Source of the DNA: a virus
Strand: one strand, 5' to 3'
IMG/VR virus record: IMGVR_UViG_3300027977_000071
Span: 1 to 40,792 of that record
DNA length: 40,792 nt
Shown here one piece after another: positions 1-40,792 of the stretch. The position numbers and the translations under genes were made by a program. Every line of letters starts with the position of its first letter. Position 1 is the stretch's first letter. The notes beneath the pieces were generated by a model, which made no database searches, was not told the origin of the DNA, and was given only the letters and a program-made list of their open reading frames with translations.

Positions 1-190
1 GCATACTGCCTAATTCTTCTGTACACTCGCGTGTCATTGCTTCAATCAGTGTTTCGCCAGAGTCAATCTTGCCCCCGGGCAATCCCCATGAGTCTGGATG
101 ACGTGAGTCATTGCGCAACAGGTAAAGATACCGTTGTGTGCTGACACTGTAGAACCAAACACCTACAGCCGTCACAGTACTATTCTCCAT
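1..190 (-). CDS. Nudix hydrolase, partial (cut by window start)
   Basis: Reading the complement from an ATG at 190 gives 63 residues and no stop before the window edge. The sequence contains a complete Nudix box: G40, E46, R54, E55, E58, E59 and G61 fit the GX5EX7REUXEEXGU pattern, preceded by WGLPGG. Nudix enzymes hydrolyse nucleoside diphosphates linked to another moiety; T4 has one (NudE). The start lies inside the end of gp15, a 19-nt overlap, so it is probably translated from the gp14-gp15 transcript. Substrate cannot be told because the C-terminal part lies outside the window. Family assignment is firm, specific function is not. Confidence 0.85.
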   Translation of the reverse strand, partial: MENSTVTAVGVWFYSVSTQRYLYLLRNDSRHPDSWGLPGGKIDSGETLIEAMTRECTEELGSM

Positions 191-1584
191 TGGCCTCCTG
201 GATACAGTCCTTGATAGCTTTTGATCCATGTTGTGCCTGTCCATCGGTATTGAATTCCGGTGGTTATGTTGGTTACATATTGTGTGTTATCAGGGCTGGA
301 GGTATTTTCAAATACTACTTGCCATCGATTATCTACATATTCAATAATGTCATTTTGTTTGGCAATCAATGGTTGTCCCAGTGTTCCTTGCCATGCCTCG
401 GCATAGCTACTGTCACTGCCAGTGTTGTCGGTCAACAAGTAACGCTGACCTTCTACAGGCTCTGGCAATCCAACACCAGGTCCACTGCGAAGTGGGTCAA
501 TTACCGATCGCACAGGTGACAAGGTGTTTTGCGGCATAGTGTCTTCGTCTATATTATACAGCATAAATCGGTCGTCGGTGGGATCATACGACACAGTTCC
601 GGCAACTTCTGTGCCATCAGGTTGTTCTAAAAAGATCTGACTAATGCCCGGGCGCAACACTCCGTAAGCGCCAACCACAGCAGCCCACAACAAATTACTT
701 GATGGGTTATCTTGCGGCGTCAAACTGGCATTGGGTTCGTTTACTACAGCATTGGGACGTAACACCTGTAGCTTGTTGCCGATCAACAAGGTCTGATACT
801 CCCATGGCGTAATTATCCTGCGTGTACCCAGCAACAGGTCGTTGTTTAGCACTGCATTTGAAGCATCACCATTGGCATCGTATATGTTGTTGATAATACG
901 CTCAATCACACCCAATTTCTTAACCTTGGCTGGACTACTAATCCAAATTGGCAGAGTAAATGTCATTGTGCAAATATCAATTGGATCTTCAGTTCCGACT
1001 GGCACTGATCGACTGGTCCATTGTGTTGATTCTAACTCAACAATACTCAAACTGGTCCAGTCAAGATAGTTGTCTGTGCTTTGAATTTCCAACGCAGGGT
1101 TAAACAACACCACAATCTGTTCCAACAACTGCATCTTTTGATTGGTGTTACTGGTCCACAGGTCCAGTTTAAGTGTTAGTTTATAAGGCACAGGCATCAG
1201 TCGTTCAATAGTAAACGCATTACCCTGTGTGGTTTCGTAAGTGTCAGTGACATCATCGTATGTGCGTTGGCGCACAGCAATATTGCTAACATAGTAGGGT
1301 TCTTGCATTCTAGGACGATCATAGTCAAATCCAGAAATATAAAAACTCATCATTGGCACCGATGTCATAAAACCAGCAGAGTTGTTCTGCATGATGGTCT
1401 GCACCTGCCGGCTGGAATCACCATATCTAATGGGCACACGTACTAGAGTATGTGCTGTGCCTTCTTCGTTGCGCCCGTATTCTACTTGAAAGTTTGAAAA
1501 GATACGGGTGAACTGTAGCAAGAAGCGACGTATTTGTTCGTCGTAAAAGAACATTGGATTTGCGGCTGAATTCTCTGTTGTCAT
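172..1584 (-). CDS. 15: Tail sheath stabiliser / tail terminator, gp15-like, with long C-terminal extension
   Basis: 470 residues. The N-terminal ~250 residues follow the T4 gp15 plan: an FFYDEQIRRFLLQF start, a VPIRYGD strand, a LLEQIVVLFNPALEI segment matching the T4 VEQILPYFQP region, and a TFTLPIWISSPAKVKKLG stretch matching the T4 WSLTFEVNGWMYPP region. Gp15 caps the tail tube and sheath and joins the tail to the head neck. T4 gp15 is about 272 residues, so roughly 200 residues are extra. The last ~100 contain short aromatic strands such as GQRYLL, DNRWQVV and YRWTGTTW, resembling a DUF2793-type module, which suggests a surface-exposed decoration. It lies 6 nt after gp14 in the same direction. 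Family call is from remembered T4 homologues, not a search. Confidence 0.82.
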   Translation of the reverse strand: MTTENSAANPMFFYDEQIRRFLLQFTRIFSNFQVEYGRNEEGTAHTLVRVPIRYGDSSRQVQTIMQNNSAGFMTSVPMMSFYISGFDYDRPRMQEPYYVSNIAVRQRTYDDVTDTYETTQGNAFTIERLMPVPYKLTLKLDLWTSNTNQKMQLLEQIVVLFNPALEIQSTDNYLDWTSLSIVELESTQWTSRSVPVGTEDPIDICTMTFTLPIWISSPAKVKKLGVIERIINNIYDANGDASNAVLNNDLLLGTRRIITPWEYQTLLIGNKLQVLRPNAVVNEPNASLTPQDNPSSNLLWAAVVGAYGVLRPGISQIFLEQPDGTEVAGTVSYDPTDDRFMLYNIDEDTMPQNTLSPVRSVIDPLRSGPGVGLPEPVEGQRYLLTDNTGSDSSYAEAWQGTLGQPLIAKQNDIIEYVDNRWQVVFENTSSPDNTQYVTNITTGIQYRWTGTTWIKSYQGLYPGGQWRIVL

Positions 1585-1590
1585 TGTTGG

Positions 1591-2895
1591 TTAACCACCA
1601 TTGTCTGCGTTGGGCTTGAGTATGTCACTGAGACTCTGACGACTTGGAATAGCACCGCGATCCGTGGTTTGCACTGTGTTTCTGTTGTTGACAAAGCTGG
1701 CTCGCTGTGAGGCTGCTGGTCCTTCAGATTCAAACACAGGTTTAATACGAACACTGTCTTCAATTTTGATCCATGTTGCACCATTATAACGAAACAGGCG
1801 ATTTGGAAAATAATCTAATCGTAGTGCATAGTCGCCAATTGCAGGCATTGCTGGAAAACTAACTCCTGGAGTCACAGGTAATCCGTTTGGAGCAATGCCA
1901 TCTCCGGTCAAGTAGCCAATTGTGTAGCCATCTGAGTTTGGAGTAAGACCTTGGCCACCTTGAGTACCGTCTACAGTGGGCGGTGTTTGATCTGCAGTTA
2001 GACCTGACTGTGCTGGCTGTCCGTCTTCTGTGGTGGGAAGAATATAAAACTTCACAGTGTCATACCCAGTCAGTGGAACTTCTACATCTGCTTGCACTAA
2101 AATTGCATCGTTTAGTGCTAGGTCTTTTGTGCGAGTAGAAGTTTTTTCTGCAATGGTGTCTGGTGTCTTTTCTGTCCAGTAAGTGGTATTGGTTATATCT
2201 GTGCCCGGTGGCACGTTGCCGGTAGCAGTATAGTACTTGTCACCATTGTTCACAATAGTACCGGCAGGATAATAGTTGCCCGGATCCCAAAGGTTATTGG
2301 GTTCAAATGCCTGCTTGGTAATACTGTTGTATTCTTGAGCATTGACCATTGGAGTGGCTTTGACCCGCCACAGGTGCGGCAACCAAGTCTGACTGAAACC
2401 TTCTGACGCAAACGCCGCATCTTGAATAACATACCAACGAGGTAATGCTTTGGCTAAACTCTTGTCTAGCGGATGATAATCTTTTAAATTGGGAATTTCA
2501 ATCACATCACCTGTCATGAGCTTTCGGCCTAGAGTGTCAATCATGTCATTGTAATGGAATGTAATGAACAAGGTATCGTTGTTTAGGAACAGGCCAAACT
2601 GTGTAAGATCAAAATCAATGTCGGCCACACGGTACACACCACGTTGTACATACACATCTGGATCGTATTGACGATCACGGTTTTCTAGCAACAGTAGGTC
2701 TTCGATGAACAAGGGATTTTGAGTGTCGTAAACAGGTAAAGTAGCATCTGCATCGCCAGGGTCGCCTGTGGCTGGACCCATGTACTTGTGGATGTATATG
2801 TCTAGGCCACCAACAGTGTACATTTCTGCAATGGTTCTGTCCAGAAACTTGTAGTCGGCAGTGCGATTGGGGCGATATAGGCTAAGTCTTGGCAT
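1591..2895 (-). CDS. 14: Neck protein gp14-like
   Basis: 434 residues. The first ~190 match the T4 gp14 pattern: a list-like N-terminus, LLLENRDRQYDPDVYVQRG, then a TLGRKLMTGDVIEIPNLKD segment and LPRWYVIQDA, which correspond to the T4 stretch around EPKEGDLIYFPM and FEITWV. Gp14 forms the neck with gp13 and joins head to tail. T4 gp14 is 256 residues. The extra sequence includes a YYPAGTIVNNGDKYYTATG block, similar in style to small carbohydrate-binding modules, and a LFRYNGATWIKIED strand like those in the gp15 and sheath extensions. The start codon follows a CATAAATA late box by 4 nt with no Shine-Dalgarno sequence. Confidence 0.8.
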   Translation of the reverse strand: MPRLSLYRPNRTADYKFLDRTIAEMYTVGGLDIYIHKYMGPATGDPGDADATLPVYDTQNPLFIEDLLLLENRDRQYDPDVYVQRGVYRVADIDFDLTQFGLFLNNDTLFITFHYNDMIDTLGRKLMTGDVIEIPNLKDYHPLDKSLAKALPRWYVIQDAAFASEGFSQTWLPHLWRVKATPMVNAQEYNSITKQAFEPNNLWDPGNYYPAGTIVNNGDKYYTATGNVPPGTDITNTTYWTEKTPDTIAEKTSTRTKDLALNDAILVQADVEVPLTGYDTVKFYILPTTEDGQPAQSGLTADQTPPTVDGTQGGQGLTPNSDGYTIGYLTGDGIAPNGLPVTPGVSFPAMPAIGDYALRLDYFPNRLFRYNGATWIKIEDSVRIKPVFESEGPAASQRASFVNNRNTVQTTDRGAIPSRQSLSDILKPNADNGG

Positions 2896-2899
2896 ACGT

Positions 2900-2907
2900 T
2901 ATTTATG
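2900..2907 (-). promoter_or_regulatory. Late promoter box (CATAAATA) of the gp14-gp15 operon
   Basis: On the minus strand CATAAATA ends 4 nt before the gp14 ATG. T4-type late promoters are TATAAATA near -10, so transcription would begin at or next to the start codon. The box lies back to back with the early promoter at 2915. Confidence 0.65.
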
Positions 2908-2914
2908 GTGCTGG

Positions 2915-2943
2915 TTGACTGAATATTTTCAAACTGCTATAAT
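2915..2943 (+). promoter_or_regulatory. Early sigma70-type promoter
   Basis: TTGACT, 17 bp, TATAAT, followed by a leader with GGAGTCACC just before the ATG at 2971. This is the same promoter and leader format as the units at 36.3-37.3 kb. Confidence 0.85.
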
Positions 2944-2970
2944 TAGGGCTTAACAACAACTGGAGTCACC

Positions 2971-3228
2971 ATGCTTACAAATGCACAAAGCGCACAAATT
3001 AATAATACTGAAGTATACACTTTAGATTATGAGGCAGAAGCCCTGCAAAGCTACAGGGACACAGGCGACGACTTAATGGACGAGCTTGAGGTACGTGCAA
3101 CCAATGTTATTTTGGAACAGACAGCATGGGATGCCCGCGAGGATTTGGGCGGTATCACAGTTTACTTCCGAGATAATACTTTAGTAGCATTCTACGATTA
3201 CGAGCAGTTTCGCGGCACTGTGTTCTAA
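2971..3228 (+). CDS. Small early protein, function unknown
   Basis: 85 residues, acidic, with no motif I recognise. The N-terminal half is helical in character (LDYEAEALQSYRDTGDDLMDELE) and the C-terminal half has short strands ending DYEQFRGTVF. The start is supported by GGAGTCACC eight bases upstream and by a consensus sigma70 promoter. It is a monocistronic-looking early unit, because a new promoter follows 12 bp after its stop. Many T4-like phages keep small early proteins of this kind that modify host functions, but nothing here shows a target. Confidence 0.75.
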   Translation: MLTNAQSAQINNTEVYTLDYEAEALQSYRDTGDDLMDELEVRATNVILEQTAWDAREDLGGITVYFRDNTLVAFYDYEQFRGTVF

Positions 3229-3239
3229 AAACAACACCG

Positions 3240-3278
3240 ATAGCAGGGATTGACAACAAACTCAATCCCTGCTATAAT
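3240..3278 (+). promoter_or_regulatory. Sigma70-type promoter built into a 14-bp perfect inverted repeat
   Basis: TTGACA at 3250-3255, 17 bp, TATAAT at 3273-3278. The arms 3240-3253 and 3262-3275 are perfect reverse complements (core GCAGGGATTGA) around an 8-base loop, so they cover the -35 start and most of the -10. Either arm could be an operator half-site, or the transcript of the upstream gene could form a hairpin here. No T-run follows, so a plain terminator is less likely. Confidence 0.8.
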
Positions 3279-3305
3279 ACATGCTTGTTCAATACAGGAG
3301 CAAAT

Positions 3306-3593
3306 ATGAAAGCCGCTAACTTTTTAACAAAGTACACAGGCCCAAAAGGCAAGGGTTTTATACAGCCCTATGACAAGGTAAAAGCCACAGAAAAATGGGT
3401 GGAGTATGCATTGGATATTGTGGACATGAGCCGCATTATAATGACAGTGGACTTCAATACCAAGTGGAAACTGGCAGAAGCCCTGGAAGTGGCAGAACGC
3501 AAAAAGGCCTGGATGTACAAGCACAAAAATTTTGACGTTAAACGTGCCGCTAAACTTTTTGACGCTGTAAAACACCTGCCCAAAACTAAGTAA
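3306..3593 (+). CDS. Small lysine-rich early protein, function unknown
   Basis: 95 residues from the ATG at 3306, chosen because CAGGAG lies 5 bases upstream and transcription should start about 20 bases before. A longer reading frame from 3285 would begin at the transcription start itself, with no ribosome site. The protein is basic and helical (VKATEKWVEYALDIV, KLAEALEVAERKKAWMYKHK), with no recognised domain. It is followed 8 nt later by the 379-residue gene, probably in one transcript. Confidence 0.72.
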   Translation: MKAANFLTKYTGPKGKGFIQPYDKVKATEKWVEYALDIVDMSRIIMTVDFNTKWKLAEALEVAERKKAWMYKHKNFDVKRAAKLFDAVKHLPKTK

Positions 3594-3601
3594 GGACTAA
3601 C

Positions 3602-4741
3602 ATGATTGCAACAAAACCCGTTAACCCTTTAAACCCACGCAGTGCAGATACCAATGCCATGGGCATGGAACCCACGTGGAAAACTCAGCCAGTTGACAAT
3701 CGTATCAGTGCCCTCAGCCATGCGTTCTCCTGGTACAACTATTTTTACGGCAAGAAAGATGCACGTGAGATGATTGTAAATTATCTAGAAACGCATGGTC
3801 GTAAAGCAGACGTGCGTACCCTTAAACGCATTCCTGACAGTTCAATTCGCCTGACCACAGGTTGGTTGTGCCGCATGAGTATGGTGGGACTGGAACTGAC
3901 AGAGACGGAACAGTCCAAACTAGACAGCCTACTGGCTGAGATTTTAGAAGCCAAACCGGACGAAGTAGTGGAACAGGTAGCGGTTGTCGAAGACGCAGTG
4001 CCAAAGATCACAATCCAAGACCGTCTGCGTGAAAAGGTAACCGAATGTGCAGGTGAGATGGAAGGCATGTTTGACGAGTTTATTACAAGTGGTGCCAAGT
4101 TGAATGCCGACTACAAGCCAGTGTCTCTCATGCGTTCGATGAACATTGCTCCGCAAATGATCAATGACATCAAACAGATCTGGCAACGAAAGCTAGTGGA
4201 GTTTGAGCAGGTAGTGGAAGATAAAACACCGGATCTAGTGCAAGGCTATGGATTTCTTTCCAAAGTACAATTACGGAACTGTGTAAAGTTCTGCGAATTG
4301 GTAATTTCCGACTGCGGTGCGTATCAGCAGATTAAAAAGGTCGAACGCAAGCCGCGTAAGGTCAAGGCAGTGCCGCCTGAGAAACGTGCCGCAAAGTTCA
4401 AGTGTATTACGGAATTTGCAGAGCTCAAGCTCAAAGGACTGCCTGCCGCAAGCCTAGTGGACAAGGCCGAAGCCTGGTTGTATGATACCAAGAAACGCAA
4501 GTTGATTCACCTGGTTGCGGACAGTTATGCACAGGCATTTACTGTAAAGTCAAACTCTGTCATTGGCTACAGCACAGCAGAAAGCCAGCAAAAAACCGTG
4601 CGTAAGCCTGCAGAGGTGCTCAAAGCCATGGGTGCCGCAGGCAAGCCGGCCGCAAGGAAGATCTACAAGGACTTGACCACAACAGAAACCGCGTTTAACG
4701 GACGTGGCACAGAGAACTTGATCATCCTTAAAAGCTGGTAA
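3602..4741 (+). CDS. Conserved-looking phage protein, function unknown
   Basis: 379 residues with AAGGA 5 bases before the ATG. I recognise no catalytic motif. The middle (residues about 100-140) is a glutamate-rich helix, and the region about 245-265 is very basic (KKVERKPRKVKAVPPEKRAAK), which would suit nucleic-acid contact. The N-terminal part contains HAFSWYNYFYGKKDAREMI and LRTLKR-like helices. It shares the early transcript with the gene upstream. Its TAA stop forms part of the TAAATA late box in front of gp13, so late transcription starts exactly where the early gene ends. Confidence 0.72.
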   Translation: MIATKPVNPLNPRSADTNAMGMEPTWKTQPVDNRISALSHAFSWYNYFYGKKDAREMIVNYLETHGRKADVRTLKRIPDSSIRLTTGWLCRMSMVGLELTETEQSKLDSLLAEILEAKPDEVVEQVAVVEDAVPKITIQDRLREKVTECAGEMEGMFDEFITSGAKLNADYKPVSLMRSMNIAPQMINDIKQIWQRKLVEFEQVVEDKTPDLVQGYGFLSKVQLRNCVKFCELVISDCGAYQQIKKVERKPRKVKAVPPEKRAAKFKCITEFAELKLKGLPAASLVDKAEAWLYDTKKRKLIHLVADSYAQAFTVKSNSVIGYSTAESQQKTVRKPAEVLKAMGAAGKPAARKIYKDLTTTETAFNGRGTENLIILKSW

Positions 4742-4744
4742 ATA
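4737..4744 (+). promoter_or_regulatory. Late promoter box (GGTAAATA) of gp13
   Basis: GGTAAATA overlaps the stop codon of the upstream gene and lies 22 bases before the gp13 ATG. The spacing leaves room for a short leader with a GGAG ribosome site. Confidence 0.5.
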
Positions 4745-4746
4745 AA

Positions 4747-4763
4747 ATGGAACGGAGTTCCAT
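4747..4763 (+). promoter_or_regulatory. Hairpin covering the gp13 ribosome-binding site
   Basis: ATGGAAC GGA GTTCCAT is a perfect 7-bp inverted repeat with a 3-base loop. The loop and first stem base make up GGAG, the only Shine-Dalgarno match for the ATG at 4767. On RNA this would partly hide the ribosome site. Confidence 0.55.
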
Positions 4764-4766
4764 ACT

Positions 4767-5537
4767 ATGGCCATTGAAGAACAATCAAGTCTAGACACGC
4801 TGAAGCAAAATCTCATCGAATATGTGCAGTTACAACTGGCCGCACAGATTATTGATATCGAATTAGATGCAGAGCATTACGAAGCCGCATATCAACGAAC
4901 AATTGGTGTGTATCGACAACGTGCTCAGGGTGCGTACGAAGAAAGTTACACCTTTATGGAGTTGGTCAAGGATGTAAACATCTACACCTTGCCTCAGGAA
5001 ACCATACAGGTTCGTCAGATTTTCCGTAGAACGTTTGGCGATGCAGCCGGACCGTTTTCGTCAAACTTTGATCCGTTTAGTCAAGCCAGTGTCAACGTTT
5101 ACCTAATGAACTTCAATGTGGCCGGCGGCCTGGCCACCTACGACTTCTACAGTCAGTATGTTGAACTGGCCGCACGTATGTTTGGCGGCTACATGAACTT
5201 TACTTGGAATCCAGTTACTAAGAAATTGCAGATTATCCGCGACCCAAAAGGCACTGGCGAAAATGTGTTGTTATGGACCTACAATTTAAAACCCGAGTTC
5301 AACCTGCTGAGTGACTTTCAAATCAGTCAATGGATCCGTGACTACATGGTGGCCAACTGCAAGATGATCATTGGTGAAGCCCGTGAGAAGTTTGCCACTC
5401 TGGCTGGTCCACAGGGCGGATCATCATTAAATGGTACTGCAATGAAATCAGAAGCACAAGCACAAATGGACAAATTACTGGATGATCTTAAAAATTATGT
5501 TGATGGATCACAACCACTTTCGTGGGTAATTGGCTAA
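4767..5537 (+). CDS. 13: Neck protein gp13-like
   Basis: 256 residues. It resembles T4 gp13 (309 residues): an N-terminal helix ending at IIDIELDAEHYEAAYQRTIGVYRQR (T4 has the [21 protein letters not shown] pattern), a middle with VRQIFRRTFG, a WTYNLKPEF strand, a RDYMVANCKMIIGEAREKF helix, and a C-terminus ...LSWVIG close to T4 ...FGILVG. Gp13 with gp14 makes the neck ring below the portal. Here it is on the opposite strand from gp14 and 1.9 kb away, whereas in T4 the two are adjacent. Expression appears late, with a possible RNA hairpin over its ribosome site. Confidence 0.8.
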   Translation: MAIEEQSSLDTLKQNLIEYVQLQLAAQIIDIELDAEHYEAAYQRTIGVYRQRAQGAYEESYTFMELVKDVNIYTLPQETIQVRQIFRRTFGDAAGPFSSNFDPFSQASVNVYLMNFNVAGGLATYDFYSQYVELAARMFGGYMNFTWNPVTKKLQIIRDPKGTGENVLLWTYNLKPEFNLLSDFQISQWIRDYMVANCKMIIGEAREKFATLAGPQGGSSLNGTAMKSEAQAQMDKLLDDLKNYVDGSQPLSWVIG

Positions 5538-5545
5538 CATAAAGA

Positions 5546-5579
5546 TTGCACGTCGACATGTGTTATGTTACAATAACAC
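5546..5579 (+). promoter_or_regulatory. Sigma70-type promoter with inverted repeat abutting a start codon
   Basis: TTGCAC at 5546-5551, 17 bp, TACAAT at 5569-5574. GTGTTAT (5560-5566) and ATAACAC (5573-5579) are a 7-bp inverted repeat spanning the -10. The ATG at 5580 starts 6 bases after the -10, about where RNA synthesis should start, so the message would be leaderless. Confidence 0.6.
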
Positions 5580-6104
5580 ATGGCACACTTAATGATCGAT
5601 CTAGAAGGGCTAGCAACTGGCCCGGATACCTGTATTCTTACCATTGCTGCTCAAGCATTTGATCCGTTTGGGTCAGGGCACTACGACCGGCATTACTATG
5701 CAAGAATTACTTTGGAAAGTCAAGAAACTCGTGCCATAGACGATGGCACAATTGAGTGGTGGGCCACGCAGCCTGCACATGCCAGAGAAGAAGCATTTGG
5801 CGAACAAGGCCGTATTCCATTGGATCAAGCACTGGATGAACTGGGCCGGTTGATCTGGCATTCTAACTTGATATGGGCGCAAGGTCCTACATACGACATG
5901 AATATTCTTGAGCATGCGTACAAAAGCTACAACAAGCCCTTGCCTTGGAAATACTACCAGGTTCGCGACAGTCGTACAGTGTTTAGCCTGTGGCCCGATC
6001 TACCTGTTCCGCCCACTACACACCATGCACTAGAAGACTGTCGTAGGCAGATCGGCATGCTACAGCAAACTCTGCAACATCTTAACATAAAGGCACTGAA
6101 ATGA
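5580..6104 (+). CDS. DEDDh 3'-5' exonuclease (Rv2179c-like exoribonuclease family)
   Basis: 174 residues. The RNase H-fold exonuclease motifs are all present: D7 and E9 in MIDLEGL, D106 in GPTYDMNIL, and H149 with D153 in HHALEDC. The length suits the small phage 3'-5' exoribonuclease family (3'-5' exoribonuclease Rv2179c-like). The expected activity is metal-dependent trimming of RNA or DNA 3' ends. There is no Shine-Dalgarno sequence before either the ATG at 5580 or the inner one at 5592, and the promoter places the transcript start at about 5580, so leaderless initiation at the first ATG is likeliest. Its end overlaps the dNMP kinase start by 4 nt (ATGA), so the two are co-translated and probably serve nucleotide metabolism early in infection. 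Confidence 0.85.
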   Translation: MAHLMIDLEGLATGPDTCILTIAAQAFDPFGSGHYDRHYYARITLESQETRAIDDGTIEWWATQPAHAREEAFGEQGRIPLDQALDELGRLIWHSNLIWAQGPTYDMNILEHAYKSYNKPLPWKYYQVRDSRTVFSLWPDLPVPPTTHHALEDCRRQIGMLQQTLQHLNIKALK

Positions 6105-6766
6105 TCATTGGAATTTGCGGTTTTATTGGTTCCGGGAAAGACACTGCTGCTGACTATCTTGTTAACGTACACGGATTCCGCAGAGAATCGTTTGCCAACA
6201 GTTTAAAAGATGCAGTGGCCCAGGTGTTCGGTTGGGATAGAACCATGCTGGAAGGCCGCACAACACAAGCACGTGAGTGGCGCGAACAGGTGGATACATG
6301 GTGGGCCGACCGCTTGAACATGCCCAATCTTACTCCACGCTGGGTGCTACAATACTGGGGCACTGAAGTATGCCGCCGATCATTCCATGATGATATCTGG
6401 ATTGCCAGCTTGGAGAACAAACTGCGTAACAGTAAGGACGACATTGTCATTAGTGATTGTCGTTTCCCTAACGAAATTCAATCAATCAAGGCAGCTGGTG
6501 GCATTGTGGTGCGCATTGTGCGTGGTCCTGAACCTGACTGGTATGAAGCAGCACTCAGTGCAAATCGCGGGCCTGATGGAAATGCAACATGGTCATTGAG
6601 CCGACAACAACTGGAAAAACTAAAGATTCACCCAAGCGAAACAGCCTGGATTGGTACCAAGTTTGATGCTGTACTTGACAATAATAGTAGTTTTGATGAC
6701 TTGTATGCACAAGTTATAGGTCTGGCAACAAATCTCCTGGAGTCCAAGTTGACCCAGACTTTTTGA
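6101..6766 (+). CDS. 1: Deoxynucleoside monophosphate kinase, gp1-like
   Basis: 221 residues (T4 gp1 is 241). A P-loop sits at the very start: G7-F-I-G-S-G-K13-D14, inside MIIGICGFIGSGKDTAAD. The region with VLQYWGTEVCR and VISDCRFPNEI is typical of phage dNMP kinases, the latter acting as the Walker B-like and LID region. The enzyme phosphorylates dNMPs to dNDPs to feed phage DNA synthesis. It is translationally coupled to the exonuclease gene. The last ~50 bases are overlapped on the other strand by the HNH gene, so the C-terminus from about residue 205 may be poorly conserved. Confidence 0.88.
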   Translation: MIIGICGFIGSGKDTAADYLVNVHGFRRESFANSLKDAVAQVFGWDRTMLEGRTTQAREWREQVDTWWADRLNMPNLTPRWVLQYWGTEVCRRSFHDDIWIASLENKLRNSKDDIVISDCRFPNEIQSIKAAGGIVVRIVRGPEPDWYEAALSANRGPDGNATWSLSRQQLEKLKIHPSETAWIGTKFDAVLDNNSSFDDLYAQVIGLATNLLESKLTQTF

Positions 6767-7061
6767 TTTCTACAACACAGTTTTGACACACAGTTTTTAG
6801 ATTGTTGATGCTGGCGTTGTGTAAGTTACCATCAACATGATACACTAGAGTCTGAGCCGAATACTTTGATTTAAAGCCACATCTATCACATATGGCTTTT
6901 TTCTTATATCCAGCCGATTGCCACCGTGCCACAGGCGGCTTAATACGACGCTGTTTCTTAATACAGTATTCACATCTTCTTCTATAGTGTGGCACGCCAT
7001 CACGGTAGTAGTTGACAGCACACAATCTTTGATTGCAAGCAGGACATAAAGGTCTTTCCAT
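6714..7061 (-). CDS. Small HNH endonuclease with zinc ribbons
   Basis: 115 residues. Four CxxC pairs are visible (CPAC, CEYC, CDRC, CQNC), together with an HNH core: YHVDGN, then N..S..NLKTVCQNC. This is the compact HNH form common in T4-like phages, either free-standing homing endonucleases or small structural zinc proteins of unknown role. It lies antisense to the end of the dNMP kinase gene and head to head with the sheath gene. Its start follows a CTAAATA late box by 4 nt with no Shine-Dalgarno. Whether it cleaves DNA cannot be told from sequence. Confidence 0.78.
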   Translation of the reverse strand: MERPLCPACNQRLCAVNYYRDGVPHYRRRCEYCIKKQRRIKPPVARWQSAGYKKKAICDRCGFKSKYSAQTLVYHVDGNLHNASINNLKTVCQNCVVEIKKSGSTWTPGDLLPDL

Positions 7062-7065
7062 GGTG

Positions 7066-7073
7066 TATTTAGT
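7066..7073 (-). promoter_or_regulatory. Late promoter box of the HNH gene
   Basis: ACTAAATA on the minus strand ends 4 nt before the ATG at 7061. It is divergent from the sheath gene's box. Confidence 0.5.
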
Positions 7074-7124
7074 ATGAAAACCTTTGGCAAAGGGCGTAAT
7101 GATCGCAGTTTTTCTGCATAGGTG

Positions 7125-7131
7125 CTAAATA
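7125..7131 (+). promoter_or_regulatory. Late promoter box (CTAAATA) of the tail sheath gene
   Basis: CTAAATA lies 27 nt before the ATG at 7159, followed by a leader with AAAAAGGA as ribosome site. This is one of the few late boxes here with a normal leader, as expected for a very abundant protein. Confidence 0.6.
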
Positions 7132-7158
7132 TTGGTAACTTAGAAAAAGGATTTAACC

Positions 7159-10100
7159 ATGGCATTAGTATCCCCAGGCGTAGAAGTAACGATCATTGAC
7201 GAAAGTCAATATATCCCTGCTGCTACCAATTCAGTACCATATATTTTAATTGCAACAGCACAGAACAAAACCAGTGCCGCCGGAGTTGGCGTTGCACCAG
7301 GAACATTGGCAGCAAATGCTAACCGTGTTTATTTAATGACCAGTCAGCGAGATTTGGCTGCTACATTTGGCAATCCATTCTTCTACAAGACCACAGCTGG
7401 TACACCAATTAATGGTTACGAACTCAACGAATACGGCTTGCTGGCTGCATACTCTGCACTGGGTGTCAGTAACCGTGTGTACGTGCAACGTGCTGACATT
7501 GACTTGACAGAACTGACAGCATCGTTAACACGCCCACTAGGTGCTCCAACCAACAACACTTATTGGTTGGATACCACCAACAGTGAGTGGGGTATTTTTG
7601 AATGGAATATTACCACAGGTGCGTTCACTGTGCAAACTCCTATTGTGATTACCAGCACAACACAGCTAGAAACCAGCACCACAGTTCCATTGCAAACAGT
7701 AGGCAGCATTGGTAACTACGCCATCACCGCAACCAGTACTTTTAACCCAGGTTATTACAAACGTGGCGGCCCAACATCAGCACAGACCAATTCAGTTGCA
7801 TTGTCAGACCTGTACAACACATGGGTACTGGTTGGCAGCGATGATTGGAAAACAGCATGGCCCACTGTGTCAGGTACAGGAACACCGGTTACACTGACAC
7901 AGGGAAATTCATTTACTGTAAACGATGTACCCATTACTGTGCAAGCCAGTCCACTCAACACTGTTGATGGCATTGCTGATCAAATCAATGATGCGGCAAT
8001 CCAAGGTGTATATGCAGCCAACATCAACGGCAGACTGTATCTGTATGCAGACTCTACTGCTACCAACGACGGTAGTACAGCCGATGGTAACGGAATTATT
8101 TCTTTGGCAAATACTTCTGGAACTCCGTTGACCGCATTGGGCATTGCACTGGGCGAATACTATGCTCCTGCATATCAGCCTAGCCCCAGTTACACAGTTC
8201 CACGTTGGGGCTCTGGCCAAACTGAACCGCATCCAACTGGCAGTGTGTGGCAGAAAATTTCTGACGTAAATCAAGGCGCACAACTGGTGGTTAAAAAATA
8301 CAGTAGTATACTGGGCGCATTTATTACTCAGGCATGTCCGTTGTTTATCAGCGAATCCAATGCTATCTACGAATTAGATCCTAGTGGTGGCGGCAAAAAC
8401 ATTCCTGCCGGCAGCACCTATGGCAAGGTCAACAGTCTGCGCAACAACACATCTAGTATAACGATATTTGAACGTTTTGCTACTGGTGCAACTGAAATTA
8501 CTGGCAACACAAATACTCCAGGTCCGTTTGTGTCCGGCAATACTTTTACTATTCTTGGAACAATACCTGGTACAAACAATGTTAATACTGCAACAGCCAC
8601 GCTACTAGGAACCACTGTAGAAGATTTTATTGCAGCAGTCAGTGCTGCCAATATTCCATATGTTAGTGCAACTCTCAACAGTGCAGGCGCAGTGGTGTTT
8701 ACGCATTCTGCAGGCGGTATAATAATATTAACTAATGTAATAGGTACACCTGTTACCACAGCTGGTTTTACTACTAGCGTGCGTGGAGTTCATAATGAGT
8801 ATGTGGAGGGTGTTGCAACTGGCTTAGTACTGAGTAACTGGGTTACTGCACCTACATTTACCTACACTGCAAGTGATGCGGCCCCAGACCAAGATCCAGC
8901 AGATGGTCGTTTATGGTACTACAGTGCTGTTGATCAAGTGGATATTATGATCCAAGACAACGGTGAATGGCAAGGTTATCAAAATGTAACCAACGATGTA
9001 CGCGGTTTTGATTTGAGCACAACCAATGCCACAGGCCCAATTATCAGTGCTTCAGCACCTACCACACAAACTGACGAGTCAGAGTCACCGTTGCAGTATG
9101 GTGATTTATGGGTTGACACAAGTGACTTGGAAAATTATCCAAAGATGTACCGCTGGCAGCCAGTCAGCGGTGTAGATCAGTGGGTAGCACTGGACAACAC
9201 AGACCAGACTACCGACAACGGTGTATTGTTTGCCGATGCACGTTGGGCACCAAACGGTGACACAGATCCTATCACTGGCGCTTTCCCAACAATTACCAGT
9301 TTGTTAACAAGCGATTACTTGGACCTAGATGCTCCGAGCCCAGCACTGTATCCACAGGGCATGTTGCTGTTTAACACACGACGCAGTGGATATAATGTCA
9401 AGAGTTTCCAAGTTGATTACTTCAACGCAGACACATATCCAGACGACATACTGCCCACAGTGACCAATGCATGGGTAACAGCCAGTGGCTTGAAAGCCAA
9501 TGGCGCTCCATACATGGGTCGTCAAGCACAACGTGCTATGATTGTGGCAGCACTGAAGTCAGGCATTGATACCAACACAGACGTGCGTGAAGAACAGCGT
9601 CAGTTCAACTTGATGGCAACACCTGCCTATCCAGAGCTGATGCCCAACATGATTGCACTCAACAACGAGCGCAACAACACGGGATTTGTCATTGGTGACA
9701 CACCACTGCGTTTAGATCCACAAGACATCTTGACCTGGGCCAGTAACAACAACGGCCTAGGCCTAGACACCGGCGACGGGCTAACAGTGGGCAATCAGTT
9801 CATGGGCGTATTCTACCCAAGTTGCCAAACCACTGACCTAAGCGGCAGTCCAGTGGTAACTGCACCAAGTCACATGATGATTCGCACAATCATACGCAGT
9901 GACGAAGTGTCGTTCCCTTGGTTTGCACCAGCCGGAACACGTCGTGGTGTCATTGACAACGCTGTGCAGTTGGGCTACATCAACGCTGCAACAGGCGAGT
10001 TCCAGTCACTGGGTGTGCGCCAGGGATTGCGTGATGTGCTGTATGAAAATGCAATCAATCCAATTACGTTTATTCCCGGTGTTGGCATTACTAACTTTGG

Positions 10101-10455
10101 TAACAAAACCACTACAAGTAATACCACAGCACTGGACCGCATCAACGTGGCACGTTTGGTAGCATTTATCCGTGGACGTTTAGACATCATTGGCAAGCAG
10201 TACTTGTTTGAACCAAATGATCAGATCACTCGTAATCAGATCAAGAACTCAATCGACGGCCTAATGATTGACCTGGTTGCCAAACGTGGTCTCTATGACT
10301 ATCTAGTAGTGTGCGATGCGTCAAACAACACTCCTGCACGTATAGATCGTAACGAACTGTATGTTGATATTGCTATTGAACCGGTAAAAGCTGTTGAGTT
10401 TATATACATTCCAGTTCGTATCAAGAATACCGGGGAAATCGCTGCCGGGGGTTAA
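7159..10455 (+). CDS. 18: Tail sheath protein gp18-like, greatly enlarged
   Basis: 1098 residues against 659 in T4. The N-terminus (LVSPGVEVTIIDES, then VPYILIATAQNKT) and the C-terminal third (AQRAMIVAALKSGIDTN, WFAPAGTRRGVI, RINVARLVAFIRGRLD, then AIEPVKAVEFIYIPVRI) are classic contractile-sheath sequence. The subunits stack around the tube and contract at infection. The excess lies between about residues 130 and 700 and contains threonine- and asparagine-rich beta-type sequence. It includes repeated short modules with a Trp strand (YWLDTT near 131, LWYYSA near 582, DLWVDTS near 648) followed by Y.W or WQ pairs. These resemble the extra parts of gp14 and gp15 and probably face outwards. A strong terminator directly follows the gene. 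Confidence 0.92.
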   Translation: MALVSPGVEVTIIDESQYIPAATNSVPYILIATAQNKTSAAGVGVAPGTLAANANRVYLMTSQRDLAATFGNPFFYKTTAGTPINGYELNEYGLLAAYSALGVSNRVYVQRADIDLTELTASLTRPLGAPTNNTYWLDTTNSEWGIFEWNITTGAFTVQTPIVITSTTQLETSTTVPLQTVGSIGNYAITATSTFNPGYYKRGGPTSAQTNSVALSDLYNTWVLVGSDDWKTAWPTVSGTGTPVTLTQGNSFTVNDVPITVQASPLNTVDGIADQINDAAIQGVYAANINGRLYLYADSTATNDGSTADGNGIISLANTSGTPLTALGIALGEYYAPAYQPSPSYTVPRWGSGQTEPHPTGSVWQKISDVNQGAQLVVKKYSSILGAFITQACPLFISESNAIYELDPSGGGKNIPAGSTYGKVNSLRNNTSSITIFERFATGATEITGNTNTPGPFVSGNTFTILGTIPGTNNVNTATATLLGTTVEDFIAAVSAANIPYVSATLNSAGAVVFTHSAGGIIILTNVIGTPVTTAGFTTSVRGVHNEYVEGVATGLVLSNWVTAPTFTYTASDAAPDQDPADGRLWYYSAVDQVDIMIQDNGEWQGYQNVTNDVRGFDLSTTNATGPIISASAPTTQTDESESPLQYGDLWVDTSDLENYPKMYRWQPVSGVDQWVALDNTDQTTDNGVLFADARWAPNGDTDPITGAFPTITSLLTSDYLDLDAPSPALYPQGMLLFNTRRSGYNVKSFQVDYFNADTYPDDILPTVTNAWVTASGLKANGAPYMGRQAQRAMIVAALKSGIDTNTDVREEQRQFNLMATPAYPELMPNMIALNNERNNTGFVIGDTPLRLDPQDILTWASNNNGLGLDTGDGLTVGNQFMGVFYPSCQTTDLSGSPVVTAPSHMMIRTIIRSDEVSFPWFAPAGTRRGVIDNAVQLGYINAATGEFQSLGVRQGLRDVLYENAINPITFIPGVGITNFGNKTTTSNTTALDRINVARLVAFIRGRLDIIGKQYLFEPNDQITRNQIKNSIDGLMIDLVAKRGLYDYLVVCDASNNTPARIDRNELYVDIAIEPVKAVEFIYIPVRIKNTGEIAAGG

Positions 10456-10458
10456 TCA

Positions 10459-10483
10459 ATAGGGACCTAGTGTCCCTATTTTT
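10459..10483 (+). terminator. Intrinsic terminator after the sheath gene
   Basis: ATAGGGAC (10459-10466), loop CTAGT, GTCCCTAT (10472-10479), then a run of T to 10483. The stem is a perfect 8 bp. It separates gp18 from the tube gene, which has its own late box 17 bp further on. Confidence 0.88.
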
Positions 10484-10499
10484 GCTCAGGTATAGATAA

Positions 10500-10507
10500 G
10501 ATAAATA
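10500..10507 (+). promoter_or_regulatory. Late promoter box (GATAAATA) of the tail tube gene
   Basis: GATAAATA is followed 22 nt later by the ATG at 10530, with an AGAGGA ribosome site in the leader. It restarts transcription after the terminator at 10459. Confidence 0.65.
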
Positions 10508-10529
10508 ACAGTAACAGAGGATAAAAATT

Positions 10530-11174
10530 ATGAGTTCAGCATCGTTAAACAGAATGACAGTGCCCTTAACAGGCGGTGTAGAGGGCGGCGGCATACTAAT
10601 GCCAAAATTAAAATACCGCTTTCGAGTAACATTTGAAAATTTTGGCAGCGGTACAGGCACACCAAACATAACCGAGATGACTAAACAGGTTATTGATTTT
10701 ACACGTCCAACAGTGACATTTGAAAATATTGATTTACCAATTTATAACTCCACTCTTAAAATGGCTGGCAAGCACTCATGGGGCGATGTCTCATGTAACC
10801 TGCGTGATGACTCATTGAGTAGTGTACAGAAACTTGTTGGTTCACAGCTACAGAAACAACTGGACTTTTTTGAAATGGCGTCAGCAGCCGCTGGTGCAGA
10901 CTATAAATTTACAACCCGATTTGAAGTACTTGACGGCGGTAACGGTGCGTTGACTCCGGTAGTGCTTGAGTCATGGGAATTGTATGGCTGCTACTTGAAA
11001 GAAGTAAACTACGGTGACGCTAACTATGGAACCAGTGAAGCAATGACCATTGCACTGAGCATTTCATACGACAATGCTAGCCAGTCTGCTCAGGACGGCA
11101 ATCAAGGTGGCGTGGGTACCTTAGGTACTCTTGTTGGAACCGCGCTGGGCACAGTGACCAGTCCTGGTACCTAA
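10530..11174 (+). CDS. 19: Tail tube protein, gp19-like
   Basis: 214 residues (T4 gp19 is 163). The order is that of a phage tube protein: PKLKYRFRVTFENFG as the first strand, a VTFENIDLPIYNSTLKMAGKHSWGDVSC block matching the T4 VAGDRTFDDWTVTVMND region, then LESWELYGCYLKEVNYGDANYG and a final TIALSISYDNA strand. The protein polymerises into the inner tail tube. Position directly after the sheath gene agrees with T4 order. Its C-terminal ~20 residues are glycine- and threonine-rich. Confidence 0.82.
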   Translation: MSSASLNRMTVPLTGGVEGGGILMPKLKYRFRVTFENFGSGTGTPNITEMTKQVIDFTRPTVTFENIDLPIYNSTLKMAGKHSWGDVSCNLRDDSLSSVQKLVGSQLQKQLDFFEMASAAAGADYKFTTRFEVLDGGNGALTPVVLESWELYGCYLKEVNYGDANYGTSEAMTIALSISYDNASQSAQDGNQGGVGTLGTLVGTALGTVTSPGT

Positions 11175-11194
11175 ATTGGCAACCGAGTAGCCAA

Positions 11195-12322
11195 ATGAGT
11201 TTTGGACAAGACTTTCTAAAAGGTTTTATTGGCGGCAATGAAGGGTTAAGAGATTACACCCACGCCAATAAAACCTTTCGCACGAATGGATACCAACTTG
11301 CTCCTCGATTCAAGTTCAACTACCACACATATTTTAACTTAAATTCGTCAGCAATACCGTTTCTGCAAAACATGGTCGGCAACGGAGATGCTGCCAGTAT
11401 TGGGTTATCAGTCAAAACAATTGATCTGCCCAGTTATCAAATATCTGTTGACACCATGAACCAGTACAATCGTAAGCGACTGGTGCAGAGCAAAATTGAC
11501 TATCAACCTGTTACTATTACATTCAACGACGATGGTGGCGACTTAATTCGTAACCTGTGGTACAACTACTTCAGTTACTATTACAAAGACCCAGCACAGC
11601 AGTACGAAGGCGTCCCCAACACAAATGGAACTTCTGGTAATTTACAAACCACTCCTGCTGGCTTCGGCTACAACACACGAGACACCTACAGCAACGATAG
11701 ATTTGTAAACGACTGGGGCTATGTGGGTGAAAGTTACATGGACGGAACATTTGCTCCAGAAGGTAAGCCACCTTTCTTTCGTGATATCAAAATTTACGGA
11801 CTTAACCAGCACAAGTTTGCTGCCTACGTACTGGTAAACCCCATGATCACTGACTGGCGACACGACACCTATGACTACAGTCAAAGCAACGGTGTTATGA
11901 CACACACTGTGACAATACGGTATGAAACTGTAAAATACTATTCAGGTGCCATTGGCGCTGTTCGTCCAGATACCAATGTGGTTGGATTTGCTGATCCCAA
12001 TAGTTATGATCAGACACTCAGTCCAATATCTCGTCCTGGTAGTCAGTCCACTGTGCTGGGACAAGGCGGCTTGGTGGATGCTGGTGTGGGCATCTTTGAA
12101 GATTTACAAAGAGGCGACCTGTTTGGAGTTATTGGTGCCACACAAAAAGCACTGAACGTGAATGAAACATTGAAGAAAACTCCGCTGAAAGACATTGTCC
12201 GCAAGGATGCTGCCATTGTTAAACAAGATGTGTTGCGTAACAGCTTGCCTGGTCAAGTGCGCAATGCAGCCAACTCTGCCAACAGTATGTTATTTCCTAA
12301 ACAATCGCCGCCGAAAAAATGA
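11195..12322 (+). CDS. Second tail-tube-fold protein (gp19/gp54-like)
   Basis: 375 residues. It repeats tube-fold features of its neighbour: LAPRFKFNYHTYFNLN, a SVKTIDLPSYQISVDTMNQYNRKRLVQSKIDYQPVTITFNDD block, then IKIYGLNQHKFAAYVLVNPMITDWRHDTYDYS and TVTIRYETVKYYSG. It is larger than a tube monomer and has a helical lysine-rich tail. That could suit a baseplate tube initiator such as T4 gp54, itself a gp19 relative, or a second tube subunit. It follows gp19 by 20 nt and overlaps the next gene by 4 nt. Fold family is fairly safe; the exact role is undecided. Confidence 0.68.
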   Translation: MSFGQDFLKGFIGGNEGLRDYTHANKTFRTNGYQLAPRFKFNYHTYFNLNSSAIPFLQNMVGNGDAASIGLSVKTIDLPSYQISVDTMNQYNRKRLVQSKIDYQPVTITFNDDGGDLIRNLWYNYFSYYYKDPAQQYEGVPNTNGTSGNLQTTPAGFGYNTRDTYSNDRFVNDWGYVGESYMDGTFAPEGKPPFFRDIKIYGLNQHKFAAYVLVNPMITDWRHDTYDYSQSNGVMTHTVTIRYETVKYYSGAIGAVRPDTNVVGFADPNSYDQTLSPISRPGSQSTVLGQGGLVDAGVGIFEDLQRGDLFGVIGATQKALNVNETLKKTPLKDIVRKDAAIVKQDVLRNSLPGQVRNAANSANSMLFPKQSPPKK

Positions 12323-12681
12323 GCTCAGTTAACAATACCAATTATAACATAGATCTCACTGTGAGAGTGTTTGACGACTTCTACGGCTTTGAACAATTTG
12401 TTGACGCTGCCGATTGGGATGTGGTACTCAGTTATTTTAAGTCAATATACACTACCACTGTGGCAGCTGAAAATTTTGCCACAGCACTGTTCAGAGTGTC
12501 AAACGAACAAAGCATACCTGTGCTAACGTTGTTGGCACAGATTCAGTCTGCTGATAATCTTGCTGAATTAAACTTAACTCTTGCTTATTATCTTAACAAT
12601 CAGCGTAGCAACAGCACCTTACTTGGCACTTCACAGCCTGTGCAGCCAAACTACTATGCGGCAAGAAATATTCGAGCATGA
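12319..12681 (+). CDS. Small protein between tube genes and gp4, function unknown
   Basis: 120 residues, overlapping both neighbours by ATGA junctions (4 nt each side), so it belongs to the same tail-head operon. It is rich in aromatic and hydroxyl residues with helical stretches (FDDFYGFEQFVDAADWDVVLSYFKSIY, NLAELNLTLAYYLNNQ). It has no Cys clusters, signal peptide or known motif. By context it is a virion assembly factor or minor structural protein; no homologue is recognised. Confidence 0.72.
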   Translation: MSSVNNTNYNIDLTVRVFDDFYGFEQFVDAADWDVVLSYFKSIYTTTVAAENFATALFRVSNEQSIPVLTLLAQIQSADNLAELNLTLAYYLNNQRSNSTLLGTSQPVQPNYYAARNIRA

Positions 12682-13109
12682 GTAAGTTTGCACAAGGTCC
12701 TTACACTGTAAAAAATCCTACCAAGTATGTGGGCAAAGGCATGCCACGCTACAGGTCAGGTTGGGAATTGAGCTTTATGCGATTCCTGGACAACAACGAC
12801 AATGTGATGCAGTGGGCCAGTGAAAGCATACAGATCCCTTATCGCAATCCGGTCACTGGAAAACAAAGCATCTATGTGCCGGATTTTTTGATCACCTATA
12901 GAACACGACAAAACATCTTGGTCGGTGAAGTGATTGAAATCAAACCCAAAAAGCAAAGCATCATTGAAAGTAAAATGAGCAACAGAGACCGCATGGCAGT
13001 GGCCATCAACTATGCCAAATGGGATTCTGCAACCAAGTGGTGCAACCGCAACGGCCTAAAATTTCGTGTCATCACCGAAGAAGACATGTTCCGCAACGGC
13101 GGAAAATAA
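12678..13109 (+). CDS. 4: Head completion protein gp4-like
   Basis: 143 residues (T4 gp4 is about 150). It begins with the recognisable GPYTVKNPTKYVGKGMPRYRS segment, followed by WELSFMRFLDNNDNVMQWASE (T4: WERKYMVYLDTNPNVVEWASE), PYRNPVTGK, and a nuclease-like YVPDFLI ... VIEIKP pair. The latter (PDF then E.K) is a PD-(D/E)xK-type arrangement also seen in T4 gp4. Gp4 is needed to finish DNA-filled heads before the tail joins. It overlaps the preceding gene by 4 nt. Confidence 0.88.
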   Translation: MSKFAQGPYTVKNPTKYVGKGMPRYRSGWELSFMRFLDNNDNVMQWASESIQIPYRNPVTGKQSIYVPDFLITYRTRQNILVGEVIEIKPKKQSIIESKMSNRDRMAVAINYAKWDSATKWCNRNGLKFRVITEEDMFRNGGK

Positions 13110-13118
13110 GCCTCACTA

Positions 13119-13138
13119 TACCGCAAAAGCGGTAAATA
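13119..13138 (+). promoter_or_regulatory. Hairpin plus late promoter box (GGTAAATA) of gp16
   Basis: TACCGC AAAA GCGGTA (13119-13134) is a 6-bp stem with a tetraloop. Its right arm runs into GGTAAATA (13131-13138), which ends 4 nt before the gp16 ATG at 13143, with no ribosome site between. The hairpin could stop read-through from gp4 or mark the promoter. Confidence 0.55.
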
Positions 13139-13142
13139 TGGT

Positions 13143-13646
13143 ATGACTAAAAAATTAGAAGACCTCTTCGACTTACCGTCTAGCACCGCCGATACAGACG
13201 AAACTGTGCCGGATATTGCTGCCACACAGTATGCAATAACTGAAATTGACCATGCCATTGACAAGATTGACGCTGCCTTACCCGGTGTGCGTGATCTAGA
13301 AGCCAGTGATGGCGACATGGACGAACTGGCACAAAAAGCCACAGAAACATTTGATGACCTTATGGATCTTGGCATGCAGGTGGACAGTCGCTATGCCAGT
13401 GAAATCTTTGCTGTAGCAGGTGCTATGCTGGGGCATGCACTTACTGCTAAAACAGCCAAGATGAACAAGAAACTCAAAATGATTCAGTTGCAGTTGCAAA
13501 AAGCCAAACTGGATCTGGACCGAGAAAAACGCACAGGTGATAACGAACCAGAATCTGTAGAAACTGCCGAAGGCCAGGTGCTGAGCCGCAATGATTTGTT
13601 GGATAGACTCATTGGCACAAGAGACCAAAAGAATAAACAAGCATAA
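13143..13646 (+). CDS. 16: Small terminase subunit, gp16-like
   Basis: 167 residues (T4 gp16 is 164). An acidic N-terminus is followed by two helices: AITEIDHAIDKIDAALPGV, and a long coiled-coil-like stretch SRYASEIFAVAGAMLGHALTAKTAKMNKKLKMIQLQLQKAKLDL. The pattern matches T4 gp16, whose central coiled coil assembles a ring and is preceded by the ..RHMEVFATLMGQM.. helix. The protein recognises DNA and stimulates the gp17 motor. In T4 genes 16 and 17 overlap; here 7.2 kb separate them. It starts with a leaderless-type late box. Confidence 0.78.
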   Translation: MTKKLEDLFDLPSSTADTDETVPDIAATQYAITEIDHAIDKIDAALPGVRDLEASDGDMDELAQKATETFDDLMDLGMQVDSRYASEIFAVAGAMLGHALTAKTAKMNKKLKMIQLQLQKAKLDLDREKRTGDNEPESVETAEGQVLSRNDLLDRLIGTRDQKNKQA

Positions 13647-13649
13647 ATA
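13642..13649 (+). promoter_or_regulatory. Late promoter box (CATAAATA) of the internal-head-protein-like cluster
   Basis: CATAAATA overlaps the end of gp16 and lies 17 nt before the ATG at 13667. ATAGGGA in between could serve as a ribosome site. Confidence 0.6.
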
Positions 13650-13666
13650 TCATATAGGGATTGATT

Positions 13667-14275
13667 ATGAAACATTTCAAAGAATATCTGGCAGAGAACG
13701 AACGAGTATACAATTACCGCATCAAAATTGCAGGTGATACTCCTCGGGACGTGATCAAAGCACTGGAAGAAAAACTACAACAGTTTGACATTGTTAGTAT
13801 CACTGCTCCAAAAACAACGCCGGTCATGGCTCGGTTGGCAGACTTTCCGGCCATTGAAAACGAAAGTTGTACACACATGGATGTTGAATTCCGTTACCCA
13901 GCAATTGAGCCACAGATTCGACAGATTGCTCAGCTGTTGGGCATTGATCCAAATCGTGTGTGCATGTTGACTGTGCCATACGAAAACAACTATGACAAAG
14001 AGGCTGTGGATGTTGAAAAACAAAACAAAGACCTGTTGACCAACACAGACTACCCAGCACCAAACGCAGAACAAAAAGCCTTGTACAAGGACTATTCGGC
14101 TGCTCCAGAAGATCATGCAGTGTTAAAAAATACCTATCGCAGTGACTTCAAAGTGGCTGGTGGTAAGACACCTCCTGCTGTGACCACAAACAGTTTACCA
14201 ATGGGCAACAAGAGCCCAATGACCAACATCAAGCGTCCACCCAAGCCAGCAACAGGCTACAACCCTAAAGGATAA
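13667..14275 (+). CDS. Putative internal head protein with capsid-targeting-like N-terminus
   Basis: 202 residues from the ATG at 13667; a TTG two codons earlier is less likely. The N-terminus MKHFKEYLAE closely matches the capsid-targeting sequence of T4 internal proteins (MKTYQEFIAEA), which the prohead protease gp21 cuts after L/I-x-E. Here cleavage would fall after LAE at residue 10. The next ~90 residues look like a small alpha/beta domain (YNYRIKIAGDTPRDVIKALEEKLQQFDIVSI). The C-terminal 60 are proline- and lysine-rich and probably disordered. By context it is a virion-interior protein. The targeting call is inference from the short motif and late expression. Confidence 0.68.
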   Translation: MKHFKEYLAENERVYNYRIKIAGDTPRDVIKALEEKLQQFDIVSITAPKTTPVMARLADFPAIENESCTHMDVEFRYPAIEPQIRQIAQLLGIDPNRVCMLTVPYENNYDKEAVDVEKQNKDLLTNTDYPAPNAEQKALYKDYSAAPEDHAVLKNTYRSDFKVAGGKTPPAVTTNSLPMGNKSPMTNIKRPPKPATGYNPKG

Positions 14276-14279
14276 TAAA

Positions 14280-16424
14280 ATGAGTTTTTTCCACAACCTA
14301 AACAAAACATTAGACAGCATTGCTGCCAAGCCAGAAGCCGCACAATTAAACGAGCGTGACATGAGCCGTGCTGCCAAAGGCTACGAAAAATACGGCAAAG
14401 AAGGCATGCAGGCCCTGGCCAAGGCCGGCCGCGAAGGCAAGTCATTGGATCCTGTTCGCAACAAGTATGACAAGTATGACAACAAAGAAGTAGACGAAGG
14501 TCTAGTTGATGTGGTCAAGAAAGTTGGCGGCATGGCCAAGAAAGCCGGAAGTGCAGTATTAAACAAAGTTGGCCACGGTGACGACGTAGACATGATCCGT
14601 GACTTGCAACGTAAAATGGACATGCCACAAACTGGCAAGAAGCCAGAACAAAAGACAGACGAAGCCGCTAAATGGCGTGATCCCAAATACAAAGATAAAT
14701 TGTACACCCAAGAACCACGTGATTATGACCAATATGATTATGGCGACGATGACTACTATAATCCAAAACCAGACGACTATCCTGGCGAAAAGAATTTAAA
14801 AGGCGGCGGCGAATTTAGCCACAATGATCCTTTACTAAGAGGACAAGGTATTGGACGCAGCGGTATCAAGAATAGCATATTAGATCGTGGACCAAGAAAA
14901 GGTCTGCCATCAAGAGATCAAATCACCAGCCTCAAGGGCAGTATCAAATCTGCAAAAGGAACACATACAGAACCCAACCTGCCTGAAGCTGGAGCTCCGA
15001 TGACTGCCAAGCAAAAATCATTTGCCGCACTTGCTGAGCCCAAAGACAAAATCACTTTTGCCGACAAGATTGCTGGTGCTAAAAAAGAAGTTGACGAAAT
15101 GTTAGGTGACGTTGCTGCCGAAGCCATGCGTAATGCACTGGGCGGCAGACAACAAGTGGCCGACGAAGGCAATGCATTCACTGGCGCTTTGGCCAAGACA
15201 CCAAAGGGCGGCAAGTTCAAAGTAGGTGGTAAAGAATTCACAGACACCAGCAGTGTTGACGAAGATGATGATAAAAATCCGTTCACAAACTACAAGAAGC
15301 CACGCACTGACACTCCACGTACCGGCGAAGTCACACACGGTGCCAAGCACGACACAGAGTGGACAGCAACAGGCCGTAAAGTAACACGTCGTGTTGATCC
15401 GCAAGGCAACTCAGTTGGATCAGAAACTGATGCCGAAGGCAACACAATCGAAAAGCGTGGACGTGGTCGTCCAAAGGGCGCACCACAAGGACCAGAGCGC
15501 ACCACTGCCAAAGCATACAAGCACAAAGGTGAACGCAAAGTCAAAGAAGGCGACATGGAAGAAGGCCATGACCAAGGACAGGCACAACAAATTTATAACG
15601 ACCTTGCCGACATTCGAGCAATAGCAAAGCAAGCACAGCACGGTGGCGAATTCCCACAAGGATATGCCAGTCGTTTAGAATCTGTTCTGTATGCGGCAAT
15701 GACAATGATTAAAAATCAACAGCCAGGCGATGCACAAGTTAGAGAAGCAGAGTCTACTACCAAGAAAGACAACCATGCTGAAAAAGCCGGCAAGCGAGTG
15801 GCCAAAGATATTGAGTATGATGAAAAGAAGAAAGATGGCATTCATGGCAAGAAGCGTGGTGCTGAAGATGATAAGGCCGAACGAGCTGGTAAAAAAGTAG
15901 CCAAAGACATTGAGCATGATGAAAAGAAAGATAACGAAAAAGAAGATGCTCCTAAAAAATCCAAGGGCAAGTTCAAGTTCGGTGGCAGTGTTTACGAAAC
16001 ACTGGATGCACAACTAGAAACTCTAATCACAGAAGGCATGAGCGTCACTGTGAACATGAGTCAAGATTCTGAACACGGTGAAGATCGTAAAAACATCACT
16101 GTTAATGCCGATGGCGAAGATGCTGATCGTCTAGCAGAGTTGCTACAAATGGCCGGCATGAGTCAGCAATCCGGTTCATGCAGTTCATGTGGTTCATCAC
16201 CCTGCGGCTGCGACATGATTGACGAAAACAATCCAAACTGGCCCAGCAACACTGAAACCAATGACAATGCAATGCAATATTCAGGTGGATTGAATGGTCC
16301 CAAATCAACAGGTCAGGCCACTACACCAGTGCTGGCAAGTCAATTGCGTAGACAAGTCAGTATGGAACAAAGTGCAAAAGTTGAACAGAACTTGTTGAAC
16401 TTGTACCGAACATTTGGAAAGTAA
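14280..16424 (+). CDS. Large low-complexity protein, probable virion core or internal protein
   Basis: 714 residues, strongly charged (Lys, Asp, Glu, Gly), mostly disordered in appearance. The N-terminus is MSFFHNLNKTLDSIAAKPEA followed by KGYEKYGKEGMQALAKAGREG. Visible elements: an AT-hook-like GRGRPKG near residue 394, a 33-residue tandem repeat near 500-548 (core VAKDIEYDEKK / VAKDIEHDEKK), a compact C-terminal domain (VTVNMSQDSEHGEDRKNITVNADGE trimmed by LAELLQMAGM), a Cys cluster CSSCGSSPCGC near 634, and a helical tail NLLNLYRTFGK. It starts 4 nt after the previous gene. The AT-hook and charge suggest DNA contact inside the head. No established family is recognised. Confidence 0.75.
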   Translation: MSFFHNLNKTLDSIAAKPEAAQLNERDMSRAAKGYEKYGKEGMQALAKAGREGKSLDPVRNKYDKYDNKEVDEGLVDVVKKVGGMAKKAGSAVLNKVGHGDDVDMIRDLQRKMDMPQTGKKPEQKTDEAAKWRDPKYKDKLYTQEPRDYDQYDYGDDDYYNPKPDDYPGEKNLKGGGEFSHNDPLLRGQGIGRSGIKNSILDRGPRKGLPSRDQITSLKGSIKSAKGTHTEPNLPEAGAPMTAKQKSFAALAEPKDKITFADKIAGAKKEVDEMLGDVAAEAMRNALGGRQQVADEGNAFTGALAKTPKGGKFKVGGKEFTDTSSVDEDDDKNPFTNYKKPRTDTPRTGEVTHGAKHDTEWTATGRKVTRRVDPQGNSVGSETDAEGNTIEKRGRGRPKGAPQGPERTTAKAYKHKGERKVKEGDMEEGHDQGQAQQIYNDLADIRAIAKQAQHGGEFPQGYASRLESVLYAAMTMIKNQQPGDAQVREAESTTKKDNHAEKAGKRVAKDIEYDEKKKDGIHGKKRGAEDDKAERAGKKVAKDIEHDEKKDNEKEDAPKKSKGKFKFGGSVYETLDAQLETLITEGMSVTVNMSQDSEHGEDRKNITVNADGEDADRLAELLQMAGMSQQSGSCSSCGSSPCGCDMIDENNPNWPSNTETNDNAMQYSGGLNGPKSTGQATTPVLASQLRRQVSMEQSAKVEQNLLNLYRTFGK
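15777..15930 (+). repeat. In-gene tandem repeat coding for lysine-rich helices
   Basis: Two copies, 99 nt apart, of a segment encoding AEKAGKRVAKDIEYDEKK and AERAGKKVAKDIEHDEKK, inside the 714-residue gene. The differences are mostly conservative or synonymous, so this is an old duplication under selection. Confidence 0.75.
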
Positions 16425-16427
16425 CCT

Positions 16428-16721
16428 ATGCCTATTCAAGTAATCAACTCCGCAGGCAATATTGTATGGACCACAGACAAAGCCTCTATTGCTGCCAACA
16501 GCGCAGATGTCACATATCAAGTTTTTGCCACAGCATTGGGCACAGCCACCGCTGAGGGTAACTTGTATGCCAACGTGGTTTCTGTTCCATCAGGCACTGT
16601 ACAAGAAGTTTATGTTGGTGCTGGCAATAGACTTATCCTTGCCGGTGCTAATGTAACTGCTACAGCATTGGGTACAGCAAGTTCTGCACAATCGGGTGTA
16701 TACAACGCCGCAGGAAACTAA
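16428..16721 (+). CDS. Small beta-rich protein, function unknown
   Basis: 97 residues, almost without charged residues, rich in Ala, Val, Thr and Gly. The strands (VINSAGNIVWTTD, VTYQVFATALGTATAEG, NLYANVVSVPSGTVQEVYVGAGNRLILAG) look like a beta-sandwich virion protein such as a head decoration or fibre piece. A near repeat, TALGTATAEG and TALGTASSAQ, may mark an internal duplication. It begins 3 nt after the 714-residue gene and is followed 2 nt later by the next gene, so it is in the late virion operon. Confidence 0.68.
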   Translation: MPIQVINSAGNIVWTTDKASIAANSADVTYQVFATALGTATAEGNLYANVVSVPSGTVQEVYVGAGNRLILAGANVTATALGTASSAQSGVYNAAGN

Positions 16722-16723
16722 AA

Positions 16724-17095
16724 ATGCGAGCGCATGAGTTTCTCATTGAGAAACACATTGGCAAGATTGGCAAACGACGAAGTCAAGCCACAGTAGGACT
16801 TAACAAGTTCAGAGATGCAGATCTAGCTGACAGAGCATACGAACTCAATCGAGTCATGATGGCTGCTGCTGCCACTGACGGTACATTTGTGCCTGACATA
16901 GATAATGAATCCTGGGCCGGGCGCTACAACTTGGCCATGCCCTACACTGATGTTGAACAACGCATGTTGGAAAAAGCATTCAAGGCAGTGGGATCAGACC
17001 ACGAAGACCTCAATCGCGGCGATCTGCGTAGTCAAGAACTAGCGTCAACCAACAAACGCAGTCCAGTTACAGGTTTCAAAGGATATCCTAGATGA
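16724..17095 (+). CDS. Putative internal head protein A with MRAHEFLIE leader
   Basis: 123 residues. The first nine, MRAHEFLIE, fit a gp21-type capsid-targeting peptide, with cleavage expected after LIE. The mature part starts basic (KHIGKIGKRRSQ), then has helices (DADLADRAYELNRVMMAAAATDG, VEQRMLEKAFKAVG), and ends SPVTGFKGYPR. It shares both the leader and the C-terminal SPVxxFKGYPR signature with the next gene, to which it is joined by a 4-nt ATGA overlap. This looks like tandem paralogues packaged in the capsid. The role inside the head is unknown. Confidence 0.7.
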   Translation: MRAHEFLIEKHIGKIGKRRSQATVGLNKFRDADLADRAYELNRVMMAAAATDGTFVPDIDNESWAGRYNLAMPYTDVEQRMLEKAFKAVGSDHEDLNRGDLRSQELASTNKRSPVTGFKGYPR

Positions 17096-17478
17096 GAGCC
17101 CGCGAATTTATCACAGAGCAACGTGAACTGCCGCCTGAGACCAAGAGTCCAATGCGGTATACCTATACTCTGCCCGGGTTGAGTTCATCTGACCCGTATG
17201 CCACTTATAGAATGGGTGTGGCCTTGGCGCGAGCACGTAGCGATGCCGCAAAAGACGATGTAAACCCATTCATGCCAGAATGGTCAGCTGAAACTGCTTT
17301 TGGTGAACATGCAGTGGTGGCCGGTACGAACGCTGGCATTGAACAAGTGATTGATACAGCATTGTCTATGACCAAAACACCCGGCGGCAAACAACTGGTA
17401 TCTACTACAACCAGCGACGAGCCAGACCTAGTAGACACACAAAGTCCTGTAAAGGCATTTAAAGGATACCCACGATAA
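17092..17478 (+). CDS. Putative internal head protein B with MRAREFITE leader
   Basis: 128 residues. The leader MRAREFITE matches the upstream paralogue, with expected cleavage after ITE. The middle is different: PLP-rich, then helices (YRMGVALARARSDAAKDDV, NAGIEQVIDTALSMTK). It ends SPVKAFKGYPR, nearly identical to the end of its neighbour. The stop overlaps the next ATG by one base (TAATG). The shared ends with divergent middles suggest functional ends, namely targeting and an anchoring or assembly tag, around variable cores. Confidence 0.7.
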   Translation: MRAREFITEQRELPPETKSPMRYTYTLPGLSSSDPYATYRMGVALARARSDAAKDDVNPFMPEWSAETAFGEHAVVAGTNAGIEQVIDTALSMTKTPGGKQLVSTTTSDEPDLVDTQSPVKAFKGYPR

Positions 17479-17756
17479 TGGCCAATCCACCACCACCATA
17501 TGACGATATTACAGGTATTAGCCGAGCTGTAATGAAAGACAACGCACAAGTAACAATAGAAAACTACAACGGCAATGCTAGACCTGGTGAGCTGGTGGTT
17601 GATCAAAGCACGGATCAAGTGTTTATTGGCAATAGTTCTGGCGCACTAACACAAATTGCGGCTGGAATTACCAATGGCGGCAGCGCAGGATTGCCTGCAG
17701 GATTTTTGCAATTGGCCTACAATCCCACCACAGGTGAAATTGTGTATTACACTTAA
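17478..17756 (+). CDS. Small virion or fibre-like protein, function unknown
   Basis: 92 residues. A proline start (MANPPPPYDDITGISRAVM) is followed by a short beta pattern, ARPGELVVDQSTDQVFIGNSSG. This GELVVD...VFIGN phrase is typical of N-terminal segments of phage tail-fibre and tropism proteins. It then has glycine-rich sequence and ends TGEIVYYT. At 92 residues it may be a trimming module or head-fibre piece rather than a full fibre. It is translationally coupled to the preceding gene. Confidence 0.62.
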   Translation: MANPPPPYDDITGISRAVMKDNAQVTIENYNGNARPGELVVDQSTDQVFIGNSSGALTQIAAGITNGGSAGLPAGFLQLAYNPTTGEIVYYT

Positions 17757-17762
17757 TAAATA
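17755..17762 (+). promoter_or_regulatory. Late promoter box (AATAAATA) of the nuclease gene
   Basis: AATAAATA overlaps the stop of the preceding gene and ends 4 nt before the ATG at 17767. There is no Shine-Dalgarno in the gap. Confidence 0.55.
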
Positions 17763-17766
17763 CCTA

Positions 17767-18204
17767 ATGAAAAAACTATTACTAATCCTTCTTATTGTGC
17801 CTTGCTTGGTCATGGCACAACCCAAACAAAAACCCGGCGTTACATATGACGCTGTGATCACTAGAGTGATCGACGGAGATACAGTGGGCATACAAGCCAC
17901 ATGGTTGCCTGCGCCACTCAAGCCAGAACTCAGTATTCGTGTGTACGGTGTGGACACTCCAGAAAAAGGATTTAGAGCACAATGCCCCAGTGAAGCACAG
18001 CGTGGTGAGGCAGCCACAGCATTTACCAAGCAAGCAATTGCTAACTCGCAAAAGCGTCAAATTGTACTCATGGACTGGGACAAGTATGGTGGCCGTGTGC
18101 TGGGCGATGTGTTGCTAAACGGACAAAGCCTACGTGGCATGTTGATTGCCAATGGATTTGCCCGTGAGTACTACGGAGAGGCCAAAACAAGTTGGTGCCA
18201 ATGA
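17767..18204 (+). CDS. Secreted thermonuclease-type (SNase) nuclease
   Basis: 145 residues from the ATG at 17767. Residues 1-17 form a signal peptide: MKK, a leucine/isoleucine-rich core, and a VMA|Q cleavage site. The rest is a staphylococcal-nuclease domain with all key residues: D36 and D38 in VIDGDT, R58, D63, T64 and E66 in IRVYGVDTPE, and R110 in DKYGGR. Such enzymes cut DNA and RNA with calcium. Export to the periplasm in a phage gene is unusual and could serve to degrade DNA outside the cytoplasm, for example competing phage genomes or released host DNA. Late-type expression is indicated by the AATAAATA box 4 nt upstream. Confidence 0.9.
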   Translation: MKKLLLILLIVPCLVMAQPKQKPGVTYDAVITRVIDGDTVGIQATWLPAPLKPELSIRVYGVDTPEKGFRAQCPSEAQRGEAATAFTKQAIANSQKRQIVLMDWDKYGGRVLGDVLLNGQSLRGMLIANGFAREYYGEAKTSWCQ

Positions 18205-18208
18205 TACT

Positions 18209-18222
18209 CCTGTAAATACAGG
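18209..18222 (+). promoter_or_regulatory. Late box inside a palindrome, radical SAM gene
   Basis: CCTGTAAATACAGG: CCTGTA and TACAGG are reverse complements around AA. The centre contains TAAATA (18213-18218), ending 4 nt before the ATG at 18223. A bound regulator or the promoter alone could explain it. Confidence 0.5.
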
Positions 18223-19362
18223 ATGACTGATAAATTCTATTGTGCCGCTCCCTGGCGCGGCCTCCATATAAACCCACGTGGCGATGTTAAAACCTGTTGT
18301 GCAGGTGATCCCAACATGCTGGGCAACCTAAACACCAACAACATAATTGAAATTCTCAACGGAGATCTGTTACAAGAAATTCGCAGCAGCATTGCACAAG
18401 GAAAACCACACCGGTACTGTTCAAACTGTGTGCAAGCAGAACGACATGGTGGCCGGTCAGAAAGAGACTGGCATAACAATGTAAATCTCAACTTTGATTA
18501 CTCCACTGCTGGTACGCAATATCACTATCCTGTCATTATAGACATTCGCTGGAACACCACTTGCAATCTAAGTTGTAACTACTGCATGGAATATTGCAGT
18601 TCAAAGTGGGCATCATTAAAAGGCATTCCAGTCAAATCAGGTTCTCGTCCTTATTACGATCAGGTGTGTGATTTTATCGAAGCACATCATGAACACATAC
18701 ACGAAGTGGCATTGGTAGGCGGCGAGCCCTTGCTGTTACCAGAAAACAACAGACTACTGGATGTAATACCCAAAGATGCAATTGTCACACTAATTACCAA
18801 CCTAACTGGTGATCTTGAAAACAATAAAATATTCCAAAAACTGGCAACGCGAAATCGTGTTGGCTGGAGCATGAGCTTTGACAACATTGGTGACCGATTA
18901 GAATATGTGCGTCACGGTGCTGAATGGAAAGAAATCCAACACAATCTTGCCCTGGTTAAAAATCTAATGACCACACAAGGGCACTGGGGAGGTATACATG
19001 CAGTGTACAACATATACAATGCCACACGCATCTGTGAACTGAGAGAATTTGCCGAGCAAACTGGAACCACAGTGTTGTGGCAGAACCTGTTCCAACCCGA
19101 CTACTTAGATCCGTTCTTGCATGGACCAGAGGTGGCACAGTTGGCTGCTGCAGAAATTGAACGCTTCTATGCTACAGGATTGGCAACGCCGGCTGAAAAA
19201 ATGTTCTTTGACAATGCCTTGGCTACCTATCGTGCAGTTAACGCGGCAACGCCTGGAATAGAACAAAAATTTCAACAACACATTGCAGAAATTGAAACAC
19301 AGTATCACCCAGACAAAGCCGGTGAGTTTGCTAAATTATGGCCGGAGTTGGCAGATGTTTGA
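18223..19362 (+). CDS. Radical SAM protein with N-terminal twitch-like Cys region
   Basis: 379 residues. The cluster motif is CX3CX2C at C114, C118 and C121 (TTCNLSCNYCMEYC), with GGEP at 166-169, the standard SAM-contact motif. Upstream lies an extra Cys set (C7, CC at 25-26, CxxC at 66-69) of the APWRGLHINPRGDVKTCC form, as in N-terminal-twitch radical SAM proteins, which probably holds an auxiliary iron-sulphur cluster. The enzyme would make a radical from SAM to modify a peptide, sugar or other substrate. The next two genes are SGNH-like, the first overlapping by 8 nt, so they may act on one pathway. A second relative lies at 26986. Confidence 0.88.
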   Translation: MTDKFYCAAPWRGLHINPRGDVKTCCAGDPNMLGNLNTNNIIEILNGDLLQEIRSSIAQGKPHRYCSNCVQAERHGGRSERDWHNNVNLNFDYSTAGTQYHYPVIIDIRWNTTCNLSCNYCMEYCSSKWASLKGIPVKSGSRPYYDQVCDFIEAHHEHIHEVALVGGEPLLLPENNRLLDVIPKDAIVTLITNLTGDLENNKIFQKLATRNRVGWSMSFDNIGDRLEYVRHGAEWKEIQHNLALVKNLMTTQGHWGGIHAVYNIYNATRICELREFAEQTGTTVLWQNLFQPDYLDPFLHGPEVAQLAAAEIERFYATGLATPAEKMFFDNALATYRAVNAATPGIEQKFQQHIAEIETQYHPDKAGEFAKLWPELADV

Positions 19363-20128
19363 AAATACGCCAAGTCACGTTCAGCAACAGTATGCCGGCA
19401 AAACTTTAAACTGGTGCAGTAGCGACAGTGAAGAAAGATTTACTGCAAATTTAAACAGTTTAGACACATTAAGGTTGCTGGGATCAAATGGCTGGATTGA
19501 TTCAGACCATCCAAGAACCAAATTAACCTACGAGTTTAATTCACAAGGATTCAGGTCGAGAGAAATCAATGTTGACACCCGAGGTATCGCTGTGTTTGGC
19601 TGTAGTTTTACCACTGGCATTGGGTTACCTGCCTATGAGTTATATCACTACTATCTTGGACTCCAAATAAAATTACCGGTTGACAATTTTGGAGTACTGG
19701 GTGCATCAAATGGATTGATGTTTAGGCTTGCACAGTATTGGTTGCCTGTGTTAAAACCTCATTTGGTAGTATTGCAAACAACATTTAAAGAAAGATTTGA
19801 AATAATAAATCAAGACAACGTAAGCAATGTTATGTCTCCGCAGTGGAAACAAATAACAACTCAGTCTGCGTTTCGCAATTGGTGGTTCACTGACATTAAC
19901 AGCACTGTAGACCAACAACGAAATGAATTGGCAATACAACATCTGTGTCACCAACTTGATATCCCACTTTTTGTAATTGATGTTGAAGATTTCAGAAATC
20001 CAGTCAACGGCTTGTCAAGAGATTTAGATCATTCGGGTCCGCTTAATCATCAACAGGTGGCAGATCAGCTGTGTAAACAAATACATGCACATCCTCGGTT
20101 CCGTGTATTAAAAGATATAATTCCGTAA
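19355..20128 (+). CDS. SGNH-like hydrolase paralogue 1 (GCS variant)
   Basis: 257 residues from the ATG at 19355, which overlaps the radical SAM stop by 8 nt. The block-I region reads VFGCSFTTGIGL, an SGNH/GDSL motif in which Asp is replaced by Cys while the nucleophile Ser remains. FGVLGASNG would be the oxyanion-region Gly/Asn block, and DLDHSGPLNH near the C-terminus may supply the Asp-x-x-His-type pair. It aligns throughout with the next gene (NSQGFR, GIGL, FRLAQYWLP.LKP.LVV). The family acts as esterase or acyl transferase on sugars or lipids. Activity here is not certain because the motif is changed. Confidence 0.75.
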   Translation: MFENTPSHVQQQYAGKTLNWCSSDSEERFTANLNSLDTLRLLGSNGWIDSDHPRTKLTYEFNSQGFRSREINVDTRGIAVFGCSFTTGIGLPAYELYHYYLGLQIKLPVDNFGVLGASNGLMFRLAQYWLPVLKPHLVVLQTTFKERFEIINQDNVSNVMSPQWKQITTQSAFRNWWFTDINSTVDQQRNELAIQHLCHQLDIPLFVIDVEDFRNPVNGLSRDLDHSGPLNHQQVADQLCKQIHAHPRFRVLKDIIP

Positions 20129-20143
20129 TGATAAAAGATTTAT

Positions 20144-20890
20144 ATGTTTGATATTGTAAATGTTCCGCCTTACCACACTGCACAATTCTGGGCAGGTCAG
20201 TCATTAGAATGGATGCCTACCGATTCAAAAGAAAAATACAATGAAAATCTTAGAGATCCAGGGTTTGTTGCTATTGCTGATGAAAAAGGATGGACTAAAA
20301 ATACACCAATAACTTATGCTATAAACAGCCAAGGATTTCGAGGAAAAGATTTTGATTCGTCGGTTAAAAATATCGTGGCACTGGGCGACAGTTTTACCAT
20401 TGGTGTAGGACTTCGAGAAAACGAAACTTGGCCCTACATTCTCGGGGAAAAATTAGCACTGCCTGTGCATAACATAGCTTGGGGTGGGTGGTCCTGCGAC
20501 ACGTTGTTTAGGATGTCTCGATATTGGATTCCAAATCTCCGCCCAGCCCTGGTGGTCATGTTGGCTCCAAGCTCGAGTCGGCTAGAATTAATCACAAGTG
20601 ACACCGAGGAGTTAACCGTTACATCACACGACGATATATCCAACAATAACTATCTTAAACACTGGTTTGTAAATGATTCAAATTCAGAACTTAACCGGAT
20701 TAAAAATATAATGGCAATTGAAATGATTTGCAAAAAATTAAACATCAGATTCATGTGTTACTTGCAAGATACAGAAATGACAGGACGTTTGGCAACAGAT
20801 CCAACAAATGTTGCTAGAGACAACATGCACTGTGGTACTAAAACACACAGCATGTTTGTTGAAAAAATATTAAGGGATCTGCATGGCTAA
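20144..20890 (+). CDS. SGNH-like hydrolase paralogue 2 (canonical GDS)
   Basis: 248 residues. Block I is ALGDSFTIGVGL, a canonical GDS. IAWGGWSCD corresponds to the Gly block, and RDNMHCGTKTH near the C-terminus gives the D-x-x-H catalytic pair. It is a tandem relative of the gene before it, with shared segments NSQGFRG, W.YILG.KLALPV.N, FRMSRYWIPNLRP.LVV. Expected activity is esterase or acetyl-ester hydrolysis/transfer, possibly on a glycan. It overlaps the large terminase by 8 nt, so it is embedded in the late operon. Confidence 0.8.
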   Translation: MFDIVNVPPYHTAQFWAGQSLEWMPTDSKEKYNENLRDPGFVAIADEKGWTKNTPITYAINSQGFRGKDFDSSVKNIVALGDSFTIGVGLRENETWPYILGEKLALPVHNIAWGGWSCDTLFRMSRYWIPNLRPALVVMLAPSSSRLELITSDTEELTVTSHDDISNNNYLKHWFVNDSNSELNRIKNIMAIEMICKKLNIRFMCYLQDTEMTGRLATDPTNVARDNMHCGTKTHSMFVEKILRDLHG

Positions 20891-22457
20891 AAGTTTAGAA
20901 GGCGTACTGATCAAAGCACCGCATCGACGCCAGGCATTTACAGAATCCGAAATAACAGAATTTATGGACTGCGCAGACCCTGCTACAGGTCCTGCATACT
21001 TCCTGGATCATTTCTTTTACATACAACATCCCACACAAGGCAAGATGCTGTACCATGCGTTTGAGTACCAAGCACGATTGATCAATGTGTATCACAACTT
21101 CCGTTTCTCTATCTCAATGATGCCTCGACAAACGGGTAAAAGTACCAGTGCCGCTGGTTACCTGTTATGGTATGCAATGTTTGTTCCAGATAGCACAATT
21201 CTAATTGCCGCACACAAGTACACAGGTGCCCAGGAGATTATGCAACGTATAAGATTTGCTTATGAGTTGAGTCCTGACCATATCAGAGCCGGCGTTACCA
21301 GTTACAACAAAGGCTCGATAGACTTTGAAAACGGCAGTCGCATCATATCTGCCACAACCACAGAAACAACCGGTCGTGGTATGAGTATATCACTCTTATA
21401 CGCAGACGAGTTTGCGTTTGTTCGACCCACCATTGCCAAAGAGTTTTGGACGTCTATTAGCCCTACACTGGCAACTGGTGGTAAGGCCATTATCACAAGC
21501 ACCCCTAACAGTGACGAAGACCAGTTTGCTCTGCTGTGGAAAAGCGCCAACAAGTGTGAAGACGAGTATGGCAATCCAACGCCTTTAGGCATCAACGGAT
21601 TCAAAGCATTCCGTAGTTTTTGGCAAGAACACCCGGATCGCGATGAAGCCTGGGGCGCCAGCATGGAAGCACAGTTGGGCACTGATCGTTTCCGTCGAGA
21701 AATTGGCTGTGAGTTTATTATCAATGATGAGACACTAATTGCCCCGGCTATATTGGTTGAGATGATAGGTCAACAGGAGCCCTTGTATAGAACCGGGCAA
21801 GTGCGATGGTACAAAGAACCCGAACCGGGCAAATTATATGTGGTGGCGCTAGATCCAAGTTTAGGCACCGGCGGCGATCCGGCGGCCATACAGGTGTTTG
21901 AAGCCAACACCACTATACAAGTAGCAGAATGGAGACATAATCGAACAACTATTCCGGCACAGATACGCATCCTAGCCGATGTGTGCAAACACATCAATGA
22001 AACTGTAAAAGATTCTAAGAGCATTTATTACTCGGTAGAAAACAACACCATTGGCGAAGCCGCGCTGATCTCTATTGCAGAGTTTGGTGAAGAAAACATC
22101 GAAGGCTACTTCCTAAGCGATAACTCTGTGGCCGGCGGCAGCCGTAGAATTAGAAAAGGCTTCAACACCACACACAAAAGTAAACTGTCAGCCTGTAGCA
22201 AGTTAAAAATTCTAGTGGAAAGTAAAAAAATGACTGTCAATAGTGCGCCGCTGATATCAGAACTCAAAACGTTTGTGGCACATGGAACAAGTTACGCTGC
22301 CAAACCCGGTGAAACAGACGACTTGGTAATGGGCACACTGTTGGCCATACGTATGATGCAGTTGTTACAGAACTATCACACAGAAATGGACTCGCAGATG
22401 CGTGATTTTGGCGACACCATGATAGAACCCATGCCGTTTTTTGCCACATTACGTTAA
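20883..22457 (+). CDS. 17: Terminase large subunit, gp17-like
   Basis: 524 residues (T4 gp17 is 610). ATPase: Walker A PRQTGKST at 81-88 (T4 SRQLGKTT type), Walker B LLYADE at 171-176 with the catalytic Glu. Nuclease: D324 in VALDPSLGTGGD, E386 in VENN, and D479-D480 in ETDDLVM, matching the T4 RNase H-fold triad. The protein cuts concatemers and pumps DNA into the prohead. The start overlaps the SGNH gene by 8 nt. Its partner gp16 is 7 kb upstream instead of adjacent. Confidence 0.95.
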   Translation: MAKSLEGVLIKAPHRRQAFTESEITEFMDCADPATGPAYFLDHFFYIQHPTQGKMLYHAFEYQARLINVYHNFRFSISMMPRQTGKSTSAAGYLLWYAMFVPDSTILIAAHKYTGAQEIMQRIRFAYELSPDHIRAGVTSYNKGSIDFENGSRIISATTTETTGRGMSISLLYADEFAFVRPTIAKEFWTSISPTLATGGKAIITSTPNSDEDQFALLWKSANKCEDEYGNPTPLGINGFKAFRSFWQEHPDRDEAWGASMEAQLGTDRFRREIGCEFIINDETLIAPAILVEMIGQQEPLYRTGQVRWYKEPEPGKLYVVALDPSLGTGGDPAAIQVFEANTTIQVAEWRHNRTTIPAQIRILADVCKHINETVKDSKSIYYSVENNTIGEAALISIAEFGEENIEGYFLSDNSVAGGSRRIRKGFNTTHKSKLSACSKLKILVESKKMTVNSAPLISELKTFVAHGTSYAAKPGETDDLVMGTLLAIRMMQLLQNYHTEMDSQMRDFGDTMIEPMPFFATLR

Positions 22458-22468
22458 TACCGAACTCA

Positions 22469-22476
22469 GATAAATA
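22469..22476 (+). promoter_or_regulatory. Late promoter box (GATAAATA) of the 657-residue gene
   Basis: GATAAATA ends 7 nt before the ATG at 22484. No purine-rich ribosome site intervenes. Confidence 0.5.
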
Positions 22477-22483
22477 GAACACT

Positions 22484-24457
22484 ATGGCACAGAATACTCC
22501 CGGACGACAACTTTTTGACCTACTGGTCACACGTGGCTTTGACCCAGAAATGCTAGACAGCAGTGGCAAGGCTGCACCTTCAGCCGAAGACGCTGAAATT
22601 TACAGTTTTGAATTTGTCAGTTCTGGTGGCACCAACTATGGTACTGTGGTTGTTATGCTGGGAGATAATAAAAATTTAGAATTGTTCAGCGGCGACAATG
22701 TGGGACGCGGAATGGACAGTGAAGATAAAACAGAGTGGTATGAGTTCCAGCATCAACTTAAAAACTTTGCCACAAAGAATTTCATGACTTTTGGCAGTCA
22801 AAATATCAACAGACTCAAGTACAGTATGCAAGGACAGGCCGCACTCAAAGAAGGCCTATACGAAAGTTGGAATGGCACAAAAAATGTGAGTTGGAATGGC
22901 GACCCGGATAGTGTCAGACTAATGATACGTCACAAACGTCCAATGGGAGTGAATGAAGCACGTTTCCGTCAAGTTGAAAGTCTGTTCTTAGAAACAGCCG
23001 AAGGTGAACGCTATAAACTACCATTCCGTAACTTGGCCGGCGGCCGTGCCATGGTAGAACATGTGCGTCAAGGCGGTAGACCCTACGACATGCGTGGACA
23101 GCACATTGCCAACATGGTGGAAGAACTCAATGTACTGAGTCGTTTTCGCAGAGCCAGTCATGGTCGTGTGTTTGAAGGCGATACTGCCAACTTGGTAACG
23201 GAAACCAATCAGTACTACTCTGTTATGAGTCGCACCCTCAAAGGATTGTCATCTGCTCGTGGATACAACACCTATTTTGAAAGTTGGAATCCGGCTGACA
23301 TAACCGAACAAGATGTGATCATTGAAGATATCAAAACGCTATTTGTACAAGAAACAATTGACTCACGAATCGAACAGGCCTTGCCTATCTTGGCCCGTAT
23401 ACAACAACAAGGAACTGCAATGAAAGAAGCAAACATATTTGAAGCCTGGGCCAACAACCTGCTGGAAGGCACCTGGGCAACACCTGACACACCGGAAGAA
23501 CAGCAAGAACTTATTGCACTGCTGTCACAAGAATTTCCGGTGGGCGCAGATGCAATCAACGCAACCGAACAACTGTACAGTTTGGTTGGAGACGATATCC
23601 TGTTTGATCAACTGCAAGATTTGGCCGAACAAGATCCTGACGCTGATTGCCGTAGCCTGGTTATTGCACGTATTAAAGACATGGCCGACAAAGGATTTGA
23701 TGATTTTGACACAGTACTAGATGCACTCAAATCAACGCAGTTGGCTCCACAGACTGTTGCTCCAGCAGCACCTGCTGTTACGGCAGAACCACCTGCACCG
23801 CCAGTGGCCGAAGAGGATGACGAAGAATATTCAGTTGATGGTGGTATGAACAACAAGTTGTTGCAAGATGGCATGCTTGGAGCAGTGCTTGGCGGTGCCA
23901 CCGGTGCCAAACTAGGCAGCGCCGCACAAGATGCATTTGGCGAAGAAACAGACGGATCATGTAACTACACTGCTGAAGGTGAGCATTGCCCTGAACACGG
24001 TTTGATGGAGTGCGGCATGTACGAAGGTGAAGAAGATACAATTGGCCGTTTGCGCGAATTGTCAGGAATGCAACACTCTCAGCCAAATGTGATAGAAGGC
24101 ATGGAAGACAGTCCGGTGGCCAGTGCTATCACACGTAGAATTTTAATGCAACGTTCGGATTTGTTGAGCAAGTACGGTCCAGAAAAAGTAACAGCCGCCA
24201 TTGACGAAGTTGCAGACTTTGTGGGCGACGTAGAGGAAATTGGTAGCAGTGATGTCAGTGGTTGGGTCAAACAGGTTGAACAATCATTGGCTGGCATGGG
24301 CGAAGAGATTGCAGTGACAACCGGCAACCCACCATTGGAAGAAACTGCATCGTTACAAGGCCAATACGGACACTCTGGCAAATTACAAAAGTTCGACGAT
24401 GTAGAAGAAGATGTGCTACACCGGTTGCGTCAACTTTCTGGAATGATTAGATCATAA
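22484..24457 (+). CDS. Large probable virion protein, function unknown
   Basis: 657 residues. N-terminal ~200 residues are a globular alpha/beta domain (FDLLVTRGFDPEMLDSSG, YGTVVVMLGDNKNLELFSG, FATKNFMTFGSQNINRLKYSMQG). A middle helical region contains NIFEAWANNLLEGTW and EFPVGADAINATEQLYSLVGDD. A proline/alanine linker follows, then a glycine zipper-like LGAVLGGATGAKLG, and a Cys/His group near residue 493 (CNYTAEGEHCPEHGLMEC) that could bind zinc. The motif LR.LSGM occurs twice, at 523-529 and 648-654, each after an acidic run. Late promoter and position beside gp17 suggest a structural or maturation role. No established family is recognised. Confidence 0.75.
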   Translation: MAQNTPGRQLFDLLVTRGFDPEMLDSSGKAAPSAEDAEIYSFEFVSSGGTNYGTVVVMLGDNKNLELFSGDNVGRGMDSEDKTEWYEFQHQLKNFATKNFMTFGSQNINRLKYSMQGQAALKEGLYESWNGTKNVSWNGDPDSVRLMIRHKRPMGVNEARFRQVESLFLETAEGERYKLPFRNLAGGRAMVEHVRQGGRPYDMRGQHIANMVEELNVLSRFRRASHGRVFEGDTANLVTETNQYYSVMSRTLKGLSSARGYNTYFESWNPADITEQDVIIEDIKTLFVQETIDSRIEQALPILARIQQQGTAMKEANIFEAWANNLLEGTWATPDTPEEQQELIALLSQEFPVGADAINATEQLYSLVGDDILFDQLQDLAEQDPDADCRSLVIARIKDMADKGFDDFDTVLDALKSTQLAPQTVAPAAPAVTAEPPAPPVAEEDDEEYSVDGGMNNKLLQDGMLGAVLGGATGAKLGSAAQDAFGEETDGSCNYTAEGEHCPEHGLMECGMYEGEEDTIGRLRELSGMQHSQPNVIEGMEDSPVASAITRRILMQRSDLLSKYGPEKVTAAIDEVADFVGDVEEIGSSDVSGWVKQVEQSLAGMGEEIAVTTGNPPLEETASLQGQYGHSGKLQKFDDVEEDVLHRLRQLSGMIRS

Positions 24458-24480
24458 AATAATCATTAGAGCAAATGCGT

Positions 24481-24488
24481 CATAAATA
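24481..24488 (+). promoter_or_regulatory. TAAATA box upstream of the gp32 leader
   Basis: CATAAATA lies 111 nt before the gp32 ATG and ahead of a terminator-like hairpin. It is a good motif match, but any transcript would have to pass the hairpin, so it is doubtful as the main gp32 promoter. Confidence 0.35.
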
Positions 24489-24505
24489 TCATTGACACTG
24501 ACAAC

Positions 24506-24541
24506 AAAAGCGTGTACACTACAACAGTGACACGCTTTTTT
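24506..24541 (+). terminator. Intrinsic terminator or attenuator ahead of gp32
   Basis: AAAAGCGTGT (24506-24515), one bulged A, CACT, loop ACAAC, AGTG, ACACGCTTTT, then T-rich. The stem is about 14 bp with a T-run. It ends the upstream late transcript, or acts as an attenuator if the box at 24481 is used. Confidence 0.85.
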
Positions 24542-24553
24542 CATCAGCATCAC

Positions 24554-24599
24554 AGGCAACTTAGAAAACATTTTATAACACTTAGAAAGGCAACTTAAA
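24554..24599 (+). promoter_or_regulatory. gp32 leader with direct repeats, possible autoregulatory site
   Basis: AGGCAACTTA occurs at 24554-24563 and 24588-24597, and CTTAGAAA at 24560 and 24581. The leader is A/T-rich and looks unstructured. T4 gp32 represses its own translation by binding an unstructured leader with repeated UUAAA-like sequence, so the same control is plausible here. The AAAGG before the second repeat is the likely ribosome site. Confidence 0.45.
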
Positions 24600-25586
24600 A
24601 TGGCATCATTAGCAGAAATCCGAGCACGTCTCGCAGCCTCAGAAGGCAACAACAAAGGTGGCGCATCCACTGGTGGCGATAACGCAATTTATCCACACTG
24701 GAACATGGAAGAGGGCGCATCCACAACACTCCGTTTCCTCCCAGACGGCAATTCCAAGAACACATTCTTTTGGCAAGAACGAGCAATGATTCGTTTGCCA
24801 TTCAATGGCATCAAAGGTGAAATGGAATCAAAACAAGTGTACGTACAAATTCCCTGTATGGAAATGTGGCAAGAGACTTGCCCAGTACTTACTGAAGTGC
24901 GTGGCTGGTTCAAGGACAAGAGTCTAGAAGACATGGGTCGTAAGTACTGGAAAAAACGCAGTTACATTTTCCAAGGCTTTGTGCGTGAGAATCCCATTGG
25001 CGACGACAAAACTCCAGAGAATCCCATTCGTAGATTTATCATTGGTCCACAACTGTTTACCATTATCAAAGGTGCATTGATGGATCCAGAATTGGAAGAA
25101 TTGCCAACAGACACACTACGTGGCCTGGACTTCCGCATTACAAAAACACAAAAAGGCGGCTTTGCTGACTACAACACTTCAAAGTGGGCACGTAAAGAGA
25201 GTGCGCTAACAGAAGTGGAACAGGCAGCAGTGGAAGCACACGGTCTTTTTGATCTCAGCACATTCTTGCCCAAGAAGCCAGACGAAGCAGCGATCAAAGT
25301 GATCAAAGAAATGTTTGAAGCAAGTGTGGATGGTCAAGCCTACGACACAGCACGTTGGGGTTCTTACTTCCGTCCAGCAGGGGTGTCTGCACCGGCCGGC
25401 AGCGCCGATTCTGCACCGGCCAGTGTTGCTGTGCCAAAGGCAGTGCCTGCGCCTGTGTCGGACTTTGATGAAGACGACGCACCCATGGCCACTGCACCAG
25501 TGTCTGCACCAGTGGAAACACCAAAAGCTCCTACTCAGAAAGCCGAAGATATTTTGGCCATGATCCGCGCACGTCAGCAAAAGTAA
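24600..25586 (+). CDS. 32: Single-stranded DNA-binding protein, gp32-like
   Basis: 328 residues (T4 301). The N-terminal basic ALAEIRARLA-type arm is followed by the OB-fold core (TTLRFLPDGN, KQVYVQIPCMEMWQ, KRSYIFQGFVRENP, RRFIIGPQLFTII, LDFRITKTQKGGFADYNTSKW). The T4 zinc site His-Cys-Cys-Cys is reduced here to two Cys (C..8..C), so zinc binding is doubtful, as in some marine relatives. A proline/alanine linker carries DFDEDD and a C-terminal helix AEDILAMIRARQQK that would contact replication partners. It coats ssDNA in replication and recombination with UvsX and UvsY. Confidence 0.9.
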   Translation: MASLAEIRARLAASEGNNKGGASTGGDNAIYPHWNMEEGASTTLRFLPDGNSKNTFFWQERAMIRLPFNGIKGEMESKQVYVQIPCMEMWQETCPVLTEVRGWFKDKSLEDMGRKYWKKRSYIFQGFVRENPIGDDKTPENPIRRFIIGPQLFTIIKGALMDPELEELPTDTLRGLDFRITKTQKGGFADYNTSKWARKESALTEVEQAAVEAHGLFDLSTFLPKKPDEAAIKVIKEMFEASVDGQAYDTARWGSYFRPAGVSAPAGSADSAPASVAVPKAVPAPVSDFDEDDAPMATAPVSAPVETPKAPTQKAEDILAMIRARQQK

Positions 25587-25594
25587 TGTAGTAC

Positions 25595-25623
25595 ATGCAC
25601 AAGGAATGCTCTTCCTTGTGCAT
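25595..25623 (+). terminator. Perfect 12-bp hairpin between gp32 and uvsX
   Basis: ATGCACAAGGAA (25595-25606), loop TGCTC, TTCCTTGTGCAT (25612-25623). The stem is perfect, but there is no T-run after it. It may be a processing or stabilising hairpin of the gp32 message, or a weak terminator. Confidence 0.6.
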
Positions 25624-25658
25624 TCTCATAATTAAAAACAAATATTTAAAGGAAATAT

Positions 25659-26720
25659 ATGGCAAAACCATTTGACATATCAAAGTTCCGCAAGGACATT
25701 ACTAAAAGCATTCAAGGCTTGAGTATCGGATTCAACGATCCCACCGACTGGATCGGCACAGGCAACTATGCCTTAAACTATCTTATCTCTGGAGACTTTA
25801 ACAAAGGTATTCCCCTAGGCAAGGTCACTGTGTTTGCTGGCGAGTCTGGTGCAGGCAAAAGTTACATCTGTAGTGGCAACATTGTAAAGAACGCACAAGA
25901 ACAGGGCATCTTTGTTATTTTAGTTGACACAGAAAATGCACTGGACGAATCCTGGTTACACGCATTGGGCGTAGACACAGATCCCGGCAAGTTACTCAAA
26001 CTCAATATGAGTATGATTGACGATGTAGCCAAAGCAATTTCTACATTCATGATTGATTACAAAGCCTTGCCGGATGAAGAACGCATGAAGGTGTTGTGGG
26101 TCATTGACTCACTGGGCATGTTATTGACACCCACTGACGTTAACCAGTTCGAAGCCGGAGACATGAAGGGAGACATGGGACGTAAACCCAAAGCACTCAC
26201 AGCCTTAGTGCGTAACTGTGTGAACATGTTTGGTAGTCACAACGTTGGACTGGTGGCAACCAACCACACCTACGCCAGTCAAGACATGTTTGATCCCGAT
26301 GACAAGATCAGCGGTGGACAAGGCTTCATCTATGCATCCAGTATTGTGGTTGCCATGAAGAAAATGAAGCTGAAAGAAGATGAGGATGGCAACAAGGTGA
26401 GCGAAGTCAATGGTATTCGTGCCGGTTGCAAAGTGATGAAGACACGCTATGCCAAGCCGTTTGAAGGTATGCAGGTCAAGATTCCTTACGCAACTGGCAT
26501 GAGCCCGCACTCGGGTTTAGTTGACTTGGCAGAAAAGAAAGGCCTTCTCAAGAAAGAAGGCAATAGCTTGGTGTTCACCACAAGCGATGGCGAAATAATC
26601 AAGCAGTTCCGTAAAAAATGGGAAGCAAATGAAAACGGCTGTTTAGACAAGCTGATGGCAGACTTTGCTAACCAGAAAGAGGAAAAAACAGTGTCAGACG
26701 AAATAACCGTAGAGGAGTAA
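25659..26720 (+). CDS. uvsX: RecA-like recombinase UvsX
   Basis: 353 residues (T4 391). Walker A GESGAGKS at 61-68, Walker B VLWVID ending at residue 150, and the KISGGQGFIYASSIVVAMKK strand region typical of UvsX. The protein forms filaments on ssDNA and drives strand exchange in T4-type recombination-dependent replication and repair. AAAGGA precedes the start. A 2-nt gap leads to the 85-residue gene, whose GAGGAG ribosome site lies in the last codons of uvsX, so the two are coupled. Confidence 0.93.
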   Translation: MAKPFDISKFRKDITKSIQGLSIGFNDPTDWIGTGNYALNYLISGDFNKGIPLGKVTVFAGESGAGKSYICSGNIVKNAQEQGIFVILVDTENALDESWLHALGVDTDPGKLLKLNMSMIDDVAKAISTFMIDYKALPDEERMKVLWVIDSLGMLLTPTDVNQFEAGDMKGDMGRKPKALTALVRNCVNMFGSHNVGLVATNHTYASQDMFDPDDKISGGQGFIYASSIVVAMKKMKLKEDEDGNKVSEVNGIRAGCKVMKTRYAKPFEGMQVKIPYATGMSPHSGLVDLAEKKGLLKKEGNSLVFTTSDGEIIKQFRKKWEANENGCLDKLMADFANQKEEKTVSDEITVEE

Positions 26721-26722
26721 AA

Positions 26723-26980
26723 ATGACAGTAGATTTAGCAAGTGAAATTTGGGGCGAACTTAAGAGATATGTCCACGACGTGGATCGCAACGAAGCCGCC
26801 GAAGTGTTGGTATCTGTCTTGGTGGATAACGACTGTGTGCCCGATGACATTCGAGCTGCCTTCAAGGGTGACAGTGATGTCAAGACAGCCCTAGCTTCGT
26901 ACATTCGAGACCTAGACGACGAACCCGAAGAGGAAGAGTACGAAGACGAAGATGATTTAGATTCCGAATACGAAGACTAA
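26723..26980 (+). CDS. Small acidic protein downstream of uvsX
   Basis: 85 residues. A helical N-terminus (LASEIWGELKRYVHDVDRNEAAEVLVSVLVDND) is followed by a C-terminal run of about 25 residues almost entirely Asp/Glu/Tyr. An acidic tail like this can mimic DNA or bind a single-strand binding protein partner. GAGGAG lies 4 bases before the ATG. The conserved position in the recombination cluster suggests a role with UvsX; no family is recognised. Confidence 0.75.
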   Translation: MTVDLASEIWGELKRYVHDVDRNEAAEVLVSVLVDNDCVPDDIRAAFKGDSDVKTALASYIRDLDDEPEEEEYEDEDDLDSEYED

Positions 26981-26985
26981 GTGTA

Positions 26986-28164
26986 ATGACACCCACCAAT
27001 GGAAATTTTTACTGTAGTCAAAAATTTTGGTGGTTGTCTGTTGATCTAGCAAAGCGGCAGACATTAAGCTGTTGCTCTGCCGATCCTGTGACAGTCGATA
27101 TGACATGGCTTGAGCAGAATCCTGGGCAGTTGTTCAACACACCTCATCTTCAGCAGGAAAGAACAATGATGTTACAGAATCAGCCAGTGGCCAGTTGTAA
27201 CACAGCATGTTGGCAGCCGGAAAGTCAAGGAAAATCCAGTCGCAGGTTAGTTTTTAAAAGTGATGTTGTAGTTGAAACTGACATACAGGCAAGTCCCACA
27301 GAACTGAACATAATTGTTGGAAATGACTGCAACATGACCTGTGTGTACTGTTGTAAACAATACAGTTCTGCCTGGTTGCGTGACCTGTTAGACAACGGTA
27401 CATATCATTCAGTAGACACTGGCGACGATCGATTTAAACTTAATAACGTTGATTGTATTCTGCTGAAGGTTAGTCAAAAAGCTCTAAACAAATCTGATGC
27501 GACCCAGCATCTGTTGAGCGAAATACGCAGTATACTGCTGGCAAGTACTATTCGTCAGGTGATAATAACCGGCGGCGAACCTTTTCTTTATCTTGGCTTG
27601 GCAGAGTTGGTAAAGTCAATTCCGTCGCATATCAAAGTGATAATACAGTCAGGACTGGGGGTTAATAGTAGCCGGCTTGTGCAGGAACTCAACAAGTTGC
27701 CCGCACAGCAAATTGAAATTGGTATCAGCGCAGAAACCACTGACCAACTTTATGAATTTGTGCGTTACGGCAATACCTGGAAACGTTTCTCTGAAAATAT
27801 TCAAATTCTTAGAGACTTGGCAATATCTTATAGTTTTGCCAGTGTTGTAAGTAATCTTACCATCCACGGCCTTGCTGAATTTGCACAGTATGCAGAAGAT
27901 GCCACAGTGCGATACTACCCATGCAATGACCCAGATTTTTTATCAATCAGTGTGTTAGATCCTGTCAGTAAAGACCACATTCTACAGTCAGTGGATCAGT
28001 TGCCAGAGAGTCTAAAGTCTGTAATTGTCAATTCGATTGCAGCTGACCCAACTGAACTGCAACGCTGTAATCTAAATGAGTATGTGAATGAATTTTCAAA
28101 ACGTAGAAACATATTGCCGTCAACTGTATTACCCCAGTCCTTTATTGACTGGATGGTTAAATGA
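26986..28164 (+). CDS. Second radical SAM protein, twitch-like N-terminus
   Basis: 392 residues. CX3CX2C at C115, C119 and C122 (NDCNMTCVYCCKQ) and ITGGEPF further on define the radical SAM core. As in the protein at 18223, extra Cys precede it (C10, CC at 29-30, CX3C at 71-75), and the tail shows ISAETTDQLYEFVRYGNTW, parallel to the DNIGDRLEYVRHGAEW of the first protein. The two are paralogues. It lies 5 nt after the acidic gene and 20 nt before uvsY, in the middle of the recombination operon. Substrate unknown. Confidence 0.87.
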   Translation: MTPTNGNFYCSQKFWWLSVDLAKRQTLSCCSADPVTVDMTWLEQNPGQLFNTPHLQQERTMMLQNQPVASCNTACWQPESQGKSSRRLVFKSDVVVETDIQASPTELNIIVGNDCNMTCVYCCKQYSSAWLRDLLDNGTYHSVDTGDDRFKLNNVDCILLKVSQKALNKSDATQHLLSEIRSILLASTIRQVIITGGEPFLYLGLAELVKSIPSHIKVIIQSGLGVNSSRLVQELNKLPAQQIEIGISAETTDQLYEFVRYGNTWKRFSENIQILRDLAISYSFASVVSNLTIHGLAEFAQYAEDATVRYYPCNDPDFLSISVLDPVSKDHILQSVDQLPESLKSVIVNSIAADPTELQRCNLNEYVNEFSKRRNILPSTVLPQSFIDWMVK

Positions 28165-28184
28165 CTGTGTACGGGACATAACAT

Positions 28185-28637
28185 ATGTGGTATAATCGCG
28201 TCACCGCTGATCTTGGAGAAATTCCAGATTTTATTGCATACTACGAAAATGAACTGGTGGCCGCCAGGCGCGACTGTGCCATTGGCGGCATGGTTGAACG
28301 AAATATCACAGCACTACCGGGCATCACCGAACATCGGTTCAACCAACTACAAGAAATTGAAGCAGTGTTAAACTACTTAAATATTCAACTGCGCAAGATT
28401 CGACGTAGACATTTTCAAAAGTATCTAGAAGGATATGCTCGGGCACTGACCAGCCGAGACGCTGAAAAGTATGTGGACGGTGAAGATGAAGTGATCGATT
28501 TTGAAACCATCATCAACGAAGTTGCGCTATTACGCAATCGTTTTTTGGGTATCATGAAAGCGATGGAAAGTAAAAACTTCATGTTGGGACATGTGGTAAG
28601 ACTGAGAGCCGCCGGTATGGAAGATATACAATTATGA
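28185..28637 (+). CDS. uvsY: Recombination mediator UvsY-like
   Basis: 150 residues (T4 137). Mostly helical: LGEIPDFIAYYENELVAARRDC, then EIEAVLNYLNIQLRKIRRRHFQKYLEGYARALTSRDAEKYVDGE, and a C-terminus AMESKNFMLGHVVRLRAAGMEDIQL that parallels T4 AIKSRGFAIKHIQDMRAFEAG. UvsY loads UvsX on gp32-coated ssDNA. It lies 1.5 kb from uvsX, separated by the acidic gene and a radical SAM gene. It overlaps the methyltransferase start by 4 nt. Confidence 0.85.
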   Translation: MWYNRVTADLGEIPDFIAYYENELVAARRDCAIGGMVERNITALPGITEHRFNQLQEIEAVLNYLNIQLRKIRRRHFQKYLEGYARALTSRDAEKYVDGEDEVIDFETIINEVALLRNRFLGIMKAMESKNFMLGHVVRLRAAGMEDIQL

Positions 28638-29392
28638 CATTTAGAAATCACGACGAAAGTCATGCACACAGTTTGCAAACACTCAACACATTGTTTGAGT
28701 ATGACGACTTTATGGAAAGCATTGGGACCTTGGTTGACCTTGGTTGCGGGACTGGGTTAGACTTGGAATGGTGGGCAACTAGAACCACCAGAGGCGATGA
28801 AATTGTTCCGTTGAATATCAAGTGTACCGGTGTTGATCAAGCATCTGCACCAGCAGTTGTCAGGAAATATTCTAACATTGCGTACAATATATTAGATTTT
28901 GAAAACACAGAAAAGATGTCTAAAAAATCAAAATTTGATGTGCTGTGGTGTCACGACGCTTTTCAATATTGTATTAATCCATTGACGACCCTGGCCAAAT
29001 GGAATTGCATTGCTGAGGATGGCGGCATGTTGATAATGGCAGTACCACAGACCACAAACATGGACATACGTCAGTTGTCGTTTGTGCAACCCAGTGGCTG
29101 TTATTATCATCACACTGTGGTGAGTTTGATGCACATGTTGGCTGTCAATGGATGGGATTGTAAATCTGGATTCTTTTTAAAAAAACCCAACGACGATTTT
29201 ATACATGTAATTGCTTATAAGAGTGAGCATGCTCCAATGGATCCAAAAACCACTACCTGGTACGAACTGGCAGAAAAAAATCTATTGCCCGAAACGGCTG
29301 CGGCCAGTGTGCAACGTCACGGCCACGTCAGACAACAAGACCTTGTGCTGGCCTGGATTGATAAAAGTTTGTCTTGGTTAGGACAACAGTAA
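28634..29392 (+). CDS. SAM-dependent class I methyltransferase
   Basis: 252 residues. Motif I VDLGCGTGLDL at about 34-44 and a VDQAS acidic loop after strand 2 indicate SAM binding. FDVLWCHDAFQYCINPL resembles the post-motif III region of small-molecule or UbiE-type methyltransferases. There is no DNA-methylase NPPY/DPPY motif, so DNA is not the evident substrate. The C-terminus is a separate helical segment ending SWLGQQ. It is translationally coupled to uvsY and converges on the minus-strand gene at 29378, overlapping it by 15 nt. Confidence 0.82.
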   Translation: MTFRNHDESHAHSLQTLNTLFEYDDFMESIGTLVDLGCGTGLDLEWWATRTTRGDEIVPLNIKCTGVDQASAPAVVRKYSNIAYNILDFENTEKMSKKSKFDVLWCHDAFQYCINPLTTLAKWNCIAEDGGMLIMAVPQTTNMDIRQLSFVQPSGCYYHHTVVSLMHMLAVNGWDCKSGFFLKKPNDDFIHVIAYKSEHAPMDPKTTTWYELAEKNLLPETAAASVQRHGHVRQQDLVLAWIDKSLSWLGQQ

Positions 29393-30211
29393 TCGTTTGA
29401 GTGGCAACCCGGCAGCAATCTCATTGAGATACCATTCAGTACATGCTAATTTTTCCAGCCACTCTGCTCGATCTGGTCTGACTGGATCATTGATTGCAGA
29501 TAAATCTGCGTTGCCAACTGCTGAGGCCAGGCTACTGCTGTGTACAAATGCAGGAACACCATTTAATACAGCCTGTGGTCCTGGGCCACTGTTGTGATTG
29601 ATCACTGCCCAGGCGGTTGACAAACACTGTTCATAATCAAAATTATCGTATGTTCCTTGTACAGGCCTGGGCATTTCGATAACACAACCGGGAATATCAC
29701 TGATACGCTGTCTTGGATGCGGCCTTACTACAATGGGTCGATCGGTATGTTTTCTAATGGTCATGGCAGTTTCAGTTAGCCAGGCCGCAGTGGGCGGCTG
29801 TCCGGCCCACTGCTCAGAGTCTGACCGTTGCGCAGCAATCACAATGTTGAGGCCAGAGTTGGTCCAGGGTTTTGCTTCTAGTCTGAGCTGTGCCGCACGT
29901 CCAGGAATTAAATCTCGCCCGTAGTAGGCATTTTGCCCAGTTCCGTTAACGCCCAATTTCCATGTGCTGCCACGTCGTAACATTCCTACTTCAACTACAA
30001 TAACAGGTTTGTTGCAGTTACGGAATGTTTCCCAGACACCTCGATTGTACTTCATGCGACCGTGCCACAGTTGACTCCAAATAACAGCAACGTCAGCAGA
30101 TGTGTCCATACTGTTGTGTTCAATACCTACGCTGTCAAGTCCTGCACGAACAGCCGCAAACACCGGCGGGCTGTTAAGCGCACCATATTGATCAAAAATA
30201 CTCACTCTCAT
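29378..30211 (-). CDS. KpsC/KpsS-like glycosyltransferase paralogue 1
   Basis: 277 residues. The motif set IVVRPHPRQR and NHNSGPGPQAVLNGVPAFV is that of capsule polysaccharide biosynthesis (KpsC/KpsS) transferases. A C-terminal DPVRPDRAEWLEKLACTEWYLNEIAAG signature is repeated in the gene at 31002. The enzyme would add a sugar to an acceptor in a bacterial glycan or a phage molecule. It is read from a bidirectional promoter region at 30222. The 15-nt end overlap with the methyltransferase is tail to tail. Confidence 0.75.
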   Translation of the reverse strand: MRVSIFDQYGALNSPPVFAAVRAGLDSVGIEHNSMDTSADVAVIWSQLWHGRMKYNRGVWETFRNCNKPVIVVEVGMLRRGSTWKLGVNGTGQNAYYGRDLIPGRAAQLRLEAKPWTNSGLNIVIAAQRSDSEQWAGQPPTAAWLTETAMTIRKHTDRPIVVRPHPRQRISDIPGCVIEMPRPVQGTYDNFDYEQCLSTAWAVINHNSGPGPQAVLNGVPAFVHSSSLASAVGNADLSAINDPVRPDRAEWLEKLACTEWYLNEIAAGLPLKRLLLS

Positions 30212-30221
30212 AAATTATCCA

Positions 30222-30233
30222 TTAAATATTTAA
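30222..30233. promoter_or_regulatory. Palindromic bidirectional late box
   Basis: TTAAATATTTAA is a perfect 12-bp palindrome containing TAAATA on both strands. On the plus strand it ends 7 nt before the ATG at 30236, and on the minus strand 15 nt before the ATG at 30211. Confidence 0.5.
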
Positions 30234-30235
30234 CC

Positions 30236-31030
30236 ATGATTATACCATCCCTACAAGGAACTTGCACACAACAAAAGTTTTTTATCTACGCAGCCTGCGA
30301 CCAAAAATACTTTGATGAATTTGGACAAGAATTCATACACAGCATACAACAAAACACCGACATGGGGATTCACATGCATGTGTTCAATCCCACAGAGCAA
30401 CAGATTGCATTTTGCAATACCAGTGCCAATGTATCTATGACATATGAACATGTACCAATAGATTTGTTTCAACCGGCTGTCGACAAATGGAACCGTGCGC
30501 CAACCACAGAGCCTTTTAAATCTCAATATGATCGCACATTAACGGCCATGGGCAAAGGCCGAGATGCTGACATACAGGAACGTATGCAAAAAACATATTT
30601 TGCCTGTGCGAGATTTGTTAGACTAGCACAGTTGTTTCAGTCAACACCAGCGTTGTGCATTGACGTAGATGCTGTGGTTAGAAAATCTATTCCAGATTTA
30701 GGAACAGCACATGATTTTTTCATACACAGAATAACAGGGAAAAAAGCAAGATTTTTAGCTGGTGGCCTGTTCTTGAATGCAACTGATCCTACACGACAGT
30801 TTCTACAAGAGTATGCTGATCAATTAAATTCTTACATCACGCAGGACTATGTGTACTGGGGGCTGGATCAAGATCTATTAGATCCCATTGTACCAAAGTA
30901 TAATTTTGGACAACTTCCAATCAGTTACATCGATTGGGATATGCGTGACAGCAGTTGCATCTGGACTGCCAAAGGCACCAGGAAAGAACTGGCAATCTTT
31001 GTTAACGAGAAGCGGAAATATAGTTCTTAA
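30236..31030 (+). CDS. Glycosyltransferase-like protein with DxD motif
   Basis: 264 residues from the ATG at 30236; a longer frame back to 30062 would run through the divergent gene and the promoter and is rejected. The core has FFIYAACDQKYFDEFGQEFIHSI at the start, as in GT-A nucleotide-sugar transferases, and LCIDVDAVVRKSIPDL, a DxD-type metal site. LAGGLFLNATDPTRQFLQEYADQ follows, as in GT8-like proteins. It is a lone plus-strand gene in the sugar island, overlapping the end of the gene at 31002 by 29 nt. Acceptor and donor unknown. Confidence 0.72.
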   Translation: MIIPSLQGTCTQQKFFIYAACDQKYFDEFGQEFIHSIQQNTDMGIHMHVFNPTEQQIAFCNTSANVSMTYEHVPIDLFQPAVDKWNRAPTTEPFKSQYDRTLTAMGKGRDADIQERMQKTYFACARFVRLAQLFQSTPALCIDVDAVVRKSIPDLGTAHDFFIHRITGKKARFLAGGLFLNATDPTRQFLQEYADQLNSYITQDYVYWGLDQDLLDPIVPKYNFGQLPISYIDWDMRDSSCIWTAKGTRKELAIFVNEKRKYSS

Positions 31031-31928
31031 TTGCGCTCCATAGTTTTCCAGTTCTTACTTCCTCGTTGCTCCAGTGTATGTTGGCAATTTTGTGTATCCA
31101 CTCTGATCGATCGGGCATGGGCGGATTTAGTATTTGACTTATGTCCGTGAATGCCACATTGGCCGCCCAACTGTGCCTGGAATCTTCAATGTAGCCAGGA
31201 ACTCCTTCAATGGCAGCAACCACGTTGGGAGTTGAGTTGTATCCAACCGTGCACCAGCAGTTGATCAAATCTTCTTTTATATTGTCTTTGTCAGATATCC
31301 CAATACGTTTGCCGTAGCGTTTTTGTATTTTTTCAATCTGTTTAAATCGCGATCCGTCGCCTGGATGCATACGTACAACAATGGGACGTTTGGGTTCAAT
31401 TTTACGAATCTTGGCAATGGTTTTATCTAGCCAAGAGTCTTGGTCGTTGCCAAACATGTTCCAGCCTTTGGGACGCTGGCACAAGATTAATATGTGATGG
31501 CCACGCTCGCCTTCTCTCCAGGGCTGGAGTTCTACCCCGTGCCATTGGCTGTATGTTGTCCACTTGTTGCGATCTATGTCTTGAAAAAAATACTCACCGT
31601 TGCCTGGATACACACTGTTGAGACTGTAGCGATGCCATTCGTGTTCTTTTCTTGCGTAGTGTAAAATGTTGCTGTCCACAAATACAGGTGGAGTTTTTTG
31701 TGCTTTTAAACTGGTGATAATTTTGTTTCTAAAATTATCCTCCAGTGTATACCCCAATACAAATCCTGCATCCAATGGTTGGTCTGGCAAGGTATTTCCC
31801 CGGTATTCAATAACTTTGTCGCCTTGACTTTCAACGCCGGCTTTGAAGTTGTCCATCAACATTGTTTTGTTTGAAAACTTGGCAGGATTGCTGATTGAAT
31901 TATAAAATATTCCTACCTTCATACCCAC
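31002..31928 (-). CDS. KpsC/KpsS-like glycosyltransferase paralogue 2
   Basis: 308 residues. VVRMHPGDGSRF and NSTPNVVAAIEGVPGYIED correspond to the RPHPRQR and NSGPGPQAVLNGVPAFV of the paralogue at 29378, and the C-terminal PPMPDRSEWIHKIANIHWSNEEVRTG matches its end. Residues 1-60 form a Rossmann-like start. It is the last gene of the minus-strand run from 34926 and overlaps the preceding one by 10 nt. Function as a sugar transferase is inferred from these motifs. Confidence 0.74.
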   Translation of the reverse strand: MGMKVGIFYNSISNPAKFSNKTMLMDNFKAGVESQGDKVIEYRGNTLPDQPLDAGFVLGYTLEDNFRNKIITSLKAQKTPPVFVDSNILHYARKEHEWHRYSLNSVYPGNGEYFFQDIDRNKWTTYSQWHGVELQPWREGERGHHILILCQRPKGWNMFGNDQDSWLDKTIAKIRKIEPKRPIVVRMHPGDGSRFKQIEKIQKRYGKRIGISDKDNIKEDLINCWCTVGYNSTPNVVAAIEGVPGYIEDSRHSWAANVAFTDISQILNPPMPDRSEWIHKIANIHWSNEEVRTGKLWSAIKNYISASR

Positions 31929-32614
31929 CCACCTGATCTATCTTTAACTTTTTTCCAAGTTGGATGATTGTTTTCAATACGACGCATAATAGCCTCAAAA
32001 TTCTCATTCATATATTTTTTAAACGCAATTTTATCTTCGCGTCTAATAGACTGAGAACGCTGGTACGTTGCGTCTAACGGGGACTGTTCAAAATTAAAAT
32101 GTGCATGCTCTACCACAACGTCATTTAGTCGGCCGTGTTTATTGCAACAATGATGTAATTGTTCCCAGAATGTATCTGTGCCAAAGTGTCTTACAGTCGG
32201 AATACTAAAGAATCCAACAGTCCTTACAAGATCTCCACCCACACACGGATGGCATATTCTTATGCGTTTTTCATACACATCATTGGCATAACTTATCTGA
32301 TCCGGCACGGCTGCTTCTATAAGGCGTTGATCCCAGTGTTGAGTTTTGGGAACCTGGTCGTCAGCTAGTATACCATACCATGGTTCGTTGGGATACTTGT
32401 TAAACATTTCGTTCATTGCTTGACCAACACGGGCTTGTGGTCCAACAACTAATTCAAAGTTGGAAGGCCACGGCAATTTTAGTACTGCCTCTAGATCTGG
32501 ATCATCCTCGTCCATGCGTACATACACTGGACTTGACGCCCCGGTGCGTATCCAAGATTCAATAAACCTTACACAGTTAGAAAAACGAGAACGTGTGGCA
32601 AATACCCACATCAT
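31919..32614 (-). CDS. Glycosyltransferase-like (GT-A fold)
   Basis: 231 residues. The start FATRSRFSNCVRFIESWIRTG, then a VYVRMDEDDPDL strand-loop and WYGILADDQVPKTQHWDQR give a GT2-like plan with an LADDQ acidic motif in place of DxD. H-rich sequence (VEHAHFNFEQSPLDATYQRS) follows. AAAGGATCA precedes the start codon. It sits between the GT25-like gene (37-nt gap) and the KpsS-like gene (10-nt overlap). Confidence 0.7.
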   Translation of the reverse strand: MMWVFATRSRFSNCVRFIESWIRTGASSPVYVRMDEDDPDLEAVLKLPWPSNFELVVGPQARVGQAMNEMFNKYPNEPWYGILADDQVPKTQHWDQRLIEAAVPDQISYANDVYEKRIRICHPCVGGDLVRTVGFFSIPTVRHFGTDTFWEQLHHCCNKHGRLNDVVVEHAHFNFEQSPLDATYQRSQSIRREDKIAFKKYMNENFEAIMRRIENNHPTWKKVKDRSGGWV

Positions 32615-32651
32615 TGATCCTTTAGGTCAGTTATTAAAATATTTGCCACCT

Positions 32652-33482
32652 TCATTCTACCCGACCAGTTGATGCAGTAATGACTAATTCTTTGTAATCA
32701 TCGTCGATAATTTTTTCTTTTAACATCATACTCCAATCTTTGCTTTTAGTCATTGACACATTGCCTTCTTCTGGCAATGTGTTTCTTCCCATAAGATAAT
32801 TGTGTATGTATATAGGTGTTAGGTATTGATTTATAGCATTATCTGCTGGATACCAATAGGGTTTATAGAATTTAATCAATCTCAATGCGGCATTAGGGGT
32901 GATTGCATATCCGCTTGCACCCGGCATGCTGAAATTCCTCCATGTCCTGGCTTGTGGATTTCCTGTGGGATTTTCCAAATAAGTTTTGTGAGGTTCTGAT
33001 AGGAAACTTGATTTACCTAAACTTAAAATCAATACACCATTGAATGTCACTGGATTCCATCCTCGATAAAACTTAACGTCATCTTCAAAAATCATAATAG
33101 GCTCATCAAGGTCAACACACTTTTGCCACAAAGAATAGTGACTATAGAAACATCCTACTACTCCGGGACGACTTAGTTTGCCCACATGTTCCTCACTGAT
33201 TGCTTGTCTTTCTGTTATCTGGTAATGATATTTTTTTTTGAATTCTTCAAGTAATTCTGGACGGATTATTCTTTCAAGGTCCTTGTCGCCCAGGACACGA
33301 TTTTTAATACTGTATGGATACAATATTTTTTTAGCTTTGGCTGCTAGTTTTACAGCCCGGTCTCCCGGAGTACCTTCAAATAGATGAGCATCAATATTAT
33401 ATGATTTCAGTTGTTCAAGCATGTAGACCGAGTGTTGAACGCTGTGTTCACGTTCTGGAAGATAGATGATAAATGCTTTCAT
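32652..33482 (-). CDS. Glycosyltransferase family 25-like
   Basis: 276 residues. GVVGCFYSHYSLWQKCVDLDEP and IMIFEDDVKFY are the signature of GT25 (LPS/glycan galactosyltransferase) proteins, with FIIYLPEREHSVQH at the N-terminus also typical. GASGYAITPNAALRLIKF is the usual late GT25 block. The family adds sugars in lipopolysaccharide and on collagen-type acceptors. It overlaps the upstream gene by 4 nt, so it is co-translated. Target unknown. Confidence 0.85.
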   Translation of the reverse strand: MKAFIIYLPEREHSVQHSVYMLEQLKSYNIDAHLFEGTPGDRAVKLAAKAKKILYPYSIKNRVLGDKDLERIIRPELLEEFKKKYHYQITERQAISEEHVGKLSRPGVVGCFYSHYSLWQKCVDLDEPIMIFEDDVKFYRGWNPVTFNGVLILSLGKSSFLSEPHKTYLENPTGNPQARTWRNFSMPGASGYAITPNAALRLIKFYKPYWYPADNAINQYLTPIYIHNYLMGRNTLPEEGNVSMTKSKDWSMMLKEKIIDDDYKELVITASTGRVE

Positions 33483-34174
33483 TGTGATTGTGTATTAGTT
33501 CTTTGCAGACAATATTCAGTTAATATGCGTTCACGATGCCACTCGTCGCCTTGTGGGGTGTCAGCAAACTCTTGAAAGCAAGGTGTGCCCAGTGTGTAGT
33601 GCAATAGCTTGGCATCTCGGTTGACGCCGTATTCATCTGGCAGCCAGTTCCATTCCTTTGGAAGTTCGCCAATACGATCATCTTCTAGCCACGAGAAGCG
33701 GTGGAGCTCACTACCTGTGGCGTGTTGGACAAACTCTGGAGTAAGTCGCCTGTTGGGAAAGCTGTTGCAATTCCACAAAATAACACTTGACCAATTTTTT
33801 CGAGGATAATCTTCGTTTCGTGCTCCAAGATATTTTACAGGCATGCGTGTTTTGTAGTCATGTTTGACCACCATTACATCCTTGTATGAATTTTGTAATT
33901 CCCACAACTCTACGATATCACCACGTACAATCATGTCGCCGTCAATAAAAATTGCCCAGCCTGTGTATTCTTGCAAGTGCGGCACAAGAAATCGTGTGTA
34001 GATAAAGTGATTGCTGCCATCTGTGTGTGTTTCTTTGTAGTCACTAAACAAGTTCAATGCCACAGGAACAATGGCCACGGGCTTTGATGCGTGTCTTATG
34101 ATTGAGTTGGCGCAGGTGTGAAAAGCAATGGCTTCTCTTGGATCATAGCCAATGTAAACTGGTATGGCCTTCAT
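33479..34174 (-). CDS. GT8-like nucleotide-sugar transferase
   Basis: 231 residues. IPVYIGYDPREAIAFHTCANSI at the start, YTRFLVPHL, and WAIFIDGDMIVRGDI (DxD) are typical for GT8-like proteins, followed by SSVILWNCNSF and LLHYTLGTP. The enzyme would use a nucleotide sugar. It overlaps the cytidylyltransferase-cupin gene upstream and the GT25-like gene downstream by 4 nt each, so all three are one translation unit. Confidence 0.8.
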   Translation of the reverse strand: MKAIPVYIGYDPREAIAFHTCANSIIRHASKPVAIVPVALNLFSDYKETHTDGSNHFIYTRFLVPHLQEYTGWAIFIDGDMIVRGDIVELWELQNSYKDVMVVKHDYKTRMPVKYLGARNEDYPRKNWSSVILWNCNSFPNRRLTPEFVQHATGSELHRFSWLEDDRIGELPKEWNWLPDEYGVNRDAKLLHYTLGTPCFQEFADTPQGDEWHRERILTEYCLQRTNTQSQ

Positions 34175-34926
34175 TGGCGTTCGATGTCTTCTTCTACACA
34201 GTTGTCACCGTACTGAATCTCAATTAACTTTAACGGCTGATCAGTTTCGTTACACAGCATGTGCCATTGATTTTTAGCAATCCAAACGTAGTCATGCACT
34301 GCAAAATTTCCAAACAGCTCGTGATCGCTGGCATTGTTCAGAGTATATACCGCAGCCTCACCTTCGGCTACAAACCAAAATTCTGCACGATGCTCATGGC
34401 GTTGCATGCTCAGGCATGTTTTAGGAGCCACAGTTAGTTCTTTGAGTTTGGTAGTTGCACCAACTTCGTGCAACACACGATAATATCCCCAAGCCCGCTC
34501 AGTCCGGGGTTTCTTCCAATCTTCCAAGATCCAACTACTACTGTTGGCTTTGTTGTCTCCGCCCACACCAAACACAAACTCCACATCATCAAACACCTGT
34601 TCTGGAATGTTGTCTGGTGTTCTATCTCCGCCGTTGGCAAAGATAATTTCATCATTGGGGTATTTTTCCTTGACTTTGCGTATGGCATCACAGGCTGTGC
34701 CGTCGCTGTCGTCAAACTCGATCACTGCTCCAACCATGTGCAAATTGTCCAGCACGGTCATGCGTTCGTGCCATGTCATGAATGGACGACCTTTTTTACG
34801 TGTGAGCCACGCATCTGAGTTTAGTCCAACAACCACATGATCACCTAGATGATCAGCATGATTGAGATAGGATATGTGTCCTGAGTGTATGGGGTCAAAC
34901 CCGCCGGTTACTATAACTATTTTCAT
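34171..34926 (-). CDS. Cytidylyltransferase-cupin fusion (nucleotide-sugar enzyme)
   Basis: 251 residues with two domains. The first ~130 residues are a cytidylyltransferase-like nucleotidyltransferase: TGGFDPIHSGHISYL (HxGH at 14-17), VVGLNSDAWL and WHERMTVL, as in glycerol-3-phosphate or heptose cytidyl-/adenylyltransferases. From about residue 142, ERAWGYYRVLHE then MQRHEHRAEFWFVAEG and KNQWHMLCNE give a type II phosphomannose isomerase (ManC C-terminal) cupin. The combination suggests a one-polypeptide enzyme making an activated sugar for the transferases that follow. It is the first gene of the minus-strand operon, with a CATAAATA box 5 nt before its ATG. Confidence 0.85.
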   Translation of the reverse strand: MKIVIVTGGFDPIHSGHISYLNHADHLGDHVVVGLNSDAWLTRKKGRPFMTWHERMTVLDNLHMVGAVIEFDDSDGTACDAIRKVKEKYPNDEIIFANGGDRTPDNIPEQVFDDVEFVFGVGGDNKANSSSWILEDWKKPRTERAWGYYRVLHEVGATTKLKELTVAPKTCLSMQRHEHRAEFWFVAEGEAAVYTLNNASDHELFGNFAVHDYVWIAKNQWHMLCNETDQPLKLIEIQYGDNCVEEDIERQ

Positions 34927-34931
34927 AAAGA

Positions 34932-34939
34932 TATTTATG
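34932..34939 (-). promoter_or_regulatory. Late promoter box (CATAAATA) of the sugar operon
   Basis: CATAAATA on the minus strand ends 5 nt before the ATG at 34926. Only 12 bp separate it from the plus-strand box at 34952. Confidence 0.6.
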
Positions 34940-34951
34940 TGTGTACATAAC

Positions 34952-34959
34952 GGTAAATA
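34952..34959 (+). promoter_or_regulatory. Late promoter box (GGTAAATA), decides a start codon
   Basis: GGTAAATA ends 4 nt before the ATG at 34964. This spacing matches five other genes in the window and favours 34964 over the ATG at 34937. Confidence 0.55.
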
Positions 34960-34963
34960 TCAA

Positions 34964-35689
34964 ATGATGCCTGACAACAATGATCCCATAGACTGTGCCT
35001 GTGTGATACACGGAGATGGATATACGTGGGACTACGTGGAAAGATTGTACAATATGTTGTGCAGACATTTGAGTCGCCCGGTAAGATTGCATGTGTACAC
35101 CGAAGCAGATCGGCCAGTGCCAGATCACATGATCAAACACTCGCTTATTGACTGGGGGTTTACAGACACAAAAAAATCTTGGTGGTATAAGCTACAGCTA
35201 TTCAACACAGAGCACCATTTGGGTCCTCTACTGTATTTTGATCTAGACATTGTGATAACAAAAAACATTGATTGGTTATGGAATTTGAATCAACGATATT
35301 TTTGGGCACTGAAAGATTTCAAGTACCTATGGAAAAACACCTGCACAGTATCCAACACCAGTGTGATGTGGTGGAACACTGAAGATTATGGACACATATG
35401 GAAAACAGTAGTTGACCAAGACATACACAAGTTTGTTGGCCAATATCGCGGAGATCAAGATTTGGTGTCAGCTCTGATACCTGTAGAAAAGCGCCGATTT
35501 TTTAACACTAACTGGGTCAAAAGTTGGCGGTGGCAGTGTTTTGATGGCGGTTTTAATTTTTCAAAACGAAAATACCTGGCACCAGGCACAGGAACAACAA
35601 TGAGCGACGATACTAGTATTTTGGTATTCCACGGCACACCAAAGCCGCACGAAATTACTGATCCAGTGGTGTTAGCACACTGGCAGTGA
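34964..35689 (+). CDS. Glycosyltransferase-like protein with DLD motif
   Basis: 241 residues from the ATG at 34964, chosen by the 4-nt late-box spacing; the frame is open further upstream but would start before the promoter. Features: CACVIHGDGYTWDYVERLYNML, WWYKLQLFNTEHHLGPLLYFDLDIVITKNIDWLW (DxD), then SVMWWNTEDYGHIW and ILVFHGTPKPHEI. It resembles the GT-A-type phage transferases in which the sequence H.G.PKP closes the catalytic site. It is the plus-strand partner of the divergent sugar operon. Confidence 0.75.
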   Translation: MMPDNNDPIDCACVIHGDGYTWDYVERLYNMLCRHLSRPVRLHVYTEADRPVPDHMIKHSLIDWGFTDTKKSWWYKLQLFNTEHHLGPLLYFDLDIVITKNIDWLWNLNQRYFWALKDFKYLWKNTCTVSNTSVMWWNTEDYGHIWKTVVDQDIHKFVGQYRGDQDLVSALIPVEKRRFFNTNWVKSWRWQCFDGGFNFSKRKYLAPGTGTTMSDDTSILVFHGTPKPHEITDPVVLAHWQ

Positions 35690-35714
35690 TATTTGACAAT
35701 AGGATGTATTAAAA

Positions 35715-36272
35715 ATGACTCAACGATTATTTAAACTTAAAGGAGTCCTAACAACTGACTCGGCTGCCGGCATAGTGACAATTGACGGAATCAAAGTCTT
35801 TGACGGTGCGTTTGCCTTAGGTTCGAACAGCGAACCCGACGGATACCTGTGTGAGTTTACACACCCAGTTGAAGATCAATATGGGTGGGAATTGGAACCA
35901 TTAGATGTGAACCTGCCGGTCACCGTGACAGTTATCACTGGCACAGCAGAAGTGGGCATGTTTAAATATAATTACATTCGTAGACCCAATCCACTGTTGA
36001 CGTTGGATGAGATGTCTTACTTTACCAATGGCACTGCGGCAGTTGCACCAATTGCTATAAAAGCAGACGTAGCAGCCAAAGGCGGCTGGCAGGTAGTCTG
36101 TGTCACAGAATTTGATTACGGAACAAGTTTTAATACCACCTACTGCAACCGCTTTGACATAAGCATTGATCGTTTGGTAATGCCGCCTGAATTAGGCCAT
36201 AGTTATATCACAGTGAATGCAGGAGAAACACTATCTTTTACCACAGTGGTATTTTCGGTACCGTACCAATAG
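35715..36272 (+). CDS. Beta-rich protein, function unknown
   Basis: 185 residues, beta-rich and low in Lys, with strands such as RLFKLKGVLTTDSAAGIVTIDGIKVFDG, LPVTVTVITGTAEVGMFKY and SYITVNAGETLSFTTVVFSVPYQ. This has the look of a virion or decoration protein. It lies 25 nt after the last sugar gene, on the same strand. No motif identifies a function. The early promoter array starts directly after its stop. Confidence 0.7.
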   Translation: MTQRLFKLKGVLTTDSAAGIVTIDGIKVFDGAFALGSNSEPDGYLCEFTHPVEDQYGWELEPLDVNLPVTVTVITGTAEVGMFKYNYIRRPNPLLTLDEMSYFTNGTAAVAPIAIKADVAAKGGWQVVCVTEFDYGTSFNTTYCNRFDISIDRLVMPPELGHSYITVNAGETLSFTTVVFSVPYQ

Positions 36273-36273
36273 G

Positions 36274-36302
36274 TTGACCAATAATTTCCGTTTTGCTATA
36301 AT
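36274..36302 (+). promoter_or_regulatory. Early sigma70-type promoter E1
   Basis: TTGACC, 17 bp, TATAAT; the leader carries AAGGAGTCC before the ATG at 36333. The leader is nearly the same as at 36835-36862. Confidence 0.88.
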
Positions 36303-36332
36303 ACTTGTATTGTAGTTAAAAAGGAGTCCAAA

Positions 36333-36542
36333 ATGGGTTACAAGGTCGTTGATACCATGGACCAGATGCGTACCCGGTACGAGCCACGCAACGGACTGGA
36401 AGGTCCGTTTAATTTCTCAGGCCAAGTGTTGTATTATGACAACAAAGAAGGTGCCTACTACGATCCCACTACAGATTTCTACGTTTCCAAAGAGGAAATG
36501 GACATCATTAACCAACGTTTCTATGAAGTGCTTAAAAAATAA
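36333..36542 (+). CDS. Small early protein, function unknown
   Basis: 69 residues. It contains MDQMRTRYEPRNGLEGPFNFSG, a tyrosine-rich strand QVLYYDNKEGAYYDPTTDFYVS and a final helix KEEMDIINQRFYEVLKK. No motif is known. It has its own promoter and AAGGAG ribosome site. It is the first of four small single-gene units with copied promoters, so it is likely an early host-takeover factor. Confidence 0.75.
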   Translation: MGYKVVDTMDQMRTRYEPRNGLEGPFNFSGQVLYYDNKEGAYYDPTTDFYVSKEEMDIINQRFYEVLKK

Positions 36543-36578
36543 GCAGATTTTGTTGTAAAAAAGCCACATTTAGAATGG

Positions 36579-36607
36579 TTGACCATTATTCCTCCTTTTG
36601 CTATAAT
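36579..36607 (+). promoter_or_regulatory. Early sigma70-type promoter E2
   Basis: TTGACC, 17 bp, TATAAT, followed by a leader with ACGGAGCCA before the ATG at 36637. Confidence 0.88.
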
Positions 36608-36636
36608 ATAGCATAGATTAACAAAACGGAGCCAGT

Positions 36637-36816
36637 ATGCAAACAGCCACAGCAATTAAACAAATTCAAAAAGATGCAGAATTTTTGGGCATGGGTTTTT
36701 TGGAAATGATGCAGTTCATCAAAGTGAACCCAATGGCACAGACACAAAAAACAATGGAAGCATATCGCGTAGTTATGGTTCAGGGCGGCAAGATGTTTGC
36801 CCCAGTTGACCAGTAA
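36637..36816 (+). CDS. Very small early protein, function unknown
   Basis: 59 residues, too short for a long-ORF list. It is Met- and Gln-rich (QIQKDAEFLGMGFLEMMQF, NPMAQTQKTMEAYRVVMVQGGKMFAPVDQ), with a probable helix at 5-30. It is supported by a consensus promoter and GGAG placed 6 bases before the ATG. Its last codons (GTT GAC CAG) double as the -35 box of the next promoter. Confidence 0.72.
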   Translation: MQTATAIKQIQKDAEFLGMGFLEMMQFIKVNPMAQTQKTMEAYRVVMVQGGKMFAPVDQ

Positions 36817-36834
36817 TTCCCAAACTGTTATAAT
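36806..36834 (+). promoter_or_regulatory. Early sigma70-type promoter E3
   Basis: TTGACC, 17 bp, TATAAT, with the -35 lying inside the last codons of the 59-residue gene. The leader ends ACGGAGCCACA before the ATG at 36863. Confidence 0.88.
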
Positions 36835-36862
36835 ACTTGTATAGTAACTAAACGGAGCCACA

Positions 36863-37258
36863 ATGCAAAACTGGACTGACAAAATCATCCATTGGAACCA
36901 ACTGCCCGGAACAGAAGTCAAACGTCTGTTAGCCACATGGGGCATGACTCCAGAGCAGATCGCTAAGTATGACCGTAAACACGGTTTTGCAAACTCTGCT
37001 CCAAAAGCACAAGTGCCAGTCAAAGCAGAAAAGCCAGCACCAACTGTGGCGAAACCGGTTGTTAAAAAGACAGTGGCCAAACCAGCCGCTCGTCAAAAGC
37101 ACACCGGTGCTGACGGAGAGATCAAGTTTGTAGCACACAGAAATCTCTACGTGGGATTTATAGGCGGCAAGGTAGTGGTAACCAAACGTACAGCGGATGC
37201 CTGCCGCGCCGTATTGCTCGAACAGTTCGGAATCGAAGGCGTGCAGGTTGACGCTTAA
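36863..37258 (+). CDS. Basic early protein, function unknown
   Basis: 131 residues. The first ~45 form a helical head (WTDKIIHWNQLPGTEVKRLLATWGMTPEQIAKYDRKHG). A 35-residue Lys/Pro/Ala linker follows, then a C-terminal domain with IKFVAHRNLYVGFIGGKVVVTKRTADACRAVLLEQFGIEGVQV. The tail resembles a small nucleic-acid-binding alpha/beta unit, but no family is recognised. It has its own early promoter and GGAG site. Confidence 0.74.
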   Translation: MQNWTDKIIHWNQLPGTEVKRLLATWGMTPEQIAKYDRKHGFANSAPKAQVPVKAEKPAPTVAKPVVKKTVAKPAARQKHTGADGEIKFVAHRNLYVGFIGGKVVVTKRTADACRAVLLEQFGIEGVQVDA

Positions 37259-37276
37259 TTTGACATCTGTTATAAT
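37248..37276 (+). promoter_or_regulatory. Early sigma70-type promoter E4
   Basis: TTGACG, 17 bp, TATAAT. The -35 overlaps the last codons of the preceding gene. The leader has AAGGAGCCAACC before the ATG at 37307. Confidence 0.88.
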
Positions 37277-37306
37277 TTAATTTTAACGCACAACAAGGAG
37301 CCAACC

Positions 37307-38335
37307 ATGAGTGCCATTCGTATCATTAAGGGCGAGTATCGTAACAAGCCTGTTCGCAATATTGCTTTTACTTTAGTGTCAGGCTATGTCTCTGGCGCCA
37401 AAGGCAATTATGTTACTGTCAAGAATGATGGTAACTTTCCCAACTGCCCAGATACCGTGCGTATCAAAGTGGATTCCATCCAAAATTTTGAATATGTAAC
37501 AGGAGATTCTGTGAGTACACTTAACGCCGAGATTGAAACCCCTGCACCAGTGGTGGCAGAGACAGATGACGAAGCTATGGATCGTATCCGTGAGCGTTTT
37601 GACATCCTACACGAGATGACAAAAGCCACAGTGTCAGGCGACATCCGTGCTATGATCGTGAGCGGCCCCCCTGGCGTAGGTAAAAGTTTTGGTGTAGAGC
37701 AAGAGATTGAGAAAGCCTGCTTGTTTGACAAGTTGGCAGGCAAACGACTCCGCGCAGAGGTAGTTAAAGGCAGTGCCACGCCAATTGGCTTGTATCAAAC
37801 ACTTTACAAGTATTCGGATTCTAATTGTGTAGTTGTGTTTGACGACTGCGACAGCATCTTGTTGGATGACGTTGCACTTAACCTGCTGAAGGGTGCCTTA
37901 GACTCCGGTAAGAAACGTACCATCAGCTGGTTGAGCGAGAGCAGTGCCTTGCGTCGCGAAGGCATTCCAGATCGTTTCGAGTTCAAAGGCTCAGTGATCT
38001 TTATCACCAACCTCAAGTTTGATCAGATGAAGAGCCAGAAGCTTCGCGACCACTTGGATGCATTGCAGTCACGCTGTCACTACCTGGACTTGACCTTGGA
38101 CACCATGCGTGACAAGTTGTTGCGCATCAAACAGATTGCCAAAGACGGCGTGTTGTTTGCAGACTACGACTTTAATGAGTACGCACAAGATGACATTATT
38201 GACTTTATGCATACCAACAAAGATCGTTTGCGTGAGGTGAGTTTGCGTATGGCTCTTAAGATTGCAGACTTACGCAAGAGCTTTGCAAGCAACTGGAAGC
38301 GTATGGCTGAAACTACCTGTATGAAGAGTGCCTGA
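37307..38335 (+). CDS. AAA+ ATPase of unknown role
   Basis: 342 residues. After an N-terminal ~85-residue beta domain (IRIIKGEYRNKPVRNIAFTLVSGYVSG, VTVKNDGNFPNCPDTVRIK) lies an AAA+ module: Walker A GPPGVGKS at 120-127, Walker B VVVFDDCD at 175-182, a sensor-1 FITN near 233, and a basic FEFKGSVIF strand. It is unlike T4 gp44 in having the extra N-terminal domain, so clamp loading is not claimed. AAA+ proteins remodel DNA or protein complexes. Early promoter E4 drives it. Confidence 0.85.
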   Translation: MSAIRIIKGEYRNKPVRNIAFTLVSGYVSGAKGNYVTVKNDGNFPNCPDTVRIKVDSIQNFEYVTGDSVSTLNAEIETPAPVVAETDDEAMDRIRERFDILHEMTKATVSGDIRAMIVSGPPGVGKSFGVEQEIEKACLFDKLAGKRLRAEVVKGSATPIGLYQTLYKYSDSNCVVVFDDCDSILLDDVALNLLKGALDSGKKRTISWLSESSALRREGIPDRFEFKGSVIFITNLKFDQMKSQKLRDHLDALQSRCHYLDLTLDTMRDKLLRIKQIAKDGVLFADYDFNEYAQDDIIDFMHTNKDRLREVSLRMALKIADLRKSFASNWKRMAETTCMKSA

Positions 38336-38357
38336 AATAGCTTGGATAGGTGTCTTA

Positions 38358-38429
38358 ATGTTGCTAATGTTAGGACACCCGTGGTGGTCTTTGTTGTTAG
38401 CATTTATTATTTTAATGTTTGGAGATTGA
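38358..38429 (+). CDS. Tiny hydrophobic peptide, possible membrane protein
   Basis: 23 residues, MLLMLGHPWW then LLLAFIILMFGD: one predicted membrane span. AGGTG precedes the ATG by 5 bases. A longer version from a GTG at 38328 would add PEIAWIGVL and two hydrophobic turns. Its stop overlaps the region of the next gene's ribosome site. Reality uncertain; it could be a small toxin-like or holin-adjacent peptide, but there is no evidence beyond hydrophobicity. Confidence 0.4.
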   Translation: MLLMLGHPWWSLLLAFIILMFGD

Positions 38430-38430
38430 T

Positions 38431-38604
38431 ATGTCTGGAAAAGCAAAGTCTGTTTACCTAACAGTGACGCCCAAAGGCCAGTTTACAGCAGTGCTTCGCA
38501 AGATGTTTTTTGATGCCAAGTCCTACAACGACTATGTCAGGTCTGAAGAGTTCAAGGCCAAGTGGCCTGCAGATCAATACGATGTGATAAAAGAAGTTTA
38601 TTAA
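38431..38604 (+). CDS. Small early protein, function unknown
   Basis: 57 residues from the ATG at 38431, preceded by GGAG. The frame also has an ATG at 38419, but it lies upstream of this ribosome site. Sequence: KAKSVYLTVTPKGQFTAVLRKMFFDAKSYNDYVRSEEFKAKW, a beta-then-helix pattern. No family is recognised. It is in one run with the AAA+ gene and the tiny genes around it. Confidence 0.7.
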   Translation: MSGKAKSVYLTVTPKGQFTAVLRKMFFDAKSYNDYVRSEEFKAKWPADQYDVIKEVY

Positions 38605-38616
38605 CGGGAGCGCCAA

Positions 38617-38718
38617 ATGTACAAGATTTATGATGGTGAGTTGTTTTTGTTTGCTGTGGATACCCTGTATGAAGCAGACGAACAGCGTGATCAAGGTTTT
38701 CGCGTGGTAGTTGGTTAG
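38617..38718 (+). CDS. Tiny gene, function unknown
   Basis: 33 residues (MYKIYDGELFLFAVDTLYEADEQ...), preceded by a GGGAG ribosome site 6 bases from the ATG. It ends 18 bases before the double terminator. Short, but the ribosome site and context support it. Confidence 0.55.
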   Translation: MYKIYDGELFLFAVDTLYEADEQRDQGFRVVVG

Positions 38719-38736
38719 TTCATTTTTCTCCTTTTT

Positions 38737-38768
38737 CCCGGGAGCAGGTTGGCTCCGTCCCGGGTTTT
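38737..38768 (+). terminator. GC-rich intrinsic terminator
   Basis: CCCG GGAGC (38737-38745) pairs with GCTCC and CGGG (38752-38764), with a small internal bulge, followed by TTTT. It ends the AAA+ operon. Confidence 0.82.
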
Positions 38769-38772
38769 ATGG

Positions 38773-38804
38773 CAGACACCCTTAAAAAAGGTGTCTGTCT
38801 TTTT
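38773..38804 (+). terminator. Second intrinsic terminator
   Basis: CAGACACC (38773-38780), loop CTTAAAAAA, GGTGTCTG (38790-38797), then TCTTTTT. A perfect 8-bp stem. Tandem with the one just upstream, it insulates the AAA+ operon from the unit that follows. Confidence 0.9.
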
Positions 38805-38831
38805 GACTTCTGCTTGTAATAAGTATATACT
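38803..38831 (+). promoter_or_regulatory. Sigma70-type promoter with almost no leader
   Basis: TTGACT, 17 bp, TATACT; the -10 ends 6 bases before the ATG at 38838, so the transcript would start at or next to the start codon. The -35 overlaps the T-run of the terminator. Confidence 0.7.
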
Positions 38832-38837
38832 ATTATT

Positions 38838-39098
38838 ATGCCTCAACACTTAACTGTCCTATTAGGACGTGACAAAGATCTGTTACTTAAATTTCGACTA
38901 CGTGATACTCCGGTTACTGACCAATGGGTCGAACGTATGCAATCTCGTGACAATTATCCATTGGACCACCCAGACAGGTTTTATGGGTTTGGCACACTAG
39001 AACAAGAACAAGTTCGTGCAGTGGCGTACATTCAAAGTTGTATTACTACAATTAACTTGCACGAAACTATAATACATAGACCGTTTGAATACACGTAA
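38838..39098 (+). CDS. N-terminal part of a gene interrupted by TAA
   Basis: 86 residues up to a TAA at 39096-39098. The sequence includes HLTVLLGRDKDLLLKFRLRDTPVTDQWVERMQ and DHPDRFYGFGTLEQEQVRAVAYIQSCI. It is in the same frame as the ORF at 39114, and the codons between (GAC TGT CTT AAT TAC TTG CAC) read smoothly into HNIFERYHG. Together they would give a ~287-residue protein. I recall similar full-length proteins in uncultured T4-like phages with an uninterrupted LNYLHHIFE-type segment at this point. The TAA is therefore probably a premature stop, or a recoding site. Confidence 0.7.
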   Translation: MPQHLTVLLGRDKDLLLKFRLRDTPVTDQWVERMQSRDNYPLDHPDRFYGFGTLEQEQVRAVAYIQSCITTINLHETIIHRPFEYT

Positions 39099-39113
39099 GA
39101 CTGTCTTAATTAC

Positions 39114-39701
39114 TTGCACAATATATTTGAACGTTACCACGGATTACTAGACCAACAAAACACTGACTATTGGAATCGTGCTCCTGTTGCAGTCAGGAAA
39201 GCACTGGCCGAACTTAATTTAGCAGTCCATAGGTGTGAGACAGTTGCCAAAAAAGCACAACCAAAATTTGTTTGCACCTGGTTTGGCATGCCAAAAACAC
39301 ATTGCATAGATTCGTACTTACAAGATCAATTTAACGAACAGACGATTCAATTTGGAACAGTTTATTTAAACTATTGCGAGATTGGTAAAACTGCCGAAGA
39401 TCTGTCCAACGATAACGATAAGTACATTGCCAACGATGCATTCAAACCGTTTAGTCATTACAGCGCAGATTTCAACGTACGGTTTTATGATAAAGATCTA
39501 ATACCAAGTTATAGCAAAATTCAAAAATATATTGACGAACATCGTGATTTTTTTCTTGCTCACGGCATCACAAACGTGTATAATATAAAAGCACGACCAA
39601 TACGATTACCGGTTGCAGATTTAATTTATGATGGCAACCGGGCTCAAATATTATCTGACATTGCTACACGGCAATGGATACACAAAGTGACAATAGAATG
39701 A
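39114..39701 (+). CDS. C-terminal part of the interrupted gene, function unknown
   Basis: 195 residues from a TTG at 39114, the first plausible codon after the TAA at 39096. There is no ATG until residue 59 and no Shine-Dalgarno, which suggests it was not an independent gene originally. Segments: HNIFERYHGLLDQQ, WNRAPVAVRKALAELNLAVHRCE, FVCTWFGMPKTH, FGTVYLNYCEIGKTAEDLSND, FKPFSHYSADFNVRFYDKDL. There are many conserved-looking aromatics. No enzyme motif is recognised. It ends overlapping uvsW by 4 nt (ATGA), so it is the upstream partner of that operon. Confidence 0.65.
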   Translation: MHNIFERYHGLLDQQNTDYWNRAPVAVRKALAELNLAVHRCETVAKKAQPKFVCTWFGMPKTHCIDSYLQDQFNEQTIQFGTVYLNYCEIGKTAEDLSNDNDKYIANDAFKPFSHYSADFNVRFYDKDLIPSYSKIQKYIDEHRDFFLAHGITNVYNIKARPIRLPVADLIYDGNRAQILSDIATRQWIHKVTIE

Positions 39702-40792
39702 AACAAGCAACCATAGTAATTAAAGATGAGGTAAACATCAAAGTTGAAGGACTTGAACTAGACGCCCGGCGTGCCTTAGTGAATGCATTTAAGTATGATG
39801 TGCCAGGTGCACGGTATTTGCCTGCAGTGAGACTAGGCAGGTGGGATGGCAAAGTCAGTTATTTTCAACTGGGCGGCAGCACTTATGTAAACTTGTTGCC
39901 GGAAATTGTTCCTATCTTAGAAAAGTTCAATTATGACATTGAACTGAACGATCAACGAACATACTCTACTGTGTTTGACTTTACACAGATCCGAGAAGAT
40001 TCGTTTGCACACAAGGTGTGGCCCAAGACTCACCCAATGGCCGGCGAGCCTGTGGTCCTGCGTGACTACCAGGTTGAGATCATCAACAACTTCTTAGGTA
40101 ACCCGCAGTGCATTCAGGAAGTGGCCACTGGCGCAGGCAAGACCTTGATGACAGCGGCCTTAAGTTTAAGCATAGAACCCTACGGTCGTAGCATTGTTAT
40201 TGTGCCCAACAAGAGCCTGGTAACACAGACCGAAGCAGACTACAAGAACTTGGGCCTGGATGTGGGTGTTTACTTTGGTGATCGTAAAGAGCATGGTCGG
40301 GCCCATACCATTTGCACTTGGCAAAGTTTAAATGTGTTGATGAAGAACACAAAGAATGGCGTAGCAGACTTTACCATCCAGGACTTCATTGAAGATGTGG
40401 TCTGCGTGATCGTGGACGAAGTACACATGGCCAAGGCCGATGCGCTTAAAAGCCTGCTGACCGGCATCATGGCCAGAGTGCCGATTCGATGGGGCTTGAC
40501 CGGGACTGTGCCCAAAGAACCATTTGAGTTCCAAGCACTGCGGTGTAGCCTTGGTCCAGTGATCAATCAGCTCAGTGCCAGCGAACTACAGGATCGTGGT
40601 GTGTTGGCCCAGTGTCATGTGAACATTGTGCAGTTGGTGGACCACGCAGAGTTTTCAAACTATCAAAGTGAGTTGAAGTTCTTGCTGGAAGAGCCGGACC
40701 GACTCACTGCCATTGCCAACTTGGTTGCCCAGGTCAACACCACAGGCAATACACTAGTACTAGTAGACCGTGTGGCAGCCGGTCATGCTTTG
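39698..40792 (+). CDS. uvsW: UvsW-like recombination helicase, partial (runs off the window)
   Basis: 365 residues, of an expected ~550-590, before the window end. N-terminal ~110 residues match the UvsW nucleic-acid-binding domain, with FKYDVPGARYLPAVRLGRWDGKVSYF aligning to the T4 FRYGNWDGRIRLL region. The helicase core begins at VVLRDYQ (Q motif-like) with Walker A ATGAGKT at 143-149 and DEVH at 240-243, then LTGTVP motif III near 265. UvsW unwinds branched DNA and R-loops and helps switch T4 to recombination-dependent replication. It overlaps the end of the preceding gene by 4 nt. Confidence 0.92.
   Translation, partial: MKQATIVIKDEVNIKVEGLELDARRALVNAFKYDVPGARYLPAVRLGRWDGKVSYFQLGGSTYVNLLPEIVPILEKFNYDIELNDQRTYSTVFDFTQIREDSFAHKVWPKTHPMAGEPVVLRDYQVEIINNFLGNPQCIQEVATGAGKTLMTAALSLSIEPYGRSIVIVPNKSLVTQTEADYKNLGLDVGVYFGDRKEHGRAHTICTWQSLNVLMKNTKNGVADFTIQDFIEDVVCVIVDEVHMAKADALKSLLTGIMARVPIRWGLTGTVPKEPFEFQALRCSLGPVINQLSASELQDRGVLAQCHVNIVQLVDHAEFSNYQSELKFLLEEPDRLTAIANLVAQVNTTGNTLVLVDRVAAGHAL

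Follow-up and report, generated by a model that had tools for sequence, protein, structure and literature searches.

The DNA examined here (the window) comprises positions 1 to 40,792 of IMG/VR virus record IMGVR_UViG_3300027977_000071, a stretch of 40.8 kb. Among the proteins encoded in the window are a tail sheath protein, two tail tube proteins, a gp4-like head closure protein, and small- and large-terminase-like proteins, as well as gp32-like SSB, UvsX-like, and UvsY-like proteins. This T4-like set of structural and replication genes (gp4-, gp17-, gp18-, gp19-, gp32-, UvsX-, and UvsY-like) places the origin of the window within the T4 superfamily. Five genes from this region, designated A to E, are listed in Table 1. 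The three open reading frames singled out in a preliminary description of this DNA, with starts at positions 13667, 16724, and 17092, were found as described; the encoded proteins (A, D, and E) begin with MKHFKEYLAEN, MRAHEFLIEK, and MRAREFITEQ, respectively, and D and E share the C terminus SPVxxFKGYPR. Genes D and E are paralogues with 24% identity end to end, and at a further locus (L213) several D/E-type copies follow one another in tandem. The term "cluster" used in that description is appropriate for the adjacent genes D and E but not for gene A, which is set apart from them by genes B and C.

Table 1. Genes, leaders, and C-terminal motifs at the locus (positions in the window)
Feature	Position	Strand	Characteristics or basis
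Gene A, 202 aa, predicted head protein	13667..14275	+	Leader MKHFKEYLAE, predicted cut after Glu10; predicted ferredoxin-like core; C-terminal SPM
Gene A leader, residues 1-10	13667..13696	+	F4, Y7, L8, and E10 near-invariant; 3, 5, 6, and 9 variable
Gene A C-terminal NKSPMTNIKRPPKPATGYNPKG tail	14207..14272	+	SP[VM] common to D, E, and gp67-like core protein
Gene B, 714 aa, hydrophilic, probable additional gp21 substrate	14280..16424	+	N-terminal LNE at residues 23-25
Gene C, 97 aa	16428..16721	+	No leader or L/I-x-E start
Gene D, 123 aa, predicted head protein	16724..17095	+	Leader MRAHEFLIE, predicted cut after Glu9; mature pI 9.3
Gene D leader, residues 1-9	16724..16750	+	Alignment of homologues
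Gene D C terminus SPVTGFKGYPR	17060..17092	+	Sequence
Gene E, 128 aa, predicted head protein	17092..17478	+	Leader MRAREFITE, predicted cut after Glu9; mature pI 5.1
Gene E leader, residues 1-9	17092..17118	+	Alignment of homologues
Gene E C terminus SPVKAFKGYPR	17443..17475	+	Sequence

Homologues of A, B, D, and E were identified in many IMG/VR contigs in the same gene order, with A, D, and E present across the whole group in a fixed arrangement next to genes for terminase, neck, and tail proteins. Among long relatives, the closest one used was a contig of 346,856 bases (G001), which shares gene A at 91%. A megablast search of cultured phages using the region as a query returned no match, and no homologues of D or E were found in 50,697 cultured phage records; weak homologues of A were identified in PA5oct-like Pseudomonas phages and in Sinorhizobium phage Phosso. 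The PA5oct protein, EST35_0202, is homologous to A over residues 1 to 102, is encoded in the same order after tail tube and gp4-like genes, and is annotated as "structural protein, ESI-MS/MS." Searches of Pfam and PHROGs with genes A to F gave nothing informative except a weak match of A to a "virion structural protein" PHROG (E value of 0.0038), and for gene B no significant family was found in either collection. In fold searches, D had no significant match, while A had weak ferredoxin-like, ribosomal S6-like matches that were not informative on function; a ferredoxin-like core is predicted for A by modeling.

The N termini of A, D, and E resemble the leader of the T4 internal proteins IPII and IPIII (MKTYQEFIAE↓A; the arrow marks cleavage) in being short and aromatic, with an aliphatic residue at P3 and Glu at P1. 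In T4 IPIII, residues 4 and 7 matter in targeting and residues 8 and 10 in processing, with gp21 cutting after L/I-x-E (PMC9026906). Alignment of approximately 80 to 100 homologues per family revealed that P3 is Leu, Ile, Val, or Met and P2 is free in all three families. The P1 Glu was kept in 102 of 103, 72 of 79, and 99 of 99 distinct homologues of A, D, and E, respectively, although this sampling was not fully independent of the leader, as one peptide pattern used to fetch A homologues and one used for E overlapped it (most patterns lay in the body). Across the 103 distinct proteins of the A family, F4, Y7, L8 (Ile in a few), and E10 are fixed, while positions 3, 5, 6, and 9 vary. As the fixed positions are exactly those that matter in IPIII, A is in the same register as the T4 leader and carries the determinants of both targeting and processing. 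The D/E leader, MRAxEF[ILV]xE, differs in starting with Met-Arg and in having a register one residue shorter; here R2, A3, E5, and F6 show little or no variation, position 7 is occupied by Ile, Val, or Leu, position 8 is variable, and position 9 is Glu.

A motif this short will occur by accident. [FY][LIVM]xE within residues 4 to 13 is expected in about 1% of genes, equating to about 0.5 of the 49 genes called in the window, and one match in the window (32652, minus strand) was rejected as accidental, the product being a glycosyltransferase (PF01755). A single leader match could therefore be due to chance, and it could be supposed that the N termini of A, D, and E have no common function. This explanation is hardly credible, because the leaders are conserved across divergent homologues. 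Pattern counts also oppose it: the DNA pattern for the MRAxEF-type leader had approximately 50 sites in 15 related records compared with none when reversed, and across all of IMG/VR a permuted pattern of equal specificity gave 8 matches compared with at least approximately 120 for the true pattern. In a positive control on the whole T4 genome, the MK-type pattern in relaxed form matched exactly ipII, ipIII, and gene 61.1. The proposal made from the DNA alone, that these leaders belong to the T4 capsid-targeting class and carry an L/I-x-E site of the gp21 type, is thus backed by sequence and by conservation in homologues, and the assignment of a head-targeting leader, predicted to be removed by gp21, to A, D, and E is well supported.

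Neither gp21 nor gp23 is among the annotations of the window, and the data on the protease and the major head protein come from its relatives. Of 15 records, 14 (PA5oct and all but one of the 14 related contigs, i.e., 13) encoded both gp21 (PF03420) and gp23 (PF07068); neither was found in the remaining contig, the 200-kb G010. Among leader-bearing contigs, gp21 was present in all 10 of those of at least 190 kb and in 15 of 20 when all sizes were considered; five of the 10 shorter contigs had no gp21 above the cutoff. The N termini of gp23 in all 13 relatives contain ENT[RK]KYLKE↓NA[ST][AS]GST, and that of PA5oct contains FLVE↓NAS. The YLKE of the relatives aligns with the T4 gp23 cleavage site (SFLTE↓AEIGG), such that [FY]LxE↓N occupies the equivalent place, although the sequence itself differs (YLKE↓NASAGST). 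In the relatives, the comparison with gp21 and the capsid protein suggested in the preliminary description gave a positive outcome, as they encode gp21, a peptidase of family S77, and their gp23 shows the same site. In addition, the C terminus of gp22 in the relatives has a conserved VI[TSAV]E. In the family of gene B, all 23 homologues have LNE25 and 96% have ITE585, with VDE273 also kept, making B a probable fourth gp21 substrate on the basis of site conservation. No similarity was detected between B and EST35_0203, the gene that takes its place in PA5oct.

The homologues of A in PA5oct (MKSFRDYYDAS) and Phosso (MKNFYEYLSS) keep M-K-x-F-x-x-Y without the P1 Glu; thus, processing is not universal, and the homologue backed by mass spectrometry is not proof of cleavage. 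These two proteins, along with models in which the leader forms a short helix, would agree with a leader that targets the head or core and stays uncut, L/I-x-E then serving in helix binding and not as a protease site. We regard this as very unlikely for A, D, and E, given that the P1 Glu is near-invariant next to a free P2, that conservation has its boundary at the Glu, and that the leader co-occurs with gp21 and shares its site with gp23. The Glu-less homologues fit targeting without processing, since Asp at position 10 of IPIII blocks processing and not targeting (PMC9026906).

The C termini provide a further connection to the prohead. An SP[VM] motif is common to A, D, E, and an acidic protein of 255 aa whose gene lies immediately upstream of gp21 and whose position and composition are like those of T4 gp67. 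In G001, the motif was found in four of 424 genes, namely, those for A, D, E, and the gp67-like protein, and in no others, where 0.7 would be expected. The preliminary description had gone on to suggest, from the injection and counterdefense roles of the T4 internal proteins, that A, D, and E could be the most host-relevant genes in the window. In this rival reading, they would be true T4-style internal proteins whose leader is cut and which are stored with the DNA and injected to act against host restriction or other defenses. The leader is of the same type as that of IPII and IPIII, in related phages it is joined to plausible effectors (SAM lyase, ADP-ribosyltransferase, and GNAT bodies), and mature D is basic, with a pI of 9.3 compared with 9.6 for IPII and IPIII. 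However, D is the only one of the three with this T4-type trait, as the mature forms of A and E have pI values of 6.9 and 5.1. The poorly conserved, exchanged bodies typical of T4 are likewise absent in A, D, and E, which are conserved and syntenic across the group, whereas conservation among the T4 internal proteins is not high (PMC9026906); variation does occur in other leader genes. Furthermore, no defense-related domain was found in Pfam or PHROG searches, A, D, and E have SP[VM] in common with the predicted prohead core protein, and the PA5oct counterpart of A is annotated as a structural protein of the virion. A role for A, D, and E as injected counterdefense proteins is therefore considered unlikely, leaving the preliminary interpretation partly supported as a whole, and the effector idea is better suited to the variable, basic leader genes found at other places in these genomes.

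Their group-wide, syntenic occurrence and the SP[VM] that links them to the gp67-like core protein make it probable that A, D, and E are conserved internal components of the head or core. The explanation that we judge likely is that A, D, E, and probably B are head proteins of a jumbo phage of the T4 superfamily, with the leaders of A, D, and E predicted to be cut by gp21 and the mature proteins serving as conserved internal parts of the head or core. By analogy with T4 IPIII, the leader would dock A, D, and E in the scaffold core during prohead assembly, and the S77 prohead protease gp21 would then cut after [Leu/Ile/Val]-x-Glu, as it also appears to do in gp23, and so release the mature proteins within the head. 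Their main role may lie in head assembly, genome organization, or ejection and not in host-specific counterdefense. Like IPII and IPIII, this system would have a leader reused on varied bodies and a gp21 encoded by the relatives; it differs in the conserved, core-type nature of A, D, and E, in the nonbasic products of A and E, and in that cleavage is a prediction here.

In related phages, the leader precedes many dissimilar, mostly basic bodies, with conservation ending at the Glu. The two leader sets retrieved from IMG/VR comprise at least approximately 120 members each and were fetched by motif, so that the motif is present by construction and the diversity of the downstream bodies is the informative feature. 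Bodies without detectable similarity formed 55 (MRA) and 64 (MKT) clusters among the matches listed, the true number being lower because some singletons are due to chance and distant homology may join others. Among the matches listed, the bodies included SAM lyase (PF23780), ART-PolyVal, ADP-ribosyltransferase exoenzyme-like, GNAT, DUF6267, and DUF6321 domains; a Helicase_C protein in the set (L566) was set aside as probably reflecting a chance internal Met. The median pI of the cargo among the matches listed was 9.27, compared with 5.87 for the genes of G001 and a second contig, G003, with cargo and background coming partly from different phages. A scan of 34 large records identified ART-PolyVal in one, indicating that ART cargo is uncommon in the closest group. 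SAM lyase was identified in two of the 34, one with the leader; the second starts with MSIVLEASLSRV and lacks the MKTF leader. A phmmer search prompted by the question of whether truncation had cost the crystallized SAM lyase Svi3-3 such a leader found no PDB relative.

The presence of the leader on dozens of unrelated proteins in relatives makes it look like a general address label, and the variable genes of these genomes may attach it as a reusable loading tag to other, often basic or enzymatic, cargo. Head loading of an enzyme has a precedent in T4 Alt, an injected ADP-ribosyltransferase; related phages have ART-like sequences among their leader-bearing bodies, whereas no ART or other enzyme domain is seen in A, D, or E. 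On balance, we lean toward the view that one short, removable tag (M[RK]xxEF[ILV]xE or MKTFxEF[ILV]xE) acts across environmental T4-superfamily phages as a general, freely recombining head-loading label on dozens of cargo families, SAM lyases, ADP-ribosyltransferases, and acetyltransferases among them, and that a distinct class of small tagged proteins, including T4 gp61.1, copies the gp23 cleavage junction and mature N-arm of its own phage, perhaps to bind the inner shell or regulate gp21. Should the leader prove to be a dependable tag for head loading, this nine-residue motif would allow candidate virion-delivered proteins of uncultured T4-like phages to be listed purely from sequence, and the candidates already include enzymes that might affect the host immediately upon infection. 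For T4, capsid targeting and the idea that T4-like phages thereby load varied proteins are already in the literature (PMC9026906). In the limited literature consulted, no account was found of how broad the cargo is in environmental jumbo phages, of the MRA variant, or of the gp23-junction mimic with its T4 example, gp61.1.

A 66-aa leader protein of G001 (at 62030; MRAQEFIKENASVGATSSGSVATVAMP...) was compared with 102,732 proteome positions, and the best match was to the gp23 junction, YLKENASAGSTAAGNIATLNRV. The score for this pairing with its own gp23 was 58, with the next position scoring 31 and the best of 200 shuffles scoring 45. Similarly, T4 gp61.1 (MKTFKEFIKEDMVAGDSGGNPENISIGTTSGAVVNKGP...) matches residues 57 to 93 of T4 gp23 without gaps, with a score of 82 compared with 25 ± 4 for shuffled sequences. 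No match was obtained between T4 gp61.1 and the gp23 of G001 (score of 29), and the reverse pairing likewise gave none. Matches resembling gp61.1 were identified in 1,437 phage records, several of them annotated as major capsid domain proteins, and some may be gp23 itself. These junction copies provide an independent tie between the leader type and the gp23 cleavage site. In the uncharacterized T4 gp61.1 and in the small proteins described here, the leader is joined to a copy of the gp23 junction of the phage that encodes it.

The product of T4 gene 61.1 begins with MKTFKEFIKE, a leader of the capsid-targeting type, and behind this leader the cleavage junction and mature N-arm of T4 gp23, the major capsid protein, are copied without gaps. 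Alignment of the gene 61.1 product with T4 gp23 gave a score of 82, compared with 25 for shuffled sequence. Tagged small proteins in three related contigs (G001, G003, and G005) likewise copy the gp23 junction, in each case that of their own lineage, and a conserved 146-aa gene adjoins the junction-copying gene in G001 and G003.

The leader was also found on SAM lyase-like proteins (PF23780), with a cluster of 30 behind the MKT-type leader among the matches listed, suggesting SAM depletion by a head-delivered enzyme. As candidates for injected effectors, the islands of variable leader-bearing genes in relatives are better than the three leader-bearing window genes. The product of gene B, which lies outside the gene set flagged in the preliminary description, has a conserved LNE site near its N terminus.

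Locations of leader-bearing and other features
Feature	Location	Strand
T4 gene 61.1, 54 aa, hypothetical	AF158101 18966-19130; locus L720:670-831	-
Small tagged proteins with gp23-junction copy	G001:62030 (= L269:2030-2227); G003:74429; G005:65051	
Leader-bearing SAM lyase-like proteins (PF23780), examples	L587:1441-2151; L675:599-1102; L700:1405-1911	
Variable leader-gene islands	G001 43-62 kb; G003 54-74 kb; G007 266-271 kb; G008 235-238 kb	
Gene B, 714-aa hydrophilic protein	window 14280-16424	
Radical SAM proteins	window 18223-19362; 26986-28164	
Tail sheath protein, 1,098 aa	window 7159-10455	
Glycosyltransferase block	window 31002-34926	-

Elsewhere in the window, two radical SAM genes, the first encoding a SPASM domain, neighbor structural and recombination genes. 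The tail sheath protein belongs to a family whose members are usually shorter, and two tail tube-like genes lie downstream of its gene. The minus-strand block encodes family 25 and family 8 glycosyltransferases, along with a fusion of the cytidylyltransferase/mannose-6-phosphate isomerase type.
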